Source of the DNA: Phycisphaeraceae bacterium
GTDB lineage: Bacteria > Planctomycetota > Phycisphaerae > Phycisphaerales > SM1A02
Direction: 5' to 3'
NCBI GenBank assembly: GCA_015709595.1
Contig: CP054178.1
Coordinates: 558,001 to 622,000, forward strand
Length of the DNA stretch: 64,000 bases
How positions within the stretch are numbered: the stretch's first letter is position 1; every line of letters starts with the position of its first letter. The notes beneath the pieces were generated by a model. The model was not told the DNA's origin. It made no database searches and saw only the letters and a program-made list of their open reading frames with translations. This document shows positions 1 through 64,000 of the stretch, in pieces. Both the position numbers and the translations under genes were made by a program.

Positions 1-493
1 CCTGCCCGTTGCCCGCCGTGCCCCACCACGCACGATCCGTCCCTGACCCGTTGCCGATGGCGTAGGGGACGACCCAGTAGCGCTGTTGCGGTGGCAAGAA
101 GATCTTTGCCATGTCAAACCGAACTGAGTACAGGTGCAGTTCGGGATTGCCGTTCCATGCCCCCAAGTCGGTGACCTGCGAATCGGCAGATGTCTTGAAC
201 AGCGGGCCGTCTGGTGTGGCTCCTTGCCGAATCTCGAGCCGGAACTCGGTTGGCGCATTCGGGAAAGTCACGATCAACGCCACCGTGATCGACCGGATAC
301 CTGTTTTACTACCCGGCCAATTGAAGTCGTCGGCAGTCATCGCTTCCGGTGTAGATGTGCCGACTTCGGACGGCGAGCGGTCGACAAAGTCATGTGGTTG
401 ATTGAGGAAGATGTCGGCGCGCACCTGTGCAGTCAGCGCCAACGCGAACAGAACTGCCGCAACGGATGCGTGTTTACGGCGAGCAAACTGCAT
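1..493 (-). CDS. Exported protein of unknown function, 3' end cut off by the window edge
   Basis: An open frame runs from an ATG at 493 to the edge of the window, so only about 164 N-terminal residues are visible. The start has a clear GGAGGT Shine-Dalgarno five bases upstream. The N-terminus MQFARRKHASVAAVLFALALTAQVRA reads as a Sec signal peptide: Arg/Lys-rich head, hydrophobic core, AxA-like cleavage site. The mature part begins DIFLNQPHDF and is rich in Asp, Thr and aromatic residues, with AMTADDFNWPG and a later WVVPYAIGNGSG. This composition is typical of secreted beta-rich proteins of Planctomycetes, some of which end in a PEP-CTERM anchor. The C-terminus lies outside the window, so an anchor cannot be checked. 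No specific family was recognised. Confidence 0.7.
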   Translation of the reverse strand, partial: MQFARRKHASVAAVLFALALTAQVRADIFLNQPHDFVDRSPSEVGTSTPEAMTADDFNWPGSKTGIRSITVALIVTFPNAPTEFRLEIRQGATPDGPLFKTSADSQVTDLGAWNGNPELHLYSVRFDMAKIFLPPQQRYWVVPYAIGNGSGTDRAWWGTAGNGQ

Positions 494-551
494 GACTCAC
501 CTCCGCTTCAAGCCATCAAGGAACATCGTGCCGGATTTTTCTTGACAGTCC

Positions 552-734
552 ATGTTTTTTGCAAAATGTGTGCCGATCAAACACACCGGCTGTGTCGGGC
601 CGGGCGAATGGGACTTCGTCGCCGATGATGGGCGGATGGATGTGCGGATCGAAATGACCCGCCCGGCGAGCAGCCCCACCGATACGCTGACTTCTCATTA
701 CGACTTCGTGCAGCTGGTGGTGGTGGACAACTGA
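552..734 (+). pseudogene. Probable 3' remnant of a decayed gene
   Basis: The frame from about 597 to the TGA at 734 has strongly GC-biased third positions and reads like real protein, for example GEWDFVADDGRMDVRIEM and a final YDFVQLVVVDN. The first 45 bases after the ATG at 552 are AT-rich, carry no Shine-Dalgarno and do not share that codon bias. I infer the 3' end of a gene whose front part has been lost. A genuine 60-residue protein is possible but less likely. No family was recognised. Confidence 0.3.
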
Positions 735-756
735 CGCGAAAGAACGCCGCCACACC

Positions 757-1818
757 TCACCGCTCCGCCTTCGCCTCGCGCTCCATCAGCAGGGCCAGGG
801 CCTCGGCGGGGGTAAGCCCTTCGAAGAGAATCCGGTGCACCGCGTCGGTGATGGGCATGTCCACGCCCAGCCGCGCGGCGAGCCGCTTCACGCTGGCGGT
901 GGTGGCGACGCCCTCGATGATGGAGTCGGTGGTTCGGGTGATGGTGTCGAGCGATTCGCCCTTGCCCAGCCGCTCGCCGCACGTGCGGTTGCGCCCCTGC
1001 GGGCAGAAGCAGGTGGTGGCCAGGTCGCCCACGCCCGCCACGCCGTAGAAGGTGTCGGCCCGGGCGCCGAGGGCGACGCCCAGCCGGGCGATCTCCGCCA
1101 GCCCGCGCGCCAGCAGGGCCGACTTGGCGTTGTAGCCCAGTCCAAGCCCGTCCACAATGCCCGCGGCGATGGCGATGATGTTCTTCACCGCCCCGGCAAT
1201 CTCGACACCCTTCACATCGTCGTTGGTGTAGATGCGCAGGTACGGCGTGGACAGCACCGCCTGCGCCTGAATCGCGTCGGCGGGTTCGGACGAGGCCGCC
1301 ACCATCGTCGCGGGCAGTCGCCGCGCCAGTTCCGCGGCGATGGTCGGCCCGGAGACGCAGACGTACGGGCGGCGCGGCGGCGACTGAGCGGCGGAACCTC
1401 CTCTCCCGCCGGGAGAGGGTCGGGGTGAGGGCGGCTCGCCGTCCACCACCTGCTCCAGCACCTGCAGAGGCGTCAGCAGCGTTTCCTGCTCGATGCCCTT
1501 CGACACGGACCAGATCGGCACGCCCGGCTCGACGAAGGGAGCCAGCCGCGACCACACCGGGCGGATGAACTGGGTGGGAATGGCGTCCACCATGACGGCG
1601 GCGTGCCGGCAGGCCTCCGATTCCTCGGCCGTGATGAGAACCGAGTCCGGCAGAGCCAGCCCCGGCAATCGGCGAGGCGACTTGCGCGTTCGGACCAGTT
1701 CGACGATCTCGGAGCGGAAGGGCCCCCACAGGACCACGTCCAGCCCCTTCTCCGCCAGCAGACGGGCCAGAACCAGCCCCATCTGCCCATCGCCGATGAC
1801 CGCCGCTTTGTCCGCCAC
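757..1818 (-). CDS. gpsA: Glycerol-3-phosphate dehydrogenase [NAD(P)+]
   Basis: This enzyme reduces dihydroxyacetone phosphate to sn-glycerol 3-phosphate, the backbone of phospholipids; it is cytosolic. The N-terminal Rossmann motif is VIGDGQMG (the family normally has GxGxxG), followed by SVSKGIE, CVSGPTIAAELA, the catalytic-lysine segment GAVKNIIAIAAGIVDGLGLGYNAKSAL, GVAGVGDLATTC and a GRNRTCGERLGKG stretch. The start is taken as GTG at 1818, six bases after CAGGAG; an in-frame ATG lies 39 bases upstream (1857). The protein is 353 residues, about 20 longer than usual. The excess is a Pro/Gly/Arg-rich segment at about residues 126-148 encoded by a palindromic repeat (see 1398-1431). It sits in a surface position between the nucleotide-binding part and the SGP motif, so the enzyme is probably still functional. 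The gene is divergent from the ATPase at 2087. Confidence 0.93.
   Translation of the reverse strand: MADKAAVIGDGQMGLVLARLLAEKGLDVVLWGPFRSEIVELVRTRKSPRRLPGLALPDSVLITAEESEACRHAAVMVDAIPTQFIRPVWSRLAPFVEPGVPIWSVSKGIEQETLLTPLQVLEQVVDGEPPSPRPSPGGRGGSAAQSPPRRPYVCVSGPTIAAELARRLPATMVAASSEPADAIQAQAVLSTPYLRIYTNDDVKGVEIAGAVKNIIAIAAGIVDGLGLGYNAKSALLARGLAEIARLGVALGARADTFYGVAGVGDLATTCFCPQGRNRTCGERLGKGESLDTITRTTDSIIEGVATTASVKRLAARLGVDMPITDAVHRILFEGLTPAEALALLMEREAKAER
1398..1431. repeat. Palindromic dispersed repeat inserted in frame in gpsA
   Basis: The core CTCTCCCGCCGGGAGAG (1401-1417) is a 7-bp inverted repeat followed by GTCGGGGTGAGGGCGG. The same unit occurs twice in the aldehyde dehydrogenase gene at 11391-11483. 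Its length keeps the gpsA frame open. Confidence 0.75.
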
Positions 1819-2086
1819 GTGGTGCTCCTGATGTTGCCGGGAACCCCGCATCATGGCGTGAACCGTCGAGCATGGCAACCTCCCGGAAAATGCATCTGGC
1901 GCCTTTTCCGGCTCGAACCGCGTGGGAACGGGGTGCGTAGGATGGCTGGCCCAGCCCGCGCCCGACGGGGGCGGCGTCATGTCTTGGGCTGATCGTCCTG
2001 ACGTTGCCGGTCTGTCCCGGCACTGACGCCGGGATTCTGGGCACTGGTCTGAATCGTCCTGACCTTGAGCACGCTGGAGTTGACGC

Positions 2087-4171
2087 ATGGCCGAGAACGC
2101 GCCTGCCTCGTCCGCCCCTCACGCCGCAGCGGCGGCGCTGGACCCGTCGCTGGCGGCGGAGATCGCCACGCCCGAACTGGACAACAAGGGGGCGGAGCGG
2201 CTGGAGCGGCAGCTTTTCACGGCCCTGATCGGCGCGGTGCTGCTGCTGATGTCGTGGGTGGGCACGTTGACCGACATTCATCCGGATGTCGCCGCCATTC
2301 CCGCCGCCGTCGGCGCAGTGATGCTGGCCATTCCCCTGCTGGTGCAGGCATACCGCGAGGTGAAGTCGGGCAAGCCGTCCAGTTCCGCGCTGGCGGCCAT
2401 CGCGGTGTCGGCGGCCATCGCCCTGCAGTTGTACCTGGCGGCGGGGTTCCTGGCGCTGTTTCTGCGCATGGCCGACCTGATTCTCAGCCGCACCGCGTGG
2501 GGTGCGCAGCGGGCCATCCGCGAACTGGTCGGGCTGACGCCCAAGATCGCCCGCCTGGTCACCGCCGGTGAGGAGCGCATCGCGCCGCTGAAGGAAGTGA
2601 AGGTCGGCGATGTCGTCCGCGTGCGCCCCGGCGAGAACCTGCCGGTGGACGGACGCGTCATCCGCGGGCAGAGCGACATCAACCAGGCGTCGCTCACCGG
2701 CGAGGCGGTGCCCATCGAGGCCTCCGCGGGCACGCAGGTCTACGCCGGCACCACCAACCTCACGGGCCAGATCGATATCGAGGTGACCGCCATCGCGGGC
2801 GACACCACCATCGGCAAGGTGGAGCAGCTCATCCGCGAGGCGGAGTCGGCCAAGAGCGCGCGGCAGGAGTTCGTCGAGCAACTCGCCTCCTACTACCTGC
2901 CCGTGGTGCTGATGGTGGCGCTGCTGGTGTGGTTCTTCACCTCCAAGAGCGCGGACCCCGCGGTGAGCCAGCAGGCCATCGTGCGGGCCATCACCGTACT
3001 GGTGGTCACCTGCCCCGGCGCGCTGCTGATCGCCCACCCCACCGCCATGGTGGCGGCGTTCGCGGCGGCGGCCCGCGTGGGCATCATGATCAAGCAGACG
3101 CGCACGCTCGAGGCGGCGGCCCGCATCGACACCGTCATCATGGACAAGACCGGCACGCTCACCACCGGGCGCTTCGCGGTCAGCCGGCTGGCTCCCGCCG
3201 AGGGCGTGGACGGCGCCACGCTGCTGCAGGCGGCGGCGGACGGCGAGCAGCACTCCAATCACCCGCTGGCCAAGTCCATTCTCGAAACCGCCAGGCAGGC
3301 CCGCATCACCCCCAACCGCATCGAGCGCTACGAAGAGGCGCATGGTCGGGGCGTCATCGCCCATTCGCCAGGCGGGGACATCCACGTCGGCCGCGCCTCG
3401 TGGCTCAGGGAGCTCAACCCCGCCATCGCACCCGAACTGGCCAAGGTGGAGGAGAAGATCGAAGGCATGTCGGGCGTCCACGTGATGGTCGGCGGGCGAT
3501 ATCTCGGCGCCGTCGGGCTGGAGGACAAGCTCCGACGCAACGCGCCGGAGGTGGTCGCCTCGCTCCGCCAGCTGGGCGTGCGCCGCGTGTGCATCTTCAC
3601 CGGCGACAAGCTGGGCGTGGCCAAGCGCGTCGGGCAGGCGGTGGGCGTAGACGCCATCGAGGCCGAGTGTCTGCCCGAGGAGAAGCACGAGGAACTCAAG
3701 TACCTGCTCGCCAAGGGGCACCACTGCCTCGTGGTGGGTGACGGCATCAACGATGGTCCCATTCTCGCCAGCGCCGACGTGGGCGTGGCCATGGGTCTGT
3801 CGGGCACGGACATCGCCACCAACTCCGCCGGCGTGGCCCTGATGAACGACGACCTGCGCCACATCCCCTTCCTCATCGAGCTCGCCAATAAGACCCGCGC
3901 CATCATTGCCCAGAACATCGGCGCGTCGCTCGGCCTGGCGGTCATCGGCCTGGCGCTGGCGGCCACGGGCCTCATCACGCTCTGGATTACTCCCGTCTAT
4001 TACATGCTGGGGTACATCTTCGTGCTGGGCAACAGCGCCCGACTGGTCCGGTTCGGCGAGGGCTTCGTCGAGGCGGAGGAAGCCCGGCGTCAGATCGAAG
4101 CCAGCCGCGTCGTCAAGCGGGACCGCGGCGCCCTGAGCGCCCGGACGGCCCCGGCGGGGACCGCGGGCTGA
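2087..4171 (+). CDS. P1B-type (heavy-metal) cation-transporting ATPase with a CPG signature
   Basis: This is an integral membrane ATP-driven metal pump of 694 residues. Visible P-type motifs are LTGEA (about 203), DKTGTLT with the phosphorylated Asp at about 353, the P1B-specific SNHPLA (about 390) and GDGINDGPILASADVG (about 551). Hydrophobic segments lie at about 45-65, 75-95, 110-130, 260-285, 300-325 and near the C-terminus (620-655). The metal-binding turn in the membrane reads TCPGALLIAHP at about 308-318, where most family members have CPC, SPC, TPC or CPH. The N-terminus has no CxxC heavy-metal domain, and GDGINDGP replaces the usual GDGINDAP. Substrate therefore cannot be assigned from the motifs. 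The gene appears to stand alone, divergent from gpsA. Confidence 0.9.
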   Translation: MAENAPASSAPHAAAAALDPSLAAEIATPELDNKGAERLERQLFTALIGAVLLLMSWVGTLTDIHPDVAAIPAAVGAVMLAIPLLVQAYREVKSGKPSSSALAAIAVSAAIALQLYLAAGFLALFLRMADLILSRTAWGAQRAIRELVGLTPKIARLVTAGEERIAPLKEVKVGDVVRVRPGENLPVDGRVIRGQSDINQASLTGEAVPIEASAGTQVYAGTTNLTGQIDIEVTAIAGDTTIGKVEQLIREAESAKSARQEFVEQLASYYLPVVLMVALLVWFFTSKSADPAVSQQAIVRAITVLVVTCPGALLIAHPTAMVAAFAAAARVGIMIKQTRTLEAAARIDTVIMDKTGTLTTGRFAVSRLAPAEGVDGATLLQAAADGEQHSNHPLAKSILETARQARITPNRIERYEEAHGRGVIAHSPGGDIHVGRASWLRELNPAIAPELAKVEEKIEGMSGVHVMVGGRYLGAVGLEDKLRRNAPEVVASLRQLGVRRVCIFTGDKLGVAKRVGQAVGVDAIEAECLPEEKHEELKYLLAKGHHCLVVGDGINDGPILASADVGVAMGLSGTDIATNSAGVALMNDDLRHIPFLIELANKTRAIIAQNIGASLGLAVIGLALAATGLITLWITPVYYMLGYIFVLGNSARLVRFGEGFVEAEEARRQIEASRVVKRDRGALSARTAPAGTAG

Positions 4172-4291
4172 CCCCCGGGCGACCCCTGAGGCGACCGAAA
4201 TCGCGCGAGGTAGAATCCGTATGACCTCGCAGCGGGAAGGCCTTGCGCCATGGCGGCGCTTCGCCCCCGGCCCGCGGAAGGAGCATCGGTC

Positions 4292-4567
4292 ATGGACCTC
4301 ATCCTGCTCGGACAGGACGCCGCGGTGATGGAGCGATTCTTCGACAAGGACATGATCGCCCTGACCATTCCCATCGTCGCCATGGTGGTCGGACTGATCA
4401 TCGCCGTCATCTCCATCGTCGTCGGCGGGATTCGCGCCATCGTGGTGGGGCGCGCCCGCGAGCAGACCAGGCGCGAACTGGCCGCCTACGTGGCCGAGGG
4501 AACGCTCGACGCCGACAAGGCGGTGGCGATTCTCAACGCCGGCGAAGACCTGACGAAGAAGTGCTGA
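4292..4567 (+). CDS. Small single-span membrane protein, unknown function
   Basis: The 91-residue protein starts at ATG 4292, about seven bases after GAAGGAG; another in-frame ATG 42 bases upstream lacks a ribosome site. One long hydrophobic helix (about residues 21-45, IALTIPIVAMVVGLIIAVISIVVGGI) is followed by a charged cytoplasmic tail RAREQTRRELAAYVAEGTLD and ADKAVAILNAG. The tail resembles the short helical C-terminal motifs (SHOCT-like) found after membrane anchors in many bacteria, but the match is loose. It lies 120 bases after the metal ATPase on the same strand and could share its transcript. A TAGAAT hexamer at 4211-4216 could be a -10 box, without a convincing -35. Confidence 0.7.
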   Translation: MDLILLGQDAAVMERFFDKDMIALTIPIVAMVVGLIIAVISIVVGGIRAIVVGRAREQTRRELAAYVAEGTLDADKAVAILNAGEDLTKKC

Positions 4568-4697
4568 ATGTGACCTGTGGACGCGCGGGCCGCATCGACG
4601 CGGGCCGTCGTGCGCCGGCGCGCCAACGATCGTTCACGGAGCGAACCGCCGACTCCTGATGAAACCGGATCTCGGGAGCTCCCGCCTCGGAGTACGC

Positions 4698-5060
4698 GTG
4701 ACTGAGTTCATCTCCGAAGTCATCACGCCGGAGCCGGGATGCTTCGAGGCCGGCCAGATGTCCAGCGGGCTGGCTTCGCTGCCCGCGGCGTTCAACTGGC
4801 GAGGACGACGATACGCGATCGTCGAGTGCCTGGAGCACGTGAAACTCACCTCGCGCGAAGGCGGGTTCGCGCAGGGCGACCGTTACCTCAGACGCCAGCG
4901 TTTCACGGTTCGCCTGGATACCGGCGACATCGCCGTCATCGACTTTCACCGCCACACGCCGGCGCGCCGGGGAAGCGCGGCAGCCAAACACCGCTGGGTG
5001 CTGTACACGATTGAGAGCGAAAAAGATGCGGAAGAAACGGCGGAACCCGGCGGCTGCTGA
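4698..5060 (+). CDS. Conserved small cytosolic protein, DUF6504-like
   Basis: The protein contains ISEVITPEPGCFEAGQMSSG, LPAAFNWRGRRYAIVECLEH and HRWVLYTIE. This arrangement (acidic start, P-x-x-F, basic W-R-G-x-x-Y) matches my memory of the uncharacterised DUF6504 family found in several high-GC bacteria. There is no signal peptide or membrane helix. GTG at 4698 is preferred because CGGAG precedes it by five to six bases and the conserved part begins immediately after; an upstream ATG at 4659 (13 codons more) has no ribosome site. The function is unknown. Confidence 0.65.
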   Translation: MTEFISEVITPEPGCFEAGQMSSGLASLPAAFNWRGRRYAIVECLEHVKLTSREGGFAQGDRYLRRQRFTVRLDTGDIAVIDFHRHTPARRGSAAAKHRWVLYTIESEKDAEETAEPGGC

Positions 5061-5108
5061 TGATGGCGGGCTGATGCGCCATCCGTGGGCACGCTCGTCG
5101 GCGCATGC

Positions 5109-7472
5109 TCACCGTCCGGACTGCGACAGCCCCCGCTCGACGATCAGCTCCAGCAGCCGCACCCGGATGAAATCGCCAGGCGTTGCGGTCAGTTGCTGAG
5201 AGGAAATGGACGCCAGAAGCGATCGTGCCGCCGGTTGCCGGCCCGAGCCCGCCAGCCCCAGCGCCATGACCAGACGGCAACTGACGGGATCGGCGCCCAG
5301 CCGCGCCGCTTCCTCGGCGTAGCCAATCGCCTCGGCATGCAGGTCGTTCATCGTGCTGGCGGCGGCCAAGGTCAGAGCCGTTTCTCCGTCGCCCGGCGCC
5401 AGGCGACGGGCCTGAAGCGCCAGGTCCAGTCCCTCGGCGTGGTTGCGATGCGCCGCATCCGGCGCGAACGTGCGCGCCGTCGCCAGCGCGATGGTCAGAC
5501 CGTTGTCGTCCGGCGTCATCACGCGACCATGACGCCAGGCGCGAATAGCGCCGGACCAGTCGCCCGACTGTCGCAGCGCCATGCCCCACGGGCCGTAGAA
5601 GGGCAGGTCCGGGTTGATCGCCAGCGCCTGCCTGAACCGGGACGCCGCCTCGCCGGGACGACCCATCCGCAGCAGCAGCACCGTTCCCGCCTGCGCGTGG
5701 GCCGCGGCGTACAGCGGATCGAGCGCCGCCGAGCGGTCGAACCACCGCAACGCCTCCTCATCCCGACCCTCCGCCAGCGCCAGAAGCCCGCGATTGAGGT
5801 GGTCAGCGGCCGAGGTCGGCGTGACCTGAAGCGTCCGTTCGATGATCGGTCTGGCCTCTTCCAAGCGCCCCAGCGTGGCGAGCACGGAGCCCAGGCCGCT
5901 CAGCGCCATGCCGTCATCCGCGTCGATCGCCAGGGCCTCGCGGTAGGCGGCGATGGCTTCGTCCAGTCGCCCCGCGTTGCTCAGGGCGTCGCCCAGGCGC
6001 GACCACGGTTCGGCGAAGGGCGGCCGGATGCGCGCCGCTTCGCGCTTCAAGTCATCCAGCGAACTCGCCCGCCCCCCTCCGCTCACCTCGGCGATGAGCG
6101 GGTAGAGGCCCGCGTGCGGGTCTTCCTTCATCCGCTCGGGCCAGTAGAGCCGCGCCGCCACGTCGCGCAGCGGGCCGCGCTCGACGAGCGGAGCGAGAAA
6201 CGTCTCCACGTCCGGGTACACCGCGATGCGATGATCGGTCATCACCGCGTGCACCACGTCGGTCGGACGACGCGCCGGCATGTGGCAGGCGACGCAGTCA
6301 TCCATCGTCAGATGCGCCGGCGCCCCCGAAGGCGACACATCGCAGTCGGCCCGTTCATGGCAGGTGAGGCACTTGTCACGATGGAACTCGCGACGGGACT
6401 CGATCGGAACCTTCCGGTGCGGATCGTGACAGGAAAGGCACGTGAGCCCGCCATTGCTTTGCGTGTAGCACGCGCTCTGGTGCATGCGGTAGGCGTGGTG
6501 GTTGATCTCGAAGCGGGCGGCGTTCTCCGCCGCGTCGCCGTAGTCGATGGGAACGAGGTGCTCGGCCAGGTCGTCGCCGGGCGTGAACTGGTACTCGCCC
6601 CTCCCGAACCGGCGCAGCAGCGTGGTGAACGCGGTCGAGGGTTGCAGGTGGCACTGCAGGCACACGTCGTCGCGCCGCTGAGACGGCAGGCGCGTCGGGT
6701 TCACGATCGACTGAATGATCTCGTCGCGCGCCGCGCCGGGGCGGGCGGCGATCTCGGCGTGACGCGCCCCCGGCCCGTGACACCGCTGGCAGCCGATGCC
6801 CTCGCGCATCTCGCGCGGAAAGACGTGCGGACGGCCGTACTGGTCGCTGCCCACCGGTGCATCCGGGTACGTGTTGTGGCACGCCATGCAGTCGCGCCCG
6901 ATGCGGCGCAGCAGGTCCGGGTTGCGGACCGAGTCGAAGCCCGGCGACATGCCCCAGGTCCGTTCCTGGCTGTACCACGTCAGGGGCAGTTCAAAAAGAT
7001 CGCCCGCCGCCGTCTGATGCGCGTAGCTTCGGGCATGATGGCCCGATCCGATGATCCAGTCGGCCCGTATCTCGATCTCGTTGATCGGCTCGCCATCCGG
7101 CGCGATCTGCCAACGCCGCAGGAACATCGCTCCGTCGCGCTCAACCATCTCGTAGCGTCGGCGCGACGGCGCGTGATCGAAACGCGATGACGTCAGGTTC
7201 TCGATGCGTCGCTCCGGCGTCCATCGGGCGAAGGACTGTCCCATGCCCACGTGATGAAACGAGCGCGCGATCTCCGAATGACAGCTCGAGCACTCGGCGT
7301 CATCAACCCAGCCCTCGGTGACAAGGACGGTCTGCCGCGTCACCGCTCGTGACCCGTTCACTTCGCCGCCGCTCGCGGACTGACTCGCCGGAGGCGCTGT
7401 CGGCGTCTCACCGCCACCGCACCCGCTCAGGAGCAGCGCCAGAACAAACGGGATTGCCCCGCGTGATGCCAT
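5109..7472 (-). CDS. Heptahaem cytochrome c lipoprotein with C-terminal TPR repeats
   Basis: The 787-residue precursor has a lipobox LLLSGC (Cys18), so it is probably lipid-anchored outside the cytoplasmic membrane. Seven CxxCH haem-c sites are visible: CSSCH (61), CMACH, CQRCH, CLQCH, CLSCH, CLTCH and CVACH, all within the first 400 residues, with extra His that could be distal ligands. From about 480 to 760 the sequence changes to repeated helical pairs of TPR type, for example PWSRLGDALSNAGRLDEAIA followed by YREALAIDADD. The layout matches secreted multihaem cytochromes with a TPR tail used in electron transfer or complex assembly; substrate and partner are unknown. It lies 52 bases downstream of, and probably in one operon with, the cytochrome b562 homologue. 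Confidence 0.9.
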   Translation of the reverse strand: MASRGAIPFVLALLLSGCGGGETPTAPPASQSASGGEVNGSRAVTRQTVLVTEGWVDDAECSSCHSEIARSFHHVGMGQSFARWTPERRIENLTSSRFDHAPSRRRYEMVERDGAMFLRRWQIAPDGEPINEIEIRADWIIGSGHHARSYAHQTAAGDLFELPLTWYSQERTWGMSPGFDSVRNPDLLRRIGRDCMACHNTYPDAPVGSDQYGRPHVFPREMREGIGCQRCHGPGARHAEIAARPGAARDEIIQSIVNPTRLPSQRRDDVCLQCHLQPSTAFTTLLRRFGRGEYQFTPGDDLAEHLVPIDYGDAAENAARFEINHHAYRMHQSACYTQSNGGLTCLSCHDPHRKVPIESRREFHRDKCLTCHERADCDVSPSGAPAHLTMDDCVACHMPARRPTDVVHAVMTDHRIAVYPDVETFLAPLVERGPLRDVAARLYWPERMKEDPHAGLYPLIAEVSGGGRASSLDDLKREAARIRPPFAEPWSRLGDALSNAGRLDEAIAAYREALAIDADDGMALSGLGSVLATLGRLEEARPIIERTLQVTPTSAADHLNRGLLALAEGRDEEALRWFDRSAALDPLYAAAHAQAGTVLLLRMGRPGEAASRFRQALAINPDLPFYGPWGMALRQSGDWSGAIRAWRHGRVMTPDDNGLTIALATARTFAPDAAHRNHAEGLDLALQARRLAPGDGETALTLAAASTMNDLHAEAIGYAEEAARLGADPVSCRLVMALGLAGSGRQPAARSLLASISSQQLTATPGDFIRVRLLELIVERGLSQSGR

Positions 7473-7524
7473 GAGAGACCGTCATGGGCGGAACGCCCGC
7501 TCCACCGTGCAGCCAGGTGCCGGC

Positions 7525-8004
7525 TCACTCGTCCACGTTGAACTTTTCGTGGGCCGCGTCGCGCATCTTGACGAGATTCTCCCGGATGCGCTTGGTGGCC
7601 TGTTCGGCGTTCCTGTCGATGATGTCGATCTCCAGCCGCGCCAGTTCCTCGAGCACTTCCGTCATGGCCTTGCGATAGGCCAGCCCGTACGGCTCGCGCT
7701 CCGCGGCGGGAAGGGTGTCCAGCTTCGGCGCGGGCTGCTCCTTGGCGGCCACGATGTGCTTCTGCATCTCGGCCACCAGCTTCAGCGACTCCTGCTGCTT
7801 CGCCGGGTCGCCCACGCTGCGTGCAAGCGAGCGAAGGTTGTTGCGCAAGACCTCCATGCGGTCATGCAGGGAGACATCATCACCCCGATTCGCGCCGCGC
7901 GGTGCGGCCGCGATGAGAGCAGCCGCGACTGCCGCCACCACGACCAGCGACAGTACGGGAATGACGGAACGAACCACGGAGCGGAAACGGAACATGCGAG
8001 TCAT
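7525..8004 (-). CDS. Exported cytochrome b562-family protein
   Basis: The protein has 159 residues, a long hydrophobic signal or anchor (residues 11-34), then a four-helix region. The helix starts line up with periplasmic cytochrome b562: MEVLRNNLRSL at the first helix corresponds to METLNDNL in E. coli, PAPKLDTLP to the TPPKLED turn, and KMRDAAHEKF at the C-terminus to the NAYHQKY segment. The two b-haem ligands, an early Met (Met50) and a late His (His152), are therefore both present. The start ATG has GGAGG six bases upstream. It is transcribed first, just ahead of the multihaem cytochrome, so a role in the same periplasmic electron-transfer step is likely. Physiological partners of b562 are generally unknown. 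Confidence 0.8.
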   Translation of the reverse strand: MTRMFRFRSVVRSVIPVLSLVVVAAVAAALIAAAPRGANRGDDVSLHDRMEVLRNNLRSLARSVGDPAKQQESLKLVAEMQKHIVAAKEQPAPKLDTLPAAEREPYGLAYRKAMTEVLEELARLEIDIIDRNAEQATKRIRENLVKMRDAAHEKFNVDE

Positions 8005-8025
8005 CGAATCCTCCTGGAATGGTTG

Positions 8026-8916
8026 TCAGGTCGAGCATCCTACCGGCGGCGAAACCGCCGTGGAAGAGCGCGGTTGCGGTTCCTCCGGCCGTCGCCCCTC
8101 CGCCCAGTTGATGGCGTACCACGCCGCCGCGTCGGGCCGGGCGCACCACTCGCGGAAACCCGCGAGCAAGCGATCCAGAACCTGCTCCGAAAGACCACCC
8201 AGCGCGATGATCGCTTCCCGCGCCCCATCCAGAATCCGCAGCATGTTGCCCGTGATGAGCGGCCAGGTTGGGCTGCCGGCGCAACTGCCGAAGAACAGGA
8301 ACGTGTTGCGCACCGGCCTGGCCCCCGCGCGATGCAGCAGCGGCACGAGATTCCGGCCCACAAATGGATCATTGCCCGCCTTCAGGTACGTCTCGATGTA
8401 CGCCCTCCAGAGCGCGTTGAACCCCGGGCACTCCGGCGCCAGCCGCAGTGTGGCATGGTCGTCATCCAGCAGCACGATTCGGCCGCCCGGCCTGACGGCC
8501 CGCACCATCTGACGCACGATCGCCAGCGGCTGGGACACATGCTCCAGCAGAAACCGCGCGTGAGCCAGGTCGAATGTCCCCCACTCTTCGGACGCAAGCG
8601 GCGGATCGGTCGCATCGCCAGCGCGCAGATCCACCAGATCGCGCTCCCCCGCCGCTTCCGCCTGCCGCAGGCCCTCGGCCCGCTGAGCGTCGTCACGCTC
8701 GATGCCGACGACGACGCCGCGACCGCGCCCCCGGACGGCCCGCGCCATCGCCCGCGACAGCTGCATCAGCCCGCAACCGAAGTCGATGATCCGTTCGTCG
8801 CCGCGCAGGGCCAGTTCGTGCAGGCAGGCGTCGTTGATGAGCGTGTTGAGATCGGAAAGGCGCGACTGCTCGGCGGACGACGTGCCATGGACGTAGAAGG
8901 GCTGCGTGCTGGACAT
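8026..8916 (-). CDS. Class I SAM-dependent methyltransferase, substrate unknown
   Basis: The protein has 296 residues. The SAM-binding loop is IIDFGCGLMQLS (43-54), followed by an acidic residue after the second strand (VVGIERDD), a GDATDPP motif and FDLAHARFLLEH / VRPGGRIVLLDDD, which are motifs I-III of class I methyltransferases. The C-terminal third (GNMLRILDGAREAI and following) has the mixed composition of a small-molecule methyltransferase lid. It lies 21 bases upstream of the cytochrome b562 gene on the same strand, so one transcript is possible, but the methyltransferase gives no hint of a haem role. The last 20 residues are Pro/Ser-rich and probably disordered. Confidence 0.82.
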   Translation of the reverse strand: MSSTQPFYVHGTSSAEQSRLSDLNTLINDACLHELALRGDERIIDFGCGLMQLSRAMARAVRGRGRGVVVGIERDDAQRAEGLRQAEAAGERDLVDLRAGDATDPPLASEEWGTFDLAHARFLLEHVSQPLAIVRQMVRAVRPGGRIVLLDDDHATLRLAPECPGFNALWRAYIETYLKAGNDPFVGRNLVPLLHRAGARPVRNTFLFFGSCAGSPTWPLITGNMLRILDGAREAIIALGGLSEQVLDRLLAGFREWCARPDAAAWYAINWAEGRRPEEPQPRSSTAVSPPVGCST

Positions 8917-9034
8917 GCCGCGCGACTCCGTGGACGGACGGAGAGTGTACCGGAGTCGCGTGGCGAGGCCGCGTCCATTCCAGCCCGGCGCCGGGCGTTC
9001 CCGTGGAGCGATTCGAGCCGCGGATGGTCGCGGC

Positions 9035-9733
9035 TTACACCGCGTGGTCGCCCTTCTGATCGAGCAGCGCCGTCATCTGCCGCGCCATCGGCGTGAGTTC
9101 GCCCGGTTGCTCCCCCGCCCGCTCGCCGGTCAGCGCCGCCGGGTCCACCCACCGCACCGAGTCATACTCGCGCGGCTCGAAACGGATGTCGTCCGTCACG
9201 GCCGCTCGCAGTCGATACGCGATCTCCCAGCAGTCGAGCACCTTGTCGTACAGGATGGCGACGGCCACGGGATCGGCGGACGCGACCAGCCCGACTTCCT
9301 CGCGCAGTTCCTCCAGAATCGCCTGTCGCGGCTGCATCCCGCCGTCCACCACGCCCGAGGGAGCGAATTCCCACATCCCTTCGTAGGCCGACACACCCAC
9401 GGCCCGGCGGCCCATGAGCACCCGCCCCTGGTGAACAAGCAGTCCCTTCACACCCAGTGAGCGCACGCCGAGATCACGCCACCCCTTCTGCACCGCGTGC
9501 CAGCGATAGGCGCACTCCATGACATGGATCGACGCCCCGCCGTGCCCGTTGCGATGCACGCCCAGCACATGCCAGATGCGCCCGTCGAAGTACGCGGGAT
9601 TGCGCGCGCACAGCGTTCGCCAGCGCTGCTCCGCCTGCTCCAGCACCGGCGTCTGCACGTTCGGCACGAAGGGCTCCGGCTGCACGTGCAGCACGGGCGG
9701 GCGCCGGAGTCGGATGAGGCGGGCGGCGTTCAT
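9035..9733 (-). CDS. Nudix hydrolase with a degenerate Nudix box
   Basis: Nudix enzymes hydrolyse nucleoside diphosphates linked to another moiety. The box lies at residues 127-149, GVVDGGMQPRQAILEELREE followed by VGL. Compared with GX5EX7REUXEEXGU, the metal-binding EE (145-146) and the final G-L are intact, but the first Glu is Met and the Arg is Glu. The N-terminal 90 residues (AEQRWRTLCARNPAYFDGRI and HGGASIHVMECAYRW) resemble the extension seen in a group of uncharacterised Nudix proteins. Catalysis is plausible but the altered box leaves the substrate open. The gene is divergent from tspO with about 47 bases between the starts. Confidence 0.8.
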   Translation of the reverse strand: MNAARLIRLRRPPVLHVQPEPFVPNVQTPVLEQAEQRWRTLCARNPAYFDGRIWHVLGVHRNGHGGASIHVMECAYRWHAVQKGWRDLGVRSLGVKGLLVHQGRVLMGRRAVGVSAYEGMWEFAPSGVVDGGMQPRQAILEELREEVGLVASADPVAVAILYDKVLDCWEIAYRLRAAVTDDIRFEPREYDSVRWVDPAALTGERAGEQPGELTPMARQMTALLDQKGDHAV

Positions 9734-9780
9734 GCGTTCGAAGCAGTGGGCGGATGCGTCGATCCTATGATCCCCGCAGG

Positions 9781-10251
9781 ATGGGACGATCCTCGATCAT
9801 CGCGCTCGTCGTCTGCGTGCTGGCCTGCTTCGCCGCGGCGGGCATCGGCGGGCTCGCCACCAGGCCGGGCGAGTGGTACGCCTCGATCGCCAAACCCTCG
9901 TTCACGCCGCCCAACTGGCTCTTCGGCCCGGTGTGGACTCTGCTCTATGCCATGATGGCCGTCGCTGTCTGGCTGGTATGGGAGCGCCGCATGCACGCAC
10001 CCGTCGGCTGGGCCCTGGCGGTGTTCAGCGTCCAACTTGTGCTCAATGCCCTGTGGTCGGTGCTGTTCTTCGGGCTGCACCGGCCCGGCGCGGCGCTGAT
10101 CGACCTGGCGCTGCTGTGGCTGGCCATTCTCGCGTCGATTGTGCTGTTCTGGCGCGTTTCGATCGTCGGCGCCTGGATGCTCATGCCATACCTTGCTTGG
10201 GTCAGTTTCGCGGCGGTGCTCAACGCGTCCATCTGGTGGCTGAACCGATGA
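9781..10251 (+). CDS. tspO: TspO/MBR family membrane protein
   Basis: This is a five-helix membrane protein of 156 residues with the family signatures WYASIAKPSFTPPNWLFGPV (loop 1 and helix 2), QLVLNALWSVLFFGLHRPGA (helix 3) and PYLAWVSFAAVLNASIWWLN (helix 5). TspO proteins bind porphyrins and related tetrapyrroles; their bacterial role is in stress or photosynthesis regulation and is not settled. The ATG at 9781 is used because it lies just before the first helix; an in-frame ATG 27 bases upstream is possible. Its stop overlaps the start of the next gene (ATGA), so the two are translationally coupled. Confidence 0.92.
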   Translation: MGRSSIIALVVCVLACFAAAGIGGLATRPGEWYASIAKPSFTPPNWLFGPVWTLLYAMMAVAVWLVWERRMHAPVGWALAVFSVQLVLNALWSVLFFGLHRPGAALIDLALLWLAILASIVLFWRVSIVGAWMLMPYLAWVSFAAVLNASIWWLNR

Positions 10252-10937
10252 GCGACCACCCCGCGCTGCTGAAGTCACTTGCGGCACGGTATGCGCTGCG
10301 CGAGGAGACGTTTCAGCACAGGCGGCTGTCGTTGCGCCTGCTCATGCCCCGCGCCGCGGACGAACTGCTGGACGAGGCCGCGTTCGAGTGCGATGAGCGC
10401 ATGCCCTACTGGGCGGAGCTCTGGCCTTCCGCGAGGACGCTGGCCCGATTCCTCATTGACCGACCGCCCCTGCCGGGCTCGCGAATCATTGAACTGGGCG
10501 CGGGCCTGGCGCTCCCGTCGCTCGTGCTGCGACGGATGGGCCTCGACCCGCTGGCGACGGATCACAACCAGGACGCCATGCCCTTCGTCGCCCTCAATGC
10601 AGCGCGGAACGGCGTGACCGACGTTCGCACGACGCTCCTCGACTGGCGCGACCCGGAGCCGCGGCTGGGCCGCTTCGACCTGATCCTCGCGGCGGACGTG
10701 CTCTATGAGCATCGCAACATCGACATGCTGGCGACCTGCCTGCCGCGACTGATGGCCCCCGGCGGCCTGTTCCTGCTGGCCGACCCGGGGCGGCGGCACC
10801 TGCCGGCATTCCTTGATCGCCTTCGCACGGATGGCTGGCGCGAGGGTGAGTCCATTGTGATCGAGGAGACGCAGCGGCTTTCGACCGGCGACGCCGTGAG
10901 CCGGGTTCGGGTGACGGGGTTGACCGCAAGTGAGTGA
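10248..10937 (+). CDS. METTL21/Methyltransf_16-like SAM-dependent methyltransferase
   Basis: The protein has 229 residues and starts at ATG 10248 inside the tspO stop. PYWAELWPSARTLARFL precedes the SAM loop IIELGAGLALPSLVLRRMG, and then come TDHNQDAM, FDLILAADVLYE and LMAPGGLFLLADPGRRH. The W-P-[SA] segment before motif I and the DxLY-E motif are typical of the Methyltransf_16 group, many of which methylate protein lysines. The target here is unknown. The coupling to tspO suggests co-expression but not a shared pathway. Confidence 0.85.
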   Translation: MSDHPALLKSLAARYALREETFQHRRLSLRLLMPRAADELLDEAAFECDERMPYWAELWPSARTLARFLIDRPPLPGSRIIELGAGLALPSLVLRRMGLDPLATDHNQDAMPFVALNAARNGVTDVRTTLLDWRDPEPRLGRFDLILAADVLYEHRNIDMLATCLPRLMAPGGLFLLADPGRRHLPAFLDRLRTDGWREGESIVIEETQRLSTGDAVSRVRVTGLTASE

Positions 10938-11009
10938 GGGAGTCTGGCGTGGTCGGCGTTCAGGCGTCGGTGATCGACAGGCGGCGTGGTTCGTTCGTGT
11001 GAGGGGCCG

Positions 11010-12665
11010 TCACTGGGCTTCTTCCCCAAACCGAATCCCCTGCGCCAGTGGCAGATCGCTGCCCCAGTTGATGGTGCAGGTCTGGCGGCGCATGTACTGT
11101 TTCCAGGCGTCGCTGCCGCTTTCACGTCCGCCGCCGGTGTCCTTCTCGCCGCCGAACGCCCCCCCGATCTCGGCGCCGCTGGTGCCGATGTTGACGTTGG
11201 CGATGCCGCAGTCGCTGCCGTCCACCGACAGGAACCGCTCCGCGCTGCGCACCGAGTCGGTGAAGATCGCGCTCGACAGCCCCTGCGCCACCGAGTTCTG
11301 GATGGCGATGGCGTCATCCAGATCCTCGAACTCCATCACGTACAGGATCGGGGCGAAGGTTTCTTCCTGCACGACGTCGGGAATCCGCAACCCTCTCCCC
11401 TTGGGAGAGGGCTGGGTGAGGGCGTTTTCGCCTGCTGTATTGCCGCCCTTCACCCCCGACCCCTCTCCCGCGGGGAGAGGGGAGACAGGCACGCGCACGA
11501 TGGTCGGCTCGACGAAATAGCCCGGCTTGTCTCTCCACCGGTCCAGACCCGCGAGGCCCCCGCAGAGGATCTCGCAGCCATCCGCCTCTGCCCGCTCCAG
11601 CGCGGCCCGCATCGCGTCCACCGCCTGCCGGTTGATGAGCGGTCCCATCAATGTGCCCGGCGTCATCGGGTCGCCGATGGGCACGGACCGGTAGGCCTGC
11701 ACCAGCCGTTCGGTGACGATGTTGACGATGTCGCGGTGACAGATGAGCCGACGCGTCGTGGTGCAGCGCTGTCCCGCGGTGCCCACCGCGCCGAAGAGCA
11801 CGCCGCGTACGACCAATTCCAGATCCGCGTCCGGCGTCACGATGATGGCGTTGTTGCCGCCCAGCTCCAGCAGCGTGCGCCCCAGTCGCTGCGCCACCAC
11901 GGCGCCCACGTGGCGCCCCATGCGGCAGGAGCCGGTGGCGCTGATGAGCGGCAGCCGCCCGTCGCGGATCATCGTCTCCCCCACCTCCGCGTCCGTGCCG
12001 ATCACCAGCCCGAACACGTCCGCCGGGTCACCCTCGCCCTGCGGGGGCCGGAAGATGTCCTGCTCGCGCATCACCCGCCGCGCGAGGTTGTTGATCGCGA
12101 TGGCGCAGAGCGGCGCGGCGAGCGACGGCTTCCACACCATTGTGTCGCCGCACACCGCTGCGATCATGGCGTTCCACGCCCATACCGCCACGGGGAAGTT
12201 GAACGCCGTGATGACGCCGATCACGCCCAGCGGGTGCCACTGCTCGTACATGCGGTGCCTGGGTCGCTCGGAGTGCATGGACAGCCCGTACAACTGTCGC
12301 GACAGCCCCACGGCGAAGTCGGCGATGTCGATGCATTCGACCACCTCGCCCACACCCTCGGCCCTGATCTTGCCGACTTCCAGCGTCACCAGTTCACCAA
12401 GTTGCTGCTCGTGCTGGCGAATGGCCAACCCGATGCGGCGGACGATCTCCCCCCGCTTGGGGGCAGGCAGCCGCCGCCATGCCCGTTGCACGAGCACGGC
12501 CCGGCGAACCGTGTCGTCGTACTGATTCCGATTCTGCAGGCGGACCGCCGCGATGGGCTGCCCGGTGGCGGGGTTCTCGGAAAGGACGGCGTCCGTTCCG
12601 GCGGCCTCGGGGGGCAGCACACGGGGATCATCCAACAGAAGAGAACGAAGCGATTCCAAGGCCAT
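11010..12665 (-). CDS. Aldehyde dehydrogenase of the ALDH7 (antiquitin) type
   Basis: NAD(P)-dependent aldehyde oxidation; ALDH7A1 acts on alpha-aminoadipic semialdehyde in lysine breakdown. Diagnostic segments are ITAFNFPVAVWAWNAMIAAV, LLELGGNNAIIV, the catalytic-Cys segment GTAGQRCTTTRRL, NIGTSGAEIGGAFGGEK and GGGRESGSDAWKQYMRR, all very close to antiquitin. The start ATG 12665 gives 551 residues against about 510 normally. The extra length is an insert at about residues 392-426 (PLPAGEGSGVKGGNTAGENA and following) encoded by two inverted copies of a palindromic repeat. It falls after PTIVRV and before QEETFAPILYV, between two conserved blocks. No other lysine-degradation gene lies nearby, so the in vivo substrate is an inference. 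Confidence 0.9.
   Translation of the reverse strand: MALESLRSLLLDDPRVLPPEAAGTDAVLSENPATGQPIAAVRLQNRNQYDDTVRRAVLVQRAWRRLPAPKRGEIVRRIGLAIRQHEQQLGELVTLEVGKIRAEGVGEVVECIDIADFAVGLSRQLYGLSMHSERPRHRMYEQWHPLGVIGVITAFNFPVAVWAWNAMIAAVCGDTMVWKPSLAAPLCAIAINNLARRVMREQDIFRPPQGEGDPADVFGLVIGTDAEVGETMIRDGRLPLISATGSCRMGRHVGAVVAQRLGRTLLELGGNNAIIVTPDADLELVVRGVLFGAVGTAGQRCTTTRRLICHRDIVNIVTERLVQAYRSVPIGDPMTPGTLMGPLINRQAVDAMRAALERAEADGCEILCGGLAGLDRWRDKPGYFVEPTIVRVPVSPLPAGEGSGVKGGNTAGENALTQPSPKGRGLRIPDVVQEETFAPILYVMEFEDLDDAIAIQNSVAQGLSSAIFTDSVRSAERFLSVDGSDCGIANVNIGTSGAEIGGAFGGEKDTGGGRESGSDAWKQYMRRQTCTINWGSDLPLAQGIRFGEEAQ
11391..11483. repeat. Two inverted copies of the palindromic repeat inside the ALDH gene
   Basis: Copy a (11391-11423) has core CTCTCCCCTTGGGAGAG followed by GGCTGGGTGAGGGCG. 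Copy b (11448-11482) is the reverse complement type, with CTCTCCCGCGGGGAGAG. Both match the gpsA repeat at 1398-1431. Together they add about 35 codons without breaking the frame. Confidence 0.75.
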
Positions 12666-13128
12666 GCGCCAGTGTACGCGCCGACGCCTGACCATGCCGA
12701 ACCATTCCGGGCGAGTGGATATCTCCGCCGCCAAGGACCATCCGGTGAAGTCGCTTCGATCCGGTGGGCTTCCGGCCAGCGGGCTCCCGCGGGGGGTACG
12801 AGCCGAGTTCCCCAATCCATCAAAAAAGATGAAAAAAGTTGTCACTTCCCTCTGGCGGAGCGGTTCGGGCTGAGGTAGTTTAGTTATCGCTCGGAACTCC
12901 AGAAGCCGCCGGCAGCGGAGTTCAGGGTCGATCCGCCCGCCCATTCATGTCTTGCGGGTTGATCGAGGTGGTGCGTCACCACCGAACCAAGTTCGTCACG
13001 AGACGTTCCGCAGAAGTGGGGTCCTTCTCCGGTTCGCCGCGTTGACATCGCATGCGTCGCCTTCGGGCGTCGCGTGGTTGGCTCAGCATGTCTACCTGCT
13101 GCCGGCCGACTGTGAGAAAGGAAACGCA
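12666..13128. other. Intergenic region upstream of the prepilin gene
   Basis: This is 463 bases without a convincing gene between the divergent ALDH and prepilin starts. It contains the most AT-rich tract nearby, two A6 runs at 12822-12837, followed directly by TTGTCA (12839-12844), which would suit an UP element plus -35 box reading toward the prepilin. No acceptable -10 lies 16-18 bases further on, so no promoter is called. The final bases before the prepilin ATG carry AAAGGA. Confidence 0.4.
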
Positions 13129-14151
13129 ATGCATAGCAAGCGTGGCTTCACCCTCATCGAACTGCTGGTGGTGATCTCGATCATCGCCCTGCTGATCGGG
13201 CTTCTGCTGCCCGCCATCGGCAAGGCGCGTGACTCGGCCAAGGTCACCATCTCCCTGAGCAACCTCCGCAACTTCGGAGCCGCTCACGCCACCTACGCCT
13301 CGGAGTGGAACGGGCGTCAGTGGACCACCTGCCCGGATGACCTCACCGTCATGGTGACGGCGCCCGTGTGGAAGTCTTCCTACGCCGGCACCCCGGTGCC
13401 CCCGGTTCCGCTGGGGTTCGACAAGAACGGTCTGCACTTCCAGACCACCAGCGGCTGGGCGATCATCCCCATGTGGTGGCCGGGCAACTGCTCGCTGGGC
13501 TCGTTCCGCGCCTTCCACACCAAGCCCTTCAACCAGTACATCAACAAGAAGGTCTACGACCCGATCTTCTGGTGCCCGAAGGACTACACGATCAACGACA
13601 AGATCTACCAGTGGCAGGATGATCCGGGCGAGTGGGTCAACGGCGCTTCGTTCTACTTCTCGTCGTACTGCACCTCGGTGGCGGCCCAGGTCAGCCCCGA
13701 CGTGTACCGCGGCGTGAACCAGGGCGGCGCCCAGCGGGCGGACATCCTTCCCGCCGGTCACCGGTCGCCCAACCTGTCCAGCGCGACCTACCCGGACCTG
13801 AAGACCCACATGCTGGAGCACTACTGGCTCCAGAACAACCCCTCGGAGTCGATCCCCGGCACCGCGGGCGTGCCGTGGTTCTTCAACATGGGACCGGACT
13901 CGACTCCCGCCACGCTCTTCTTCGACGGGCACTGCCGCATGATGAGCGTGCGTGAGGCGGTCGCCTCCAGCCGCCGCGTCGTGAACCAGGGCGGCGAGCG
14001 TCTGGATGCTCAGGATCCCGGCTGCTTCGGCTCGGGCGGCTACTTCCAGTCGTACGGCTACGCCGGCGCCAACACCCGTGGCGAGATCAACTCGTACCAC
14101 GTGTTCACCCGCGACGGCATCAAGGGCCGCGACACCATCGGCAGCGGCTGA
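13129..14151 (+). CDS. Type IV prepilin-like (pseudopilin) protein, stand-alone
   Basis: The N-terminus [20 protein letters not shown] is a textbook prepilin cleavage/methylation site: cut after Gly, mature Phe1, Glu5, then a hydrophobic helix. The 340-residue protein has a large globular part and an FFDGH motif ([15 protein letters not shown]) like the H-x9-DG proteins that are abundant in Planctomycetes. The start ATG 13129 follows AAAGGA by seven bases. Codon choice is very uniform (AAG, AAC, TTC, GAC), which suggests high expression. A strong terminator follows at 14223. No pilus assembly genes are nearby, so the peptidase and secretion machinery must be encoded elsewhere. Function is unknown, presumably a surface or envelope fibre component. 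Confidence 0.88.
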
Positions 14152-14222
14152 TCCCGCGATCACGCACTGCTGAAACGCCCGACGGTTCTCCGAGCACGAC
14201 GGGCGAACGAAGACCCCGAAAG

Positions 14223-14247
14223 CCCGCGCAGCAATGCGCGGGTTTTT
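14223..14247 (+). terminator. Rho-independent terminator of the prepilin gene
   Basis: CCCGCGC and GCGCGGG form a perfect 7-bp stem with a six-base loop, followed by TTTTT. It lies 70 bases after the prepilin stop. Confidence 0.85.
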
Positions 14248-14325
14248 CATTGCGCGACCAGGTGTTCAGAAACTCTTCGGATCATCCGTAGAATGGCCGA
14301 AGAGACTTCCCAATGAGTCAAAACC

Positions 14326-14973
14326 ATGTCCGACGCCCGCCCACCACAGGATGACCGCCCGTCGCTGTGGCGCGACCTTGTTGCCGGCCAGCTTGGCTTC
14401 ATCCCGCGACTGGCGCTGAGTTTCACCTCAGCCGTCCTTGTGACCGCAGGTCTTCTGCTCGGGCTGGCGATGATCCAGCAGGTGCGCCACGTGTGGGTTG
14501 ACGATGTCTCCATCGGCGCGGGCCTGGCGGTGATCGTCTGGATCGGCACGCTCGTCTGGCTGTGGCGGGGGTATCCGCGATACAGGCGGATCATTCGGGC
14601 CACGCTGCTGTGCCTGGGCATCTGGACGGCGGTCATCGTCGCGTGCGTCGCCGCGTCGATGGCGACGTGGGAGGAGGAGTTCTGGATCGCGGGGTTCATA
14701 TTCCTCGGCTTCGCGGCGACGTTCATCGTCATCACCGCCTCGGCCTACGGCGGGTCGCGTGGACGCCCCATCGCATCCAGCAAGGGCGGCGTCAACGTCA
14801 GCTGTGTGCAGTGCGGCTACTCCATGATGGGGCTCAACGACTGCACCTGCCCGGAGTGCGGACGGCGCTACACCATCGACGAGTTGATCGTGCTGCAGGA
14901 TTACGAGGCCATCCGTCGCGGCGCTGGCGGGGCTCCCGCGCCAGACGCGCCGTCGCCTGAACGATCCCAGTAA
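14326..14973 (+). CDS. Membrane protein with C-terminal zinc ribbon
   Basis: The 215-residue protein has about four membrane helices (roughly 25-45, 60-80, 93-113, 120-145) and a cytoplasmic tail with CVQCGYSMMGL and CTCPECGRRYTID, four Cys in two C-x2-C knuckles. This C-x-x-C-G-Y ... CPECG ribbon is a recurrent Planctomycete arrangement; another example is at 22294. The function is unknown. The 3' end overlaps the convergent mnmG by about 70 bases, and the last 15 residues are Pro/Ala-rich. Confidence 0.8.
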   Translation: MSDARPPQDDRPSLWRDLVAGQLGFIPRLALSFTSAVLVTAGLLLGLAMIQQVRHVWVDDVSIGAGLAVIVWIGTLVWLWRGYPRYRRIIRATLLCLGIWTAVIVACVAASMATWEEEFWIAGFIFLGFAATFIVITASAYGGSRGRPIASSKGGVNVSCVQCGYSMMGLNDCTCPECGRRYTIDELIVLQDYEAIRRGAGGAPAPDAPSPERSQ

Positions 14974-16991
14974 CGCCGCACCGCCACCGCCAGGATGGTC
15001 AGGTCCGCGGGGTTGACGCCCGCCAGACGCCCCGCCTGCCCCAGCGTGGCGGGACGAAACTTCTCCAGCGCCTCGCGGGTTTCGCGGCGAAGACCGGGGA
15101 CCGACTGAACATCCAGGTCCGCGGGCAATCGCGTGTGCTCGGCGCGCTGGTGACGTTTGATTTCAGCCCGTTGCCGCGCGATGTAGCCCTCGTACTGCAC
15201 GTCGATCATCACGCGTTCGACGAGCCGTCGATCGACGCCCGGCTCACCCAGCAGCTCGAGCAGCCGCTCCAGCGTCGCCTCGGGGCGGCGGGCCCACTCC
15301 GCCAGCGATCTCCCATCGCGTCGCACGGCGTGGAACGCGGCGCGAAGCCGGTCCAACTCGCGGACGCGGGCCTCGAACATCCGCCAGCGATGGTCGTCCA
15401 CCAGCCCCAGTTCACGTCCCAGCGGCGTGAGACGCGCGTCCGCGTTGTCGGCCCGCAGCAGCAGCCGATGCTCGGCCCGGCTGGTGAACATGCGATAGGG
15501 TTCGCGCGGCGTCTTGGTGACCAGATCATCCATCATCACGCCGATGTAGGCCGCGTCGCGCCCCAGCGTGACGGCATCCTGCCCGCGCGCAAACCGCGCG
15601 GCGTTCAGCCCCGCGACCAGCCCCTGACCCGCGGCCTCCTCGTATCCGCTGGTGCCGTTGATCTGTCCCGCCAGGAACAGTCCCGGCACGCGCCGCGTCA
15701 TGCCCGTGGCGTCGATCTGGTGCGGCCAGACCATGTCGTACTCCACCGCATAGCCCCAGCGCAGGATGGCCGCACGTTCACACCCCGGCATGGTGCGCAC
15801 CAGCCGCTCCTGCACCTCACGCGGCAGGGACGTGGAGATGCCGTTGCAGTACACCTCGTTGGTGTGCAGCGACTCGGGTTCGAGAAAGACGTGGTGCGAC
15901 TCGCGCTCGGCGAAACGGACCACCTTGTCCTCGATTGACGGACAGTAGCGCGGCCCGCATTCCGCCTCGATCTGGCCGGAGTACATCGGGGCGCGGTGAA
16001 TGTTGGCGCGGATCAGGTCGTGCGCCTCGCGCGTGGTCGCCGTCTGATGGCACAACGTCTGCGGCAGATTCGGGAAACACCCGGCGGGCATCGCGTCGGG
16101 CGAAAGGTCAGAGAACGGAACCGGCGCCGCGTCGCCCGGCTGGGGCGTCAGCGATTCGAAGTCGATGGACTGAGCAGCCAGCCGAGGCGGCGTGCCCGTC
16201 TTCAGGCGCCCCAACTCGAACCCAAGCGAGCGCAGCATCGCCGAAATGCCCACCGCGCTGCCCTCGCCCACGCGCCCGCCGGGCGTGCGATCCTCGCCGG
16301 TGTGCATCAGCGCCCGCATGAACGTGCCCGTCGTCAGGACAACCGAGCGGGCGAAGAGTCGATGCACGCCCGCGATCGCCTCACGAGACGGCGCGGCGAA
16401 GACCGGCCTGGCCAGCCCGGCGTTGGACAGGTTCCACTCGATCGCCCGCGCGTCGGGCGCCGCCACCGAGGCGGAACCGGGAAGCACCACGCCTCGCACG
16501 CGGCCATCCTCGACGATGAGTTCATCCACCGTGCCCGCGATCACCTCGATGCCGGGGTGGCCGGCGATCAGGCGCTGCACCTCGGCGGCGTAGGCGTACT
16601 TGTCGCACTGCGCCCGCGGCCCGCGCACGGCGGGGCCCTTGGACATGTTGAGCACGCGAAACTGGATGCCGGTGGCGTCGGCGGCCAGCGCCATCACGCC
16701 GCCCAGCGCGTCAATCTCGCGCACGATCTGCCCCTTGGCCAGCCCGCCGATGGCGGGGTTGCATGACATGGCGCCGATCTTCGACGGGTCCATGGTGACC
16801 AGCGCCACGCGCGGCCCTCCGGGAACGCGCTTGCTCCGAGGGGAAAACCCGAGACGGACATCGTCCGCAACCGTACGCCAACCCCCCCCACCGCTCCCAT
16901 CCTCGGTCATCAGCGCCTTGGCAGCCGCCCACGCGGCTTCGACGCCCGCGTGTCCGCCGCCGATGACGATGACGTCGTACGACTGCCGCAT
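14901..16991 (-). CDS. mnmG: tRNA uridine-5-carboxymethylaminomethyl modification enzyme MnmG
   Basis: This FAD protein works with MnmE to modify U34 of several tRNAs. Motifs are VIVIGGGHAGVEAAWAAA at the N-terminus, MSCNPAIGGLAKGQIVREID, GPAVRGPRAQCDK, LTTGTFM...GGRVGE, RLKTGTPPRL, CPSIEDKVVRF and GYEEAAGQGLVAGLNAARF, plus the C-terminal helical domain (YEGYIARQRAEI). The start ATG 16991 is placed one residue before the FAD motif. The protein is 696 residues against about 630 usually. One insert (about residues 27-58, including GGGGWRTVADDVRLGFSPRS) separates the first helix from the VALVTMDPSKIG strand, and a second lies before LTTGTFM (ARAIEWNLSNAGLARPVFAA and following). Both stay in frame and the catalytic segments are intact. 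Confidence 0.95.
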   Translation of the reverse strand: MRQSYDVIVIGGGHAGVEAAWAAAKALMTEDGSGGGGWRTVADDVRLGFSPRSKRVPGGPRVALVTMDPSKIGAMSCNPAIGGLAKGQIVREIDALGGVMALAADATGIQFRVLNMSKGPAVRGPRAQCDKYAYAAEVQRLIAGHPGIEVIAGTVDELIVEDGRVRGVVLPGSASVAAPDARAIEWNLSNAGLARPVFAAPSREAIAGVHRLFARSVVLTTGTFMRALMHTGEDRTPGGRVGEGSAVGISAMLRSLGFELGRLKTGTPPRLAAQSIDFESLTPQPGDAAPVPFSDLSPDAMPAGCFPNLPQTLCHQTATTREAHDLIRANIHRAPMYSGQIEAECGPRYCPSIEDKVVRFAERESHHVFLEPESLHTNEVYCNGISTSLPREVQERLVRTMPGCERAAILRWGYAVEYDMVWPHQIDATGMTRRVPGLFLAGQINGTSGYEEAAGQGLVAGLNAARFARGQDAVTLGRDAAYIGVMMDDLVTKTPREPYRMFTSRAEHRLLLRADNADARLTPLGRELGLVDDHRWRMFEARVRELDRLRAAFHAVRRDGRSLAEWARRPEATLERLLELLGEPGVDRRLVERVMIDVQYEGYIARQRAEIKRHQRAEHTRLPADLDVQSVPGLRRETREALEKFRPATLGQAGRLAGVNPADLTILAVAVRRYWDRSGDGASGAGAPPAPRRMAS

Positions 16992-17210
16992 GGACGGGTA
17001 CGATAGGCGAATCCGGCCGATTTCACCCGAAAACCGAGCGGTTCGAGGGTGACGCGATGGCCCGCACCGGGCCGATGGATCGCGCTCGGCGGAATGAGCC
17101 GGTCGCCGCGCCATGCCGGGCGATCTTCCCTCAGGGCCTGCATCGGGAGGCGTGCGCCACGGTTGGCCGGGATTCACCCATCGCATGAGTGAAGCCCGGC
17201 GTCCTGACCG

Positions 17211-18875
17211 CTACAACCGCTCGCCCCCTGCTTCACTCTCCGGCTTCGTGGCCCTGGGCTTGCCGCCCGCCACGGGGGCGACGGGCGTCGGCTCGGGCCG
17301 ATCCACGGTCAGATGGCCATCGCGAGCGTCGCGGTTGACCCGGCCCAGCATGGCGGGCAGTTCGATGCCCGCCTGCTGCGCCAGTTCGTGCAGGCGCGGC
17401 AGCGAGCCGATCATGCCCGCGAGGAAGTCGCTGGTGGCGTTGCGCCCGTTGCCGCCCGTACCCTGGTCCCAGACGGTGATCTTGTCGATCTTGAGGTTCT
17501 GGATGGCCTTGACCTGCTCGGCGACGAGTTCGGGCAGCTGCTCGATGAGCAGCAGCGTGGGGCCGACCTGCGGGTTGCTGCCGCACGCCTCGATGAGCTT
17601 TCGGTAGCCCTCGGCCTTGGCCTCGAGCACCTTCTGCGTGCCGGCGGCCTCGGCCTCGAACTTGAGCAGGATGGCGTCGGCCTCACCCTTGGCCTCGATG
17701 CGTCGCTTCTCGGCCTCGGCGGCGGCGGCGATTTCGATGCGCTTCTTCTCCACTTCCTGCGGGGCGATTTCTTCCTTCGCCAGACGCGCCAACTCGCGGT
17801 CGCGTTCGGCCAGCAGGATGGCCTCATGCGCCTTGGCGGCGGCGACCTCGGCGCGGCGGCGGGCCTCGGCCTGCACTTCGCCCAGCTTGGCGTTGGACTC
17901 CGCCATGGTGGCGCGGCTGGTGTTCTCGCCCGTCACGGCGGCGGCCTCCGCCTCGGCCACGCGCACGCGCTGCTCCTGCTCCGCCTTCTTCTTGGCGGCG
18001 ACGGTCTCGGCCTCGCGTTCGGCGATGGTGATCTCCCGGTCGCGCTTGGCCGCCGCCTCGCCCTTCACGGCTTCGGCCTCCAGCGCCGCCACCGCCACGC
18101 GCTGCTGCTGCTCGGCCTTCTTCTGACCTTGCACCGCCGTGGCGGTTTCGTTGGCCACGCCGATGGTCTTTTCGCGGACCGCGATGGCCTCGCCGGTGGC
18201 GCCGTCACGCTCCTGCTGGGCCACCTCGACCTTGGCGCGATTGATGGCCTCCGCCGCGGCGCGCTTGCCGATCGCCACGATGTAGCCCGACTCGTCGGTG
18301 ATGTCGCGCACGTTGACGTTGATCAGCTCCAGCCCGATCTTGTTCACTTCCTGGGCTACGTTCTCGTTGATCAGGGCCATGAACTTCTCGCGGTCCTTGT
18401 TGATCTCCTCGATCGACAGGGTCGCGATGACCAGGCGCAGCTGGCCCAGAATGATGTCCTGCGCCTGGTCGCGGATCTTCCGCTCATCCAGCCCCAGCAG
18501 ACGCTCGGCGGCGTTGTTCATCAGCACCGGGTCGGTGGAGATGCCCACCGTGAACGTGGACGGCACGTTGACGCGGATGTTGTTGAGCGACAGCGCGCCT
18601 TCCAGCGGAATGTCGATGACCATGGGATCCAGCGACAGGTAGGCGTAGTCCTGGATGAGCGGCCACACGAACGTGCCGCCGCCGTGCAGGCACTTGGCGG
18701 CCTTCTGACCGCCCACGCGACCGTACACCACCAGGATCCGGTTGCTGGGGCAGCGCCGGTAGCGGCTGGCGACCATGGCGACCACCAGGAAGACCACCAG
18801 CAGCACGGCCACGATGCCGCCCAGCCACCACAGTGCGTTGCCGCCGCCCGTCAGAGTCGCCAGCGTGAGATGCAT
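17211..18875 (-). CDS. Flotillin-like SPFH-domain protein
   Basis: A membrane-organising scaffold of 554 residues. There is one N-terminal helix (about 17-38, WLGGIVAVLLVVFLVVAMVA), then the SPFH/band 7 domain (about 45-230, including DPMVIDIPLEGALSLNNIRV and LELINVNVRDITDESGYI), then a long Ala/Glu/Arg-rich coiled coil (about 240-445) with repeated QEQRVxVAEAEA and EKKRIEIAAAAEAE units. The C-terminal WDQGTGGNGRNATSDFLAGM followed by IGSLPRLHEL is characteristic of bacterial FloT-type flotillins. The start has GGGAGG six bases upstream. It lies 60 bases downstream of the NfeD-like gene on the same strand, the standard flotillin pairing. Confidence 0.93.
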   Translation of the reverse strand: MHLTLATLTGGGNALWWLGGIVAVLLVVFLVVAMVASRYRRCPSNRILVVYGRVGGQKAAKCLHGGGTFVWPLIQDYAYLSLDPMVIDIPLEGALSLNNIRVNVPSTFTVGISTDPVLMNNAAERLLGLDERKIRDQAQDIILGQLRLVIATLSIEEINKDREKFMALINENVAQEVNKIGLELINVNVRDITDESGYIVAIGKRAAAEAINRAKVEVAQQERDGATGEAIAVREKTIGVANETATAVQGQKKAEQQQRVAVAALEAEAVKGEAAAKRDREITIAEREAETVAAKKKAEQEQRVRVAEAEAAAVTGENTSRATMAESNAKLGEVQAEARRRAEVAAAKAHEAILLAERDRELARLAKEEIAPQEVEKKRIEIAAAAEAEKRRIEAKGEADAILLKFEAEAAGTQKVLEAKAEGYRKLIEACGSNPQVGPTLLLIEQLPELVAEQVKAIQNLKIDKITVWDQGTGGNGRNATSDFLAGMIGSLPRLHELAQQAGIELPAMLGRVNRDARDGHLTVDRPEPTPVAPVAGGKPRATKPESEAGGERL

Positions 18876-18935
18876 GACCGTCCTCCCATCGTTCTCGTTC
18901 GTGACTTCCGCATTGATCGTGATCGCCCGCGCCGC

Positions 18936-19514
18936 TCAGACCCGCATCACCGTCAGCGTGTGATCCTCGTTCACTTTCACGATGCGCACGCGCGTCCTGC
19001 TGGGCAGCGGCTCACCCTCGGAGAAGGCGTTGTAGATGCGCTGCCTGTCCGAGAGAACCACCTTCACCTGCCCCGTCCCTTCGCGGTTGCCGGGGATGGA
19101 GGCGTAGACCTCGCCTTCAACCCCGACGGCGTCCTGCAGGTTCACGTTGCCGCTGCTCTGAAGGTCGTAGACCAGCTTCAGCAGCCAGGTGAGCAGCCAC
19201 ACCATGCCCACGCCACCGGCCACCGCGACCAGGATGCTGCTGGTCATCTCCCACCCCGCGCCGAGCAGGGCCCCGACCCCCCCCCAGCCGAATCCCATCA
19301 CGAACGCCGCGATCGACTGAACCGACAGAAACTTGAAGACCTGCGTCGAGTCGTGGGCGTGGCCCGGATCGATCCCGTCCGCGCCATCGGCGTCGAGCTC
19401 GTCGCCACCGATGCCGGCGAACATCAGCACCAGCCGGAAGGCGAAGAACAGCGTGCCCGCGACAGCGGGAACGGAGAACAGCAGTGCGTTTCCGCTGAAG
19501 AGCTGGTCGAGCAT
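18936..19514 (-). CDS. NfeD-like membrane protein, flotillin partner
   Basis: The protein has 192 residues with hydrophobic segments at about 12-35, 64-85 and 90-112 and a soluble C-terminal domain from about 125. In that domain DAVGVEGEVYASIPGNREGT, VKVVLSDRQRIYNAFSEGE and RVRIVKVNEDHTLTVMRV form the five-stranded OB fold of the NfeD C-terminal domain. Members of this short class are encoded next to flotillins and act with them in membrane domains. The acidic loop DELDADGADGIDPGHAHD between the first helices is unusual in its Asp content. The ribosome site is AAAGGGGG upstream of ATG 19514. Confidence 0.85.
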   Translation of the reverse strand: MLDQLFSGNALLFSVPAVAGTLFFAFRLVLMFAGIGGDELDADGADGIDPGHAHDSTQVFKFLSVQSIAAFVMGFGWGGVGALLGAGWEMTSSILVAVAGGVGMVWLLTWLLKLVYDLQSSGNVNLQDAVGVEGEVYASIPGNREGTGQVKVVLSDRQRIYNAFSEGEPLPSRTRVRIVKVNEDHTLTVMRV

Positions 19515-19666
19515 GATGACGACCCCCTTTCCTTCACAACGGCGGATCGCCCCAGGGGTGGGTCAACCGACGGCGGGACCGATCCCGCAGTCGGTATGTT
19601 ATAAGGGATTTTGCGGCCCCTCGCATGTCCCGACCGGGCGTTTCGGGGACGGGCGAGGGAGAAGGA

Positions 19667-19771
19667 GTGCTGGGTGCTGGGTGCTGGGTGCTGGGTGCTG
19701 GGTGCTGGGTGCTGGGTGCTGGGTGCTGGGTGCTGGGTGCTGGGTTCCGGGTTCCGGGTGCCGGGTGCCGA
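19667..19771. repeat. Tandem 7-bp repeat, about 15 units
   Basis: Eleven perfect copies of GTGCTGG (19667-19743) continue into four variant units in the same phase (GTTCCGG twice, GTGCCGG, GTGCCGA). It lies between the NfeD-like gene and the 3' end of the hydrolase gene and is not in a likely coding frame. Confidence 0.95.
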
Positions 19772-19791
19772 GTCCAACTCCACCATCCTCT

Positions 19792-20610
19792 TCATCCGTG
19801 TCCATCTGTGGACTTTTCGGTCACGCCAAGCCATTGCGCGAAGAACGCCGTCTGCTTCTGCTTGGCATCCGCCGCCTTACGGCCGAACCCGATGTGCTCG
19901 TAGGGCGCGCCGGTGTGTTCGTAGATGATGGTCTCGATCAGGCCCGGATTGCGGTACCGCGCCCGCAGGACGTCGAGGAACGCCGCCTGCCGCTCGTACT
20001 TCACCCATTCGTCGCCACGGGCGTGGATCGCCTGCAAGGGAATCTCGCGCCAGCGGTCAAGGTTGCGGATGGGCTCCAGTTGGCGGATGGTTGCCGGCAC
20101 GCGATGCTCGAACTGCGCCCGCGTGGAATCGTCGGCCCACATGCCCGTGGTCGCCTCCACGCCGGCGCAGCAGCAGGGATGATCCCGCGTCAGCCGCGCC
20201 AGCGCGACCATTCCACCCAGGGACATGCCGCCGATGCCCAGGCGCGACAGGTCGAAGGCGTCGAACTTTCTCAGGGCGTCCACTACCTCGTCGAACTCCT
20301 CGACCATCTGGTGGATGACCTCCCATGCCGTTTCCGGCCCCTGGAGCCGCTGCTCGAAGCGCTCGCCGTGACCCGGCAGGTCGATGGCGCACGCGGCGAT
20401 GCCCGCCCGCATCCACCGCAGATAGCGCCCGGGGTCGAGTTCCTTGTTCACGGTTCGGCCGTGGAACCACAACACGAGCGGCGGCGGCGCCTCGGCGCTG
20501 TCAGACCACGCGGGATGCACCAGCAGCGCGGGTACGCGGGAGGCGCCCAGCCGCTCCCACCGCGCATGGGGACGAAGGGATGATGGCAGGATCTCGCCGA
20601 GTTCGGGCAT
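19792..20610 (-). CDS. Alpha/beta-hydrolase, substrate unknown
   Basis: The 272-residue protein has the alpha/beta-hydrolase layout: LVLWFHGRTVNKEL (oxyanion strand), AIDLPGHGERFEQR, the nucleophile elbow GIGGMSLGGMVAL with Ser in G-M-S-L-G, IPLQAIHARGDEWVKYE (acid residue strand) and a C-terminal HTGAPYEHIGF supplying the catalytic His. It has no signal peptide. The start at 20610 (MPELGEI) is preferred over an upstream in-frame start at 20673 because the hydrolase fold begins soon after. The closest general type is the prolyl-oligopeptidase or dienelactone-hydrolase-like esterases. Confidence 0.85.
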   Translation of the reverse strand: MPELGEILPSSLRPHARWERLGASRVPALLVHPAWSDSAEAPPPLVLWFHGRTVNKELDPGRYLRWMRAGIAACAIDLPGHGERFEQRLQGPETAWEVIHQMVEEFDEVVDALRKFDAFDLSRLGIGGMSLGGMVALARLTRDHPCCCAGVEATTGMWADDSTRAQFEHRVPATIRQLEPIRNLDRWREIPLQAIHARGDEWVKYERQAAFLDVLRARYRNPGLIETIIYEHTGAPYEHIGFGRKAADAKQKQTAFFAQWLGVTEKSTDGHG

Positions 20611-20722
20611 TCCCAAGTCTACCCGGTGACCGGGGCAGCATGGATCAGTCGACTCCATCCTCCACAACCACACTCTGCTGGAATCAGATCATCGCCTCGC
20701 GACGATCGGAAGAGGGCAACTA

Positions 20723-21601
20723 TCATTTCCGCTCGGATGCGGCATCAAGACGCCGCTGGTGAAGCAGCTCACGCCATGTTGCCACTCTCTTTCGAATCAC
20801 AACGCCCTGCGTTCCGTCGAACAGGTCGACTTCCTCGAGGTACCGCTCAAGATCAGGGCGATATGCGAATCGCGCCTGAAAGAACTCGAACTCGCGGTGC
20901 GGCTGATAGGTTCCCATGCCGCCCGCGATGAGCGGCGGCTTCGTCTTGCGGAATGCGCTGAGACGTGGACCGTCGTCCGCGTGCCAGATCACCGGAAGAG
21001 CCAAGGCAGGCGAATCCTGGTGCACCCCCGCCTCCAATCCCTCGGCACCGGTCGCATCCCATCCAAAGAGACCGGCAACGTAGACTTGACTCCGATTCAT
21101 CTCCGCCTGCAGTGACTCGCGGTCGACATCCGAGGGGATCTCGAACATCACTCGCAGCAGGAGCAGCGGCTTCGTATAGGGGTGTTTCACGGGTTCGCCG
21201 AGCCCGAGCCCGGGGAACTGATTCATGTACACCACAAGCGTCCGGCTGACGTCCTCTGGCGGCAGTTGCTGGAATGCAGCTGCGAGTCGGATGATCGTCT
21301 GCCACTCCGCGCGCTCAGAGGGTCCGGTGTCCGTCCACGCGGGAAGATCCGCAATGAGTGACGCAAGCTGCCGATACTCTTCCCACGTCCGAGGGCGCAG
21401 TGATTCCGTTCTGTTCGTATCCTGAGAGTTCACATGCTGCTCCTCGTGGGTGAGCGGCGCCGGTGGCGGCGCCGCAATTGCGTGATCCCCGCTATGCCCC
21501 GACTCGTTCTCACACGCCCCAAGCGGGAGGAATGCTGTGACGGCAACCATCGTTGCCAGAAACCGGCATTCGCGGCCATCCGTTAGGCAGTGCATGTGCA
21601 T
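20723..21601 (-). CDS. Putative lipoprotein of unknown function
   Basis: The start ATG 21601 follows GAGG by four bases and leads into a signal sequence ending in the lipobox LPLGAC, after which ENESGHSGDHAIAAPPPAP looks like a disordered linker. The mature part (about 230 residues) is acidic and aromatic, with RTWEEYRQLASLIADLPAW, RTLVVYMNQFPGLGLGEPV, YVAGLFGWDATGAEGLEAGV and a C-terminal YLEEVDLFDGTQGVVIRKRV. No family was recognised. Short-range context gives no clue: the upstream gene on the same strand is a Cys-rich small protein and the downstream one a hydrolase. Confidence 0.65.
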   Translation of the reverse strand: MHMHCLTDGRECRFLATMVAVTAFLPLGACENESGHSGDHAIAAPPPAPLTHEEQHVNSQDTNRTESLRPRTWEEYRQLASLIADLPAWTDTGPSERAEWQTIIRLAAAFQQLPPEDVSRTLVVYMNQFPGLGLGEPVKHPYTKPLLLLRVMFEIPSDVDRESLQAEMNRSQVYVAGLFGWDATGAEGLEAGVHQDSPALALPVIWHADDGPRLSAFRKTKPPLIAGGMGTYQPHREFEFFQARFAYRPDLERYLEEVDLFDGTQGVVIRKRVATWRELLHQRRLDAASERK

Positions 21602-21849
21602 GACCTCGTCCACAGACTCGGATCGACGCCGCAGCAATTCCACGACGCAGTCGCTGTCCGCGTTCTCGTCGCACGGTAGTTGGCCCACCAGGTTGGGACG
21701 CTTGCGTAAACACGATGCGGAAACGTGCCCGAAGACACACCGTGGGAAGAGACGCAAGGACAATTCGTAAACGACTGCGGGATCGGGATGTTGCCTGTCG
21801 GCGCTCCGTCGAAAGGGTTCTTGCTGTTCGGAAAGTCATCGAGACAGAA

Positions 21850-22200
21850 TTATCTCAAGACTGCGGTTCGTGACACGACACCTCGAGTACCAACTCCACA
21901 GATCGGGCTGATGAAACAGTCGCACTGCGTCCAGCGATTGATGACGGTTGGGTCATTGAGCACTTGCTCGAAGAAGGTCATGGAGGAAGGAGACGGCAGC
22001 GGTTCATCAGCCGGACAATCGTCGCAGGACGCATCAAGCGTGACCTTCTGCACCCAAATGCCTTCAAGGTCCGGGCAGGGGTCGGTTCCGATCAGATATG
22101 CCTGCCGGCAGCACTTCTGATACCCGCACGCGCTGCACTCGTCGGGAACGTCCTGACCGGATTCGTCAACACAAGGGATCAGGGCAATGGATAGGGTCAT
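21850..22200 (-). CDS. Small cysteine-rich protein, unknown
   Basis: The 116-residue frame starts at ATG 22200 with GAGG about eight bases upstream. It carries many cysteines in tight groups: CVDESGQDVPDECSACGYQK, CCRQAYLIGTDPC, CDDC and CDCFISPIC. The pattern suggests metal binding or disulfides. There is no obvious signal peptide. After the TAA stop the same frame stays open for about 83 codons more with protein-like sequence (for example LDDFPNSKNPFDGAPTGN), so the gene may be a recently truncated version of a longer one. Confidence 0.5.
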   Translation of the reverse strand: MTLSIALIPCVDESGQDVPDECSACGYQKCCRQAYLIGTDPCPDLEGIWVQKVTLDASCDDCPADEPLPSPSSMTFFEQVLNDPTVINRWTQCDCFISPICGVGTRGVVSRTAVLR

Positions 22201-22293
22201 CTCACAATCCTCGCAGACTGATCGTATGCAACGCTGGCGCGGATCGACGCCACGCCGCTGCGTAGCATGAAATCCTCCAGCGGGGGAACGCGC

Positions 22294-23691
22294 ATGGCCG
22301 GCGGACCGATCGGACCGATTCTTCTCCTGACCGCGTTGTGCCTCGTCGGAGGCGCGGTGCTGTTCGTGCTGGGCTTCCGTGGGCGGCGGCTGAACGACCA
22401 TCCCGTCTGCCGCAAGTGCAGGTTCGACCTGTTCGGGCTTCCCAACGACGCCGCACGCTGCCCGGAGTGCGGGCGCGACATCACAACGCGACGGTCGACT
22501 CGCGTCGGCGTGCGGAAACGCCGCCCCGTGATGCTGACGCTGGGCGTGCTGCTGCTCGTTGTCGGACTCGGCCTCGGCGGCGTGTTCACATGGAGCCGCG
22601 CGCGGAACGTGGACTGGAACCCATACAAGCCCACGTGGCTGCTGCTGTGGGAGACTGGCACGAGCAACGCGGCACGGCTGGATGGCGTCATCAACGAACT
22701 TCACGCCCGCTGGTCGCGCGGCGAACTGAGCGACGGCGCGGTGCGCACGCTCATCGCCGACGGGCTGGCGCGGCAGGGCGACCCCAATGCCGCGTGGCCC
22801 GTCCAGTGGAGCAATCTGATCGAAGACGCGATCCTGCAGGGCAAGGTGTCGAAGGAGGACACGTTGCTTTACTTCCAGCAGGCGGTGAAAGCGACCATCG
22901 ACTGGCGGCAGCGTCTTTACTCGGGCACATCATGGCCGGTGCGAGTGTCGATGAGCGAAGACCGGGCGGGCGACGGCTCCAGCAGTCAGAGTCAGTTATG
23001 GCTGCGGCGGCAGATCAAGACCCTCCGGGTCGGCGACGTGGACCTGGCCTCCGCCATGCGCGGCAGCATCAGCGGCGGAACCTTCAGCCGCGGTGGACGT
23101 TCCGCCTCGTCCATCGCGATGCCGCTGTCGCTTCCCGACGGCACGTACGAAGTGGACGCGAGGTGGACGCTCACGATCGTGCTGCGCGGGAATGATCTGG
23201 CCTCGGCGCCCGTCATCGCCGAGTGGGAGGTGCATCAGACCGGTCTGCTGGAGATCGTCCCGCCGGACGTACCACTGATCGCTCTGAGCACCAATGACCG
23301 TGATCGACAGATCATGTCTTCATCCATCGAGCGGATTCGACTGCGCCTCATCACCTCACCAAGCGGGCGGACGGGATTGTCCGGCACGCTCGAAATGAGG
23401 CCCTGCCCCGTGGCCATCGCGGCTGATGTGGTCGCGCGCATCGGCGATCGCGAATGGGTGATCGGGCGAATCGCACACACCGGCGTGACGAGCCATCAGT
23501 TCTTGCTGGGCCAGGCGAACCGGCTGACCGACTTCCCCGATGACGCCACGCACGTCACGATCATCCTGCGCCCCAGCATCGAGGCCGCCATGACCGACCC
23601 GGTCATCAACACCATCTGGGCCGAACCGATCGACGTTCCCACTGTCGAAATCGAACGGATCAGGACACGCGACCCGGGCGAAGGCGGCTGA
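22294..23691 (+). CDS. Membrane-anchored protein with zinc ribbon, unknown
   Basis: The 465-residue protein has a helix (about 9-28), a cytoplasmic zinc ribbon CRKCRFDLFGL ... CPECGRDI (about 40-63), a second helix (about 78-100) and a large extracytoplasmic domain of about 360 residues. That domain contains repeated beta-like segments (LPDGTYEVDARWTLTIVLRG, HVTIILRPSIEAA). The first membrane-flanking ribbon is the same type as at 14326. ATG 22294 is used because GGGGG precedes it by eight bases; an ATG at 22267 is in frame without a ribosome site. The function is unknown. It precedes the nuo operon on the same strand but with a 260-base gap that contains a strong hairpin. Confidence 0.75.
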   Translation: MAGGPIGPILLLTALCLVGGAVLFVLGFRGRRLNDHPVCRKCRFDLFGLPNDAARCPECGRDITTRRSTRVGVRKRRPVMLTLGVLLLVVGLGLGGVFTWSRARNVDWNPYKPTWLLLWETGTSNAARLDGVINELHARWSRGELSDGAVRTLIADGLARQGDPNAAWPVQWSNLIEDAILQGKVSKEDTLLYFQQAVKATIDWRQRLYSGTSWPVRVSMSEDRAGDGSSSQSQLWLRRQIKTLRVGDVDLASAMRGSISGGTFSRGGRSASSIAMPLSLPDGTYEVDARWTLTIVLRGNDLASAPVIAEWEVHQTGLLEIVPPDVPLIALSTNDRDRQIMSSSIERIRLRLITSPSGRTGLSGTLEMRPCPVAIAADVVARIGDREWVIGRIAHTGVTSHQFLLGQANRLTDFPDDATHVTIILRPSIEAAMTDPVINTIWAEPIDVPTVEIERIRTRDPGEGG

Positions 23692-23823
23692 ACGACCGGG
23701 ATGATCCACCGATCAGCGCCGAGCCGCGCGAAGCGGGCCAGTTGCTCCGCCAGTCGCGGTCAATCCGCACGCGGGCATTGGACAACCGCCCGTACATTGT
23801 GAAAGATTGCACGGATTGACCCG

Positions 23824-23860
23824 CCGCCTCCCCCCAGCGGTTGCAGGGGGGTGGAGGCGG
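23824..23860 (+). promoter_or_regulatory. Strong stem-loop upstream of nuoJ
   Basis: CCGCCTCC plus CCCC pairs with GGGG-T-GGAGGCGG, 12 bp with one bulged T and a 12-base loop. No T-run follows, so it is not a classic terminator. It lies about 92 bases before the nuoJ start and could protect the mRNA end or act as an attenuator. Confidence 0.4.
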
Positions 23861-23951
23861 GCCTATCTTCTCCGCCAGCACGCTCGACGTACCGACCCCG
23901 ACTGCCCGTTCCCGGCTTCCGTTCGAACCCTCGCCCGATCAACCCCTCTGG

Positions 23952-24980
23952 ATGGTGTGGATGGACCACCTGCTCGTGTTTCTTGGCTGCGGCATCGGCG
24001 CGGCGGGCACGTACCTGATGCTCGCCCGCCAGGAGCGGGCCGCGCGGGTCACGGGCGGGCTGGTGGCGGCCGGGGGCCTGGCGTGGCTGCTGAGCATGAT
24101 CCTCGGACTGGCGGCGTCTGGCGAACAGCGCCCCGCCGTGGTGTTCTACGTCTTCGCGTTCATCGCGGTGGCGGCGGCCGGGCGGATGATCACCCACCAC
24201 CGGCCTGTCTATTCCGCCCTGTACTTCGTGCTGGTGGTCATCAGTTCCGCGGCCATCTTCCTGCTGCTCGAGGCCGAGTTCATGGCCTTCGCGCTGGTGA
24301 TCGTGTACGCCGGAGCCATCCTCATCACCTACCTCTTCGTCATCATGCTGGCCCAGCAGGCCCCCACCGAGGGCCAGTCTCGCGAGCAGGCGGCGGAGTA
24401 CGACCGTCTGCCCCGCGAACCGCTGGCGGCGGTGGGCGTGGGCTTTCTGATGATGGCCCTCATCGGGCAGGTGATCTTCGACCGGGGCAACTTCGAGCCG
24501 GGGGCGTCCGCTCTCCCGCCCCCCGCCTCCCGGGCCAGCCGGCTCGCCGAGATGGTGGACGAGGTGACGCTCATGCCCGCCAAGCAGGAGCGCTTCGTCG
24601 AGGCGTTTCGCGCCGCACTGCCCGATCTGCCCGCGGGGACGCGCCTGGGGCGCATCGACCTCGAATCGGTCGAGTTCATCCAGCCGCCCAGCGACCGCGT
24701 GCGGCGGGTGACCTTTGAAGAAGCAGGGCTGTCGCTGGCGGATGTTGAATCGCTGCTCACGACCAACCTCGAACGTGTGGGCCTGGCGCTGGTGCATCGC
24801 TTCCCCGTCTCGCTGGAGCTGGCGGGCGTGATCCTGCTCATGGCCATGTTCGGCGCCGTGGTGCTGGCCCGCAAGCAGATCGAACTTGGAGAGGACGAGA
24901 AGCGCGAGGCCGCCGGCATGAGGCGGCTGACCGTGGACCCCGATGACGTCCGGCCCGGTCCGGCGGGAGGTGGGGCATGA
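23952..24980 (+). CDS. nuoJ: NADH-quinone oxidoreductase subunit J, extended form
   Basis: Membrane-arm subunit of respiratory complex I. Four N-terminal helices are visible, with the diagnostic VYSALYFVLVVISSAAIFLL, EAEFMAFALVIVYAGAILIT and YLFVIMLAQQ segments around helix 3 and its pi-bulge. The protein is 342 residues, well above the usual 165-200. A soluble segment of about 110 residues (SRLAEMVDEVTLMPAKQERF to ESLLTTNLERVG) separates the fourth core helix from the last (SLELAGVILLMAMFGAVVLA). ATG 23952 is taken as the start; ATG 23961 is equally possible and neither has a clear ribosome site. The stop overlaps the nuoK start. Confidence 0.9.
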   Translation: MVWMDHLLVFLGCGIGAAGTYLMLARQERAARVTGGLVAAGGLAWLLSMILGLAASGEQRPAVVFYVFAFIAVAAAGRMITHHRPVYSALYFVLVVISSAAIFLLLEAEFMAFALVIVYAGAILITYLFVIMLAQQAPTEGQSREQAAEYDRLPREPLAAVGVGFLMMALIGQVIFDRGNFEPGASALPPPASRASRLAEMVDEVTLMPAKQERFVEAFRAALPDLPAGTRLGRIDLESVEFIQPPSDRVRRVTFEEAGLSLADVESLLTTNLERVGLALVHRFPVSLELAGVILLMAMFGAVVLARKQIELGEDEKREAAGMRRLTVDPDDVRPGPAGGGA

Positions 24981-25315
24981 TCCACCCGCTGCTGGCGGAC
25001 GGCGCGTTCGGGCCTTCGACGCTCGGGGCGTACCTGATCCTCGCCGCCGCGCTCTTCGCGCTGGGGCTGATCGGCTTCCTAGTCCGCCGCAACATGATCA
25101 TCATGTTCCTCTGCACGGAACTGATGTTCCAGGCGGCGGCGATTGCGTTTATCGCGTTCGACCGCTACCACGGCGGGGTGTCGGGGCAGGTGTTCGTGAT
25201 CTTCATCCTCACCATCGCCGCGGCGGAGGCGGCGCTGGCCCTGGCGCTCGTCGTCCTGCTCTATCGCCGTAAACCCACGCTCGACGCCGACGCGTGGGCG
25301 GAGTTGAGCGGGTAG
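24977..25315 (+). CDS. nuoK: NADH-quinone oxidoreductase subunit K
   Basis: The 112-residue protein has three membrane helices, a homologue of the MrpC antiporter subunit. The two conserved membrane glutamates of the proton channel are present in MFLCTELMFQAAAIAF and ILTIAAAEAALALALVVLLY. The start ATG overlaps the nuoJ stop (ATGA). The C-terminal RRKPTLDADAWAELSG is an ordinary tail. Confidence 0.95.
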   Translation: MIHPLLADGAFGPSTLGAYLILAAALFALGLIGFLVRRNMIIMFLCTELMFQAAAIAFIAFDRYHGGVSGQVFVIFILTIAAAEAALALALVVLLYRRKPTLDADAWAELSG

Positions 25316-25365
25316 GCGAGGCATCAGGCAGTCGGCGCGAGACACTCGACCCACCCTACGACTCT

Positions 25366-25385
25366 GCACCCAGCACTCAGCACTC
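25366..25385. repeat. Short relative of the 7-bp repeat next to nuoL
   Basis: GCACCCAGCACTCAGCACTC reads, on the other strand, as GAGTGCT twice plus GGGTGC, in the same 7-base phase as the array at 19667-19771. It lies in the nuoK-nuoL gap, right before the proposed nuoL start. Confidence 0.6.
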
Positions 25386-25390
25386 CTCCC

Positions 25391-27655
25391 TTGACGCACG
25401 CACTTCTCCAACCTGAACTCGCCTCCTTGCTGCTCTGCACGCTCTCCGAGCAGGAAGTGGGCGCGCCGGCGGCGGGTCCGTGGTGGGCGCGGCTCATCAT
25501 CTACCTGCCCGCCGCGTCAGCCCTGCTGTGCGGCCTGTGCGCGGCGGTGAAGGTGCGCAACAAGCTGCCCGCGATCATCACGTCCCTGTTCCTCGGGGCG
25601 TCGTTCGTGCTGACGTTCCTGCTGTTCCGGCAATACCAGCCGGGGCAGCCGATGCCGATCCACCTGTTCGACTGGTTCGACCTGCGCTGGGCCGAGGGTC
25701 CGGGCGGTTCGTTCACGGCCAACTTCGCGCTCTATGTCGATTCGCTCACGCTGCTGTGGATGCTGTTCGTGACGGGGCTGGGCACGCTGATCGCCATCTA
25801 CGCCAGCGAGTACATGGAGCCGGACGTGAAGGGCGCGGGCTATGCGCGCTTCTTCGCGGGCGTGAGCGTGTTTCTCTTCGCCATGTCCTGCCTGGTGATG
25901 GGCGACAACCTCGTCCTGCTCTACCTGGGATGGGAAGGCGTGGGGCTCGCGTCGTACCTGCTGATCGGCTACTACTACCAGAAGCCCAGCGCGGTGGCCG
26001 CCGCCAAGAAGGCGTTCATCATGAACCGCATCGGCGACCTGGGGCTGGCGCTGGCGGTGTATTTCATCTGGTTCAACTTCGGCACGGTGGAGTACGCGGC
26101 GCTCTTCGAGATCATCGAGCGGGGCGGGTTCGACGCGGGCAAGGGCGGCTGGTCGGTCCACGTGATCCCCTATCTGCTCATGCTGGGCGCCTTCGGCAAG
26201 AGTGCGCAGCTGCCGCTCTACGTCTGGCTGCCCGACGCCATGGAAGGCCCCACCCCGGTTTCCGCGCTCATCCACGCGGCGACCATGGTGACGGCCGGCG
26301 TCTACCTGCTGGCCCGCATGTTCCCGGTGATGATGCTGGAGCCGCACTCGCTCACGGTGGTGGCCTGGGTGGGCGGACTGACCGCCCTGCTGGCGGCGAC
26401 CATCGGCATGGCGCAGTACGACATCAAGCGCATCATGGCCTACTCCACGGTGTCGCAGCTGGGGTACATGTTCGTGGGCATCGGCGTGATGACCACGTTC
26501 GGGGCGGCGTATCACGTCTTCACGCACGCATTCTTCAAGGCGGTGCTGTTCCTCACCTGTGGTGCAATCATGCACGGCTTCGCGGGTCAGCTCGACCTGC
26601 GGAAACTGTCGGGTCTGCGACGCATGCCGGGGTGGAAGGTCACCTCCTACACCATGCTCATCGGGTGCCTATGCCTGGCGGGCTTCCCCTTCACCAGCGG
26701 GTTCTTCTCCAAGGACGCCATTCTCGCCGAGGCGTTCGTGAATCATCATGCCGCGCTCGGGTGGATTCTGCTCTTCACCGCCGGACTGACGGCGTACTAC
26801 ACCTTCCGCGTGTGGTTCAGGGTGTGCGCCGGGCCGGTCCACTACGAGATGGGTGATGAGCATCATGGCGATGACCACGGGCATGGCCATGATGGTGATC
26901 ATCATGATGACCACCGGCGGGACGCCGGCGCCGCTGGACATGGGCTTGGGCATGGCCACGGACACGAACCGCATCCGCCACGTCTGGCCATCAACTCGGT
27001 GCTGCTGATCATCACCATCGGCGCGATTCTGGCCGCCATCCCCTACTACCTGCCCAACCAAGCCGAGGGCGTCAAGGGCGGCTGGGTGGCGGACATGATC
27101 CATGACTCCTCAGCCAGGGGCGGCCTGCCGGGCGGTGGGCACGCGCACGAGCCGTCGATCCACCACGGGCTGATCTTCGGCGCCGACCCGCATCAGGCCA
27201 TGTACTTCGTGAGCGGGGCGATCGGCCTGGTCGGAATCGCCTTCGCCGCATGGTTCCACCTGATCAACCGCAAGGCGGCTGACTCCCTGCGAGCCAGATT
27301 GCTCGCCAGTCCGCTGCGCTGGCTGCCCAAGGCGATGGAGAACAAGTGGTATGTGGATGAGGTCTACATCGCCTTCATCCGGCTGCCGCTCTGGATTCTG
27401 GGTCACGCCCTCTCGCTCTTCGACAAAGTCATCATCGACACGCTGCTGGTGGATGGCATCGGCTCGATCCCCAGGCGGCTCGGCGAAATCTTCCGCCCGC
27501 TGCAGAACGGCGTGCTGCATGACTACGCCCGCACCATGGCCGGCGCGGCCGGGCTGGTGATCCTCTTCGTGTGGCTGATGAAGTCCGGGTTGCTGGGCTT
27601 CCTGACTCGAACCGCGGAAACCGCCGTGGCGCTGCTGCCGGGAGGGATCGGCTGA
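25391..27655 (+). CDS. nuoL: NADH-quinone oxidoreductase subunit L with histidine-rich loop
   Basis: Antiporter-like proton-pumping subunit of complex I, 754 residues. Core motifs are YVDSLTLLWMLFVTGLGTLI, LVLLYLGWEGVGLASYLLIG, KSAQLPLYVWLPDAMEGPTP (with the channel Lys), IHAATMVTAGVYLLARMFP and YSTVSQLGYMFVGIG. A loop at about 485-530 holds about 14 His mixed with Asp and Gly (for example DEHHGDDHGHGHDGDHHDDH), and a second short cluster GGGHAHEPSIHHG follows. The long C-terminal amphipathic helix is present. No ATG lies near the front; TTG 25391 is proposed because it opens the frame, and GTG 25457 is the main alternative. The stop overlaps the nuoM start. Confidence 0.92.
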   Translation: MTHALLQPELASLLLCTLSEQEVGAPAAGPWWARLIIYLPAASALLCGLCAAVKVRNKLPAIITSLFLGASFVLTFLLFRQYQPGQPMPIHLFDWFDLRWAEGPGGSFTANFALYVDSLTLLWMLFVTGLGTLIAIYASEYMEPDVKGAGYARFFAGVSVFLFAMSCLVMGDNLVLLYLGWEGVGLASYLLIGYYYQKPSAVAAAKKAFIMNRIGDLGLALAVYFIWFNFGTVEYAALFEIIERGGFDAGKGGWSVHVIPYLLMLGAFGKSAQLPLYVWLPDAMEGPTPVSALIHAATMVTAGVYLLARMFPVMMLEPHSLTVVAWVGGLTALLAATIGMAQYDIKRIMAYSTVSQLGYMFVGIGVMTTFGAAYHVFTHAFFKAVLFLTCGAIMHGFAGQLDLRKLSGLRRMPGWKVTSYTMLIGCLCLAGFPFTSGFFSKDAILAEAFVNHHAALGWILLFTAGLTAYYTFRVWFRVCAGPVHYEMGDEHHGDDHGHGHDGDHHDDHRRDAGAAGHGLGHGHGHEPHPPRLAINSVLLIITIGAILAAIPYYLPNQAEGVKGGWVADMIHDSSARGGLPGGGHAHEPSIHHGLIFGADPHQAMYFVSGAIGLVGIAFAAWFHLINRKAADSLRARLLASPLRWLPKAMENKWYVDEVYIAFIRLPLWILGHALSLFDKVIIDTLLVDGIGSIPRRLGEIFRPLQNGVLHDYARTMAGAAGLVILFVWLMKSGLLGFLTRTAETAVALLPGGIG
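27584..27630. repeat. Possible copy of a dispersed repeat in the nuoL 3' end
   Basis: GGGTTGCTGGGCTTCC and ACCGCGGAAACCGCCGTGGC here match GGGTTGTTAGGTTCC and ACGGCCGACACGGCCGTGGC at 36205-36254 in the same order and orientation, with a shorter spacer. In nuoL it encodes the last residues before the C-terminal PGGIG. The match was made by eye and could be chance in GC-rich DNA. Confidence 0.35.
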
Positions 27656-29355
27656 TGCACTGGCTGCCCGGACTGCTGCTGATTCCGCTGGCCACCGCGA
27701 TCGCGGTGGTGGTCGCCCCGGCGCGGCAGGCGAAGTGGATCGCCCTCGTCGGCACGCTGGTGACGTTCGTGTGGAATCTGCTGGCGGCGGTCGCCTTCCA
27801 GTGGGGCGGCACGGGACTGGATGGCAACCTCAACGTCAGCATCCCGTGGCTGCCGGAGTGGGGCATCACGCTCAACATGGGCGTCGATTCGGTGGCCATC
27901 CTGCTCATCCTGCTCACCACGCTGCTCATGCCGCTGTGCGTGTACGGCTCGTTTACCGCGGTCACCAGCCGCGAGAAGGAGTACTACGGGTGGCTCATGG
28001 CCATCGAGACGGCCATGATCGGCGTCTTCCTCGCCCGCGACCTGATCTTCTTCTACACGTGTTTCGAGTTCACGCTCGTCCCCATGTACTTCCTGATCGC
28101 CATCTACGGCGGCGGCAACCGGGCGGCGGCATGCACCAAGTTTTTCCTGTACACCTTCACGGGTTCGCTCATTACGCTGGCGGGCCTGATCTACGTGGCG
28201 TGGCATCACGCCCGTGCGGAAGGCGCGTGGACGTTCGACATCGCCGCGCTGACGGAAACGGCCCGATCGCTGGCGGATGTGCCGGTGACGATTCACTACG
28301 TGATCGGCTCGGTGGACACGACCGCCCAGCACCTGGTGCTCTTTGCGCTGCTGGCGGGCTTCGCGGTGAAGGTGCCGCTCTTCCCGGTGCATACCTGGCT
28401 GCCGCTGGCCCATACCGAGGCGCCGACGGCGGGATCGGTCATCCTGGCCGGCGTGCTGCTGAAGCTGGGCACGTACGGGCTGTACCGCTTCGCGCTTCCG
28501 ATGGCGCCGACGGCGGTGGTTGAATGGGCGCCGTTCATCGCGGTGCTGTCGATCATCGGCATCCTCTACGCGGCGCTCATCTGCTGGGTGCAGGATGACG
28601 TGAAGAAACTCATCGCCTACTCCTCGGTGAGCCACCTGGGTTTCTGCGTGATGGGGCTGGTCGCACTCAACCCGCTCGGCGTGCAGGGGTCAGTGCTGTA
28701 CATGATCAACCACGGGCTTTCAACGGGCGCGCTGTTCTTCTGCGTGGGCATGATCTACGAGCGCTTCCATACCCGCGACATGGACCAGATGTCCGGTCTG
28801 GCCCGCCGCATGCCGGTGTGGGGCTTCTTCATGGTGTTCTTCACGCTCGCCTCGGTGGGTCTGCCGGGGCTGAATGGTTTCGTGAGCGAGTTCCTGTGCC
28901 TGATCGCGGCCTTCGTCGCCACGCCGGAGAATCCGACCCACCCCGGCGTCCTCGGACCGTGGTACGCGGCGATCGCGGGCGTCGGCATGATCTTTGCCGC
29001 CATGTACCTGCTCATCATGCTGGGCAAGGTGGTGTTCGGGCAGGTTCGCGTGCCCGGAGGCGGTCACCATGGGCACCATGACGATGAGCACGCCCTGCCG
29101 ACCGACCTGACCCCCCGAGAGATCGGCGTGCTGGCGCCGCTGGCGATTCTCTGCCTGGTGCTGGGGCTGTATCCGCGCCCGGTGACGGACGCCATCGCCG
29201 GTTCGGTCAACGAGACGCTCGCCGCCTACCCCATGACCGTGCGGGAACTGGCGGATCGGAACGACAACCCGGCGGCGGTTCTACCACCGACCGACCACCA
29301 GATCGCCAAGTCACCAGATCATCCAATTCCCGCGGAGTCGCCCGTCGATGGTTGA
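27655..29355 (+). CDS. nuoM: NADH-quinone oxidoreductase subunit M
   Basis: Antiporter-like proton-pumping subunit of complex I, 566 residues and about 14 helices. Diagnostic segments are NMGVDSVAILLILLTTLLMP, FYTCFEFTLVPMYFLIAIYG (with the conserved Glu), VKVPLFPVHTWLPLAHTEAP, SVILAGVLLKLGTYGLYRF and YSSVSHLGFCVMGL. ATG 27655 overlaps the nuoL TGA (TGATG) and has GGAGGG nearby. A cytoplasmic loop near residue 470 reads GGGHHGHHDDEH, a smaller version of the NuoL His-rich loop. The tail after the last helix is Pro/Asp-rich and overlaps the nuoN start by eight bases. Confidence 0.95.
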   Translation: MHWLPGLLLIPLATAIAVVVAPARQAKWIALVGTLVTFVWNLLAAVAFQWGGTGLDGNLNVSIPWLPEWGITLNMGVDSVAILLILLTTLLMPLCVYGSFTAVTSREKEYYGWLMAIETAMIGVFLARDLIFFYTCFEFTLVPMYFLIAIYGGGNRAAACTKFFLYTFTGSLITLAGLIYVAWHHARAEGAWTFDIAALTETARSLADVPVTIHYVIGSVDTTAQHLVLFALLAGFAVKVPLFPVHTWLPLAHTEAPTAGSVILAGVLLKLGTYGLYRFALPMAPTAVVEWAPFIAVLSIIGILYAALICWVQDDVKKLIAYSSVSHLGFCVMGLVALNPLGVQGSVLYMINHGLSTGALFFCVGMIYERFHTRDMDQMSGLARRMPVWGFFMVFFTLASVGLPGLNGFVSEFLCLIAAFVATPENPTHPGVLGPWYAAIAGVGMIFAAMYLLIMLGKVVFGQVRVPGGGHHGHHDDEHALPTDLTPREIGVLAPLAILCLVLGLYPRPVTDAIAGSVNETLAAYPMTVRELADRNDNPAAVLPPTDHQIAKSPDHPIPAESPVDG

Positions 29356-30913
29356 GAAACTCTGGTTCCTCATCCCGGAGATGGTGCTCTTCGCCGCGGC
29401 GGTGGTGGTGAGTGTGACCGGCCTGTCGCGCTCCAAGCGGGTGCGCGACCTGTCGCCCGCGATCGTCATCGCCGCGCTGGTTGCCGCGGGTGGGCTGGCG
29501 TGGTGGCTGTACGCCGACGCCCAGCGCCTGGGCGAGGCGGGCTTCCTGATGCCCATGCTGGGCCGGTCGGTGAAGACCATGGTCTGCGCGGTCGGTGTGC
29601 TGCTGGCGCTGCTTTCGATCGGGCTGGTTGATCGCAATCTTGAATCCGCCTTCGCCACGGGCCGGGCGGGGTTCGACCCCATTCGCGTCACGCGGGGCGA
29701 GTTTTACGCGTTCTTCCTGCTTTCGCTGACGGGCGTGATGCTCACGTCCGGCGCCAATGACCTGATCTGGCTCTTCCTGGCGCTCGAGCTGACCTCGCTG
29801 CCCACCTACGTCATGGTCGCCACGGCGCGCTCCGGGCGGCTGTCGCAGGAGGCCGCGGTCAAGTACTTCTTCCTCGGCGCCATGGCGGCGGCGATGATGC
29901 TCTTCGGCTTCGCCCTGCTCTACGGCTCCACCGGCTCGATCGTGCTGACCGACATCCGCGAGGCGTTCCTCGAGCAGGCGTTCCACGGCGACGTGAACGC
30001 CCTTGGGCTGATCGGCATGGTCATCGCGCTGCTGGGCGTGTGCTTCAAGATCGCCGCGGTGCCCATGCACTTCTACGCGGCCGACGTGTACGAGGGCGCG
30101 GCCTCTCCGGTGACCGCCTTCCTGGCCTTCGTGCCCAAGACCGCGGGTATGGTGACGTTCATCATGCTCGTGGCCACGCTGGGGCGCGAGTGGCACGTGG
30201 ACGGGGCCGACGCGCTCCCCCCCACCATCGCCATGGCAATCTTCATGATCGCCGTGCTCACCATGACGATGGGCAACGTGCTGGCCCTGATGCAGCGCTC
30301 GGTGAAGCGCGTGCTCGCGTACTCCTCCGTCGCCCACACCGGCTACATGCTCATCGGCGTGCTGGCGGGGCCGACGTACGGCTACACCGCGGTGCTGTTC
30401 TACCTGCTGGTGTATGGCGTGATGAACACGGCGGCGTTCGCCGTGCTCGCGGCGCTGGAGCGCGGCGGCGAGGAAGTCAACGACATGGCCGACCTGGCCG
30501 GGCTGGCGCGGCGGCATCCGCTGCTCGCGGGCGTGCTGTGCGTGTCGTCGCTCTCGCTGCTGGGCTTCCCGCCCCTGTTCGGATTCGTGGGGAAACTCTA
30601 CCTGTTCACCGCGGGCATTGAGGCCGGCCAGTTGTGGCTGGTCATCATCGCCTGCCTGAACAGCGCGGCCAGCGCGTGGTACTACCTGAAGATCGCGGGG
30701 CTGCCGATCCTGGCCCAGCCGACGCCTCAGTCCGAGGCCGTCACCCCCGGCCCGAGCCGCTGGCCGCTGGCGGCGGGCGTGATCGGCGGGGCGGCGATCG
30801 TGACGCTGTGGCTCGTCTCCAGCCGCCTGGCGGAGACCATGCACGGGGCGTTTGACGTGCGCGAGGCGGTTTCGGCGGCGATGACGCCGGGCGAGCATGT
30901 GAGCGGACTGTAG
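29348..30913 (+). CDS. nuoN: NADH-quinone oxidoreductase subunit N
   Basis: The third antiporter-like subunit of complex I, 521 residues. Motifs include GEFYAFFLLSLTGVMLTSGA, LIWLFLALELTSLPTYVMVA (conserved Glu), QEAAVKYFFLGAMAAAMMLF, FKIAAVPMHFYAADVYEGAA (channel Lys) and KRVLAYSSVAHTGYMLIGVL. It ends the nuoJKLMN operon and converges with the M20 peptidase gene, with one base between stops. Subunits A-I are not in this window. Confidence 0.95.
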   Translation: MVEKLWFLIPEMVLFAAAVVVSVTGLSRSKRVRDLSPAIVIAALVAAGGLAWWLYADAQRLGEAGFLMPMLGRSVKTMVCAVGVLLALLSIGLVDRNLESAFATGRAGFDPIRVTRGEFYAFFLLSLTGVMLTSGANDLIWLFLALELTSLPTYVMVATARSGRLSQEAAVKYFFLGAMAAAMMLFGFALLYGSTGSIVLTDIREAFLEQAFHGDVNALGLIGMVIALLGVCFKIAAVPMHFYAADVYEGAASPVTAFLAFVPKTAGMVTFIMLVATLGREWHVDGADALPPTIAMAIFMIAVLTMTMGNVLALMQRSVKRVLAYSSVAHTGYMLIGVLAGPTYGYTAVLFYLLVYGVMNTAAFAVLAALERGGEEVNDMADLAGLARRHPLLAGVLCVSSLSLLGFPPLFGFVGKLYLFTAGIEAGQLWLVIIACLNSAASAWYYLKIAGLPILAQPTPQSEAVTPGPSRWPLAAGVIGGAAIVTLWLVSSRLAETMHGAFDVREAVSAAMTPGEHVSGL

Positions 30914-30914
30914 A

Positions 30915-32180
30915 TTAACCGTCGTTCATTCGCTCCACCCGCATCAGCCACACCGCCAGCAGTTTCGCCCGCTCGACGAGTGATGGAATTTCCATGAACT
31001 CGTCAGTGCGGTGCAGGTTGCCGCCGCGCACGCCCAGCGTGTCGAGCGTGGGCAGCCCGGCGTCCTGCAGGATGTTGCCGTCGCAGACGCCGCCGGTTCT
31101 GGCGAAGGGGAGTTCCTGTCCGAGATCCGTCGCCGCGGCGCGCAGGTCGAGCGCCAGTTGCTCCACCTGCGGGGTGAAGGGCTTGGCGGGGCGAGCCCAG
31201 GCGCGTCGGACTTCGACGCGGGGCATGGCGTCCGGCGACGTGGCCAGCGCGTCGATCGCCTTGGCCAGCATCTCCCCCGCCTCGGGCGTGGCGAAACGCA
31301 CGTTGCCCCAGCACGCGGCGTGATCGGCGACCACGTTGGTGGCCTTGCCGCCCTGCAGCGGACCGACGTTGACGATCATCCCCGCGTCGGGCCTGGAGAG
31401 TTTGTCGAGCTGTGCGATGATCTCCGCCAGCCGGTGCACCGCGCTCACGCCGTTGGCGAAGTCGCGCCCCACGTGGGCGGAGCGACCGAACACGTCGATG
31501 CGGAACTGGCCGGAGCCCATGCGCTCGATGGCCAGCGCCCCGCCGGGCAGGGCGGGCTCCAGGGCCACGCCGACGTCGTGCTTGCCCGCCAGGTCGCGCA
31601 GCGCGTGCTCGCTCTGAAACGAACCGGTCTCCTCATCGGAGTTGAGGATGAACGACCACGGCAGCTCGACGCCGCAATGATGCAGCGACTCCAGCGCGGC
31701 GACGCCGACCTCGATGCCGCCCTTCATATCCGCCGCGCCGGGGCCAGCGGCGCGCACGCCGTCGGGGAGAGGTGTGAGCCGCTGGAAATCGCCGTGCGGG
31801 TCGTGAACGGTGTCCAGATGACCGGCGAGCAGGATGCGGGGGTGCTGTCCGGCCTTGTCGCCGCGGCTGTCCCGATCGCCGGACGACTTCTTTCCGCCGC
31901 CCGGGGCGTGGGTGGCGATCAGGATCGGATGCACCGCGTTGCTCTCGTCGCGCGCCCCGGGCAGGCGCATCCAGTCGGGGCGCGCCTGTCCGGGCCGCTG
32001 CTCGATCTTCGCACCCAGCGCGGCGAGGCGCGTGGCGAGCATCTTGCGATACAGATCAAGACCGGCCACGTGATCGCGCCCGGTGGGAATCATCACGCAG
32101 GTGTCAAGGTTGGCGTAGATTTCGGCGGCGCGGGACTCGATGTGCTCGCAGACGCGGCGTTCAAGGTCGTTCAGGGGCAT
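30915..32180 (-). CDS. M20-family metallopeptidase (carboxypeptidase G2-like)
   Basis: The 421-residue dizinc hydrolase has LAGHLDTVHDPHG (first zinc His and catalytic Asp), GPGAADMKGGIEVG (bridging Asp), NSDEETGSFQSE (catalytic Glu and zinc Glu), LEPALP and a late GNLHRTDEFMEIPS with the last zinc His. The dimerisation domain lies between, with FGRSAHVGRDFANGVSAVHR. There is no signal peptide. Members cleave C-terminal glutamate, or act on N-acyl amino acids and small peptides; the exact substrate cannot be read from sequence. A basic stretch GGGKKSSGDRDSRGDKAGQH precedes the HLDT motif and looks like a disordered insert. Confidence 0.9.
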   Translation of the reverse strand: MPLNDLERRVCEHIESRAAEIYANLDTCVMIPTGRDHVAGLDLYRKMLATRLAALGAKIEQRPGQARPDWMRLPGARDESNAVHPILIATHAPGGGKKSSGDRDSRGDKAGQHPRILLAGHLDTVHDPHGDFQRLTPLPDGVRAAGPGAADMKGGIEVGVAALESLHHCGVELPWSFILNSDEETGSFQSEHALRDLAGKHDVGVALEPALPGGALAIERMGSGQFRIDVFGRSAHVGRDFANGVSAVHRLAEIIAQLDKLSRPDAGMIVNVGPLQGGKATNVVADHAACWGNVRFATPEAGEMLAKAIDALATSPDAMPRVEVRRAWARPAKPFTPQVEQLALDLRAAATDLGQELPFARTGGVCDGNILQDAGLPTLDTLGVRGGNLHRTDEFMEIPSLVERAKLLAVWLMRVERMNDG

Positions 32181-32262
32181 GAAGCAAGTGTACGTTTCCG
32201 GACCGGGTCATGCATGGCTCCGTTCACCGCTCGGGCTTGCAATCATCCGGTCCGCGCCGCGG

Positions 32263-32787
32263 TCACCGCTTCACGCGATACATCACGTACACGCAGCCGT
32301 TGCGGAACGGTCGGCACTCGATCAGTTCCAGGTTGATCTGCCGCGACACGGAATGGAAGAGCGGGACGCCCAAGCCCAGCAGCACGGGATGGATGTTGAA
32401 GCCGATCTCGTCAATCAGGTCGGCCTCAAAGAGCGACCGGGCCAGTTGGCCGCCGCCCATGAGGCAGATGTCCTGCCCGGGCTGCTGCTTCAAGTCGCGG
32501 ACGAAGGCGGCAGCGTCGGTGCGGATGACCTTGACGCCGTCCACCCCGGCTTCGGGCAGAGTGCTTGAGAAGACGAAGCAGGAGATCCCGGCATAGCCGC
32601 CGGCCTGACCGCTCTTCACCGCGACTTCCCAGGTCTTGCGGCCCATGATGACGGTGTCGATGGTCTTCCAGTAGGTCGCCATCACCTCGGCGGCCTCATC
32701 GCACCACATCAGCCAGTCCACGGCGTGATCCGGACGGGCGATGAAGTTGTCGAGCGAGTTCGCGCCGCCGAACGTGACCTTGCGCAT
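32263..32787 (-). CDS. Dihydrofolate-reductase-like protein (RibD C-terminal type)
   Basis: The 174-residue protein begins MRKVTFGGANSLDNFIARPD and contains TVIMGRKTWEV (NADPH-binding motif), CFVFSSTLPEA, DICLMGGGQLARSLFEADLI and DEIGFNIHPVLLGLGVPLF, the pattern of the stand-alone RibD_C/DHFR family found in many bacteria. The substrate is unknown; these are generally not housekeeping DHFRs. The second ATG (32787) is used because GGAGG precedes it by six bases, while the first ATG directly abuts the GGAGG. Confidence 0.88.
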   Translation of the reverse strand: MRKVTFGGANSLDNFIARPDHAVDWLMWCDEAAEVMATYWKTIDTVIMGRKTWEVAVKSGQAGGYAGISCFVFSSTLPEAGVDGVKVIRTDAAAFVRDLKQQPGQDICLMGGGQLARSLFEADLIDEIGFNIHPVLLGLGVPLFHSVSRQINLELIECRPFRNGCVYVMYRVKR

Positions 32788-32849
32788 GGGCATCCTCCCG
32801 CGTCGGCGGAGGATACCACGGGCAGCCCCGCGCCGACGTGGAACTCATG

Positions 32850-35800
32850 TCACGGCGCGGGCGGCGGATTGCCGGAGCCCATCACCCGAAGCAGAAATTC
32901 CTCGTACTTGCGGTAGCGGTTGAGGGTCTTCACGTCGCCGCCCAGTCCGTGCCCGCCGGTGGGGTCGAGGAAGAGCTCAACCAGCGTCTCCTTGCCGGCC
33001 CGCAGCAGTTCGCGGTACACGCGCACGGTGTCCTGGTAGAGGACGTTGGAGTCCTCCATGCCGTGGATGAGGAGCAACCGGCCCTTGAGGTTCTTGGCCA
33101 GCGGGAGCAGGGAGTATTTCTTCAGGTCCGCGGTGCCCTGGCCGGTCTCGCCGATGGTGCCCTGGGAGTACCACGAGTTGTAGTTCTCCCACTCCGTGGG
33201 GCCGGCCCCGGCGATGCCGCACGCAAAGACATCCGGCTCGGTGTACATGCACATCTGGGTCTGGAACCCGCCGAACGACCAGCCGTGCATGCCCACGCGC
33301 TTGGGGTCCACGCCATAGTTCTCGATGAGGAACTTGACGCCATCGACCAGATCCTCGACCTGCGGCTTGCCGACCTGCTCGAAGTTGGCCTTCTCGAAGA
33401 CGCCCGCGTAGCCCGACACGCCGCGCGGGTCGATGGTGACGGTGAGGTAGCCGTGCTTCTTGGCCATGTACATGCCGAAGAAGTAGCCGGCGGAGTCGTA
33501 TGAACCGTCGACCACCTGCTTGCGGGTGCCCAGCGGTCCGCCATACACGTAGATGAGCAGCGGGCGCTTGTCATCCCTGGTCCAGCCGTCGGGCTTGAAC
33601 ATGTGGCCGTGAATCTCGTGCCCGTGCCGGTTTCGGTAGGTGAAGAACTCGGGTGAGACGGCGGTCAGTTCGCGGGCCTTGTCCGGGTGCGACTCGGTGA
33701 GCTGCTTCTGCTCACCCTTGGCGGCGTCGAGGTAGTACAGCTCGCGAAGCGTGCCGTAGCGGTTGTAGGTGGCGAGCGCCTTGGCGCCGTCATTGCTGAC
33801 GGCGGCGCCGGCGTACGTGCCGTTCTCCTTCGAGAGCCGCGTCATGACGCGCTCGTCGAGATCGACCACGTACACGTCCTCCTGCGTCGGGTGCTCCTTC
33901 GTGGCGGTCACGAAGAGTTTGCGGTGGTCCTTCGAGATGCCGAAGGGGTAGGTTTCGAATCGGCCGAAGGTGATCTGCTCCAACGACTCGTAGACGGGAT
34001 CAAGGATGTGGAGCTGGCGGAAGCCCGACTGCTCCGTGAGGAACACCATGCGCTGGCTGTCCCACAGGTAGTAGGGATGGATCATGACGGGCGTGTTGGG
34101 TCCGCCGTTGTGGAAGAAGCGGTAGACCATTTTCGCGGGCGGAAACGTCACGGGCTGCGCCGGCGCGGCCTCGCCAGCCCCGCGACCGCGGCGCTGATCC
34201 TGCGGCTCACCGCCGTCACCGCTCTGCGCGGCGCTGGGCGCCTCCCCCTCGGACTTGGCGTTCGCGGGCTTCTTCTCCTCGACGGGGAAGGACGCCTCGA
34301 ACACCTCGACCAGTCCGGTCTTCTGCGTGAACACTGCGAAGCCGACCTTGCTGGAATCCGGGGCCCATTCCGGCACCTGCAGGATGTCGCGCGGACCGGT
34401 GCCCGTGTGCGTGTACACCTTGCCCAGCCGCAGATCCTCGCGCACCACGTCGCGCATGTCGTAGAGGTAGATGCTCGTCTCCGTGGGCTGCAGCGGGTCA
34501 TCCGACACATGGCGCGGCACCTGGCGCACTTCCGCGAAGCGGTCCCGGTAGGTGATGATGTTCACGGTGCGGCTGGGCGCCGGGCCGGTGCTGCGCCGCG
34601 TCAGGAAGACCATGCGCGTACCGTCCGGGCTGAGTTCGAACCCGCTCATGGTCTCGCCCCCCGGCAGCGCCGGGTCGAGCTGCTCAACGAAACTGCTGCC
34701 CCACACCACCTTCATGATGGCGTCCCCCGACATGTAGGCGTAGCCCGAGCCATCAGGCAGATACTGCACCGAGCGCTCGGACTGCTTGGTCTTGGTCAGC
34801 CGGGTGATCTGTTTCGTCGGCACGTCGTACCGGTAGAGGTCGCCGCCCGAGGTGAAGATGAACTCCGGCGCGGTGGGAGACCACACGAACGACTGGATGC
34901 CCGCGTAGCGCGGAGCGCGTTCATCCTCGGCGTCCTTCTCACCCACCCAGTCGCCGAGGATGATCTGCTTCTCCTCCTGCTTGCCTTCGGTCTTGCCGTC
35001 ATCCCCGCTTGCACCGGACCTGGCGCTCCCGCCGGACCGACGCCCACCATCCTGCGGCTCGGGGCTGACGAGCAGCGCCGGCTCCAGGGGCGCCTGCTTG
35101 CGCGTGCCGGTCATTTCCAGCACCACGCCGATGCCGTCGATGGTGATCTTGCCCGAAATGCCGCCGTTCTGAATGGTCGCATCCAGTGCGGCGCCCATGC
35201 CTGTCTCGGCGTTGGAGAAGCGGCCTGTCAGTTTGCCGGTGGCGGCGTCGAACTTGCCGCCCACCAGGTCGTGCGACTGCCCCATCACCGCGATCGAGCC
35301 GCTGACCTCGCCCCCGGCGCGCAGTTGAACGGAAAGCGTGTATGTGACGCCTTCCGGCGGAAGGCCCATGTCGGCCCCGCCGGTGATGCGACCCTCCCAC
35401 GTGCCGGTCACGGGGTCCGGTCCGGTCGCCGCGCCGGTGTCGCCGCTCTTCGCATCGACCTTCGTTTCACCCTTGGCGTCCCCCTCGGTCTTCTTCTGGC
35501 CGACGCCCTCCTTCTTCGCCTTCTCCTCTCGGTCGGCCTTGACCTTGCGCGTCTCCTCCTGGAACTCGGCCATCACCGAGACGGACGTAAGCCGGGTCAC
35601 CTCGCCGGTGGTGGTGTCAAGCAGCCACAGGTCGCTGCCGTGCCGTCGCTCGATGTACGGCCGGTAGAGATAGGCCGCATATCGCCCGTCGGCGGAAAAG
35701 GCCATGTTCGAGGCGCTGGGGCCGAAGAAACTTCGCTCGGGGAACAGATCCTCGAGCTTCAGTTCCTTCTTCTCCTCCTTCTTCTCCTGGGTCGCCGCCT

Positions 35801-35894
35801 GGACGGTCTTGGCGGCGTCATCCTGAGCCATCAGAACCGTGGGCGACAGAATCGACAGGGTCAGCACAAGCAGGGGCAGCGTTCGACGTACCAC
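32850..35894 (-). CDS. Secreted S9-family (DPP IV-like) serine peptidase with inserted domain
   Basis: The 1014-residue exported protein has a signal peptide RRTLPLLVLTLSILSPTVLMA. A beta-propeller with repeated Y-x-x-DGR / PDGSGYAY blades precedes the catalytic domain, in which GMHGWSFGGFQTQ carries the nucleophile (about Ser873), LLIHGMEDSNVLYQD the Asp and DPTGGHGLGG the His. An Ala/Lys/Glu-rich linker and an extra beta-rich block of about 105 residues (about 163-268, starting GTWEGRITGGADMGLPPEGV) interrupt the first blades. Two low-complexity Gln/Lys/Gly/Glu segments flank later blades. The start is GTG 35894 with GGAG about nine bases upstream. The likely role is cleavage of oligopeptides outside the cytoplasm. 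Confidence 0.9.
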   Translation of the reverse strand: MVRRTLPLLVLTLSILSPTVLMAQDDAAKTVQAATQEKKEEKKELKLEDLFPERSFFGPSASNMAFSADGRYAAYLYRPYIERRHGSDLWLLDTTTGEVTRLTSVSVMAEFQEETRKVKADREEKAKKEGVGQKKTEGDAKGETKVDAKSGDTGAATGPDPVTGTWEGRITGGADMGLPPEGVTYTLSVQLRAGGEVSGSIAVMGQSHDLVGGKFDAATGKLTGRFSNAETGMGAALDATIQNGGISGKITIDGIGVVLEMTGTRKQAPLEPALLVSPEPQDGGRRSGGSARSGASGDDGKTEGKQEEKQIILGDWVGEKDAEDERAPRYAGIQSFVWSPTAPEFIFTSGGDLYRYDVPTKQITRLTKTKQSERSVQYLPDGSGYAYMSGDAIMKVVWGSSFVEQLDPALPGGETMSGFELSPDGTRMVFLTRRSTGPAPSRTVNIITYRDRFAEVRQVPRHVSDDPLQPTETSIYLYDMRDVVREDLRLGKVYTHTGTGPRDILQVPEWAPDSSKVGFAVFTQKTGLVEVFEASFPVEEKKPANAKSEGEAPSAAQSGDGGEPQDQRRGRGAGEAAPAQPVTFPPAKMVYRFFHNGGPNTPVMIHPYYLWDSQRMVFLTEQSGFRQLHILDPVYESLEQITFGRFETYPFGISKDHRKLFVTATKEHPTQEDVYVVDLDERVMTRLSKENGTYAGAAVSNDGAKALATYNRYGTLRELYYLDAAKGEQKQLTESHPDKARELTAVSPEFFTYRNRHGHEIHGHMFKPDGWTRDDKRPLLIYVYGGPLGTRKQVVDGSYDSAGYFFGMYMAKKHGYLTVTIDPRGVSGYAGVFEKANFEQVGKPQVEDLVDGVKFLIENYGVDPKRVGMHGWSFGGFQTQMCMYTEPDVFACGIAGAGPTEWENYNSWYSQGTIGETGQGTADLKKYSLLPLAKNLKGRLLLIHGMEDSNVLYQDTVRVYRELLRAGKETLVELFLDPTGGHGLGGDVKTLNRYRKYEEFLLRVMGSGNPPPAP

Positions 35895-36071
35895 GCGTCT
35901 CTCTCCGTTCCGATGTTCCGATGATCATGCAGGCAACCACCCCAGGTCGCCCACACCACGCACACAGCGTAACGCACGTGGTACCGGCGACGAAGGGCTT
36001 CGTTTCTCTTTCGGACGGTTTGGCACGCCGGTGAAGGGAAATGTCCGGTAAACACCCTGTAGACGACCCTT

Positions 36072-36280
36072 CGAGCCCCTCGAGTGTCCCACGTCTCTGA
36101 GAGCCCCTGCGTGTGCCACGGCTCTGAGAGCCGTGCGCGCGGCCCGTGATGCCCGATCGTTCGTGCCCCCACGACCGAACGCACGACTGTCGTCGTCATC
36201 TCCAGGGTTGTTAGGTTCCGGAGTGCGTGATCTCACGGCCGACACGGCCGTGGCACACCCGACGCACGGCCGTGGCACAC
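36072..36280. repeat. Repeat-rich intergenic block
   Basis: The 389-base gap between the S9 peptidase and dapF holds several repeats. GTGTCCCACGTCTCTGAGAG (36084) and GTGTGCCACGGCTCTGAGAG (36111) are direct repeats at 27-base spacing; the second forms the palindrome CACGGCTCTGAGAGCCGTG (36117-36135). CACGGCCGTGGCACAC occurs twice exactly (36243 and 36265, 22 bases apart). The stretch 36202-36257 resembles the 3' end of nuoL (27584-27630). No gene is seen here. Confidence 0.75.
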
Positions 36281-36283
36281 GGG

Positions 36284-37195
36284 TTATCGCGGCCAGACAC
36301 CCTCGAACACCGTTACCGCCGGGCCGGTCTTGAAGACGTGGTTCGACCCCTCATCCCAGCGCAACCGCAGATCACCCCCCGGAAGATGGGCAAGAAGCTC
36401 CCGATCGGTCCGACCCGTCAGCACACCCGCCACGCATACCGCGCACGCCCCTGTGCCGCATGCCTGGGTGATTCCGCTCCCCCGCTCCCACGTGCGCATG
36501 GTGACTTCCGCGGGTGTGTGAACCTGGACAAAGTGGACGTTGACCCGCCTGGGAAAGACCGTCGCGTGCTCAATCACCGGCCCGATCGACGCCAGCGGCA
36601 CGGCGGCCGCGTCGTCGCAGTAGAAAACGACGTGCGGATTGCCCATCGACACCGTCGTCATGCGCGGATCGAGTCCGCACGTGCGAACCCACGCATCGCC
36701 CCCGTCGATGGACCACGACCACAGCCCATCGGACGAGTGGTTGACCACCTTCGACGCACCCCGCACATCAACGGGCACTCGCGACGGCTCCAGGATCGGC
36801 TCACCCATGTCCACCGTGGCGGCGATCACCCGATCGCTCGCATCGGTGGTGAAATCGATCGACAGCACCCCCGCCCCGGTCTGCACGCGGATGGGTTTCG
36901 CCTTCGTCAGTCCCCGGTCATGCGCGAACTTGGCGACGCAGCGGATGCCATTGCCGCACATCTCCGACTCGCTGCCGTCGGCGTTGAACATGCGCATGCG
37001 CACGTGGGCGTCCACGCCGCCATCGGGCGGCATGATGACGATCAGCCCGTCCGCCCCGATGCCGGTGTGTCGATGGCTGATCTCGCGCGACAGGGCGGGC
37101 AGGTCATACGCCGCCATCTCGCGCTGCTGTGCGAATCCATCGACATAGATGTAGTCGTTGGCCGCGCCATGCATCTTGACGAAGCGGAAGGACAT
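36284..37195 (-). CDS. dapF: Diaminopimelate epimerase
   Basis: This enzyme converts LL- to meso-diaminopimelate for lysine and, where present, peptidoglycan synthesis. The 303-residue protein has the two halves of the fold with both catalytic cysteines: MCGNGIRCVAKFAHDRG and ACGTGACAVCVAG. Other family segments are FVKMHGAANDYIYVDG, HRHTGIGADGLIVIMPP, VSMGNPHVVFYCDD and LPGGDLRLRW. Family members normally start with this KMHGxGND segment near residue 8, which fits the ATG at 37195. It is followed 8 bases upstream by an M48 protease gene on the same strand, so co-transcription is likely. Confidence 0.96.
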   Translation of the reverse strand: MSFRFVKMHGAANDYIYVDGFAQQREMAAYDLPALSREISHRHTGIGADGLIVIMPPDGGVDAHVRMRMFNADGSESEMCGNGIRCVAKFAHDRGLTKAKPIRVQTGAGVLSIDFTTDASDRVIAATVDMGEPILEPSRVPVDVRGASKVVNHSSDGLWSWSIDGGDAWVRTCGLDPRMTTVSMGNPHVVFYCDDAAAVPLASIGPVIEHATVFPRRVNVHFVQVHTPAEVTMRTWERGSGITQACGTGACAVCVAGVLTGRTDRELLAHLPGGDLRLRWDEGSNHVFKTGPAVTVFEGVWPR

Positions 37196-37204
37196 GCTCG
37201 ATTC

Positions 37205-38710
37205 TCACCAGGGAAGGGCGTCATCGTAGCCCCGGGTTGATCGTTCGCTTGCGTTGTCAAACCCGCCCGAAGGCCCGTTGCGCCAGGTGTCGTACGCCGC
37301 CACGGCGATCGACGCCGCCAGCACGATGGCGGCCGCCAGCTTGATGCGCCGCACCACGCGGTCGATGGGCGGCGAGCGCAGAGGCGAACCGGCCAGACGG
37401 CGCAGGTTCCGCTGACGCCAGGCGATCGATCCGTGCCGCCAGCTGGATCGCCTGGGATTGATGCCGTGCAGCAGCGACACGGTGCGCAGCGCCTGAGCCA
37501 TCACGGTCACGGCTTCGGAGGTGATGACGGCGCCTTCATCATGTTCGCCCCGCGCCTCGCGCAGGCCGCTCAGGTGCTGGGCGGCGAAGGCGTCGGCCTG
37601 TCCCTCGAAGCGGCGGCTGATCCAGCCGAATCCCACAAAGGCCAGCAGCACGACGCCCGCCATCACGCCGTGCAGCAGCCAGCCGCCGTTTGACGCGTCC
37701 ACCGCCCGCAGCGCAAAGTCCAGCACCAGCGACGGGGCCAGAATGAGCGCGAAGAGGCAGGCGATGAGCCAGGGCAGGTGGTGACGACGCGCGTGGCCCA
37801 CCTCGTGGGCCATCACCGCGATCACCTCGGCGGGGCGCATGGCCTGCAGAAGGGCGTCGGTGAGAATGACGTACCGCAACGGACCGATCAGCCCCATCAC
37901 CGCGCCGTTGATCATCGAGCCGTGCGTGTCCCACAGCAGCACATCGCGCACGCCCACTCGATGGTCGCGGCAGACCTGCAGCAGGGCCTGCCGCACATCG
38001 GGGTCGGGCATGGGCCTGAGCCCCAGCACCACGCGGGCCAGCAGCGGGGCGAAAAGGAACACGACCGCCGCGCCCCCCAGCGTGAGCACGTCGCGCTGCC
38101 ATTGATGGCGGCTGGAATCCGGTCCCACGCCGTAGAGCGCATCCACCACGTCGCCGATGGTGATGATGATGAGCAGCGGAACGAGGATGAACAGGATGTT
38201 GACGCGCCACTGAAGGAGCAGGTAATCCCATCGGCTTCGTGGGCGTGGAACGGCCCGCCCGGACGCCGCGGCGTCGAGCGTGATGGCGTCGCGCAGACGC
38301 CGCGCCATCGGTTCGTGCAGCAGCCAGAGGAGCGTCAGCCCCGCGAGAGGCGGAAGAATCGCCAGCACAAGGTCGAGGAGAATGACATTCCCGCCGAAGC
38401 AGTCCTGTGCGGCGCCCATCCATCCGAACACCTGCACCGACGCCCCGTGAACGATGAGCACCCCCCACTGCCCGCCCGCGAGGGCGCGGTCGGCCAGGTC
38501 CACCCATTTCAGCCGTCCCTCCTGGTCGAAGCGGGCGGCGCAGCGCCGCATCACCAGCGCGAACCACGCCGCCACCAGCGCCATACCGCCCCAGGCGAAC
38601 GCCGCCGCCCCCCACCCCCGCGCCAGCGCGGCGGTATCGGGGTCCAGCACATATCCCGCCTCCGCCGCGTGCGCCAGACCGACAATCAGAATGGCGTACA
38701 ACTGCAGCAT
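37205..38710 (-). CDS. M48-family membrane metalloprotease (HtpX/Ste24-like)
   Basis: The 501-residue protein has about seven hydrophobic segments. The zinc site is AVMAHEVGHARRHH (HExxH from about His301), with the third ligand Glu in SRRFEGQADAFAAQH, both standard for M48. Upstream of it, LLWDTHGSMINGAVMGLIGP and RYVILTDALLQAM match the strand-edge region of this family. Such enzymes degrade misfolded membrane proteins. The C-terminal 120 residues are basic with one more helix (IKLAAAIVLAASIAVAAYDT). The ribosome site before ATG 38710 is weak. Confidence 0.88.
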   Translation of the reverse strand: MLQLYAILIVGLAHAAEAGYVLDPDTAALARGWGAAAFAWGGMALVAAWFALVMRRCAARFDQEGRLKWVDLADRALAGGQWGVLIVHGASVQVFGWMGAAQDCFGGNVILLDLVLAILPPLAGLTLLWLLHEPMARRLRDAITLDAAASGRAVPRPRSRWDYLLLQWRVNILFILVPLLIIITIGDVVDALYGVGPDSSRHQWQRDVLTLGGAAVVFLFAPLLARVVLGLRPMPDPDVRQALLQVCRDHRVGVRDVLLWDTHGSMINGAVMGLIGPLRYVILTDALLQAMRPAEVIAVMAHEVGHARRHHLPWLIACLFALILAPSLVLDFALRAVDASNGGWLLHGVMAGVVLLAFVGFGWISRRFEGQADAFAAQHLSGLREARGEHDEGAVITSEAVTVMAQALRTVSLLHGINPRRSSWRHGSIAWRQRNLRRLAGSPLRSPPIDRVVRRIKLAAAIVLAASIAVAAYDTWRNGPSGGFDNASERSTRGYDDALPW

Positions 38711-38748
38711 CAGCCAGGATCAGAAGAACGGCCCCGGTCCGGTTGTCC

Positions 38749-40200
38749 TCAATCGGCCCGCTTGATCTCGCCCAGGTCAACGACCACGCGATCATGCCTG
38801 TAGAAGTCCACGTTCATGGTCCGGCGATCGACCGATGTGAACACCAGGCAGTTGGCCCGCACGTTCTGCGCGTAGTCGAGGTCGCCCAGCCCCGGCCCGG
38901 CGTACTGCGCGTTGTCGTGACGCTGCACGTGGAAGTGGAAGTGGAACACGGCGCCGTAGCCCGCCTCGATCATCGCGGGCGAAGACTCAAAGCGGTTGTC
39001 GTGGTAACGCACCCGCGGGATGAACTCGATCACCTCGAAGCGGTGCTTCTCGTCCAGCCGGATCAGGCCGCCGTACTCGGTGGACTTGTCCGCCCGATCA
39101 CGCTCGGCGTAGTCGAACAGGTGGTTCACCACCTCCGGCACGCTGAGGGCGCGCATGGCCAGCAGCATCGCGGCCAGATCACCCCACGTGAGCTTGTCGC
39201 GATGATCGTTGAGATACTGATCGTTGGTGCCGATGTACCCCTCGTACGCGCCCGGACGGTTGCCACCCATGTGCCGCTTGCGGCCTCGTAGGACGCCGTC
39301 CACGCGCTGGTACAGATCGTCGCGCGAGGCGGTGAGCAGCTCCGGCTCGTGCTTCGACGCGGCGACCAGAATCGGCAGGTCGCGGAGCTCGATCGTCGCC
39401 CGCGACGCGGGCGGCAGCGCGCGGATGACCGAGGCCGCCTCGGTCCAGAACGTCGCCCACGCCGGCTGGCGCAGCGTGCGCACCCACAGTATCTCCTCGT
39501 AGTTGGCGGGCACGATGCCCAGCTCCGTCGCGCCGGCCTTCAGGTCGATGAGCATCGCGTCCTGGCTCGATTCATCCACCGACTGAAGCAGCTGCGTCAG
39601 CCGCTCGCGCTGGCCCAGTCGATGAAGCAGCGTCCACGCCGCGCGGCGGAAGCCCTGCAGCGCCACCGTGTTGCTCTCCACCAGCATCTGGAAGACCTGG
39701 TCGATGACGCGGTCGCGTCCATACAGGCGCGCCAGCGCCAGGTACTCGGGTCGGTCGGTCTCGCTGTCCACCCAGCCGGGCATGGGGATGGCCCAGGCCC
39801 GCACCAGCGCCTGGGAGAGATCGGTCCAGCCGCGCTCCGCGATGATTTCGCAGAGGCGACGCCGCCACTGCAGAGCGTCCAGACGGGGCAACCGCAATCC
39901 GATCGTCTCGAAGAGGCCCGCCTTGTCACGCTGCTCCAGCAGGTTGAGGGCCGCCTCGCGCACTTCCGGGGTGTAGCCGGGACGGTACATCATCCCGCGC
40001 AGCACCTGACGCTCCTCCTCGGTCAGGTCGCGGCCCTTGAGCGACTCAATGGCGCCCATGTACCGACGGGGCGTCTGCTCGGGCGTGTTGAGTTCCTTGA
40101 CCGGGTCGTCCACCGCCAGCGGGGTGGAGCACCCGGCGCAGCACGCGAGCATGAGGACAAGCGGAAGGAGCGCCGCACGAAACGGAGAAACGAATCGCAT
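38749..40200 (-). CDS. Putative lipoprotein, unknown function
   Basis: The start ATG 40200 leads into RFVSPFRAALLPLVLMLACC and a lipobox LACCAGC. The mature protein (about 460 residues) is mainly helical in its first half, with repeat-like segments (VLRGMMYRPGYTPEVREAAL, RRLCEIIAERGWTDLSQAL, RRAAWTLLHRLGQRERLTQL) that suggest HEAT-type solenoid structure. The second half has RKRHMGGNRPGAYEGYIGTN and an acidic beta-rich end (MNVDFYRHDRVVVDLGEIKR). No family was recognised. It has no clear ribosome site. Confidence 0.72.
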   Translation of the reverse strand: MRFVSPFRAALLPLVLMLACCAGCSTPLAVDDPVKELNTPEQTPRRYMGAIESLKGRDLTEEERQVLRGMMYRPGYTPEVREAALNLLEQRDKAGLFETIGLRLPRLDALQWRRRLCEIIAERGWTDLSQALVRAWAIPMPGWVDSETDRPEYLALARLYGRDRVIDQVFQMLVESNTVALQGFRRAAWTLLHRLGQRERLTQLLQSVDESSQDAMLIDLKAGATELGIVPANYEEILWVRTLRQPAWATFWTEAASVIRALPPASRATIELRDLPILVAASKHEPELLTASRDDLYQRVDGVLRGRKRHMGGNRPGAYEGYIGTNDQYLNDHRDKLTWGDLAAMLLAMRALSVPEVVNHLFDYAERDRADKSTEYGGLIRLDEKHRFEVIEFIPRVRYHDNRFESSPAMIEAGYGAVFHFHFHVQRHDNAQYAGPGLGDLDYAQNVRANCLVFTSVDRRTMNVDFYRHDRVVVDLGEIKRAD

Positions 40201-40315
40201 GGGGAGCAAGTGTAGGTGACTGGCTTCGCCGGGTCCGACGAAGCGCCCACGTGGGCTATCATTGATCGAGGCGGTCCGCAACCCATTCGTGGGATTCACA
40301 CGCCGGGAGCTCGAC

Positions 40316-40573
40316 ATGGCCAAGGCGATCGACATGCAGACAGGCACGCTCGAGGATCGAGTGGCGGCCGTCATCGACCTAATCCGACCGGCGGTCCAGG
40401 CCGACGGGGGCGATGTCGAATTCGTGGGCGTCACCCCGGAACGGATGGTGCAGGTGCGGTTCCACGGGGCATGCGTGGGCTGCCCTTCAAGCACGCTGAC
40501 CCTCCAGTCAGGGATCGAGCGGTCGCTCCGGGATCGAATCCCCGAAGTTCGTGGCGTGCAAGCCGTTGACTGA
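40316..40573 (+). CDS. NifU C-terminal-domain protein (Fe-S scaffold)
   Basis: The 85-residue protein is a single NifU-C/Nfu domain: VIDLIRPAVQADGGDVEFVG, VRFHGACVGCPSSTLTLQSG and IERSLRDRIPEV. The CVGC pair is the C-x2-C that binds a labile 4Fe-4S cluster, which is then passed to target proteins. GGGAG lies six bases before ATG 40316; a longer in-frame reading from 40262 lacks a ribosome site. A terminator follows at 40728. Confidence 0.93.
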   Translation: MAKAIDMQTGTLEDRVAAVIDLIRPAVQADGGDVEFVGVTPERMVQVRFHGACVGCPSSTLTLQSGIERSLRDRIPEVRGVQAVD

Positions 40574-40727
40574 CAACAAGTTGCGCCAGAATTGTTTTTG
40601 TTCGTGCTCTCCCAAGGACGCTCAACGTCGGGCCCCTTGGTGGGGAGTGACCCGTGAATGCGGCGCGGATGAACCCCGCCATCGCTTTCGGCATCCAATC
40701 GGCGAGGGGTCGTTCTTCGCCCCCGTG

Positions 40728-40755
40728 GCCGTTTGCCCTGATGGGCGGCTTTTTT
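40728..40755 (+). terminator. Rho-independent terminator between the NifU-like gene and csrA
   Basis: GCC-gttt-GCCC pairs with GGGC-GGC around a TGAT loop, followed by TTTTTT. It lies 155 bases after the NifU-like stop and separates that gene from csrA. Confidence 0.7.
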
Positions 40756-40780
40756 CTCGCCAGCGATCACGCCGATCGGT

Positions 40781-40849
40781 TACAATCCCTCGGGCTTGAG
40801 TCTGGTGGGCCGTGCGCGGTCGCGCACGGAAACGGACAGGAGGTCCGCG
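40781..40849 (+). promoter_or_regulatory. csrA leader: -10 box and two hairpins, one with the Shine-Dalgarno in its loop
   Basis: TACAAT (40781-40786) is a good -10 box without a clear -35. In the roughly 57-base leader, CCGTGCGC / GCGCACGG (40810-40829) forms an 8-bp stem with loop GGTC. Directly before the ATG, CGGAC-AGGAG-GTCCG (40833-40847) forms a perfect 5-bp stem whose five-base loop is the Shine-Dalgarno. GGA in a hairpin loop over a ribosome site is the form of known CsrA repression sites, so autoregulation is inferred. Confidence 0.6.
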
Positions 40850-41083
40850 ATGCTGGTGGTGTCACGCAAAGAAGGGGAAGAGGTCGTGATCGGCGATCCG
40901 AGCAATCCGCTCGGCATCGTGCGCGTGGCGTCGGTGAAAGGCGAACGGGTGCGCCTGGCGTTCAGTTTTCCAAGGCACGTTCAGGTCTTTCGACGTGAAC
41001 TGGCCGACGAAATCCTGAGCGGCACGCATGTGAACCCGGTTGTCGGCACGATCAAGCCGAACACGAGCGCTGGTGCTGGTTGA
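40850..41083 (+). CDS. csrA: Translational regulator CsrA
   Basis: CsrA/RsmA dimers bind GGA motifs in mRNA leaders and change translation or stability. The 77-residue protein begins MLVVSRKEGEEVVIGDPSNP and contains GIVRVASVKGERVRLAFSFP, then the C-terminal helix VQVFRRELADEILSG. RNA-contacting residues at the ends of the protein are conserved: Leu2, Val4 and Ser5 with Arg6 at the first strand and the late RRE of strand 5/helix 1. The final 20 residues (THVNPVVGTIKPNTSAGAG) are an extension beyond the typical 60-residue core. The start is fixed by AGGAGG five to six bases upstream, inside a hairpin. No fliW lies in the window. Confidence 0.95.
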   Translation: MLVVSRKEGEEVVIGDPSNPLGIVRVASVKGERVRLAFSFPRHVQVFRRELADEILSGTHVNPVVGTIKPNTSAGAG

Positions 41084-41148
41084 TTGATCGCGGACGCGTG
41101 CTTCTCGCGCGAGGGTGATCGTGCGCGCCGAGCGACGGACGCCGACGT

Positions 41149-41185
41149 AAAAAGCCCGCGCCGCCTGGTGGCGGGCGACGCGGGC
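41149..41185 (-). terminator. Rho-independent terminator of the minus-strand transcript
   Basis: On the minus strand GCCCGCG pairs with CGCGGGC, with an inner CGCC/GGCG stem, followed by TTTTT. It would end a transcript coming from the mraZ side. csrA on the other strand stops 66 bases away. Confidence 0.75.
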
Positions 41186-41486
41186 GATGCGGGAAGTGGT
41201 CGAAAGGCCTTCGGCTCGCGGCAACGAGCCGAAGGACAGCTTGGAGTCCGTGGAGCGGGGCCCCGATCCACGTTTCCTGGAGGTGTGGGCCATCCCTGCC
41301 CGCCTCCACCCCGCGAACTACCGGGTCATCCCTGACCCACGAATGCCCGGTCGCTGAGCGTCTTCCGGCGTTGCGCGCTCCGGCTGGCTGCCCGCCCGTC
41401 CCTGGGCGATCTTCGTCCGTGATGGGCCATCCACCCTTCCCTGAGCGGCGCCCGGCAACCAACGCTCACCGACCGACCCAAAGGCA
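41154..41486 (-). ncRNA. Candidate CsrA-binding small RNA or long mraZ 3' UTR
   Basis: No gene is seen in this stretch. Read on the minus strand, it contains CAGGGA four times (41438-41443, 41399-41404, 41329-41334, 41293-41298) and CAGGAA once (41274-41279) within 170 nt. Several sit in predicted loops: CGCCC-AGGGAC-GGGCG, GGGTCA-GGGA-TGACCC and GGGC-AGGGATG-GCCC. Two of them extend to CAGGGATG, which matches the CsrA consensus CARGGAUG. An 11-bp stem-loop (41208-41235) and a terminator close the 3' end. The 5' end is not known: there is no convincing promoter, and the transcript could be the 3' part of mraZ mRNA. The overall layout resembles CsrB/RsmY decoys, but no Rfam comparison was possible. 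Confidence 0.4.
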
Positions 41487-41503
41487 GGTGATCCGAGCCC
41501 GGA

Positions 41504-41992
41504 TCACGTGCCGTCTTTCCCTCCTCCGTTCATGTGCCGCCGCTCCCGCATCGCCATGCGGGCGCGGAGCATGACTTCCGCCTGTCTGGCGCGGCGCTCC
41601 GCCCGGTCGCGCTGCCACGACTCGGGGTCGCGCAGCTCCAGGTGATCGCGCATCCCGATGATCATCACGCTCGAACCCAGCCCCGCGTCCGCCAGCAACT
41701 CCTCCGGCACGCGCACGCGACCCGCGCTGTCGATCTCGACCAGGCGCGCCAGGGGAAACGTGGCTTCCGCGAAGGCCAACTCGTCCTCGCCGGGCACCAG
41801 CGACTGCTCCAGATCCGCCGCCATCGTCTCGAAGGTCTTCTCCGGCCAGAGCCAGAGCGAGCCGTTCGGACCGGGCACCACGTAGAACGTGGGCGGGAGT
41901 TTCTCGCGCTCCAGACGCGAACGCACCTCGGCGGGAATCGCCAGACGCTGCTTCGAGTCGATGGTGTGGAGGAACTCGCCGGTGAAGAGCAC
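41504..41992 (-). CDS. mraZ: Transcriptional regulator MraZ
   Basis: MraZ is a DNA-binding protein with two SpoVT-AbrB domains that represses the dcw cluster. Both domains are visible: GEFLHTIDSKQRLAIPAEVR followed by SRLE, and ARLVEIDSAGRVRVPEELLA then LGSSVMIIGMRDHLELRDPE. The tail RERRHMNGGGKDGT is charged. GTG 41992 is proposed because MraZ proteins begin a few residues before the GE motif. A GTG at 42022 would add ten residues but lies on the operator. The usual partners (rsmH, ftsL, ftsI and the mur genes) are absent here, so mraZ is an orphan. Confidence 0.92.
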   Translation of the reverse strand: MLFTGEFLHTIDSKQRLAIPAEVRSRLEREKLPPTFYVVPGPNGSLWLWPEKTFETMAADLEQSLVPGEDELAFAEATFPLARLVEIDSAGRVRVPEELLADAGLGSSVMIIGMRDHLELRDPESWQRDRAERRARQAEVMLRARMAMRERRHMNGGGKDGT

Positions 41993-42018
41993 GCATGGAC
42001 GCCCCAAGAGGTGACGAG

Positions 42019-42063
42019 CCACACTTTACCCCACTATGCCCCACAATGCAACACCATCGCCCA
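42019..42063 (-). promoter_or_regulatory. Phased MraZ operator, five boxes
   Basis: Reading the minus strand toward mraZ, TGGGC, TGTTG, TGGGG, TGGGG and TGTGG begin every 10 bases (42063, 42053, 42043, 42033, 42023). Known MraZ operators consist of three or four TGGGN-type direct repeats at the same spacing in the mraZ leader. Three boxes match well and two (TGTTG, TGTGG) partly. Autorepression is inferred. Confidence 0.7.
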
Positions 42064-42257
42064 ATCAACACCTCAGATTCGACACATTTCCTCATGTCCG
42101 TCATGGCGATCGACCGAAAACCCGCATCCCAGGCCCGTTGCAGCGCGGTTTGATCGCCGCCCCAATCGGGCGAGATTGGGTCTCTTCAGAACTCATCCAC
42201 AGGTTGTCAACAGTCAGAATCGTCCTGACAACTGGGTTGCGCCTCACCGCGACGCTG

Positions 42258-43424
42258 TCAGGCATGGTGGCACAACGCCATCACCTGTTCGGTAAGACGT
42301 TGGTCAAACACCGATTCGCTGAATCGCTCTGCTGACTGGCGACAGGCCGCGGACTCCCATGAGCGCGCCTCGAACTGCCGAAGCGCCCCGCCGAGCGCCT
42401 CGACCGTCTGCGACTCGAAGAACACGCCGCACTCCTCCGCCACTGTTTCGAGCGCGCCCCCCGCCGCGTAGGCGATCACCGGGCAGCCGCACGCCTGCGC
42501 TTCCACCGCGATGATGCCGAAGTCCTCCATCTGCGGCTGGATCAGGGCGCGGGCCCGGCGATACAAGTCGCGCAGCGAGGCGTCATCGACGCGCCCCAGA
42601 AACTCGATCGTTCCAGGCGGCGCGCCGTGCTCACGCATCGTTCGCCGCGCCAGCCGCTCGAGCGCGCCGCGCTGAGATCCGCTTCCCGCGATTCGCAGGC
42701 GTGCCCGCCGTGCTGTGCAGGCGCGAATCGCCAGGTCCACGCGCTTGTAGGGCTCCAGGGCGCCGACGAGCAGATGCCAATCCTCTCGCGGGACGGCGGG
42801 GTCGGGCGTGAAGAACGTCGTCCGCACCGGCGGAGGCGCCACGACCGCCTCGCGCTCCCAGCAGCGCTCGATGCGTTTCGCCGTGTGCTGGCTGTTGGCG
42901 AGAAACCGCGTGACGCGCGAGCAGACGGCGCGATCCCACCGCTGAAAGCGCCGCCTGATCATCCGCAGCCCGGCGGCGCGCAGACCGCCCAGGGCCCCGT
43001 GGCGATAGTCTTCCAGCTGATCCCATGCGTAGCGTGCGGGCGAGTGGCAGTAGCACAGGTGAGGAATCGGCTCGCCATCCGGTCGCGTCGGCGGAATGAT
43101 CGCCTTCATCACCGCGGAGCTGGTGGAGATGAGCAGGTCGCACCCGTCTGGGTGCTCCGGTCCGCGCACGCGCAGCCGCTCAACCGCCCACGGCATGATC
43201 GGGAAGCACCACCGCCGCAGCCGCCCCGACGCCCCCGGAATCCGCTGCAGCGGCGACGTGATGACGCGGCAGGCGGCGATCGCGTCCGTGAGAAACCGAC
43301 CATCGTTGACCAGCGTGTAGAGGGTGGTCGGTCCGTACAGGCGCGCCAGGGCGTCAAGCACCCACTCCCCGCCGCGCAGACCGACGAGCCAGTCGTGGGC
43401 GAGATGGATGCGGGGGCCGGGCAC
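42258..43424 (-). CDS. Glycosyltransferase family 4
   Basis: The 388-residue GT-B protein has N-terminal IHLAHDWLVGLRGGEWVLDA (sugar-acceptor half) and C-terminal HLLVGALEPYKRVDLAIRAC, RLRIAGSGSQR, IEFLGRVDDASLRDLYRRAR and the E-x7-E motif of retaining GT4 enzymes in EDFGIIAVEAQACGCPVIAY. It likely transfers a sugar from a nucleotide donor during envelope polysaccharide assembly. No ATG is available at the front. GTG 43424 is preferred since it begins just before the fold (PGPRIHLAHD), while a TTG 66 bases upstream is possible. It is divergent from the amidohydrolase. Confidence 0.9.
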   Translation of the reverse strand: MPGPRIHLAHDWLVGLRGGEWVLDALARLYGPTTLYTLVNDGRFLTDAIAACRVITSPLQRIPGASGRLRRWCFPIMPWAVERLRVRGPEHPDGCDLLISTSSAVMKAIIPPTRPDGEPIPHLCYCHSPARYAWDQLEDYRHGALGGLRAAGLRMIRRRFQRWDRAVCSRVTRFLANSQHTAKRIERCWEREAVVAPPPVRTTFFTPDPAVPREDWHLLVGALEPYKRVDLAIRACTARRARLRIAGSGSQRGALERLARRTMREHGAPPGTIEFLGRVDDASLRDLYRRARALIQPQMEDFGIIAVEAQACGCPVIAYAAGGALETVAEECGVFFESQTVEALGGALRQFEARSWESAACRQSAERFSESVFDQRLTEQVMALCHHA

Positions 43425-43532
43425 GCCGGGAGCGTAGCACACCCACTCGTGAGTACGGGTATCGCGCCGCGTCTCGATGCATCTCTGCAACGTGGTCCAC
43501 CACGTCCGACCCCGCCCCTACCATCCCCCGCC

Positions 43533-44702
43533 ATGACCTCCCTCTCACCACGAGCGGCGGACGCATCCGCTTCGCGCCCGGGCGATGCCCCGCGGTCGCC
43601 GGTTTCCGTCAGCCCGGCTCCCGGCGTCCGCCCCGTCAACGCCTCCAACCGTTTCGGCTGGGACTACCAGCGCGAGGCCGCGTCGTTCGGCCCGCCGGTG
43701 GCGCCGATCATCGACATCCACTCGCACGTCAACGGTCGCCGGGCCGCCGCGCTGTTGCTGCGGGCCTGCGACCTGTACGGCGTGCAGACCGTCTACTCGA
43801 TGACGATGTACGAGGAGGCGGACGTGGTGCGCGAGGTGTTCGGCGATCGCATCCGCTTCATTGCCGTACCCGACTACTGGGCCAAGGAGAACCGACGCCA
43901 CGCCCTGGCCGATGGATATATCCGCCGCATCGAGGAATGGCACGCCAAGGGCGCGCGGGTCGCCAAGCTGTGGGCCGCGCCCCGGTCGATCGACACCGCC
44001 CGCGAGCTGGGCGACCCCACGCTCTTCCGGCTCGACGCCCCATCGCGGATTGCCGCCGTGGAGACCGCCGTGGGGCTGGGCATGTCAATCATGGTTCACG
44101 TGGCCGACCCGGACACCTGGTTCGCCACCAAGTACGCCGATGCGTCGATCTACGGCACGAAGGAGTCGCAGTACGATCCCTTCGAGCGGCTGCTGGATCG
44201 CTTCCGCTCCACCACGTTCATCGCCGCTCACATGGCCGGCACGCCGGAGAATCTGGCGTTTCTCTCAGCGCTGCTGGATCGCCACCCCAACCTCGTCATT
44301 GACACCAGCGCCTGCAAGTGGCAGGTGCGCGAATGGTCAAAGCACCGGCAGGAGGAGATGCTGGGGTTCCTGCTGCGATACCGCACGCGCATTCTGTACG
44401 GGTCCGACATCGTGACCACTGACGACCATCTCACCAGCGAGGGCGACAAGAGCAACGAAATGCAGCGCAAGGCAGGCAGCGAGCAGGAGGCCTTCGACCT
44501 CTACGCCAGCCGCTACTGGTGCTACCGCGCCATGCTGGAGACGGACTACGAAGGCGAGTCGCCCGTGGCCGACCCGGACCTGGCGATGGTGGAGCCGGAT
44601 CGCTTCAGCAACATGAGCGCGCCCCGGCTGGTGGGCCGGGCGCTGCCGCCCGAGCTGCTGCGCCAGATCTACCACGACAACGCACGCCGTCTGTTCGGCT
44701 GA
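43533..44702 (+). CDS. Amidohydrolase-superfamily protein
   Basis: The 389-residue TIM-barrel metal hydrolase has an N-terminal HSH (PIIDIHSHVNGRRAAALLLR), a central HVADPD (MSIMVHVADPDTWFATKYAD), IAAHMAGTPENLAFL and ILYGSDIVTTDDHL with the catalytic Asp; these follow the amidohydrolase-related (AH2) pattern. The first 45 residues are Ala/Ser/Pro-rich and probably disordered. ATG 43533 has no clear ribosome site. It is followed by a dipeptidase gene 39 bases downstream, so the two may act on related small molecules, but the substrate is unknown. Confidence 0.82.
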   Translation: MTSLSPRAADASASRPGDAPRSPVSVSPAPGVRPVNASNRFGWDYQREAASFGPPVAPIIDIHSHVNGRRAAALLLRACDLYGVQTVYSMTMYEEADVVREVFGDRIRFIAVPDYWAKENRRHALADGYIRRIEEWHAKGARVAKLWAAPRSIDTARELGDPTLFRLDAPSRIAAVETAVGLGMSIMVHVADPDTWFATKYADASIYGTKESQYDPFERLLDRFRSTTFIAAHMAGTPENLAFLSALLDRHPNLVIDTSACKWQVREWSKHRQEEMLGFLLRYRTRILYGSDIVTTDDHLTSEGDKSNEMQRKAGSEQEAFDLYASRYWCYRAMLETDYEGESPVADPDLAMVEPDRFSNMSAPRLVGRALPPELLRQIYHDNARRLFG

Positions 44703-44741
44703 CGCAGTCGAATCACGCTCACGCATCGAGAACCTCGCGGC

Positions 44742-45767
44742 ATGATCCGATGGATCGACGGACATCTCGACCTGGCGTACCTGGCGGCCCAGGGACGCGA
44801 CCTGACCCGCCCCTGCCGCGACGCCGCCACGGGGTGCGTGTCACTGCCCGACCTGCGCGAGGGGAGCGTCGAACTCTGCTTCGGGACCATCTTCCTCGAC
44901 GTGGCGCGGGGGGGCCGCCCCGGATGCCTGGCCAGCGAAGACGTGGACGCCGTGGAGCGCGAGGCCCTGCGGCAGATCGTCATCTACGAGGAACTCGAAC
45001 GTCAGGGCCACCTCCGGATCGTGCGTGACGCCGCCGACCTGCCCGCCATCACCCCTCCGACGGCTGACGCGTCGCCCCTTTCAGACGACGCACCGCTCCG
45101 CATGGTCATCCTGATGGAAGGCGCCGACCCGATTCGATCACCGGAGCACGTGCCGCACTGGCACGAGCGCGGCGTGCGCCTGGTGGGGATGACCTGGGCT
45201 TTCGGTTCACGGTACGCGGGCGGCAACGCGGCGCCAGGGCCGCTCACCGGGGCGGGGCGGGAACTGGTTCACGCCCTGGATGACGCGGGCATCATTCACG
45301 ATCTCTCGCACCTGGCCGACGAAGCGATGGACGAGGTTCTCGACCTGGCGCGAGGCGCGGTGGCGGCGTCGCATTCCAACGCACGGGCGCTGATGCACGT
45401 GGAGAATCAGCCCCCCAACCAGCGGCACCTGCGCGATGAGTCAATCCGGGCCATCGCCTCGCGCGGCGGGGTGATTGGGCTCAACCTGTTCTCAAAGTTC
45501 CTGGCCAACGACCGCCGTGCAACGGTCGATGACGCCGTCGCCCACGTGGAGCACATCGCCGAAGTCATGGGCACAAGGCGGGGCGTCGCGCTGGGCTCCG
45601 ACGCGGACGGCGGATTCCCCCCCACCGACCTGCCGATCGGGCTGGACCATCCACGCGCCTGGCGGGCCCTGCCCGCGGCGCTGGCGGCGCGGGGCTGGTC
45701 GCCCGACGATCTGCACGGCTTCCAGCGCGGCAACTGGGTGTGCTTTCTGCGCCGCGCCTGGCGGTGA
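44742..45767 (+). CDS. Membrane dipeptidase (M19, renal-dipeptidase-like)
   Basis: The 341-residue TIM-barrel dizinc peptidase has RWIDGHLDLAYLA (first His and Asp), MVILMEGADPI (bridging Glu), IIHDLSHLADEAMDEVL (His), AVAASHSNARALM (His) and GVALGSDADGGFP (Asp), the M19 zinc pattern. These enzymes cleave dipeptides, including D-amino-acid-containing ones. No signal peptide is evident, so it may act in the cytoplasm. It lies downstream of the amidohydrolase on the same strand and converges with the MeaB-like gene (26 bases between stops). Confidence 0.9.
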   Translation: MIRWIDGHLDLAYLAAQGRDLTRPCRDAATGCVSLPDLREGSVELCFGTIFLDVARGGRPGCLASEDVDAVEREALRQIVIYEELERQGHLRIVRDAADLPAITPPTADASPLSDDAPLRMVILMEGADPIRSPEHVPHWHERGVRLVGMTWAFGSRYAGGNAAPGPLTGAGRELVHALDDAGIIHDLSHLADEAMDEVLDLARGAVAASHSNARALMHVENQPPNQRHLRDESIRAIASRGGVIGLNLFSKFLANDRRATVDDAVAHVEHIAEVMGTRRGVALGSDADGGFPPTDLPIGLDHPRAWRALPAALAARGWSPDDLHGFQRGNWVCFLRRAWR

Positions 45768-45793
45768 TTGAGCCATGACTGGCGATCGAAGGT

Positions 45794-46912
45794 CTACGCG
45801 AACAGACCGTCAAGCAGTTCGACGACGCCCTTGCCCTGCGTGGCGATGGTTTCGTGGATGGCGCGCCCGTCAGCGATGTCCAGCAGCTCGCGCTTGAGCT
45901 TGTTCTCGCCCGCGAAGTCCGCCTTGTTGATGACGAAGAGGTCGGCGATCTCCAGCAGACCCGCCTTGTCCATCTGCACCGAGTCGCCCATGCCGGGCAC
46001 CACCACCACCGCGGTGCGATCCACGTAGTTGCGGATGGCCACATCGTTCTGCCCGGCGCCCACGGTTTCAATGATGAGCTTGTCGAAACCCGCGCCGCCG
46101 ATCAGCTCCACGATGTCCGGCAGCGTGCGGTAGTCCTCGCCCACGATGGCCAGCGAGCGGTAGAAGATCTTCTCGTCCACGGTGTTGAAGTCCACGCGGA
46201 GACGATCGCCCAGCAGGGCGCCGCCCGTGATGGGGCTCATGGGGTCGAAGGCGACGACGGCCACGCGCTCGCCCCGGCGCACCGCCTCGGTGGCCATGGA
46301 AGCCACCAGGGTGCTCTTGCCCGCGCCGGGCGCGCCGGTGAGGCCGACCACCTGCCCGGGGCGGCGACGCGGGACATCGCCGGGCGCCTTGCCCGCGTGG
46401 GCGAAGGAGATCGCCCGCGCCAGCGTCGCGTGAGGATGGTCCGACTTCAGCGCGCCGTAGGGCTTCGTCGCCTCACGCACGCTCTGGATGATCTCATCCA
46501 TCGACGTGCCGGTATGGAACACCTGGTTGACGCCGGACTCGAGCAGCGGCTGCACGTCCTCCTGGGGAATGATCCCCCCCACGTTGACCACCATGTCAGG
46601 CCGGCCCACCCTGCGGCACTCGTCCAGCAGGCGCGGCACCAGCACCATGTGCGAGTTGCTCATCATCGAGCAGGCGATCAGGTCGCAGTCCTCGTCGCGG
46701 GCTGAAATGGCCAGCGAACGGGGCGTCTGCCACAGCCCGGAATAAATGACGTGGACGCCCGAATCGCGCATGGCGCGGGCGATGAGCTTCACGCCCCGGT
46801 CGTGCCCATCCAGACCCATCTTGCCCAGCAGCACGCGCGGACGATGGGGCAGATCGGCGCAGCGATCCTTCTTCTCGATCGAAGTGGTCGGTTCGGTGGT
46901 GGGAACTGGCAT
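45794..46912 (-). CDS. Cobalamin-binding domain fused to a MeaB/ArgK-type GTPase
   Basis: The 372-residue protein has two parts. Residues about 24-150 form the B12-binding domain of adenosylcobalamin mutases, with DGHDRG (D-x-H-x-x-G, residues 35-40), VIYSGLWQTP, DLIACSMMSNSH and VNVGGIIP. Residues about 160-372 are the GTPase chaperone: Walker A GAPGAGKST (193-201), [31 protein letters not shown] and VINKADFAGENK. MeaB normally loads and protects mutases; in IcmF the same two domains are joined to a mutase. Here no mutase domain follows, and the GTPase lacks the MeaB C-terminal arm. The start ATG 46912 lies in a Pro/Thr/Ser-rich leader. It is divergent from 5-oxoprolinase. Confidence 0.88.
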   Translation of the reverse strand: MPVPTTEPTTSIEKKDRCADLPHRPRVLLGKMGLDGHDRGVKLIARAMRDSGVHVIYSGLWQTPRSLAISARDEDCDLIACSMMSNSHMVLVPRLLDECRRVGRPDMVVNVGGIIPQEDVQPLLESGVNQVFHTGTSMDEIIQSVREATKPYGALKSDHPHATLARAISFAHAGKAPGDVPRRRPGQVVGLTGAPGAGKSTLVASMATEAVRRGERVAVVAFDPMSPITGGALLGDRLRVDFNTVDEKIFYRSLAIVGEDYRTLPDIVELIGGAGFDKLIIETVGAGQNDVAIRNYVDRTAVVVVPGMGDSVQMDKAGLLEIADLFVINKADFAGENKLKRELLDIADGRAIHETIATQGKGVVELLDGLFA

Positions 46913-47144
46913 GAACGGATTGATCCGGGCTGAAAAAGGGCTCGACCCGACATTCGCCGGCCCGAGCAGAAGCGGCGTCAATGGTAGACGACTGGGCGTG
47001 AAATGCGCCGAACGATCGTGGGGACAATGCGACCGAGACGCGATTCACGCGACTCGCCCGGCACGAGCGCGAACACACCCTCGGCGAACGCCCGGTCGGC
47101 GCCGGTTAGAATCGCCACCCCGAACCCACTCGCGGCGATTCCCC

Positions 47145-50100
47145 ATGCAGCCATCCGGTCTCTGGCAAGTTTTCATCGATACCGGCGGCACCTTCACCGA
47201 CTGCGTAGCGATCGATCCATCGGGGGAGACCCATCGGGCCAAGGTGCTCAGCTCGGGCGAGCTGCGCGCCGCCGTGTCGCGGGTGCTGACGAGCAACCGT
47301 GTTCGATTGAGCGAGCACGCCCCGTGGCCCGATGACTTCATCACCGGCTTCGAGGTGCGGCGGACCTCTTCGGGGCGCTCACCAGCGCATGGCGTCGACG
47401 GTTCCACCGCCAACGGCGATCCCCCACCGCGCGTCCTGACGTACCGCGCCGTCGATCAGGAGGTGACATTCGACCGGCCTCCCGTTCCGCCCCTCAGCCC
47501 CGGGGAGGTGATCGCCCTTGCGTCCGATGAGGAAACGCCCGTGCTGGCGGCGCGCCTGGTGACTGGAACGTCAGCGCGGAGCGCCTTGCCGCCCATCGAG
47601 CTGCGTCTGGCCACCACGCGGGCCACCAACGCCCTGCTGCAGCGGATCGGTCCTCCGGTGGCGTTCTTCGTGACGCGCGGGTTCGCCGACCTGCTCATCA
47701 TCCGCGATCAGACGCGACCGGACCTGTTCGCCCGGCGCATCGAGCGTCCGCCCCCGCTGTATTCCCGCGTGATCGAGGTGGATGAGCGGCTGGACGCCTC
47801 CGGTCGGGTGATCGATCCGCTGGACGCCGCGTCGCTGGAGAACGCGGCGCGACAGGTGCTGGACCGCGGCGTGCGCCACGCGGCGGTGGCGCTCCTCCAC
47901 GCCTACCTCCATCCCGCGCACGAGCGGCAGGCCGCGTCGATCCTGCGGCGGATGGGCTTCGAGCACGTGTCCACGTCCGCCGAGCTGTCGCCGCTCATCC
48001 GCATCGTGCCTCGGGCGGAGACCGCCGTGGTCAACGCCTTCACGTCACCGGCGATCGATGCATACCTGGAGCGCCTCTGGGCCGCCATGCCGGGGGCGAC
48101 GATCCGCGTGATGACCAGCGCGGGCGGACTGGCGCGGGCTTCAGGCATCCGCGCCAAGGACTGCCTGCTCAGTGGACCCGCCGGGGGCGTGCTCGGCGCC
48201 GCCGAAGCGGGACGGCGCTCCGGATTCCGGCGCGTGATCGGGTTCGACATGGGCGGGACCAGCACCGACGTCTGCCGCGTCGATGAATCGCCGGAGTACC
48301 GTTTCGAGCACCAGGTCGGCGCGGGGCGCATCCAGGCCCCGGCGCTGGCGATCGAAACGGTCGCCGCGGGCGGAGGGTCGGTCTGCGCCTTCCGGCACGG
48401 GCGCCTGGAAGTCGGACCCCGCAGTGCCGGGGCTTCGCCGGGACCGGCGTGCTACGGACGGGGCGGACCACTCACCATCACCGACGTGAATCTGCTGCTG
48501 GGCCGGATCGTCCCCGAACGATTCGAGATTCCGCTCGATCCGAGCGCGGCGAAGCACGCCCTGTCGGACGTGCTGGCCGCGATCGAACGCGAAACCGGCC
48601 GACGCCCGGACCGTGACGTGGTGCTGGAGGCGTTTCTGGCCCTGGCGGACCAGCGGATGGCGGACGCCATGGCGCGTATCTCCATCCGCCGGGGGTTCGA
48701 CGTTTCTGATTACGCGCTCGTGTCCTTCGGCGGCGCCGGGGGACAGCATTGCTGCCGTGTGGCCGAGCGGCTGGGCATCTCGACGGTGCTCATGCCGCGC
48801 GACGCCTCGCTGCTCAGCGCGGTGGGGCTGGGGGCGGCGTCCATCGAGCGCTTCGCCCAGCGGCAGGTGCTCCAGCCGCTCTCCGAGTTCCTCGGTCGCT
48901 TCGACGCGCTGCGCCACGAACTGGCGCGCGAGTGTTGCGCCCTGCTGACCGAGGAACTCGGCGCCGAGCCCGAGCGCGACGACATCTCCGAGCAGCGCCT
49001 CGTGGACGTTCGGCTGCTGGGGCAGGAGGCGACCATCACGCTGGAAGCAACCGAGGCCGCAGAAATTCAGCCACGGTTCGAGCGGGCGTATCACGCGCTG
49101 TACGGCCACGCGCCGGAGGGCAAGCCGATCGAAGTGGAGTCGATGCGCGTGATCATGCGAGTGCGTCGAAGGGCAGGCCAGACGCCTGCCCCACCAGCAC
49201 CGAGGCGAACAGGCGAGTCGCCTGGGCCGGCGGCGGCTCCAGCGAGCCGCGACCGTGAGGGGGTGGCGCCCGCCACGCACAGGCATCGCGTCTGGGTCGG
49301 CGGCGCGTGGCGCGAGTCAGCGCGGCATGAGCGCGAAGCACTGATCCCGGGGACCATGCTACGTGGTCCCGCGGTCATTACCGGCGCCTCCAGCACGTTC
49401 ATCATCGAGCCGGGCTGGTCGGCATTCGTCGATCCGTCGGACTGCCTGGTGCTGCGGCGTGAAGCGGACCATGACGCACCAACCCGACGCGCGGAGTCCG
49501 GGACGTCACCGCCGCCCGCGCGCCACGAACTGGCCGAGCGCGACCTGTTCATCAACCGGCTCACCTCCATCGCGGGCGAGATGGGCGATCTGCTGGAGCG
49601 CACCGCGATCTCGGTGAACGTGAAGGAGCGCCGCGACTTCTCCTGCGCCCTGCTGGATGGCGAAGGTCGTCTGCTGGTCAACGCGCCGCACATTCCCGTG
49701 CATCTTGGCGCGCTGGGGCTGTGCGTGCGGGCCGTCCGAGCCGCCCTGCCGATCGGGGCGGGCGACGTCATCATCACCAACCACCCCGCGTTCGGCGGTT
49801 CGCACCTGCCTGACGTGAGCATCATCACGCCGGTGTACGCGCCGGATCATCAACTCATCGGCTTCGCGGCGGCGCGGGCGCATCACGCGGAGATCGGCGG
49901 ATCACGCCCCGGCTCGATGCCGCCCGACGCGCGAACGCTCGCGGAGGAGGGAGTCGTCATTCCCCCCATGCACCTCGTGAAGGGCGGCGAGCCCCGCTTC
50001 GACCGCGTCGAGCGGCTGCTTCGCGCCGACCCGTTCCCCAGCCGCGCGGTCTCCGACAATCTCGCCGACCTGCGCGCCCAGGTGGCGGCGACGCGTCGAG

Positions 50101-51071
50101 GCGCCGACGCCCTGGCCGCGCTGGTTCGGGAGCGCGGCGTCGACTTCGTCCGCCGGCAGATGGACGCCCTGCGCCGTCACGCATCCGAGCAGGCCCGCAA
50201 GGCCATCGCCACGCTGCCCGCGGCGCGGTTTGAGGCGGAGGAGTCGCTGGATGACGGATCACCTCTGCGCGTGGTCATCGACCGCGACGAGGATCGGCTC
50301 CGCATCGACTTCTCCGGCTCCGCCGCGGTGCATCCCGGCAATCTCAACGCCACGCCGGCCATTGTTCACAGCGTGGTGCTCTACGTGCTGCGCCTGCTGG
50401 TCGGCGAGGCCCTGCCGCTCAACGAGGGCATGCTGGAAACGGTGTCGATTCACGTCCCGCCGGGGCTGCTGAATCCGCCGTTCGATCTTTCCGATGCGAC
50501 CCGTTGCCCGGCGGTCGTGGGCGGAAACACGGAAGTCAGCCAGCGGCTCACCGATACGCTCATCAAGGCGCTGGGGCTGATGGCCGCCGGACAGGGCACC
50601 ATGAACAACCTGCTTTTCGGCGACGATCGCGTGTCGTACTATGAAACGATCTGCGGCGGCTCCGGCGCCGGGCCTGGATGGGATGGCGCCGACGCCGTGC
50701 AGACACACATGACCAACACCCGGCTGACCGACCCGGAAGTGCTGGAGCATCGCTTCCCGGTCATGCTGGAGCGATTCGTCATCCGGCGCGGCTCCGGCGG
50801 ACGCGGCCGATGGCGCGGCGGGGACGGCGTGGTCCGGGAACTGCGCTTCCTGCGGCCCATGGCGGTCTCGGTGCTCACCCAGCGACGGGCCAGCGGACCC
50901 TTCGGAATGGAAGGCGGTTCACGCGGAGCGCCGGGGTTTCAGCGGATTGTGCGGTCCGATGGCGACGTGGTCGAACTCCGCTCCGTCGATGGCGCATCGG
51001 TGGACGCCGGTGATCGCCTCATCATCGAGACGCCGGGAGGCGGCGGGTGGGGACGGGCGACGGATGGGTGA
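47145..51071 (+). CDS. 5-oxoprolinase, HyuA-HyuB fusion
   Basis: ATP-dependent opening of 5-oxoproline (or a hydantoin) to the amino acid. The 1308-residue protein joins both subunits, as in eukaryotic OPLAH. The HyuA half (1-about 790) has [53 protein letters not shown] and [18 protein letters not shown]. The HyuB half has [60 protein letters not shown] and [19 protein letters not shown]. Between them (about residues 674-712) a Pro/Ala/Arg-rich insert ([20 protein letters not shown] and following) comes from a dispersed repeat. ATG 47145 is preferred just before the first conserved strand. It is the longest gene in the window. Confidence 0.93.
49174..49266. repeat. Composite palindromic repeats inserted in the 5-oxoprolinase gene
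   Basis: Three parts are visible: a 30-base unit (49174-49203) beginning CAGGCCAGACGCCTGCCCC, the perfect palindrome CAGGCGAGTCGCCTG (49210-49224) and GAGCCGCGACCGTGAGGGGG (49244-49263). The first unit matches an intergenic copy at 56802-56831 on the opposite strand with about 7 differences in 30. Confidence 0.7.
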
Positions 51072-51235
51072 ATCCCCGATGCCGCGTGGAATCCAGTGAC
51101 GCCCGACGTGTCCTTCCGTCAAGCAGGGGGAGAGTTGTCGTACGCGCGGGAAAACAACATGGAATCTCGGCAACTGCCCTTGCTTGCGTGCGTATCCGTG
51201 TCAGGGTAGGGTTGGAGACAACCGGAGAAAGGATC

Positions 51236-51571
51236 ATGTCACGGCTGACACACGCCCCGGCCGCCGATTCGCGGTTTTCAACCGTCCGGCTGGCCGCGCC
51301 GCAGGACGCGACGCTCTCGAGCGGCCTGCTGCACCTGCTGAACGACGCCCGTGCCGCGCTGGCGCGGCGCGTGTCGGGCATTCAGATCGATCTTTCAGGC
51401 GTGCGCGTCATGAACGGTCGCCTGCTCGCCACCATCATGCTGATCGTGCGCGAATCCCGTGCCGCCGGAGCGCTGCTGCGGCTGTCCGGCGCGACGGCGC
51501 AGTTCAGACGCTGGGCCTCGACCTTCGGCTTGCTGGAGACGCTGGAACGCCAGGGGCTGATCGAGGCGTGA
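51236..51571 (+). CDS. STAS-domain protein (anti-anti-sigma-like)
   Basis: The 111-residue protein is one STAS domain: RFSTVRLAAPQDATLSSGLL, SGIQIDLSGVRVMNGRLLAT and IVRESRAAGALLRLSGATAQ then FRRWASTFGLLETLERQGLI. The position where anti-sigma antagonists carry the phosphorylated Ser/Thr reads VRVMNGRLLAT, so a residue that could be phosphorylated is not obvious, and signalling may differ. The start ATG 51236 follows GGAGAAAGGATC. No anti-sigma kinase lies beside it. It converges with the YmdB-like gene. Confidence 0.72.
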   Translation: MSRLTHAPAADSRFSTVRLAAPQDATLSSGLLHLLNDARAALARRVSGIQIDLSGVRVMNGRLLATIMLIVRESRAAGALLRLSGATAQFRRWASTFGLLETLERQGLIEA

Positions 51572-51575
51572 TCGT

Positions 51576-52403
51576 TCAGGTCCGGAACGGCGGGCTGGCG
51601 TAATCGGCCCGATACTCGATCCGATCAATCGACAACGCTCGCCCCGACGACTCCGATACGCGCACCACGGCGCCGCACATCATGGCGCCATGCTCCGCGA
51701 CGCCGTAGGGCATGTGGAGCGCGGTGGTCATGTGCCGAAGAACCGCATCGGTCTCCCGTCCGATAATGGAGTCGTAGGGTCCGCACATCCCGACGTCGGT
51801 GATGAACGCCGTCCCCCCCGGCAGCACCCGTGCGTCGGCGGTGGGCACGTGCGTGTGCGTTCCCAGCACGGCGGCCGCGCGACCCTTCAGATAGGCGGCG
51901 AGCGCAACCTTCTCGCTGGTCGTCTCCATGTGGGCCTCAACCAGGACGATCGGATTCGGCTCGGGCAACTCGGCGAGCACCTCGTCCACGCACTGAAACG
52001 GGTCATTGGCGGGAAGCGGCATGTAGATGCGCCCCAGCACGGTCATCACGTACACCGAACGGGAGAAACCGGGCGGCGGCGCCAGGCGAATCCAGCGCTT
52101 TCCCGGCGATTTCCGGGCCAGATTGGCGGGGCGAAGCACGGGCGCGTCCGGCTGCTCCAGCAGCGGCACGATGCTGTGATCGCGGTAGCAGTGGTCGCCC
52201 AGCGTGACGGCGTGGATGCCCGCGGCCCGCAGATGACCGAGGATCGAAGGTGAAAGCCCCGATCCGCTGCGGGCGTTCTCGCCGTTGGCGATGATGAGGT
52301 GCGGCGCATGATCCCGCTTCAGCGAAGCCATCTGCTGCTCCACCACCCGGCGCCCGGGACGCCCCACGATGTCGCCCAGGAACGCGATGCACAGGTCGGC
52401 CAT
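51576..52403 (-). CDS. YmdB-type metallophosphoesterase (2',3'-cyclic-nucleotide phosphodiesterase family)
   Basis: The 275-residue protein begins CIAFLGDIVGRPGRRVVEQQ and continues LIIANGENARSGSGLSPSIL, HAVTLGDHCYRDHSIVPLLE, IVLVEAHMETTSEKVALAAY, VLGTHTHVPTADARVLPGGT and AFITDVGMCGPYDS. These are the metal-binding blocks of the TIGR00282/YmdB family. In B. subtilis YmdB affects biofilm decisions and hydrolyses cyclic nucleotides. One position differs from the usual GDH(T/V)W motif (GDHCYR). The start ATG 52403 has AGGAG about ten bases upstream. It converges with the STAS gene (4 bases). Confidence 0.9.
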   Translation of the reverse strand: MADLCIAFLGDIVGRPGRRVVEQQMASLKRDHAPHLIIANGENARSGSGLSPSILGHLRAAGIHAVTLGDHCYRDHSIVPLLEQPDAPVLRPANLARKSPGKRWIRLAPPPGFSRSVYVMTVLGRIYMPLPANDPFQCVDEVLAELPEPNPIVLVEAHMETTSEKVALAAYLKGRAAAVLGTHTHVPTADARVLPGGTAFITDVGMCGPYDSIIGRETDAVLRHMTTALHMPYGVAEHGAMMCGAVVRVSESSGRALSIDRIEYRADYASPPFRT

Positions 52404-52471
52404 GAAGGGAAACTCCTGATTTCGCAACCGACCCGGTGAAATGAGCGGATGAATTCCTGACGGGGAGAGGT

Positions 52472-52477
52472 TATACT
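52472..52477 (+). promoter_or_regulatory. Possible -10 box
   Basis: TATACT lies in a GC-rich gap of 286 bases between the divergent YmdB and DUF3553 genes, with a T before it. No -35 of quality is found 16-18 bases upstream. It could serve the DUF3553 gene. Confidence 0.3.
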
Positions 52478-52689
52478 CTTCACGGGATGGCGGGCCGATG
52501 AGCCCGCGCGAGTCCGCCTCGAAGCGGACGCTTGAGGAATCCCGTCCAACACGCCCGGCACGCACCGACACGGTCGCCCGCGATCGTCGGGGCGTCGGTG
52601 CATGGGGCCGAAGGACGCCGACTGATCGAGCGGAATGATCCGCGCCGCGCGCGGGCCCACGGCCCCTCAGCGTCGGGATGGAGACCAGA

Positions 52690-53349
52690 ATGCAGGGAAC
52701 GATCTCGTTCAAGGCCGGCGATCGCGTCCGCCATGAGAATCGCCCGGAATGGGGCATCGGCGTGGTGCAGCAGGTCGCCCCGGTGTCGGTGGGCGGCAAG
52801 CCGTCGCAGCGACTGGTGATCCGCTTCGGCAACGCCGGCCTCAAGACGCTCTCCACCATCGGCGCCGCCCTGGCGCCCGTGGACGCCCCGTCGGAGAACG
52901 GCACGCCGGTCGCCAGCCCCTCCGGGGCCGCCGCTGCGACATCCGCCGCCCCCGCCTCGACCGAGTCGCCCGCGGAGGGCGGCTGGCTCGCCTCGATCAG
53001 CAAGCGGAAGCCGGAGGAGGCCTTCATGGGCATTCCCGCTTCGGCGAACGATCCATTCCTGCCGCTCGGGGCCCGGCTCAAGGCCACGCTCAACCTGTGG
53101 CGCTTCGAGCCGGTGGGACGCAGTCTCATTGACTGGGCGGTGGCGCAGACCGGACTGAGCGATCCGCTCAGCCGACACACAAGGCACGAACTGGAGCAGT
53201 ACTTCGACCGCTGGGCGTTCGTGCGGCAGAAACACCTGGCCCGGCTGCTGGAGGAGGCGAGGTTCGATCACGGCCTCGTGGAGGCGGCGCTGGCGTCGGC
53301 TCCTCCCGCGGCGCGCAAGGCGGTGGCGCGCTTCAACGCCTCGCGTTGA
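52690..53349 (+). CDS. DUF3553-domain protein
   Basis: The N-terminal part GDRVRHENRPEWGIGVVQQV and LVIRFGNAGLKTLST matches the DUF3553 domain (G-D-x-V-x-H ... P-E-W-G-x-G ... G-x-K), a small SH3-like beta barrel also found at the C-terminus of some helicases. A low-complexity Ala/Ser/Pro linker (about 60-100) leads to a helical C-terminal half (RHELEQYFDRWAFVRQKHLA and RLLEEARFDHGLVEAALASA). The start ATG 52690 follows GGAG by seven bases; an ATG at 52678 is in frame but directly overlaps that site. The role is unknown, and a link with nucleic acid is suggested only by the domain family. Confidence 0.75.
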   Translation: MQGTISFKAGDRVRHENRPEWGIGVVQQVAPVSVGGKPSQRLVIRFGNAGLKTLSTIGAALAPVDAPSENGTPVASPSGAAAATSAAPASTESPAEGGWLASISKRKPEEAFMGIPASANDPFLPLGARLKATLNLWRFEPVGRSLIDWAVAQTGLSDPLSRHTRHELEQYFDRWAFVRQKHLARLLEEARFDHGLVEAALASAPPAARKAVARFNASR

Positions 53350-53543
53350 TTTTCTGCAACATCCCGCATGGTTGGAACGAACGGCTGTGAGTGCGTGTCC
53401 CAGAAAATGGGCACGCGGGGCGTCGACGGCGCGTTCATCGCGTCGCCGGCACGCCAACGCACTTCGGGGCGCGACGATTGTTCCTCTTCCCTCCGGTCAA
53501 CCCCACACATGCGTCCTCGGACGCCAAGACACGGAGACGGGAC

Positions 53544-53858
53544 ATGGACGAGCAGCTCTTCCAGACGAAGTTCGCCGAACTCATGGGACGCATCAAGGAA
53601 CTGCCGGAGGCCGACCGCGCCCGACTGGAGCGGCTCGCCGCCGAGACCCAGCAGCGCCGCGAGCGACTCCACGCCTCGATCAACGAACTGCAGGAATCGC
53701 TCGATCACCTGCGGCTGACCGTGAAGTACCTCGTCTTCGACCTCGAAGCCACGCGCCGCGAGAACACCTATCTGCGCCGGATGCTCGAGCAGGCCAACCG
53801 CGACGCCAACCGGGGCCGGCGTCACGCCGACGACGGCGCCGCCGAGGACGCCGACTGA
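53544..53858 (+). CDS. Small coiled-coil protein, unknown
   Basis: The 104-residue protein is almost entirely helical and heptad-rich: ELPEADRARLERLAAETQQR, RERLHASINELQESLDHLR and VFDLEATRRENTYLRRMLEQ. It has no signal peptide. ATG 53544 follows GGAG by eight bases. Short heptad proteins like this are common in Planctomycetes, but no family was recognised. A strong terminator follows. Confidence 0.72.
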   Translation: MDEQLFQTKFAELMGRIKELPEADRARLERLAAETQQRRERLHASINELQESLDHLRLTVKYLVFDLEATRRENTYLRRMLEQANRDANRGRRHADDGAAEDAD

Positions 53859-53895
53859 AGATCTCCTTGAGTTCCAGACCGAACGCCATCGGCAG

Positions 53896-53934
53896 CCCAC
53901 CCTCCGATCAACGCCCGGAGGGTGGGGTGTTTTT
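53896..53934 (+). terminator. Strong rho-independent terminator
   Basis: CCCACCCTCCG pairs with CGGAGGGTGGG, 11 bp perfect, loop of nine, followed by GTG and TTTTT. It ends the coiled-coil gene before nadK. Confidence 0.9.
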
Positions 53935-54003
53935 GGACGGTGGTTGACGGCTGCCAGCCGACGGCAGCGCCGGCGCCCGCCTCACCCTGCCTACCGTTTC
54001 GCC

Positions 54004-54873
54004 ATGCCTGCCGAGCGTCCCCGCACCATCCTGCTGCTGGATTCCAACCGATCCGAGGTGCGCGACCGCGTGCAGGAGGTGCGCGGCCTCATCGACCCGC
54101 ACGCCGACGTGCTGGGCGTCTACGACACCGCACGGGGATCGGATCAGTCGCTGCCCGAGACGGCCCGGCTGGCCGTGGTGCTGGGAGGCGACGGCACCCT
54201 GCTCTCCCAGGCGAGGCGGCTTCTTGACCGCGGCCTGCCCCTGGTGGGCGTGAACTTCGGACGGCTCGGCTTCCTGGCGGAGTTCGACCTCGACTCGCTG
54301 CGCGAGCACGTCGGAATGATCTTCGGCCCCTCGCCTCCCACGCGCGAGTGCATGGTGCTGCGCGCCACAGTGCGGGACCGATCCGGCGCCGTCAAGTCTG
54401 TGCGCACCGCCATCAACGACTGCATCGTCACCGCCGGACCGCCCTACCGGATGATCGAACTGGGGCTGTCGATCAACGGCGACGAAGGCCCCGTGCTCAC
54501 CGGCGACGTCGTGATGGTGTCCACGCCGACGGGCTCGACGGCGTACAACGTCTCCTCCGGCGGACCGATCGTCGAGCCGGGCGTGGAGGCGATGATCATC
54601 ACGCCGCTCTCGCCCCACTCGCTGGCGTTCCGCCCGATCGTGCTCAGCGCCGCGACGCGGCTGCGGGTGGAGATCCGCCGCCCCAACCCCGGCACGCCGC
54701 TGGTGCTGGACGGGCAGGAGCAGGTGCCGCTGAGCGCCGGCGACGTGGTGACGATCGACCGTCATGAACGACGCGCGCGGTTCATCACCAACCCTTCGAT
54801 GAGCTACTGGCGCATCCTGCTGGACAAGATGCGCTGGGCCGCGCCGCCCTCATACCGCGACCGCGGCGCGTGA
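54004..54873 (+). CDS. nadK: NAD kinase
   Basis: Phosphorylates NAD to NADP. The 289-residue protein carries the diagnostic LGGDGTLLSQARRLLDRGLP and GVNFGRLGFLAEFD, then ECMVLRATVR, SINGDEGPVLTGDVVMVSTP and TGSTAYNVSSGGPIVEPGVE, the GGDG/NE/D-type blocks of NadK. The usual AlNE-x-x-I-x motif is replaced by AINDCIVTAGPPYRM, a conservative change. The start ATG 54004 is preferred over an in-frame start 60 bases upstream. A terminator immediately upstream shows it has its own promoter. It converges with the phosphofructokinase gene. Confidence 0.94.
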   Translation: MPAERPRTILLLDSNRSEVRDRVQEVRGLIDPHADVLGVYDTARGSDQSLPETARLAVVLGGDGTLLSQARRLLDRGLPLVGVNFGRLGFLAEFDLDSLREHVGMIFGPSPPTRECMVLRATVRDRSGAVKSVRTAINDCIVTAGPPYRMIELGLSINGDEGPVLTGDVVMVSTPTGSTAYNVSSGGPIVEPGVEAMIITPLSPHSLAFRPIVLSAATRLRVEIRRPNPGTPLVLDGQEQVPLSAGDVVTIDRHERRARFITNPSMSYWRILLDKMRWAAPPSYRDRGA

Positions 54874-54889
54874 GCCGCGCGGCGGGGCG

Positions 54890-55990
54890 TCAGGCCGGCA
54901 GTACGTCGCCGAAGCACGTCTTCACCGCCCGGGCCGCGTCGATGAGCGGATCGTCGGGCGACACCAGCCGCTGTTTGTGCGCCGCGGTGAGCAGGTCCAC
55001 GTCGTCCAGTTCGCCGCCGCGCATCACCACCATGCGCCCGGTCGCCCCGCGCATGAGCAGCTGCATGGCGTGAACGCCGAAGCGGGTGGCCAGCACGCGG
55101 TCGGCGGGGATGGGCGGCCCGCCCCGCTGCGTGTGGCCCAGGACGGTGACGCGCGTCTCGATGCCGGTGCGCTGCTCGATGGCGTCCGCCGTCCACTTGC
55201 CGATTCCGCCCAGGCGGATGGGATCGTGGCTGCGGGCGTCGACGCGCTGCACCACCACCTCCCCCCCGCGTGGCCTGGCGCCTTCGGCGCAGGCCACGAT
55301 CGAGAACCCGCGCCCGCGCTGGCGCCGCGACTGCACGAATGCGCAGATGACATCCAGATCGAAGGGAATCTCGGGCAGCAGGATCACGTCCGACCCCGAA
55401 GCCACGCCCGCATGCAGCGTGAGCCACCCCGCGTTGCGACCCATGAGTTCGCACACCATGACGCGATGATGACTGGCGGCGGTGGAATGGAGCCGGTCCA
55501 GCGCCTCGGCCGCCGTGTCCACCGCGGTCATGAAGCCGAACGTGATGTCGGTTCCGACGATGTCGTTGTCGATGGTCTTGGGCACGCCGACGACGTTGAC
55601 GCCCGCCTCGACGAATGGCGCGGCGCAGCTCATGGTGCCGTCCCCTCCGATGACGACCAGAGCGTCGATGGCGTGCCGCCGGATGGTGTCGAGGCAGACC
55701 GCCACCTTGTTCTCGAATCGCGGTGCTCCGGAGGCGTCCTCGCCCACGTGGACTCGGGACGGATTGCACCGGTTGTTGGTGCCGAGAATGGTGCCGCCCC
55801 GTCCGAGAATGCCCGACACGTGCAGCGCGGAGAGCTCGCCCAGGCGATCCTCCAGCAGTCCCTGGAACCCATCCTCGATGCCGAAGACGCGCAGCCCATG
55901 GCGGTAGATGGCCGTCTTGGCGACGGCCCGGATCACGGCGTTGAGTCCCGGACAGTCACCCCCGCCGGTCAGAATCCCGATTCGTTTCAT
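54890..55990 (-). CDS. 6-phosphofructokinase, group III (predicted ATP-dependent)
   Basis: Phosphorylates fructose 6-phosphate in glycolysis. The 366-residue protein has GILTGGGDCPGLNAVIRAVA, the active-site GGDGTMSC (115-122) and PKTIDNDIVGTDITFGF (137-153), MGRNAGWLTLHAGVASGSDV and LGHTQRGGPPIPADRVLATR. Gly at the first specificity position (GGDG rather than GGDD) together with Lys in PKTIDND is the group III combination known from actinobacterial enzymes, which is ATP- not pyrophosphate-dependent. ATG 55990 is used; 36 further bases upstream are open without a ribosome site. The neighbour downstream is UPF0173 on the same strand. Confidence 0.93.
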   Translation of the reverse strand: MKRIGILTGGGDCPGLNAVIRAVAKTAIYRHGLRVFGIEDGFQGLLEDRLGELSALHVSGILGRGGTILGTNNRCNPSRVHVGEDASGAPRFENKVAVCLDTIRRHAIDALVVIGGDGTMSCAAPFVEAGVNVVGVPKTIDNDIVGTDITFGFMTAVDTAAEALDRLHSTAASHHRVMVCELMGRNAGWLTLHAGVASGSDVILLPEIPFDLDVICAFVQSRRQRGRGFSIVACAEGARPRGGEVVVQRVDARSHDPIRLGGIGKWTADAIEQRTGIETRVTVLGHTQRGGPPIPADRVLATRFGVHAMQLLMRGATGRMVVMRGGELDDVDLLTAAHKQRLVSPDDPLIDAARAVKTCFGDVLPA

Positions 55991-56048
55991 GCGAGTCGAA
56001 TCCGTCAGGCGATGATGCGGGAACACTCAGCCGCGCGCCGCGGCGGAG

Positions 56049-56726
56049 CTAGGCGGCGCGCCACGTCTCCCCCGGTTTGAGTCGCACGACCTGCGTTCCC
56101 CTGGGCGCGAACTTCGACGGGTCGATCTCGATGATCGGAAACGTGTTGTAATGGATCGGGATCGTCACCTTCGGCTGAATGAACCGCTCCACCGCGATCG
56201 TGGCCAGCTCCGGTCCCATCGTGAACCGATCGCCGATGGGGATGCACAGGACGTCCGGCTTGTAGATTTCCGCCAGCAGCTTCATGTCGCTGAAGAGCCC
56301 CGTGTCGCCGGTGTGGTAGATGGTGTGTCCGCCCAGGTGGATCATCGCGCCCATCGGCATGCCGAAGTAGCGACCCTCGTTGGATGAGGAGTGGAACGCC
56401 TGGGTGAAGGCGATCCAGCCCGCGCCGTTGGGCAGCGCCAGTCGCCCGCCGATGTTCATGGGCTCGCAGGTCACGCCCTGGGGTCCGGCCCACTCGTAGA
56501 ACTCCCACGAGGCATACACCGTGGCCTTGGTGCGCTTGGCGATCGCCACCGAATCACCGATGTGGTCGCCGTGCCCGTGCGTGATCACGACGGCCTGACA
56601 GGTCACCTGCTCCGGCTTCATGGTGGCGACGGGGTTGCCGGTCAGGAACGGGTCCACCGCGACAGTGGTCGTGCCGTCGGACATCAAAAAGCCGGAGTGG
56701 CCCAGGAACGTGAGTGAAACTGACAT
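56049..56726 (-). CDS. UPF0173-family metal-dependent hydrolase
   Basis: The 225-residue metallo-beta-lactamase-fold protein contains VSLTFLGHSGFLMSDGTTTV, AVVITHGHGDHIGDSVAIAK (the HxHxDH metal site), IYHTGDTGLFSDMKLLAEIY (bridging Asp) and KVTIPIHYNTFPIIEIDPSK (last His). The overall length and blocks match the UPF0173 family of uncharacterised hydrolases. The start ATG 56726 has CGGAG about eight bases upstream. A repeat copy lies in the gap to scpB (56802-56831). Confidence 0.92.
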   Translation of the reverse strand: MSVSLTFLGHSGFLMSDGTTTVAVDPFLTGNPVATMKPEQVTCQAVVITHGHGDHIGDSVAIAKRTKATVYASWEFYEWAGPQGVTCEPMNIGGRLALPNGAGWIAFTQAFHSSSNEGRYFGMPMGAMIHLGGHTIYHTGDTGLFSDMKLLAEIYKPDVLCIPIGDRFTMGPELATIAVERFIQPKVTIPIHYNTFPIIEIDPSKFAPRGTQVVRLKPGETWRAA

Positions 56727-56801
56727 GACGTGCTCCGTGCGGGCGGCCTGATGGATGATGCACGCATCGTAGCGTGCGGCGCCGGGGATGGGCGACCTCG
56801 A

Positions 56802-56831
56802 CCGGCGCCGGCGGCGCGGGCGTCTCGCCTG
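56802..56831. repeat. Intergenic copy of the 5-oxoprolinase insert repeat
   Basis: Read on the minus strand, CAGGCGAGACGCCCGCGCC (56831 downward) continues for 30 bases in register with 49174-49203. Here it is outside genes, which supports mobility of the element. Confidence 0.6.
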
Positions 56832-56866
56832 TGATCGTGCGATGGACCCGCGGAACGCGATTCCAT

Positions 56867-57610
56867 TCAGCCCCGCGCCGGCTCCCGCATCGCGACGGAG
56901 CCCGTCGCCGGGTCCGCCTGAGCCGCTGCCGCGTCCGGTTCCGATCCCGCGCCTTCATTCTTCTTCACCGGGTTCTTCTTCACGCCGGGGATTCGCAGCT
57001 CCTTCGCCTGCGGCAGGTCATCCAGGGATGAGAGTCCGAAGACGCGCAGGAACTCGCGCGTGGTGCCGTAGAGCATGGGACGGCCGATCTCCTCGGCCCG
57101 GCCCACGATCGTCACCAGGCGCCGCTCCATGAGCGTGCGGACCACCTCGCCTGACGCCACGCCGCGGATGGCCTCGATCTCCGTGCGCAGCACCGGCTGG
57201 CGGTAGGCGATGATGGCGAGCGTCTCCATCGCGGCGGGGGTGAGCCGCGACTGCAGGCGCGACTGATGCAGCCGGTGCAGCACCGGGCCGAACTGCGGCT
57301 GCGTCAGCATCTGCCGCCCGCCCGCCACGGCTTCGATGCGGAAGGTGCGGCCCGTTTCGACGTAGCTTGCATTGAGCGACTCGATCGCCTCGCGGATGGC
57401 CTTCGTCCCGCCCGCTTCGAGCGTGACGCCCAGCAGTTCGGCGATCTTGCCGTCCGTCAGCGGACGATCCGTGGACAGCAGCAGCGCCTCGACGCGCTGC
57501 GTCAGCGGGTACTCGGCGCAGGGTACGACGCCGCGCTCGAGAGCGGCGACCGGCTCCGCGGCGTCGCGCTCATCCGCCTCGCGTGGGTCATGCAGTTCAG
57601 CGGTGTTCAT
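56867..57610 (-). CDS. scpB: SMC-Scp complex subunit ScpB
   Basis: ScpB dimers join SMC and ScpA in the chromosome-condensing complex. The 247-residue protein contains the two winged-helix units: RVEALLLSTDRPLTDGKIAE followed by LL, and RLTPAAMETLAIIAYRQPVL then RTEIEAIRGVASGEVVRTLM and GRPMLYGTTREFLRVFGLSS. The first 35 residues and the C-terminal 45 (Glu/Ala/Asp-rich) are extensions. scpA is not in the window. Confidence 0.93.
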   Translation of the reverse strand: MNTAELHDPREADERDAAEPVAALERGVVPCAEYPLTQRVEALLLSTDRPLTDGKIAELLGVTLEAGGTKAIREAIESLNASYVETGRTFRIEAVAGGRQMLTQPQFGPVLHRLHQSRLQSRLTPAAMETLAIIAYRQPVLRTEIEAIRGVASGEVVRTLMERRLVTIVGRAEEIGRPMLYGTTREFLRVFGLSSLDDLPQAKELRIPGVKKNPVKKNEGAGSEPDAAAAQADPATGSVAMREPARG

Positions 57611-57680
57611 GCAATGGATAGGGTATCACCGACGCACCACCGATGGCAGTGGCGAGGGTTGAACCATTCGAGCGCGGGCG

Positions 57681-58430
57681 TCAGATGGTCGCCCCGGCCG
57701 GCGCGGCAGGACGGGCCAGATCGACGCCCTCGCGCGTGACGACGGACCTGGGCGTGATGGTGTAGTCCGTGAGCAGGTTGGCGCCGTCGGGCATGACCTG
57801 CACGCCGCGCACCCGCATGATGAGCAGGGTGTCGGGGTTGACGAAGACCTCGTACATGGCGCGGAAGTCCCCGCTCAGTCCGTCGCCGGAGCGCAGTTCG
57901 AGCCGGATGAGTTCTTCGTCGCGCACGGTGACCGTCTCGGCCTTGACGGGCGTGAAGCCCTCCTGCACGCCGGATCGGAAGCGTTCGAGCGGCTTGTCCT
58001 CGAATCGCAGCGTCAGGTGCGGCGCCATCCACAGATCGAGGCGGCGTTTGATCTCCTCCGCCGCCGGCGTGCCGCGCAGCAGATGGCCCAGTCCGCTGCC
58101 TCGGCGCACCTGCTCGCCCGGCGTGATCACGTGCAGCGCGCCCTGATCGGTGATGGCGCACTGTACGTGCGTCTCCTCACGAACCGCGGCGGCGCCGTCA
58201 CGGGCCGTTACCTGCTCGATCAGCACGGAATCTTCGTACACGGAGATGTCGCGATACCGACGGACCACCTGATCGAAGAACAAGCCCGGATCGATCGCGG
58301 CCCGATCCTCGCCCTCGACCACCGCCAGATGGCGTGTAATGGGCCTGGGATCGTCGCCGGACCGCGACGAGGCGGAGCCGCAGACCAACGTCGAGCCGGT
58401 CAACAGGGCTGCGATGGCGGTCTGAACCAT
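57681..58430 (-). CDS. Exported protein, possibly LolA/DUF2092-like
   Basis: The 249-residue protein has a signal sequence VQTAIAALLTGSTLVCGSAS that could be cleaved by signal peptidase I or, at LTGSTLVC, II. The mature part starts with FFDQVVRRYRDISVYEDSVL and continues in beta-strand-like segments (TLRFEDKPLERFRSGVQEGF, EELIRLELRSGDGLSGDFRA and MYEVFVNPDTLLIMRVRGVQ), a layout reminiscent of LolA-fold or DUF2092 proteins. The resemblance is loose. The second in-frame start, ATG 58430, is chosen because GGAG lies six bases upstream, while the GTG at 58436 abuts it. It lies 70 bases before scpB on the same strand. Confidence 0.62.
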   Translation of the reverse strand: MVQTAIAALLTGSTLVCGSASSRSGDDPRPITRHLAVVEGEDRAAIDPGLFFDQVVRRYRDISVYEDSVLIEQVTARDGAAAVREETHVQCAITDQGALHVITPGEQVRRGSGLGHLLRGTPAAEEIKRRLDLWMAPHLTLRFEDKPLERFRSGVQEGFTPVKAETVTVRDEELIRLELRSGDGLSGDFRAMYEVFVNPDTLLIMRVRGVQVMPDGANLLTDYTITPRSVVTREGVDLARPAAPAGATI

Positions 58431-58663
58431 GAACACACTCCGGCGGCTGTTACCCCCATGAGGACGCGGTTGACGGGATCACCCGCCGCGTTGTCGCCCG
58501 ACCAGGCAATCCTACCACGTCCGGGAGTGGTTCGGAACCGCTCGACCGGGATTGTTCGTGTCGCAATCGGGTTGATCGCCGTGACCGGCCGCCTGCCAGC
58601 TTGGCAGTCGATGGGATGGTCCGATGGCGACGTGTCAGACGCGGAGATCGGTCCGAAGGCGGC
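58431..58663. other. First part of the groEL1 upstream gap, no gene
   Basis: This is GC-rich, non-coding by codon bias, with no notable repeat except a CTGCC-agctt-GGCAG hairpin at about 58597-58612. The whole gap to groEL1 is 444 bases and contains the promoter region listed next. Confidence 0.4.
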
Positions 58664-58694
58664 TTGGCATCCATAAGTCCAATCCATTTATGAG
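58664..58694 (+). promoter_or_regulatory. Candidate groEL1 promoter with inverted repeat
   Basis: TTGGCA (58664-58669) and TTTATG (58687-58692) or TATGAG (58689-58694) give -35/-10 spacings of 17 or 19. The spacer is framed by CATAA (58672-58676) and TTATG (58688-58692), an inverted repeat with 11 bases between. No CIRCE element was found. The leader would be about 180 bases. Confidence 0.4.
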
Positions 58695-58874
58695 CTTGTA
58701 CGAAATTCTGACACCTTGCGGAGTGGCGCGCCCTTTGTCTGTTGGAGAAACGATGCAGGTCTGTCTCCGCGCCGATGGGGCGCACGAGACCAAGGCCTGT
58801 TCCGAGTCATGAACCGCATTTCTCGTTCGAGAGCCGCGACCGGGGAAACTGGTCGATCCTGCAGGAGATGACGC

Positions 58875-60551
58875 ATGGCGGTGAAGGAACTGGCGTTTGA
58901 CGTGGAAGCCCGCAAGGCGCTGCTGGCGGGCGTGGAGAAGCTTGCCGCAGCCGTCAAGAGCACCCTTGGGCCCCGTGGGCGCAGTGCGGTGCTCGACAAG
59001 TCATGGGGCGGACCCACCGTGACCAAGGACGGCGTCACCGTGGCGGAGGAGATTGAACTCCGCGACAAGGTCGAGAACATGGGCGCCCAGCTGGTCAAGC
59101 AGGCGGCGACCAAGACCAGCGATGACGCCGGCGACGGCACCACCACCGCCACCGTGCTCGCCGAGGCCCTCTACAAGGCCGGACTGCGTCACATCACCGC
59201 CGGCGTGGAGGCCAACGCCCTGGTGCGAGGCATGCGCCTGGCCGTCGACGCCGTCGTCGAGGACATCCGAAAGCAGTCCAAGCCCATCAACGTCAGCAAG
59301 AAGGACGAGATCGCCAACGTCGCCTCGATCTCAGCCAACAACGATCAGGCGATCGGGTCGATCATGGCCGACGCCTTCATGAAGGTCGGCAAGGACGGGG
59401 TCATCACCGTCGAGGAAGGCAAGGGGCTGGAGACGATCGTGGAGGTGGTCGAGGGCATGCAGTTCGACCGCGGGTATCTCAGCCCCAACTTCGTCACCAA
59501 CGCCGAGGCCATGAAGGTCGAGCTTGAGAAGTGCCTGGTGCTGGTGCATGAGGACAAGATCGACTCGCTCACCAAGCTGGTTCCCTTCCTGGAGAAGGTG
59601 CTGGAAGCCAAGAAGCCGGTGCTGGTCATCGCCGAGGACGTGACGGGCGAGGCCCTCTCGACGCTGGTGATCAACAAGCTGCGCGGCGCGATCAACGTCT
59701 GCGCCGTCAAGGCGCCGGGCTATGGCGATCGCCGCAAGGCCATGCTGCAGGACATCGCGGTGCTCACGGGCGGCACGGCGGTGATGAAGGACCTGGGCCT
59801 GGAACTGGACAAGATCACCATCAGCCAGCTGGGCATGGCCAAGAAGGTGGAGGTGACGGGAGATACCTGCACCATCATCGAGGGCGCGGGATCGACGAAG
59901 GAGATTCAGGCCCGCATCGAGCAGATCCGCCGCGAGATCGAGGTGACCGATTCCGACTACGACCGCGAGAAGCTGCAGGAACGGCTGGCCAAACTGGCCG
60001 GCGGCGTGGCCCAGATCAAGGTCGGCGCGGGCAGCGAGGCGGAACTGAAGGAGAAGAAGGCCCGCGTGGAGGACGCACTGCACGCCGTGCGCGCCGCGGT
60101 GGCAGAGGGCATCGTGCCGGGAGGCGGGGTGTCGTTCATCCGCGCCGCCGCCGCGCTCGACAAGGTGCGGGCCAGCGTGCGCGGCGATGAGAAGTTCGGC
60201 GTGGACGTGGTGGCGGACGCCCTCAAGGTGCCGCTGCAGACCATCGCCGACAACGCAGGTGAAAAGGGTTCCGTCGTCGTCGCCAGGGTCGCGGAGATGA
60301 AGGGCCCCAAGGGCTTCAACGCCCTGACGCTCGAATACAGCGACCTGCTCAAGGACGGCGTGATCACCCCCGCCAAGGTAGACCGCACCGCCCTGCAGAA
60401 CGCCGCCAGCGTGGCCTCGCTGCTGCTGACCACCGACTGCATCATCACCGAGGCGCCGAAGGAGAAGGACGACGACCACGGTCATGACCATCACCATCAC
60501 GGCGGCGGCGGAATGGGCGGCATGCCGGGCATGGGCGGGATGGGGTTCTGA
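58875..60551 (+). CDS. groEL: Chaperonin GroEL, first paralogue, with His-rich tail
   Basis: The 558-residue chaperonin has [40 protein letters not shown] and [17 protein letters not shown] (ATPase site), the apical-domain stretch [60 protein letters not shown] (with the catalytic Asp) and IITEAPKEK. The C-terminus ends in [11 protein letters not shown], as in typical GroEL, but is preceded by [15 protein letters not shown]. The start has AGGAG seven bases upstream. It is followed by groES and a second groEL. Confidence 0.96.
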
Positions 60552-60637
60552 GCGACGCTTCCCGCTCGGCGCGTCTGCTCGCATCACAAACTCACTGAAC
60601 AGATCAACACCGAACAACGACTCACGGAGAGATTCAC

Positions 60638-60928
60638 ATGTCCGTCCGACCCCTTGAAGATCGCGTTCTCATCAAGCCCCTCGACCCCGAGACGAAGACC
60701 GCCTCGGGCATCTACCTGCCCGAAACCGCCAAGGAGCGGCCCGTCCAGGGTAAGGTTGTCGCCGTCGGCCCGGGCAAGCTGCTCGACAACGGCGAGCGCA
60801 TCAAGCCCAGCGTCAAGAAGGGCGACACTGTCGTCTTCTCCAAGTACGGCGGGACCGAGATCGAAATCAAGGATGTCAAGCACCTGATCATGCGCGAGAG
60901 CGAACTGCTCGGGCTGATCGAGGGTTGA
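60638..60928 (+). CDS. groES: Co-chaperonin GroES
   Basis: The 96-residue protein begins VRPLEDRVLIKPLDPETKTA, has the mobile loop ASGIYLPETAKERPVQGKVV and ends with GTEIEIKDVKHLIMRESELL. These are standard GroES blocks. It is the only groES here and may serve both flanking GroELs. The gap after groEL1 is 86 bases, and GGAGAGATTCAC precedes the ATG. Confidence 0.96.
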   Translation: MSVRPLEDRVLIKPLDPETKTASGIYLPETAKERPVQGKVVAVGPGKLLDNGERIKPSVKKGDTVVFSKYGGTEIEIKDVKHLIMRESELLGLIEG

Positions 60929-60933
60929 CATCG

Positions 60934-61057
60934 GGCTGTCGGCTCTTGGCCGTCGGCTGGCGGCAACGCCGCAGCCGGCCCAGCGCCGCTCCCTGACATC
61001 GCGTCGCGCTCCGTCCCTTCGTTCGCCTGCTGTCTTCACGATCTTTCGCCGACAGCC
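60934..61057. repeat. Intergenic inverted repeat between groES and groEL2
   Basis: GGCTGTCGGC (60934-60943) and GCCGACAGCC (61048-61057) are a perfect 10-bp inverted repeat over 104 bases. The left arm is followed by further GTCGGCT-like copies. It lies just before the groEL2 start and could fold the leader. Confidence 0.55.
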
Positions 61058-61076
61058 GCTAGCCGAGAACACCACC

Positions 61077-62690
61077 ATGTCCACCAAGCAGATGAAGTTC
61101 GATTCCGCCGCCCGCCTCGAGTTCAAGCGCGGCGTGGACCGCCTGGCTCTCGCCGTGGCCTCCACGCTCGGGCCGACCGGGCGCAACGTCGTGATCCAGA
61201 AGTCCTACGGCGGACCGGGCGTCACCAAGGACGGCGTCAGCGTCGCCAAGGAGATCGAGTTCCCCGAGCCGTTCGAGAACATGGGCGCCAAGATGGTCCA
61301 CCAGGTCGCCAAGAAGACGGGCGACGTGGCGGGCGACGGCACGACCACGGCGACCATTCTCGCCGCCGCCATCTTCAACGACGGGCTCAAGCACGTCACC
61401 GTGGGCGCCAACGGCGTGGCGGTGCAGCGCGGCATCAATGAGGCCGCCAAGGTCGCGGCCGAGGCCATCAACGCCCTGGCGAAGAAGTGCAAGGGTCGGG
61501 CGGACTTGGAGAAGGTCGCCACCGTGAGCGCCAACCACGACCGAGAGATCGGCGCCATCATCGCCGAGGCCATCGACAAGGTCCGCGCGGACGGCGTGGT
61601 GGAGATCGAGGAAGGCAAGACCGCCGACACCACGCTGGAGTACGTCGAGGGCATGGCCTTCGACAAGGGGTTCCTTTCCCCCTACTTCATGACCGACCCC
61701 AAGAAGGCCGAGTGCGTGCTGGAGGACGTGCAGATCCTCATCCACGAGAAGAAAATCTCCAACCTGGCGGACCTGATCCCGCTGCTCAACAAGGTGGTGA
61801 CGGGCGGCAAACCGCTGCTCATCATCGCCGAGGAAGTGGAGAACGAAGCCCTCACCGCGCTGGTGGTCAACCGCCTGCGCGGCGTGCTGCAGGTCTGCGC
61901 CGTGAAGGCCCCCGGATTCGGCGACCGTCGCAAGGCCATGCTGGGCGACATCGCGGTGCTCACGGGGGGCACGTTCTTCGCTGAGGATCTGGGACGCAAC
62001 CTCGCCGACATCGATCCGAGCGAACTGGGCCGGGCCAAGAAGGTCATCGTCAACAAGGACAGCACCACGATCATCAACGGCGCGGGCAAGAAGAAGGACA
62101 TCGAGGCCCGGGCCGCGCAGATCAAGGCCCAGCACGAGCGCTCCACCAGCGACTACGACCGCGAGAAGCTCATGGAGCGGCTGGCCAAGCTCACGGGCGG
62201 CGTCGCCATCGTCAACGTGGGCGCCGCCACCGAAACCGCCATGAAGGAGCGCAAGGATCGCGTGGAGGACGCCCTGCACGCCACCCGAGCCGCGGCCAAG
62301 GAGGGCTACGTGCCCGGCGGCGGCGTGACCTTCATCCGCGCCATCGACGCCGTTGAGAAGGCGAGCGCCAAGGCCAAGGGCGATGAGCGGATTGGCTACG
62401 GCATCGTGGCCCGGGCGCTGGAATCACCCCTGTGGTGGATCGCCCGCAACTCGGGCGTGGACGGCGACCTGGTGGTCGAGAAGGTCAAGTCCGCCAAGGG
62501 CGCGGTGGGCTACAACGCCGCGACGGGCGAGTACGTGGACCTGATCGACGCCGGCATCATCGACCCGGCGCTCGTGGCCCGCAACGCCCTGCTCAACGCG
62601 GCGTCGGTGGCGGGTCTGATGCTCACGACCGATGTCGTCATCACCGACCTGAAGGATGAGACCGAGCCGGTGGAAGGGGCCGTTGCGTGA
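61077..62690 (+). CDS. Chaperonin GroEL, second paralogue, no GGM tail
   Basis: The 537-residue chaperonin has [100 protein letters not shown] and [20 protein letters not shown] (catalytic Asp). The C-terminus is VVITDLKDETEPVEGAVA with no Gly/Met tail and no His cluster. Differences from the first paralogue in the apical domain suggest a partly different client set. The ribosome site is weak (GAG upstream). It follows groES on the same strand and may share its transcript. Confidence 0.96.
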   Translation: MSTKQMKFDSAARLEFKRGVDRLALAVASTLGPTGRNVVIQKSYGGPGVTKDGVSVAKEIEFPEPFENMGAKMVHQVAKKTGDVAGDGTTTATILAAAIFNDGLKHVTVGANGVAVQRGINEAAKVAAEAINALAKKCKGRADLEKVATVSANHDREIGAIIAEAIDKVRADGVVEIEEGKTADTTLEYVEGMAFDKGFLSPYFMTDPKKAECVLEDVQILIHEKKISNLADLIPLLNKVVTGGKPLLIIAEEVENEALTALVVNRLRGVLQVCAVKAPGFGDRRKAMLGDIAVLTGGTFFAEDLGRNLADIDPSELGRAKKVIVNKDSTTIINGAGKKKDIEARAAQIKAQHERSTSDYDREKLMERLAKLTGGVAIVNVGAATETAMKERKDRVEDALHATRAAAKEGYVPGGGVTFIRAIDAVEKASAKAKGDERIGYGIVARALESPLWWIARNSGVDGDLVVEKVKSAKGAVGYNAATGEYVDLIDAGIIDPALVARNALLNAASVAGLMLTTDVVITDLKDETEPVEGAVA

Positions 62691-62725
62691 CGGCTCGCTC
62701 GTGCGACACTGACGTTTGAACCAGG

Positions 62726-62755
62726 AAAGCCCACGGGCACAGCGCCGTGGGCTTT
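62726..62755 (+). terminator. Terminator between groEL2 and dnaJ
   Basis: AAAGCCCACGG pairs with CCGTGGGCTTT, an 11-bp stem with an eight-base loop, ending in a short T-run. It separates groEL2 from dnaJ. Confidence 0.75.
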
Positions 62756-62779
62756 CGTCCGAATGGGAGTGGACCCAAC

Positions 62780-63940
62780 GTGCCCGCCACGCGCGACTAC
62801 TACGAGATTCTCGGGCTGGAGAAGAACGCCTCCGCCGAGGATGTCAAGCGCGCCTATCGCCGGCTGGCGATGAAGCATCATCCGGATCGCAACCCCGGCG
62901 ACAAGGAGGCCGAGGCCAGATTCAAGGAGGCCTCCGAGGCCTACGAGGTTCTTTCCGACCCTGAAAAACGCGCTCGCTACGACCAGTACGGGCACGCGGG
63001 GCTGCGCGGCACGCCCGGACACGACTTCTCCTCCATGCATGCCGAGGACATCTTCTCGATGTTCAACGACATCTTCGCCGGCATGGGATTCGGCGGAGGC
63101 GGCGGGCGCAGCGGACGATCGCGGCGCGGCGGCGTACCCCGCGGCTACGACCTGGAGACCGAGGTCGAGATCACGCTCGAGGAAGTCCTTGACGGCGCCG
63201 AGCGCGAGGTCGAGTTCAAGCGGCTCGATGTCTGCCAGACCTGCTCCGGCACGGGAGGCAAGCCGGGCCTCGAACCCATCACCTGCCCCACCTGCCGGGG
63301 ACAGGGTCAGGTGGCCCGCGCTCAACTGGGCGGGATGTTCCAGATGGTCACCACCTGTCCGCAGTGCGGCGGGCGCGGGCGGCTCATCACCGAGAAATGC
63401 GCCGACTGCCGCGGCGCGGGGCGTGTGAGCGTCAAGCGCAAACTGGCGGTGCGCATTCCGCCGGGCATTCACGACGGACAGGCGGTGCGCGTGCAGGGCG
63501 AGGGGGAGCCCCCGCCGCCGGAGATGAGCCCCGACGGCAAGGGCGTGCGAGGCGACCTGCACGTGGTCGTTCGCGTGCAGCCGCACCGGATCTTCCAGCG
63601 AGACGGCAACAACCTCGTGCTGCCGTTGCCGGTGGCCTTCACGCAGGCCGCGCTCGGCGCGGAGATCGAAGTGCCCACGCTGAAGGAGCCCGCCAAGTTC
63701 ACCATTCCGCCCGGCACGCCGCACGGCAAGATGTTCCGCCTCGAGGGCCGCGGTCTGCCCGACCTGCGATCACGCAAGCCCGGCGACCTGGTGGTGGTGG
63801 CGCAGATCGTCGTGCCCCGCAAGCTTACCGACCAGCAGCGGAAGCTGCTGGAGCAGCTGGCCCAGACGGAGAACCTCGCTGTGGGCACGGACCAACCCTC
63901 GTGGTGGGATCGCGTGAAGGACGCCTTCACGGGCGGATGA
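62780..63940 (+). CDS. dnaJ: Chaperone DnaJ
   Basis: DnaJ stimulates DnaK ATPase and brings substrates. The J domain ([20 protein letters not shown] with HPD in [20 protein letters not shown]) is followed by a Gly/Phe linker ([18 protein letters not shown]) and four zinc-finger repeats [24 protein letters not shown] and CADCRGAG, then the C-terminal substrate domains and a final helix. GTG 62780 is used because the conserved fold starts with TRDYYEILG; an upstream GTG lies inside the terminator hairpin. No grpE or dnaK is in the window. Confidence 0.95.
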
Positions 63941-64000
63941 GGAGCAACAGACCAGGCGGTTCGGCGCTTCAAGGGGCGCCGTTCAGCGAACGCCCGGACC

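Follow-up and report, generated by a model that had tools for sequence, protein, structure and literature searches.

A minus-strand RNA lying 3′ of mraZ in a Phycisphaerales genome is likely to be a sponge that sequesters CsrA. This reading is carried by the anatomy of the RNA, its conservation among relatives, the strand specificity and covariation of its hairpins, their loop consensus, the intact RNA-binding residues of the neighbouring CsrA paralogue and the MraZ-box-like repeats at the mraZ promoter, each of which is shown here; binding by CsrA, transcription of the RNA and its function are inferred. CsrA decoy RNAs have been described as identified in Gammaproteobacteria only, with two unvalidated predictions elsewhere (PMC4333381), and Planctomycetes have been placed among the likely users of FliW (PMC4682653). 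In the open-access literature searched (CsrA with Planctomycetes, Phycisphaer- and mraZ + sRNA), no title or abstract reports the element; subscription papers and preprints were outside the scope of this search.

Anatomy of the candidate mraZ-linked RNA

The window analysed here is a 64-kb stretch (positions 558001-622000) of a single-contig, 3.84-Mb genome. Within it, mraZ (minus strand) and a csrA paralogue, which we denote csrA2 (plus strand), converge on a 420-bp gap, and mraZ is detached from rsmH, which lies roughly 536 kb away. The features of the locus, in window coordinates, are as follows.

40833-40847, plus strand: hairpin CGGAC.AGGAG.GTCCG containing the csrA2 Shine-Dalgarno sequence (hairpin scan)
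40850-41083, plus strand: csrA2, the mraZ-linked CsrA paralogue (Pfam CsrA, 4.7e-13; R6 and R44 kept)
41149-41185, minus strand: intrinsic terminator, a 12-bp stem (11 GC) at 41185-41154 followed by TTTTT (pattern)
41154-41486, minus strand: candidate CsrA-sponge RNA region 3′ of mraZ, 5′ end undefined (motifs, hairpins, conserved place in relatives)
41267-41281, minus strand: possible site 5, TCCAGGAAACGTGGA, weak (motif, fold)
41287-41301, minus strand: hairpin 4, GGGC.AGGGATG.GCCC, seven-base loop (local fold)
41322-41339, minus strand: hairpin 3, TGGGTC.AGGGAT.GACCCG, strict ANGGAN hexaloop (hairpin scan, local fold)
41392-41409, minus strand: hairpin 2, TCGCCC.AGGGAC.GGGCGG, strict ANGGAN hexaloop (hairpin scan, local fold)
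41431-41448, minus strand: hairpin 1, CCGCTC.AGGGAA.GGGTGG, 6 bp including two G-U pairs (local fold)
41483-41512, minus strand: GC-rich inverted repeat or hairpin over the mraZ stop codon, then TTT (sequence and fold)
41504-42022, minus strand: mraZ, longest open reading frame (Pfam MraZ, 1.6e-21)
near 41992, minus strand: probable GTG start of mraZ (VLFTGEF...), inferred from relatives
42027-42044, minus strand: MraZ-box-like direct repeats GTGGGGCATAGTGGGGTA upstream of mraZ (sole genome match to the pattern)

The original prediction of five CAGGGA or CAGGAA motifs on one strand within 170 nt held: the minus strand carries CAGGGA at 41443, 41404, 41334 and 41298 and CAGGAA at 41279 (first base, plus-strand coordinates), spanning 170 nt end to end, and neither motif occurs on the plus strand of 41154-41486. 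Dinucleotide shuffles of the mraZ-csrA gap yield 0.31 CARGGA and 0.53 AGGGA on average, against four of each observed. Strict ANGGAN hexaloops on 6-bp stems occur twice in the gap, where shuffles expect 0.02, and just three times in the whole 64-kb window with both strands summed. Hairpin 3 is the closest of the window sites to the CsrA consensus. The further claim that several motifs lie in hairpin loops held locally for sites 1-4, with site 5 weak; when the partition function is computed over the full length, other base pairs partially occlude sites 1, 2 and 5. The predicted strong 3′ terminator held as the 12-bp stem and TTTTT, a pattern of which chance alone would supply about one in a region of that size. 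The hairpin over the mraZ stop codon could mark the boundary between mraZ and the RNA, a processing site or the end of mraZ translation.

No frame on the RNA strand is open throughout the first 330 nt after mraZ in the window, the longest running to 97 codons; an open frame of at least 105 codons is present in 27/71 loci, which at such GC is uninformative about coding. Insertions and deletions in the alignments of relatives, together with the constraint on loops and stems, may favour an RNA over a coding sequence. A scan limited to the sigma-70 consensus found no separate promoter for the RNA.

Conservation on one strand after mraZ

A DNA similarity search with the region gave almost no matches in 60 relatives. 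The sequence drifts while the hairpins stay, and we therefore compared relatives through mraZ; an initial mraZ alignment of wider scope proved too diverse for searching named genomes. In 70 of the 78 named Phycisphaerae loci, mraZ is followed at a distance of 309-787 nt by a csrA homologue, convergent with mraZ in 49 and on the same strand in 21. Counting as strict those hairpins whose ANGGAN hexaloop is closed by a stem of 4 bp or longer, we found 176 in these 70 loci on the mraZ strand and 0 on the reverse strand, with at least one in all 70 loci, at least two in 57 and at least three in 40. A set of 47 mraZ loci of relatives, which shares some genomes with the 70, gave 95 strict hairpins on the mraZ strand and 0 on the other, 1.5 being expected from shuffles; when all 64 A-N-xyz-N loops were compared in these 47 loci, GGA was found 95 times and the runner-up 6 times. 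The strict hairpins are concentrated in the first 300 nt past the mraZ stop codon and are nearly absent from the remainder of the loci.

Distribution varies within and beyond the order. Few strict hairpins are present in one family (f4), and in another (f5), in which csrA2 was not found and the canonical csrA was the only one detected, some hairpins are kept. Five f5 loci (L114-L118) carry hairpins with ACGGAG, AAGGAT or similar hexaloops at the beginning of the mraZ match or close to it, an arrangement that could, as an inference from sequence alone, point to control of mraZ translation by CsrA. Among the other orders of the class, a strict hairpin follows mraZ in 11 of 28 sampled loci, with two or more in four; in two loci (L294 and L307) the hairpins lie between mraZ and the apparent start of rsmH, a layout that may be ancestral and predate the departure of mraZ from the division cluster. 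Of 36 loci outside the class, 2 have a strict hairpin after mraZ; one of them (L269, genome G163) has three, which might reflect either a wider distribution or chance in a single genome. Genome G021 was considered as a case of the RNA without mraZ and rejected, a divergent mraZ being present.

The element thus tracks mraZ and not csrA, being kept where csrA is inverted, with similar hairpins in other orders where csrA is absent. This refines the original prediction, which had placed the RNA beside csrA and had listed an mraZ 3′ UTR as a competing identity: because its place after mraZ does not depend on the orientation or presence of csrA, the 3′ UTR is no rival to the decoy and is probably how the decoy is made.

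Covariation and loop consensus

In two alignable groups of loci, four ANGGA loops are invariant and the stems have changed on both sides, with compensatory changes at 9 of 31 stem pairs in one group and 9 of 24 in the other. Roughly 97% of alignment cells are paired, no shifted register comes close, and the covariation score was reached by 0 of 500 shuffles. Both alignments are small, with 8 and 6 sequences, and they also served as the source of the structure. When 71 loci are pooled, 174 of 181 loops begin with A, the second position is unconstrained, the sixth is usually T or C, and 161 of 174 closing pairs are C-G. This consensus agrees with the published RsmE/CsrA recognition site, an ANGGAN hexaloop (PMC7652899). 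Alignment A3, from one group, also contains two strongly conserved blocks at columns 200-230 and 343-395 (GCGA.CAGGGGGGCA... and ATGAGCGGGGGCTCGATGGCTGCTTCGCTTCGCCGCC); neither is an ANGGA hairpin, and both remain unexplained.

CsrA paralogues and the predicted partner

CsrA2 forms a distinct paralogue that carries a short insertion. Its RNA-contact residues are intact, R6 and R44 being invariant in 71/71 sequences, and residue 4 is I or V instead of L. The csrA2 Shine-Dalgarno sequence lies in a GGAG-loop hairpin (stem of at least 4 bp) in 50/71 loci versus about 25% for shuffled flanks, and the window copy at 40833-40847 is likely, judging from sequence only, to be an autoregulatory CsrA site.

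A second, canonical csrA (CsrA1) adjoins fliW and flagellin in the same genome. At this locus (L131, C1:2239000-2243500), the flagellin Shine-Dalgarno sequence lies in the loop of CAGTC.AAGGAG.GATTG (locus position 2623), probably a classic CsrA target in the same genome, as inferred without binding data, and the interval from fliW to csrA contains a 9-bp AAGGAC hairpin. FliW and the decoy RNA, whose function is inferred, therefore probably coexist in one genome, and the suggestion that FliW is the alternative antagonist failed here, because the genome has both.

Four genomes (G001, G005, G016 and G026) have no FliW match and a single csrA match, the mraZ-linked gene, and keep the hairpins, which indicates CsrA2 as the partner. 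The partner may also be CsrA1 or both, because family f5 keeps some hairpins without a detected csrA2. We consider the neighbouring CsrA2 the likely target of the decoy, a point that is not settled and for which there are no binding data.

MraZ-box-like repeats at the mraZ promoter

Two TGGG repeats in a 10-nt register lie upstream of mraZ in 58 of 77 loci; the reverse strand has none, and such repeats occur in 61 of 1560 random windows. Their sequence approximates AAAGTGGGGNAAAGTGGG and is similar to the direct repeats AAAGTG[T/G] reported for the MraZ site in Mollicutes (PMC8475190). In the window genome the pattern GTGGGGNNNNGTGGGKTA is found once, just upstream of mraZ; it was written with that site in view, so the result is its uniqueness, not its presence. 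No MraZ box was found upstream of rsmH in this genome.

In the mechanism that we propose, the RNA would form the 3′ portion of the mraZ transcript, started at the mraZ promoter; alternatively, a promoter not yet identified, close to the 3′ end of mraZ, would drive it. In either case transcription would stop at the terminator at 41154. The ANGGA hairpins would then bind CsrA dimers, most likely of the neighbouring CsrA2, and the bound CsrA would be kept off mRNA leaders, including that of csrA2 itself. The simplest model, a single MraZ-controlled transcript comprising mraZ and the sponge, is possible; transcription, CsrA binding, titration and control by MraZ are all inferred.

Comparison with known systems

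Searches with Rfam covariance models, including CsrB, CsrC, RsmX/Y/Z, TwoAYGGAY (RF01731) and Bacillaceae-1 (RF01690), gave no match, and permissive thresholds gave only sub-threshold matches at chance level; no convincing GacA/UvrY box lies upstream, the best site having 4/12 mismatches, the same as shuffled sequence. The mraZ-linked RNA shares with CsrB/CsrC and RsmX/RsmY/RsmZ repeated GGA in hairpin loops, the ANGGAN consensus, an intrinsic terminator and a genome encoding a CsrA with RNA-binding residues. In contrast to those RNAs, it follows mraZ, usually beside csrA, occurs in FliW-bearing genomes and has no proven promoter of its own. It probably works like CsrB/RsmY without being a member of those Rfam families, its function being inferred.

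TwoAYGGAY and Bacillaceae-1, proposed CsrA sponges, have similar AYGGAY-type loop hairpins (PMC4333381); they occur in other phyla, with only two sites reported, and are not known to be linked to mraZ or csrA. Small RNAs derived from 3′ UTRs directly follow a coding gene and end at a terminator, as does the mraZ-linked RNA, and those known mostly pair with mRNAs; the mraZ-linked RNA instead carries hairpins of a protein-binding type, binding being inferred. The FliW-CsrA-flagellin switch, with fliW, canonical csrA and flagellin side by side in the same genome, relies on a protein antagonist, FliW, whereas at the mraZ locus a predicted RNA accompanies another csrA paralogue.

Alternative explanations

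The alternative that survives best is that CsrA acts only in cis, on the mraZ 3′ UTR, governing the stability or processing of mraZ mRNA without titration. It is supported by the invariable position of the element after mraZ, including loci with an inverted csrA or none, and by the ANGGAG hairpins that f5 carries at the beginning of mraZ or close to it. Against it, each RNA carries several sites, none overlapping a start codon, and csrA adjoins the element in most of the order, both of which fit titration better. We regard the cis-only reading as unlikely; the two readings are not mutually exclusive.

It is very unlikely that another protein, or base pairing such as Shine-Dalgarno mimicry, accounts for the hairpins, their likeness to CsrA sites being convergent. 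AAGGA does look like a Shine-Dalgarno sequence and binding data are absent; however, mimicry is disfavoured because the second loop position varies freely, the sixth is T or C and not the G of AAGGAG, the loop, closing pair and stem are all of the CsrA-site type, and csrA is adjacent. The chance occurrence of GGA motifs, in a terminator region that is rich in GC and flanked by convergent genes, has in its favour that about one terminator-like site would arise by chance in a region of such size; it is all but excluded by the strand asymmetry (176 versus 0), the shuffles and the covariation.

Candidates elsewhere in the genome were rejected: close CANGGAYG pairs gave 29 matches, several within 21-bp tandem repeats, and the sole non-mraZ locus among those fetched with two close strict hairpins, at 1415383, lies inside open reading frames. 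The 21-bp unit CACGGATGGTCGCGGCTCGCT forms dispersed tandem arrays at C1:75294, 751884-752038 and 2893185, which contain CANGGAYG and no ANGGAN hairpin.

Discussion

Conservation of the element in relatives having csrA, covariation of the stems around fixed GGA loops and the absence of an Rfam match to any other RNA family are all favourable to the original reading of the region as a CsrA decoy, which the comparative data support; CsrA binding and a separate transcript are still inference. Several observations count against a sponge: the window RNA has strict hexaloops at only 2 of its 5 sites, many relatives have one to three strict hexaloops and do not reach the number of GGA sites known for CsrB, the full-length fold leaves some sites of the window RNA partly paired, and strict hairpins are few in f4.

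A bolder reading, which we could as readily see fail as hold, is that a CsrA sponge within the mraZ transcript ties the activity of CsrA2 to MraZ in Planctomycetota, with MraZ controlling its own promoter, maybe its sole site in the genome, beside an independent FliW-CsrA1-flagellin circuit. Whether FliW and an sRNA act jointly in any species was undetermined in a 2020 review (PMC7652899), and genomes with FliW, the RNA element and two CsrA paralogues make such co-action directly testable. If true, decoy antagonism of CsrA in Phycisphaerales would extend beyond the Gammaproteobacteria, where it is established, and the link to MraZ would suggest a new role for a widespread regulator.
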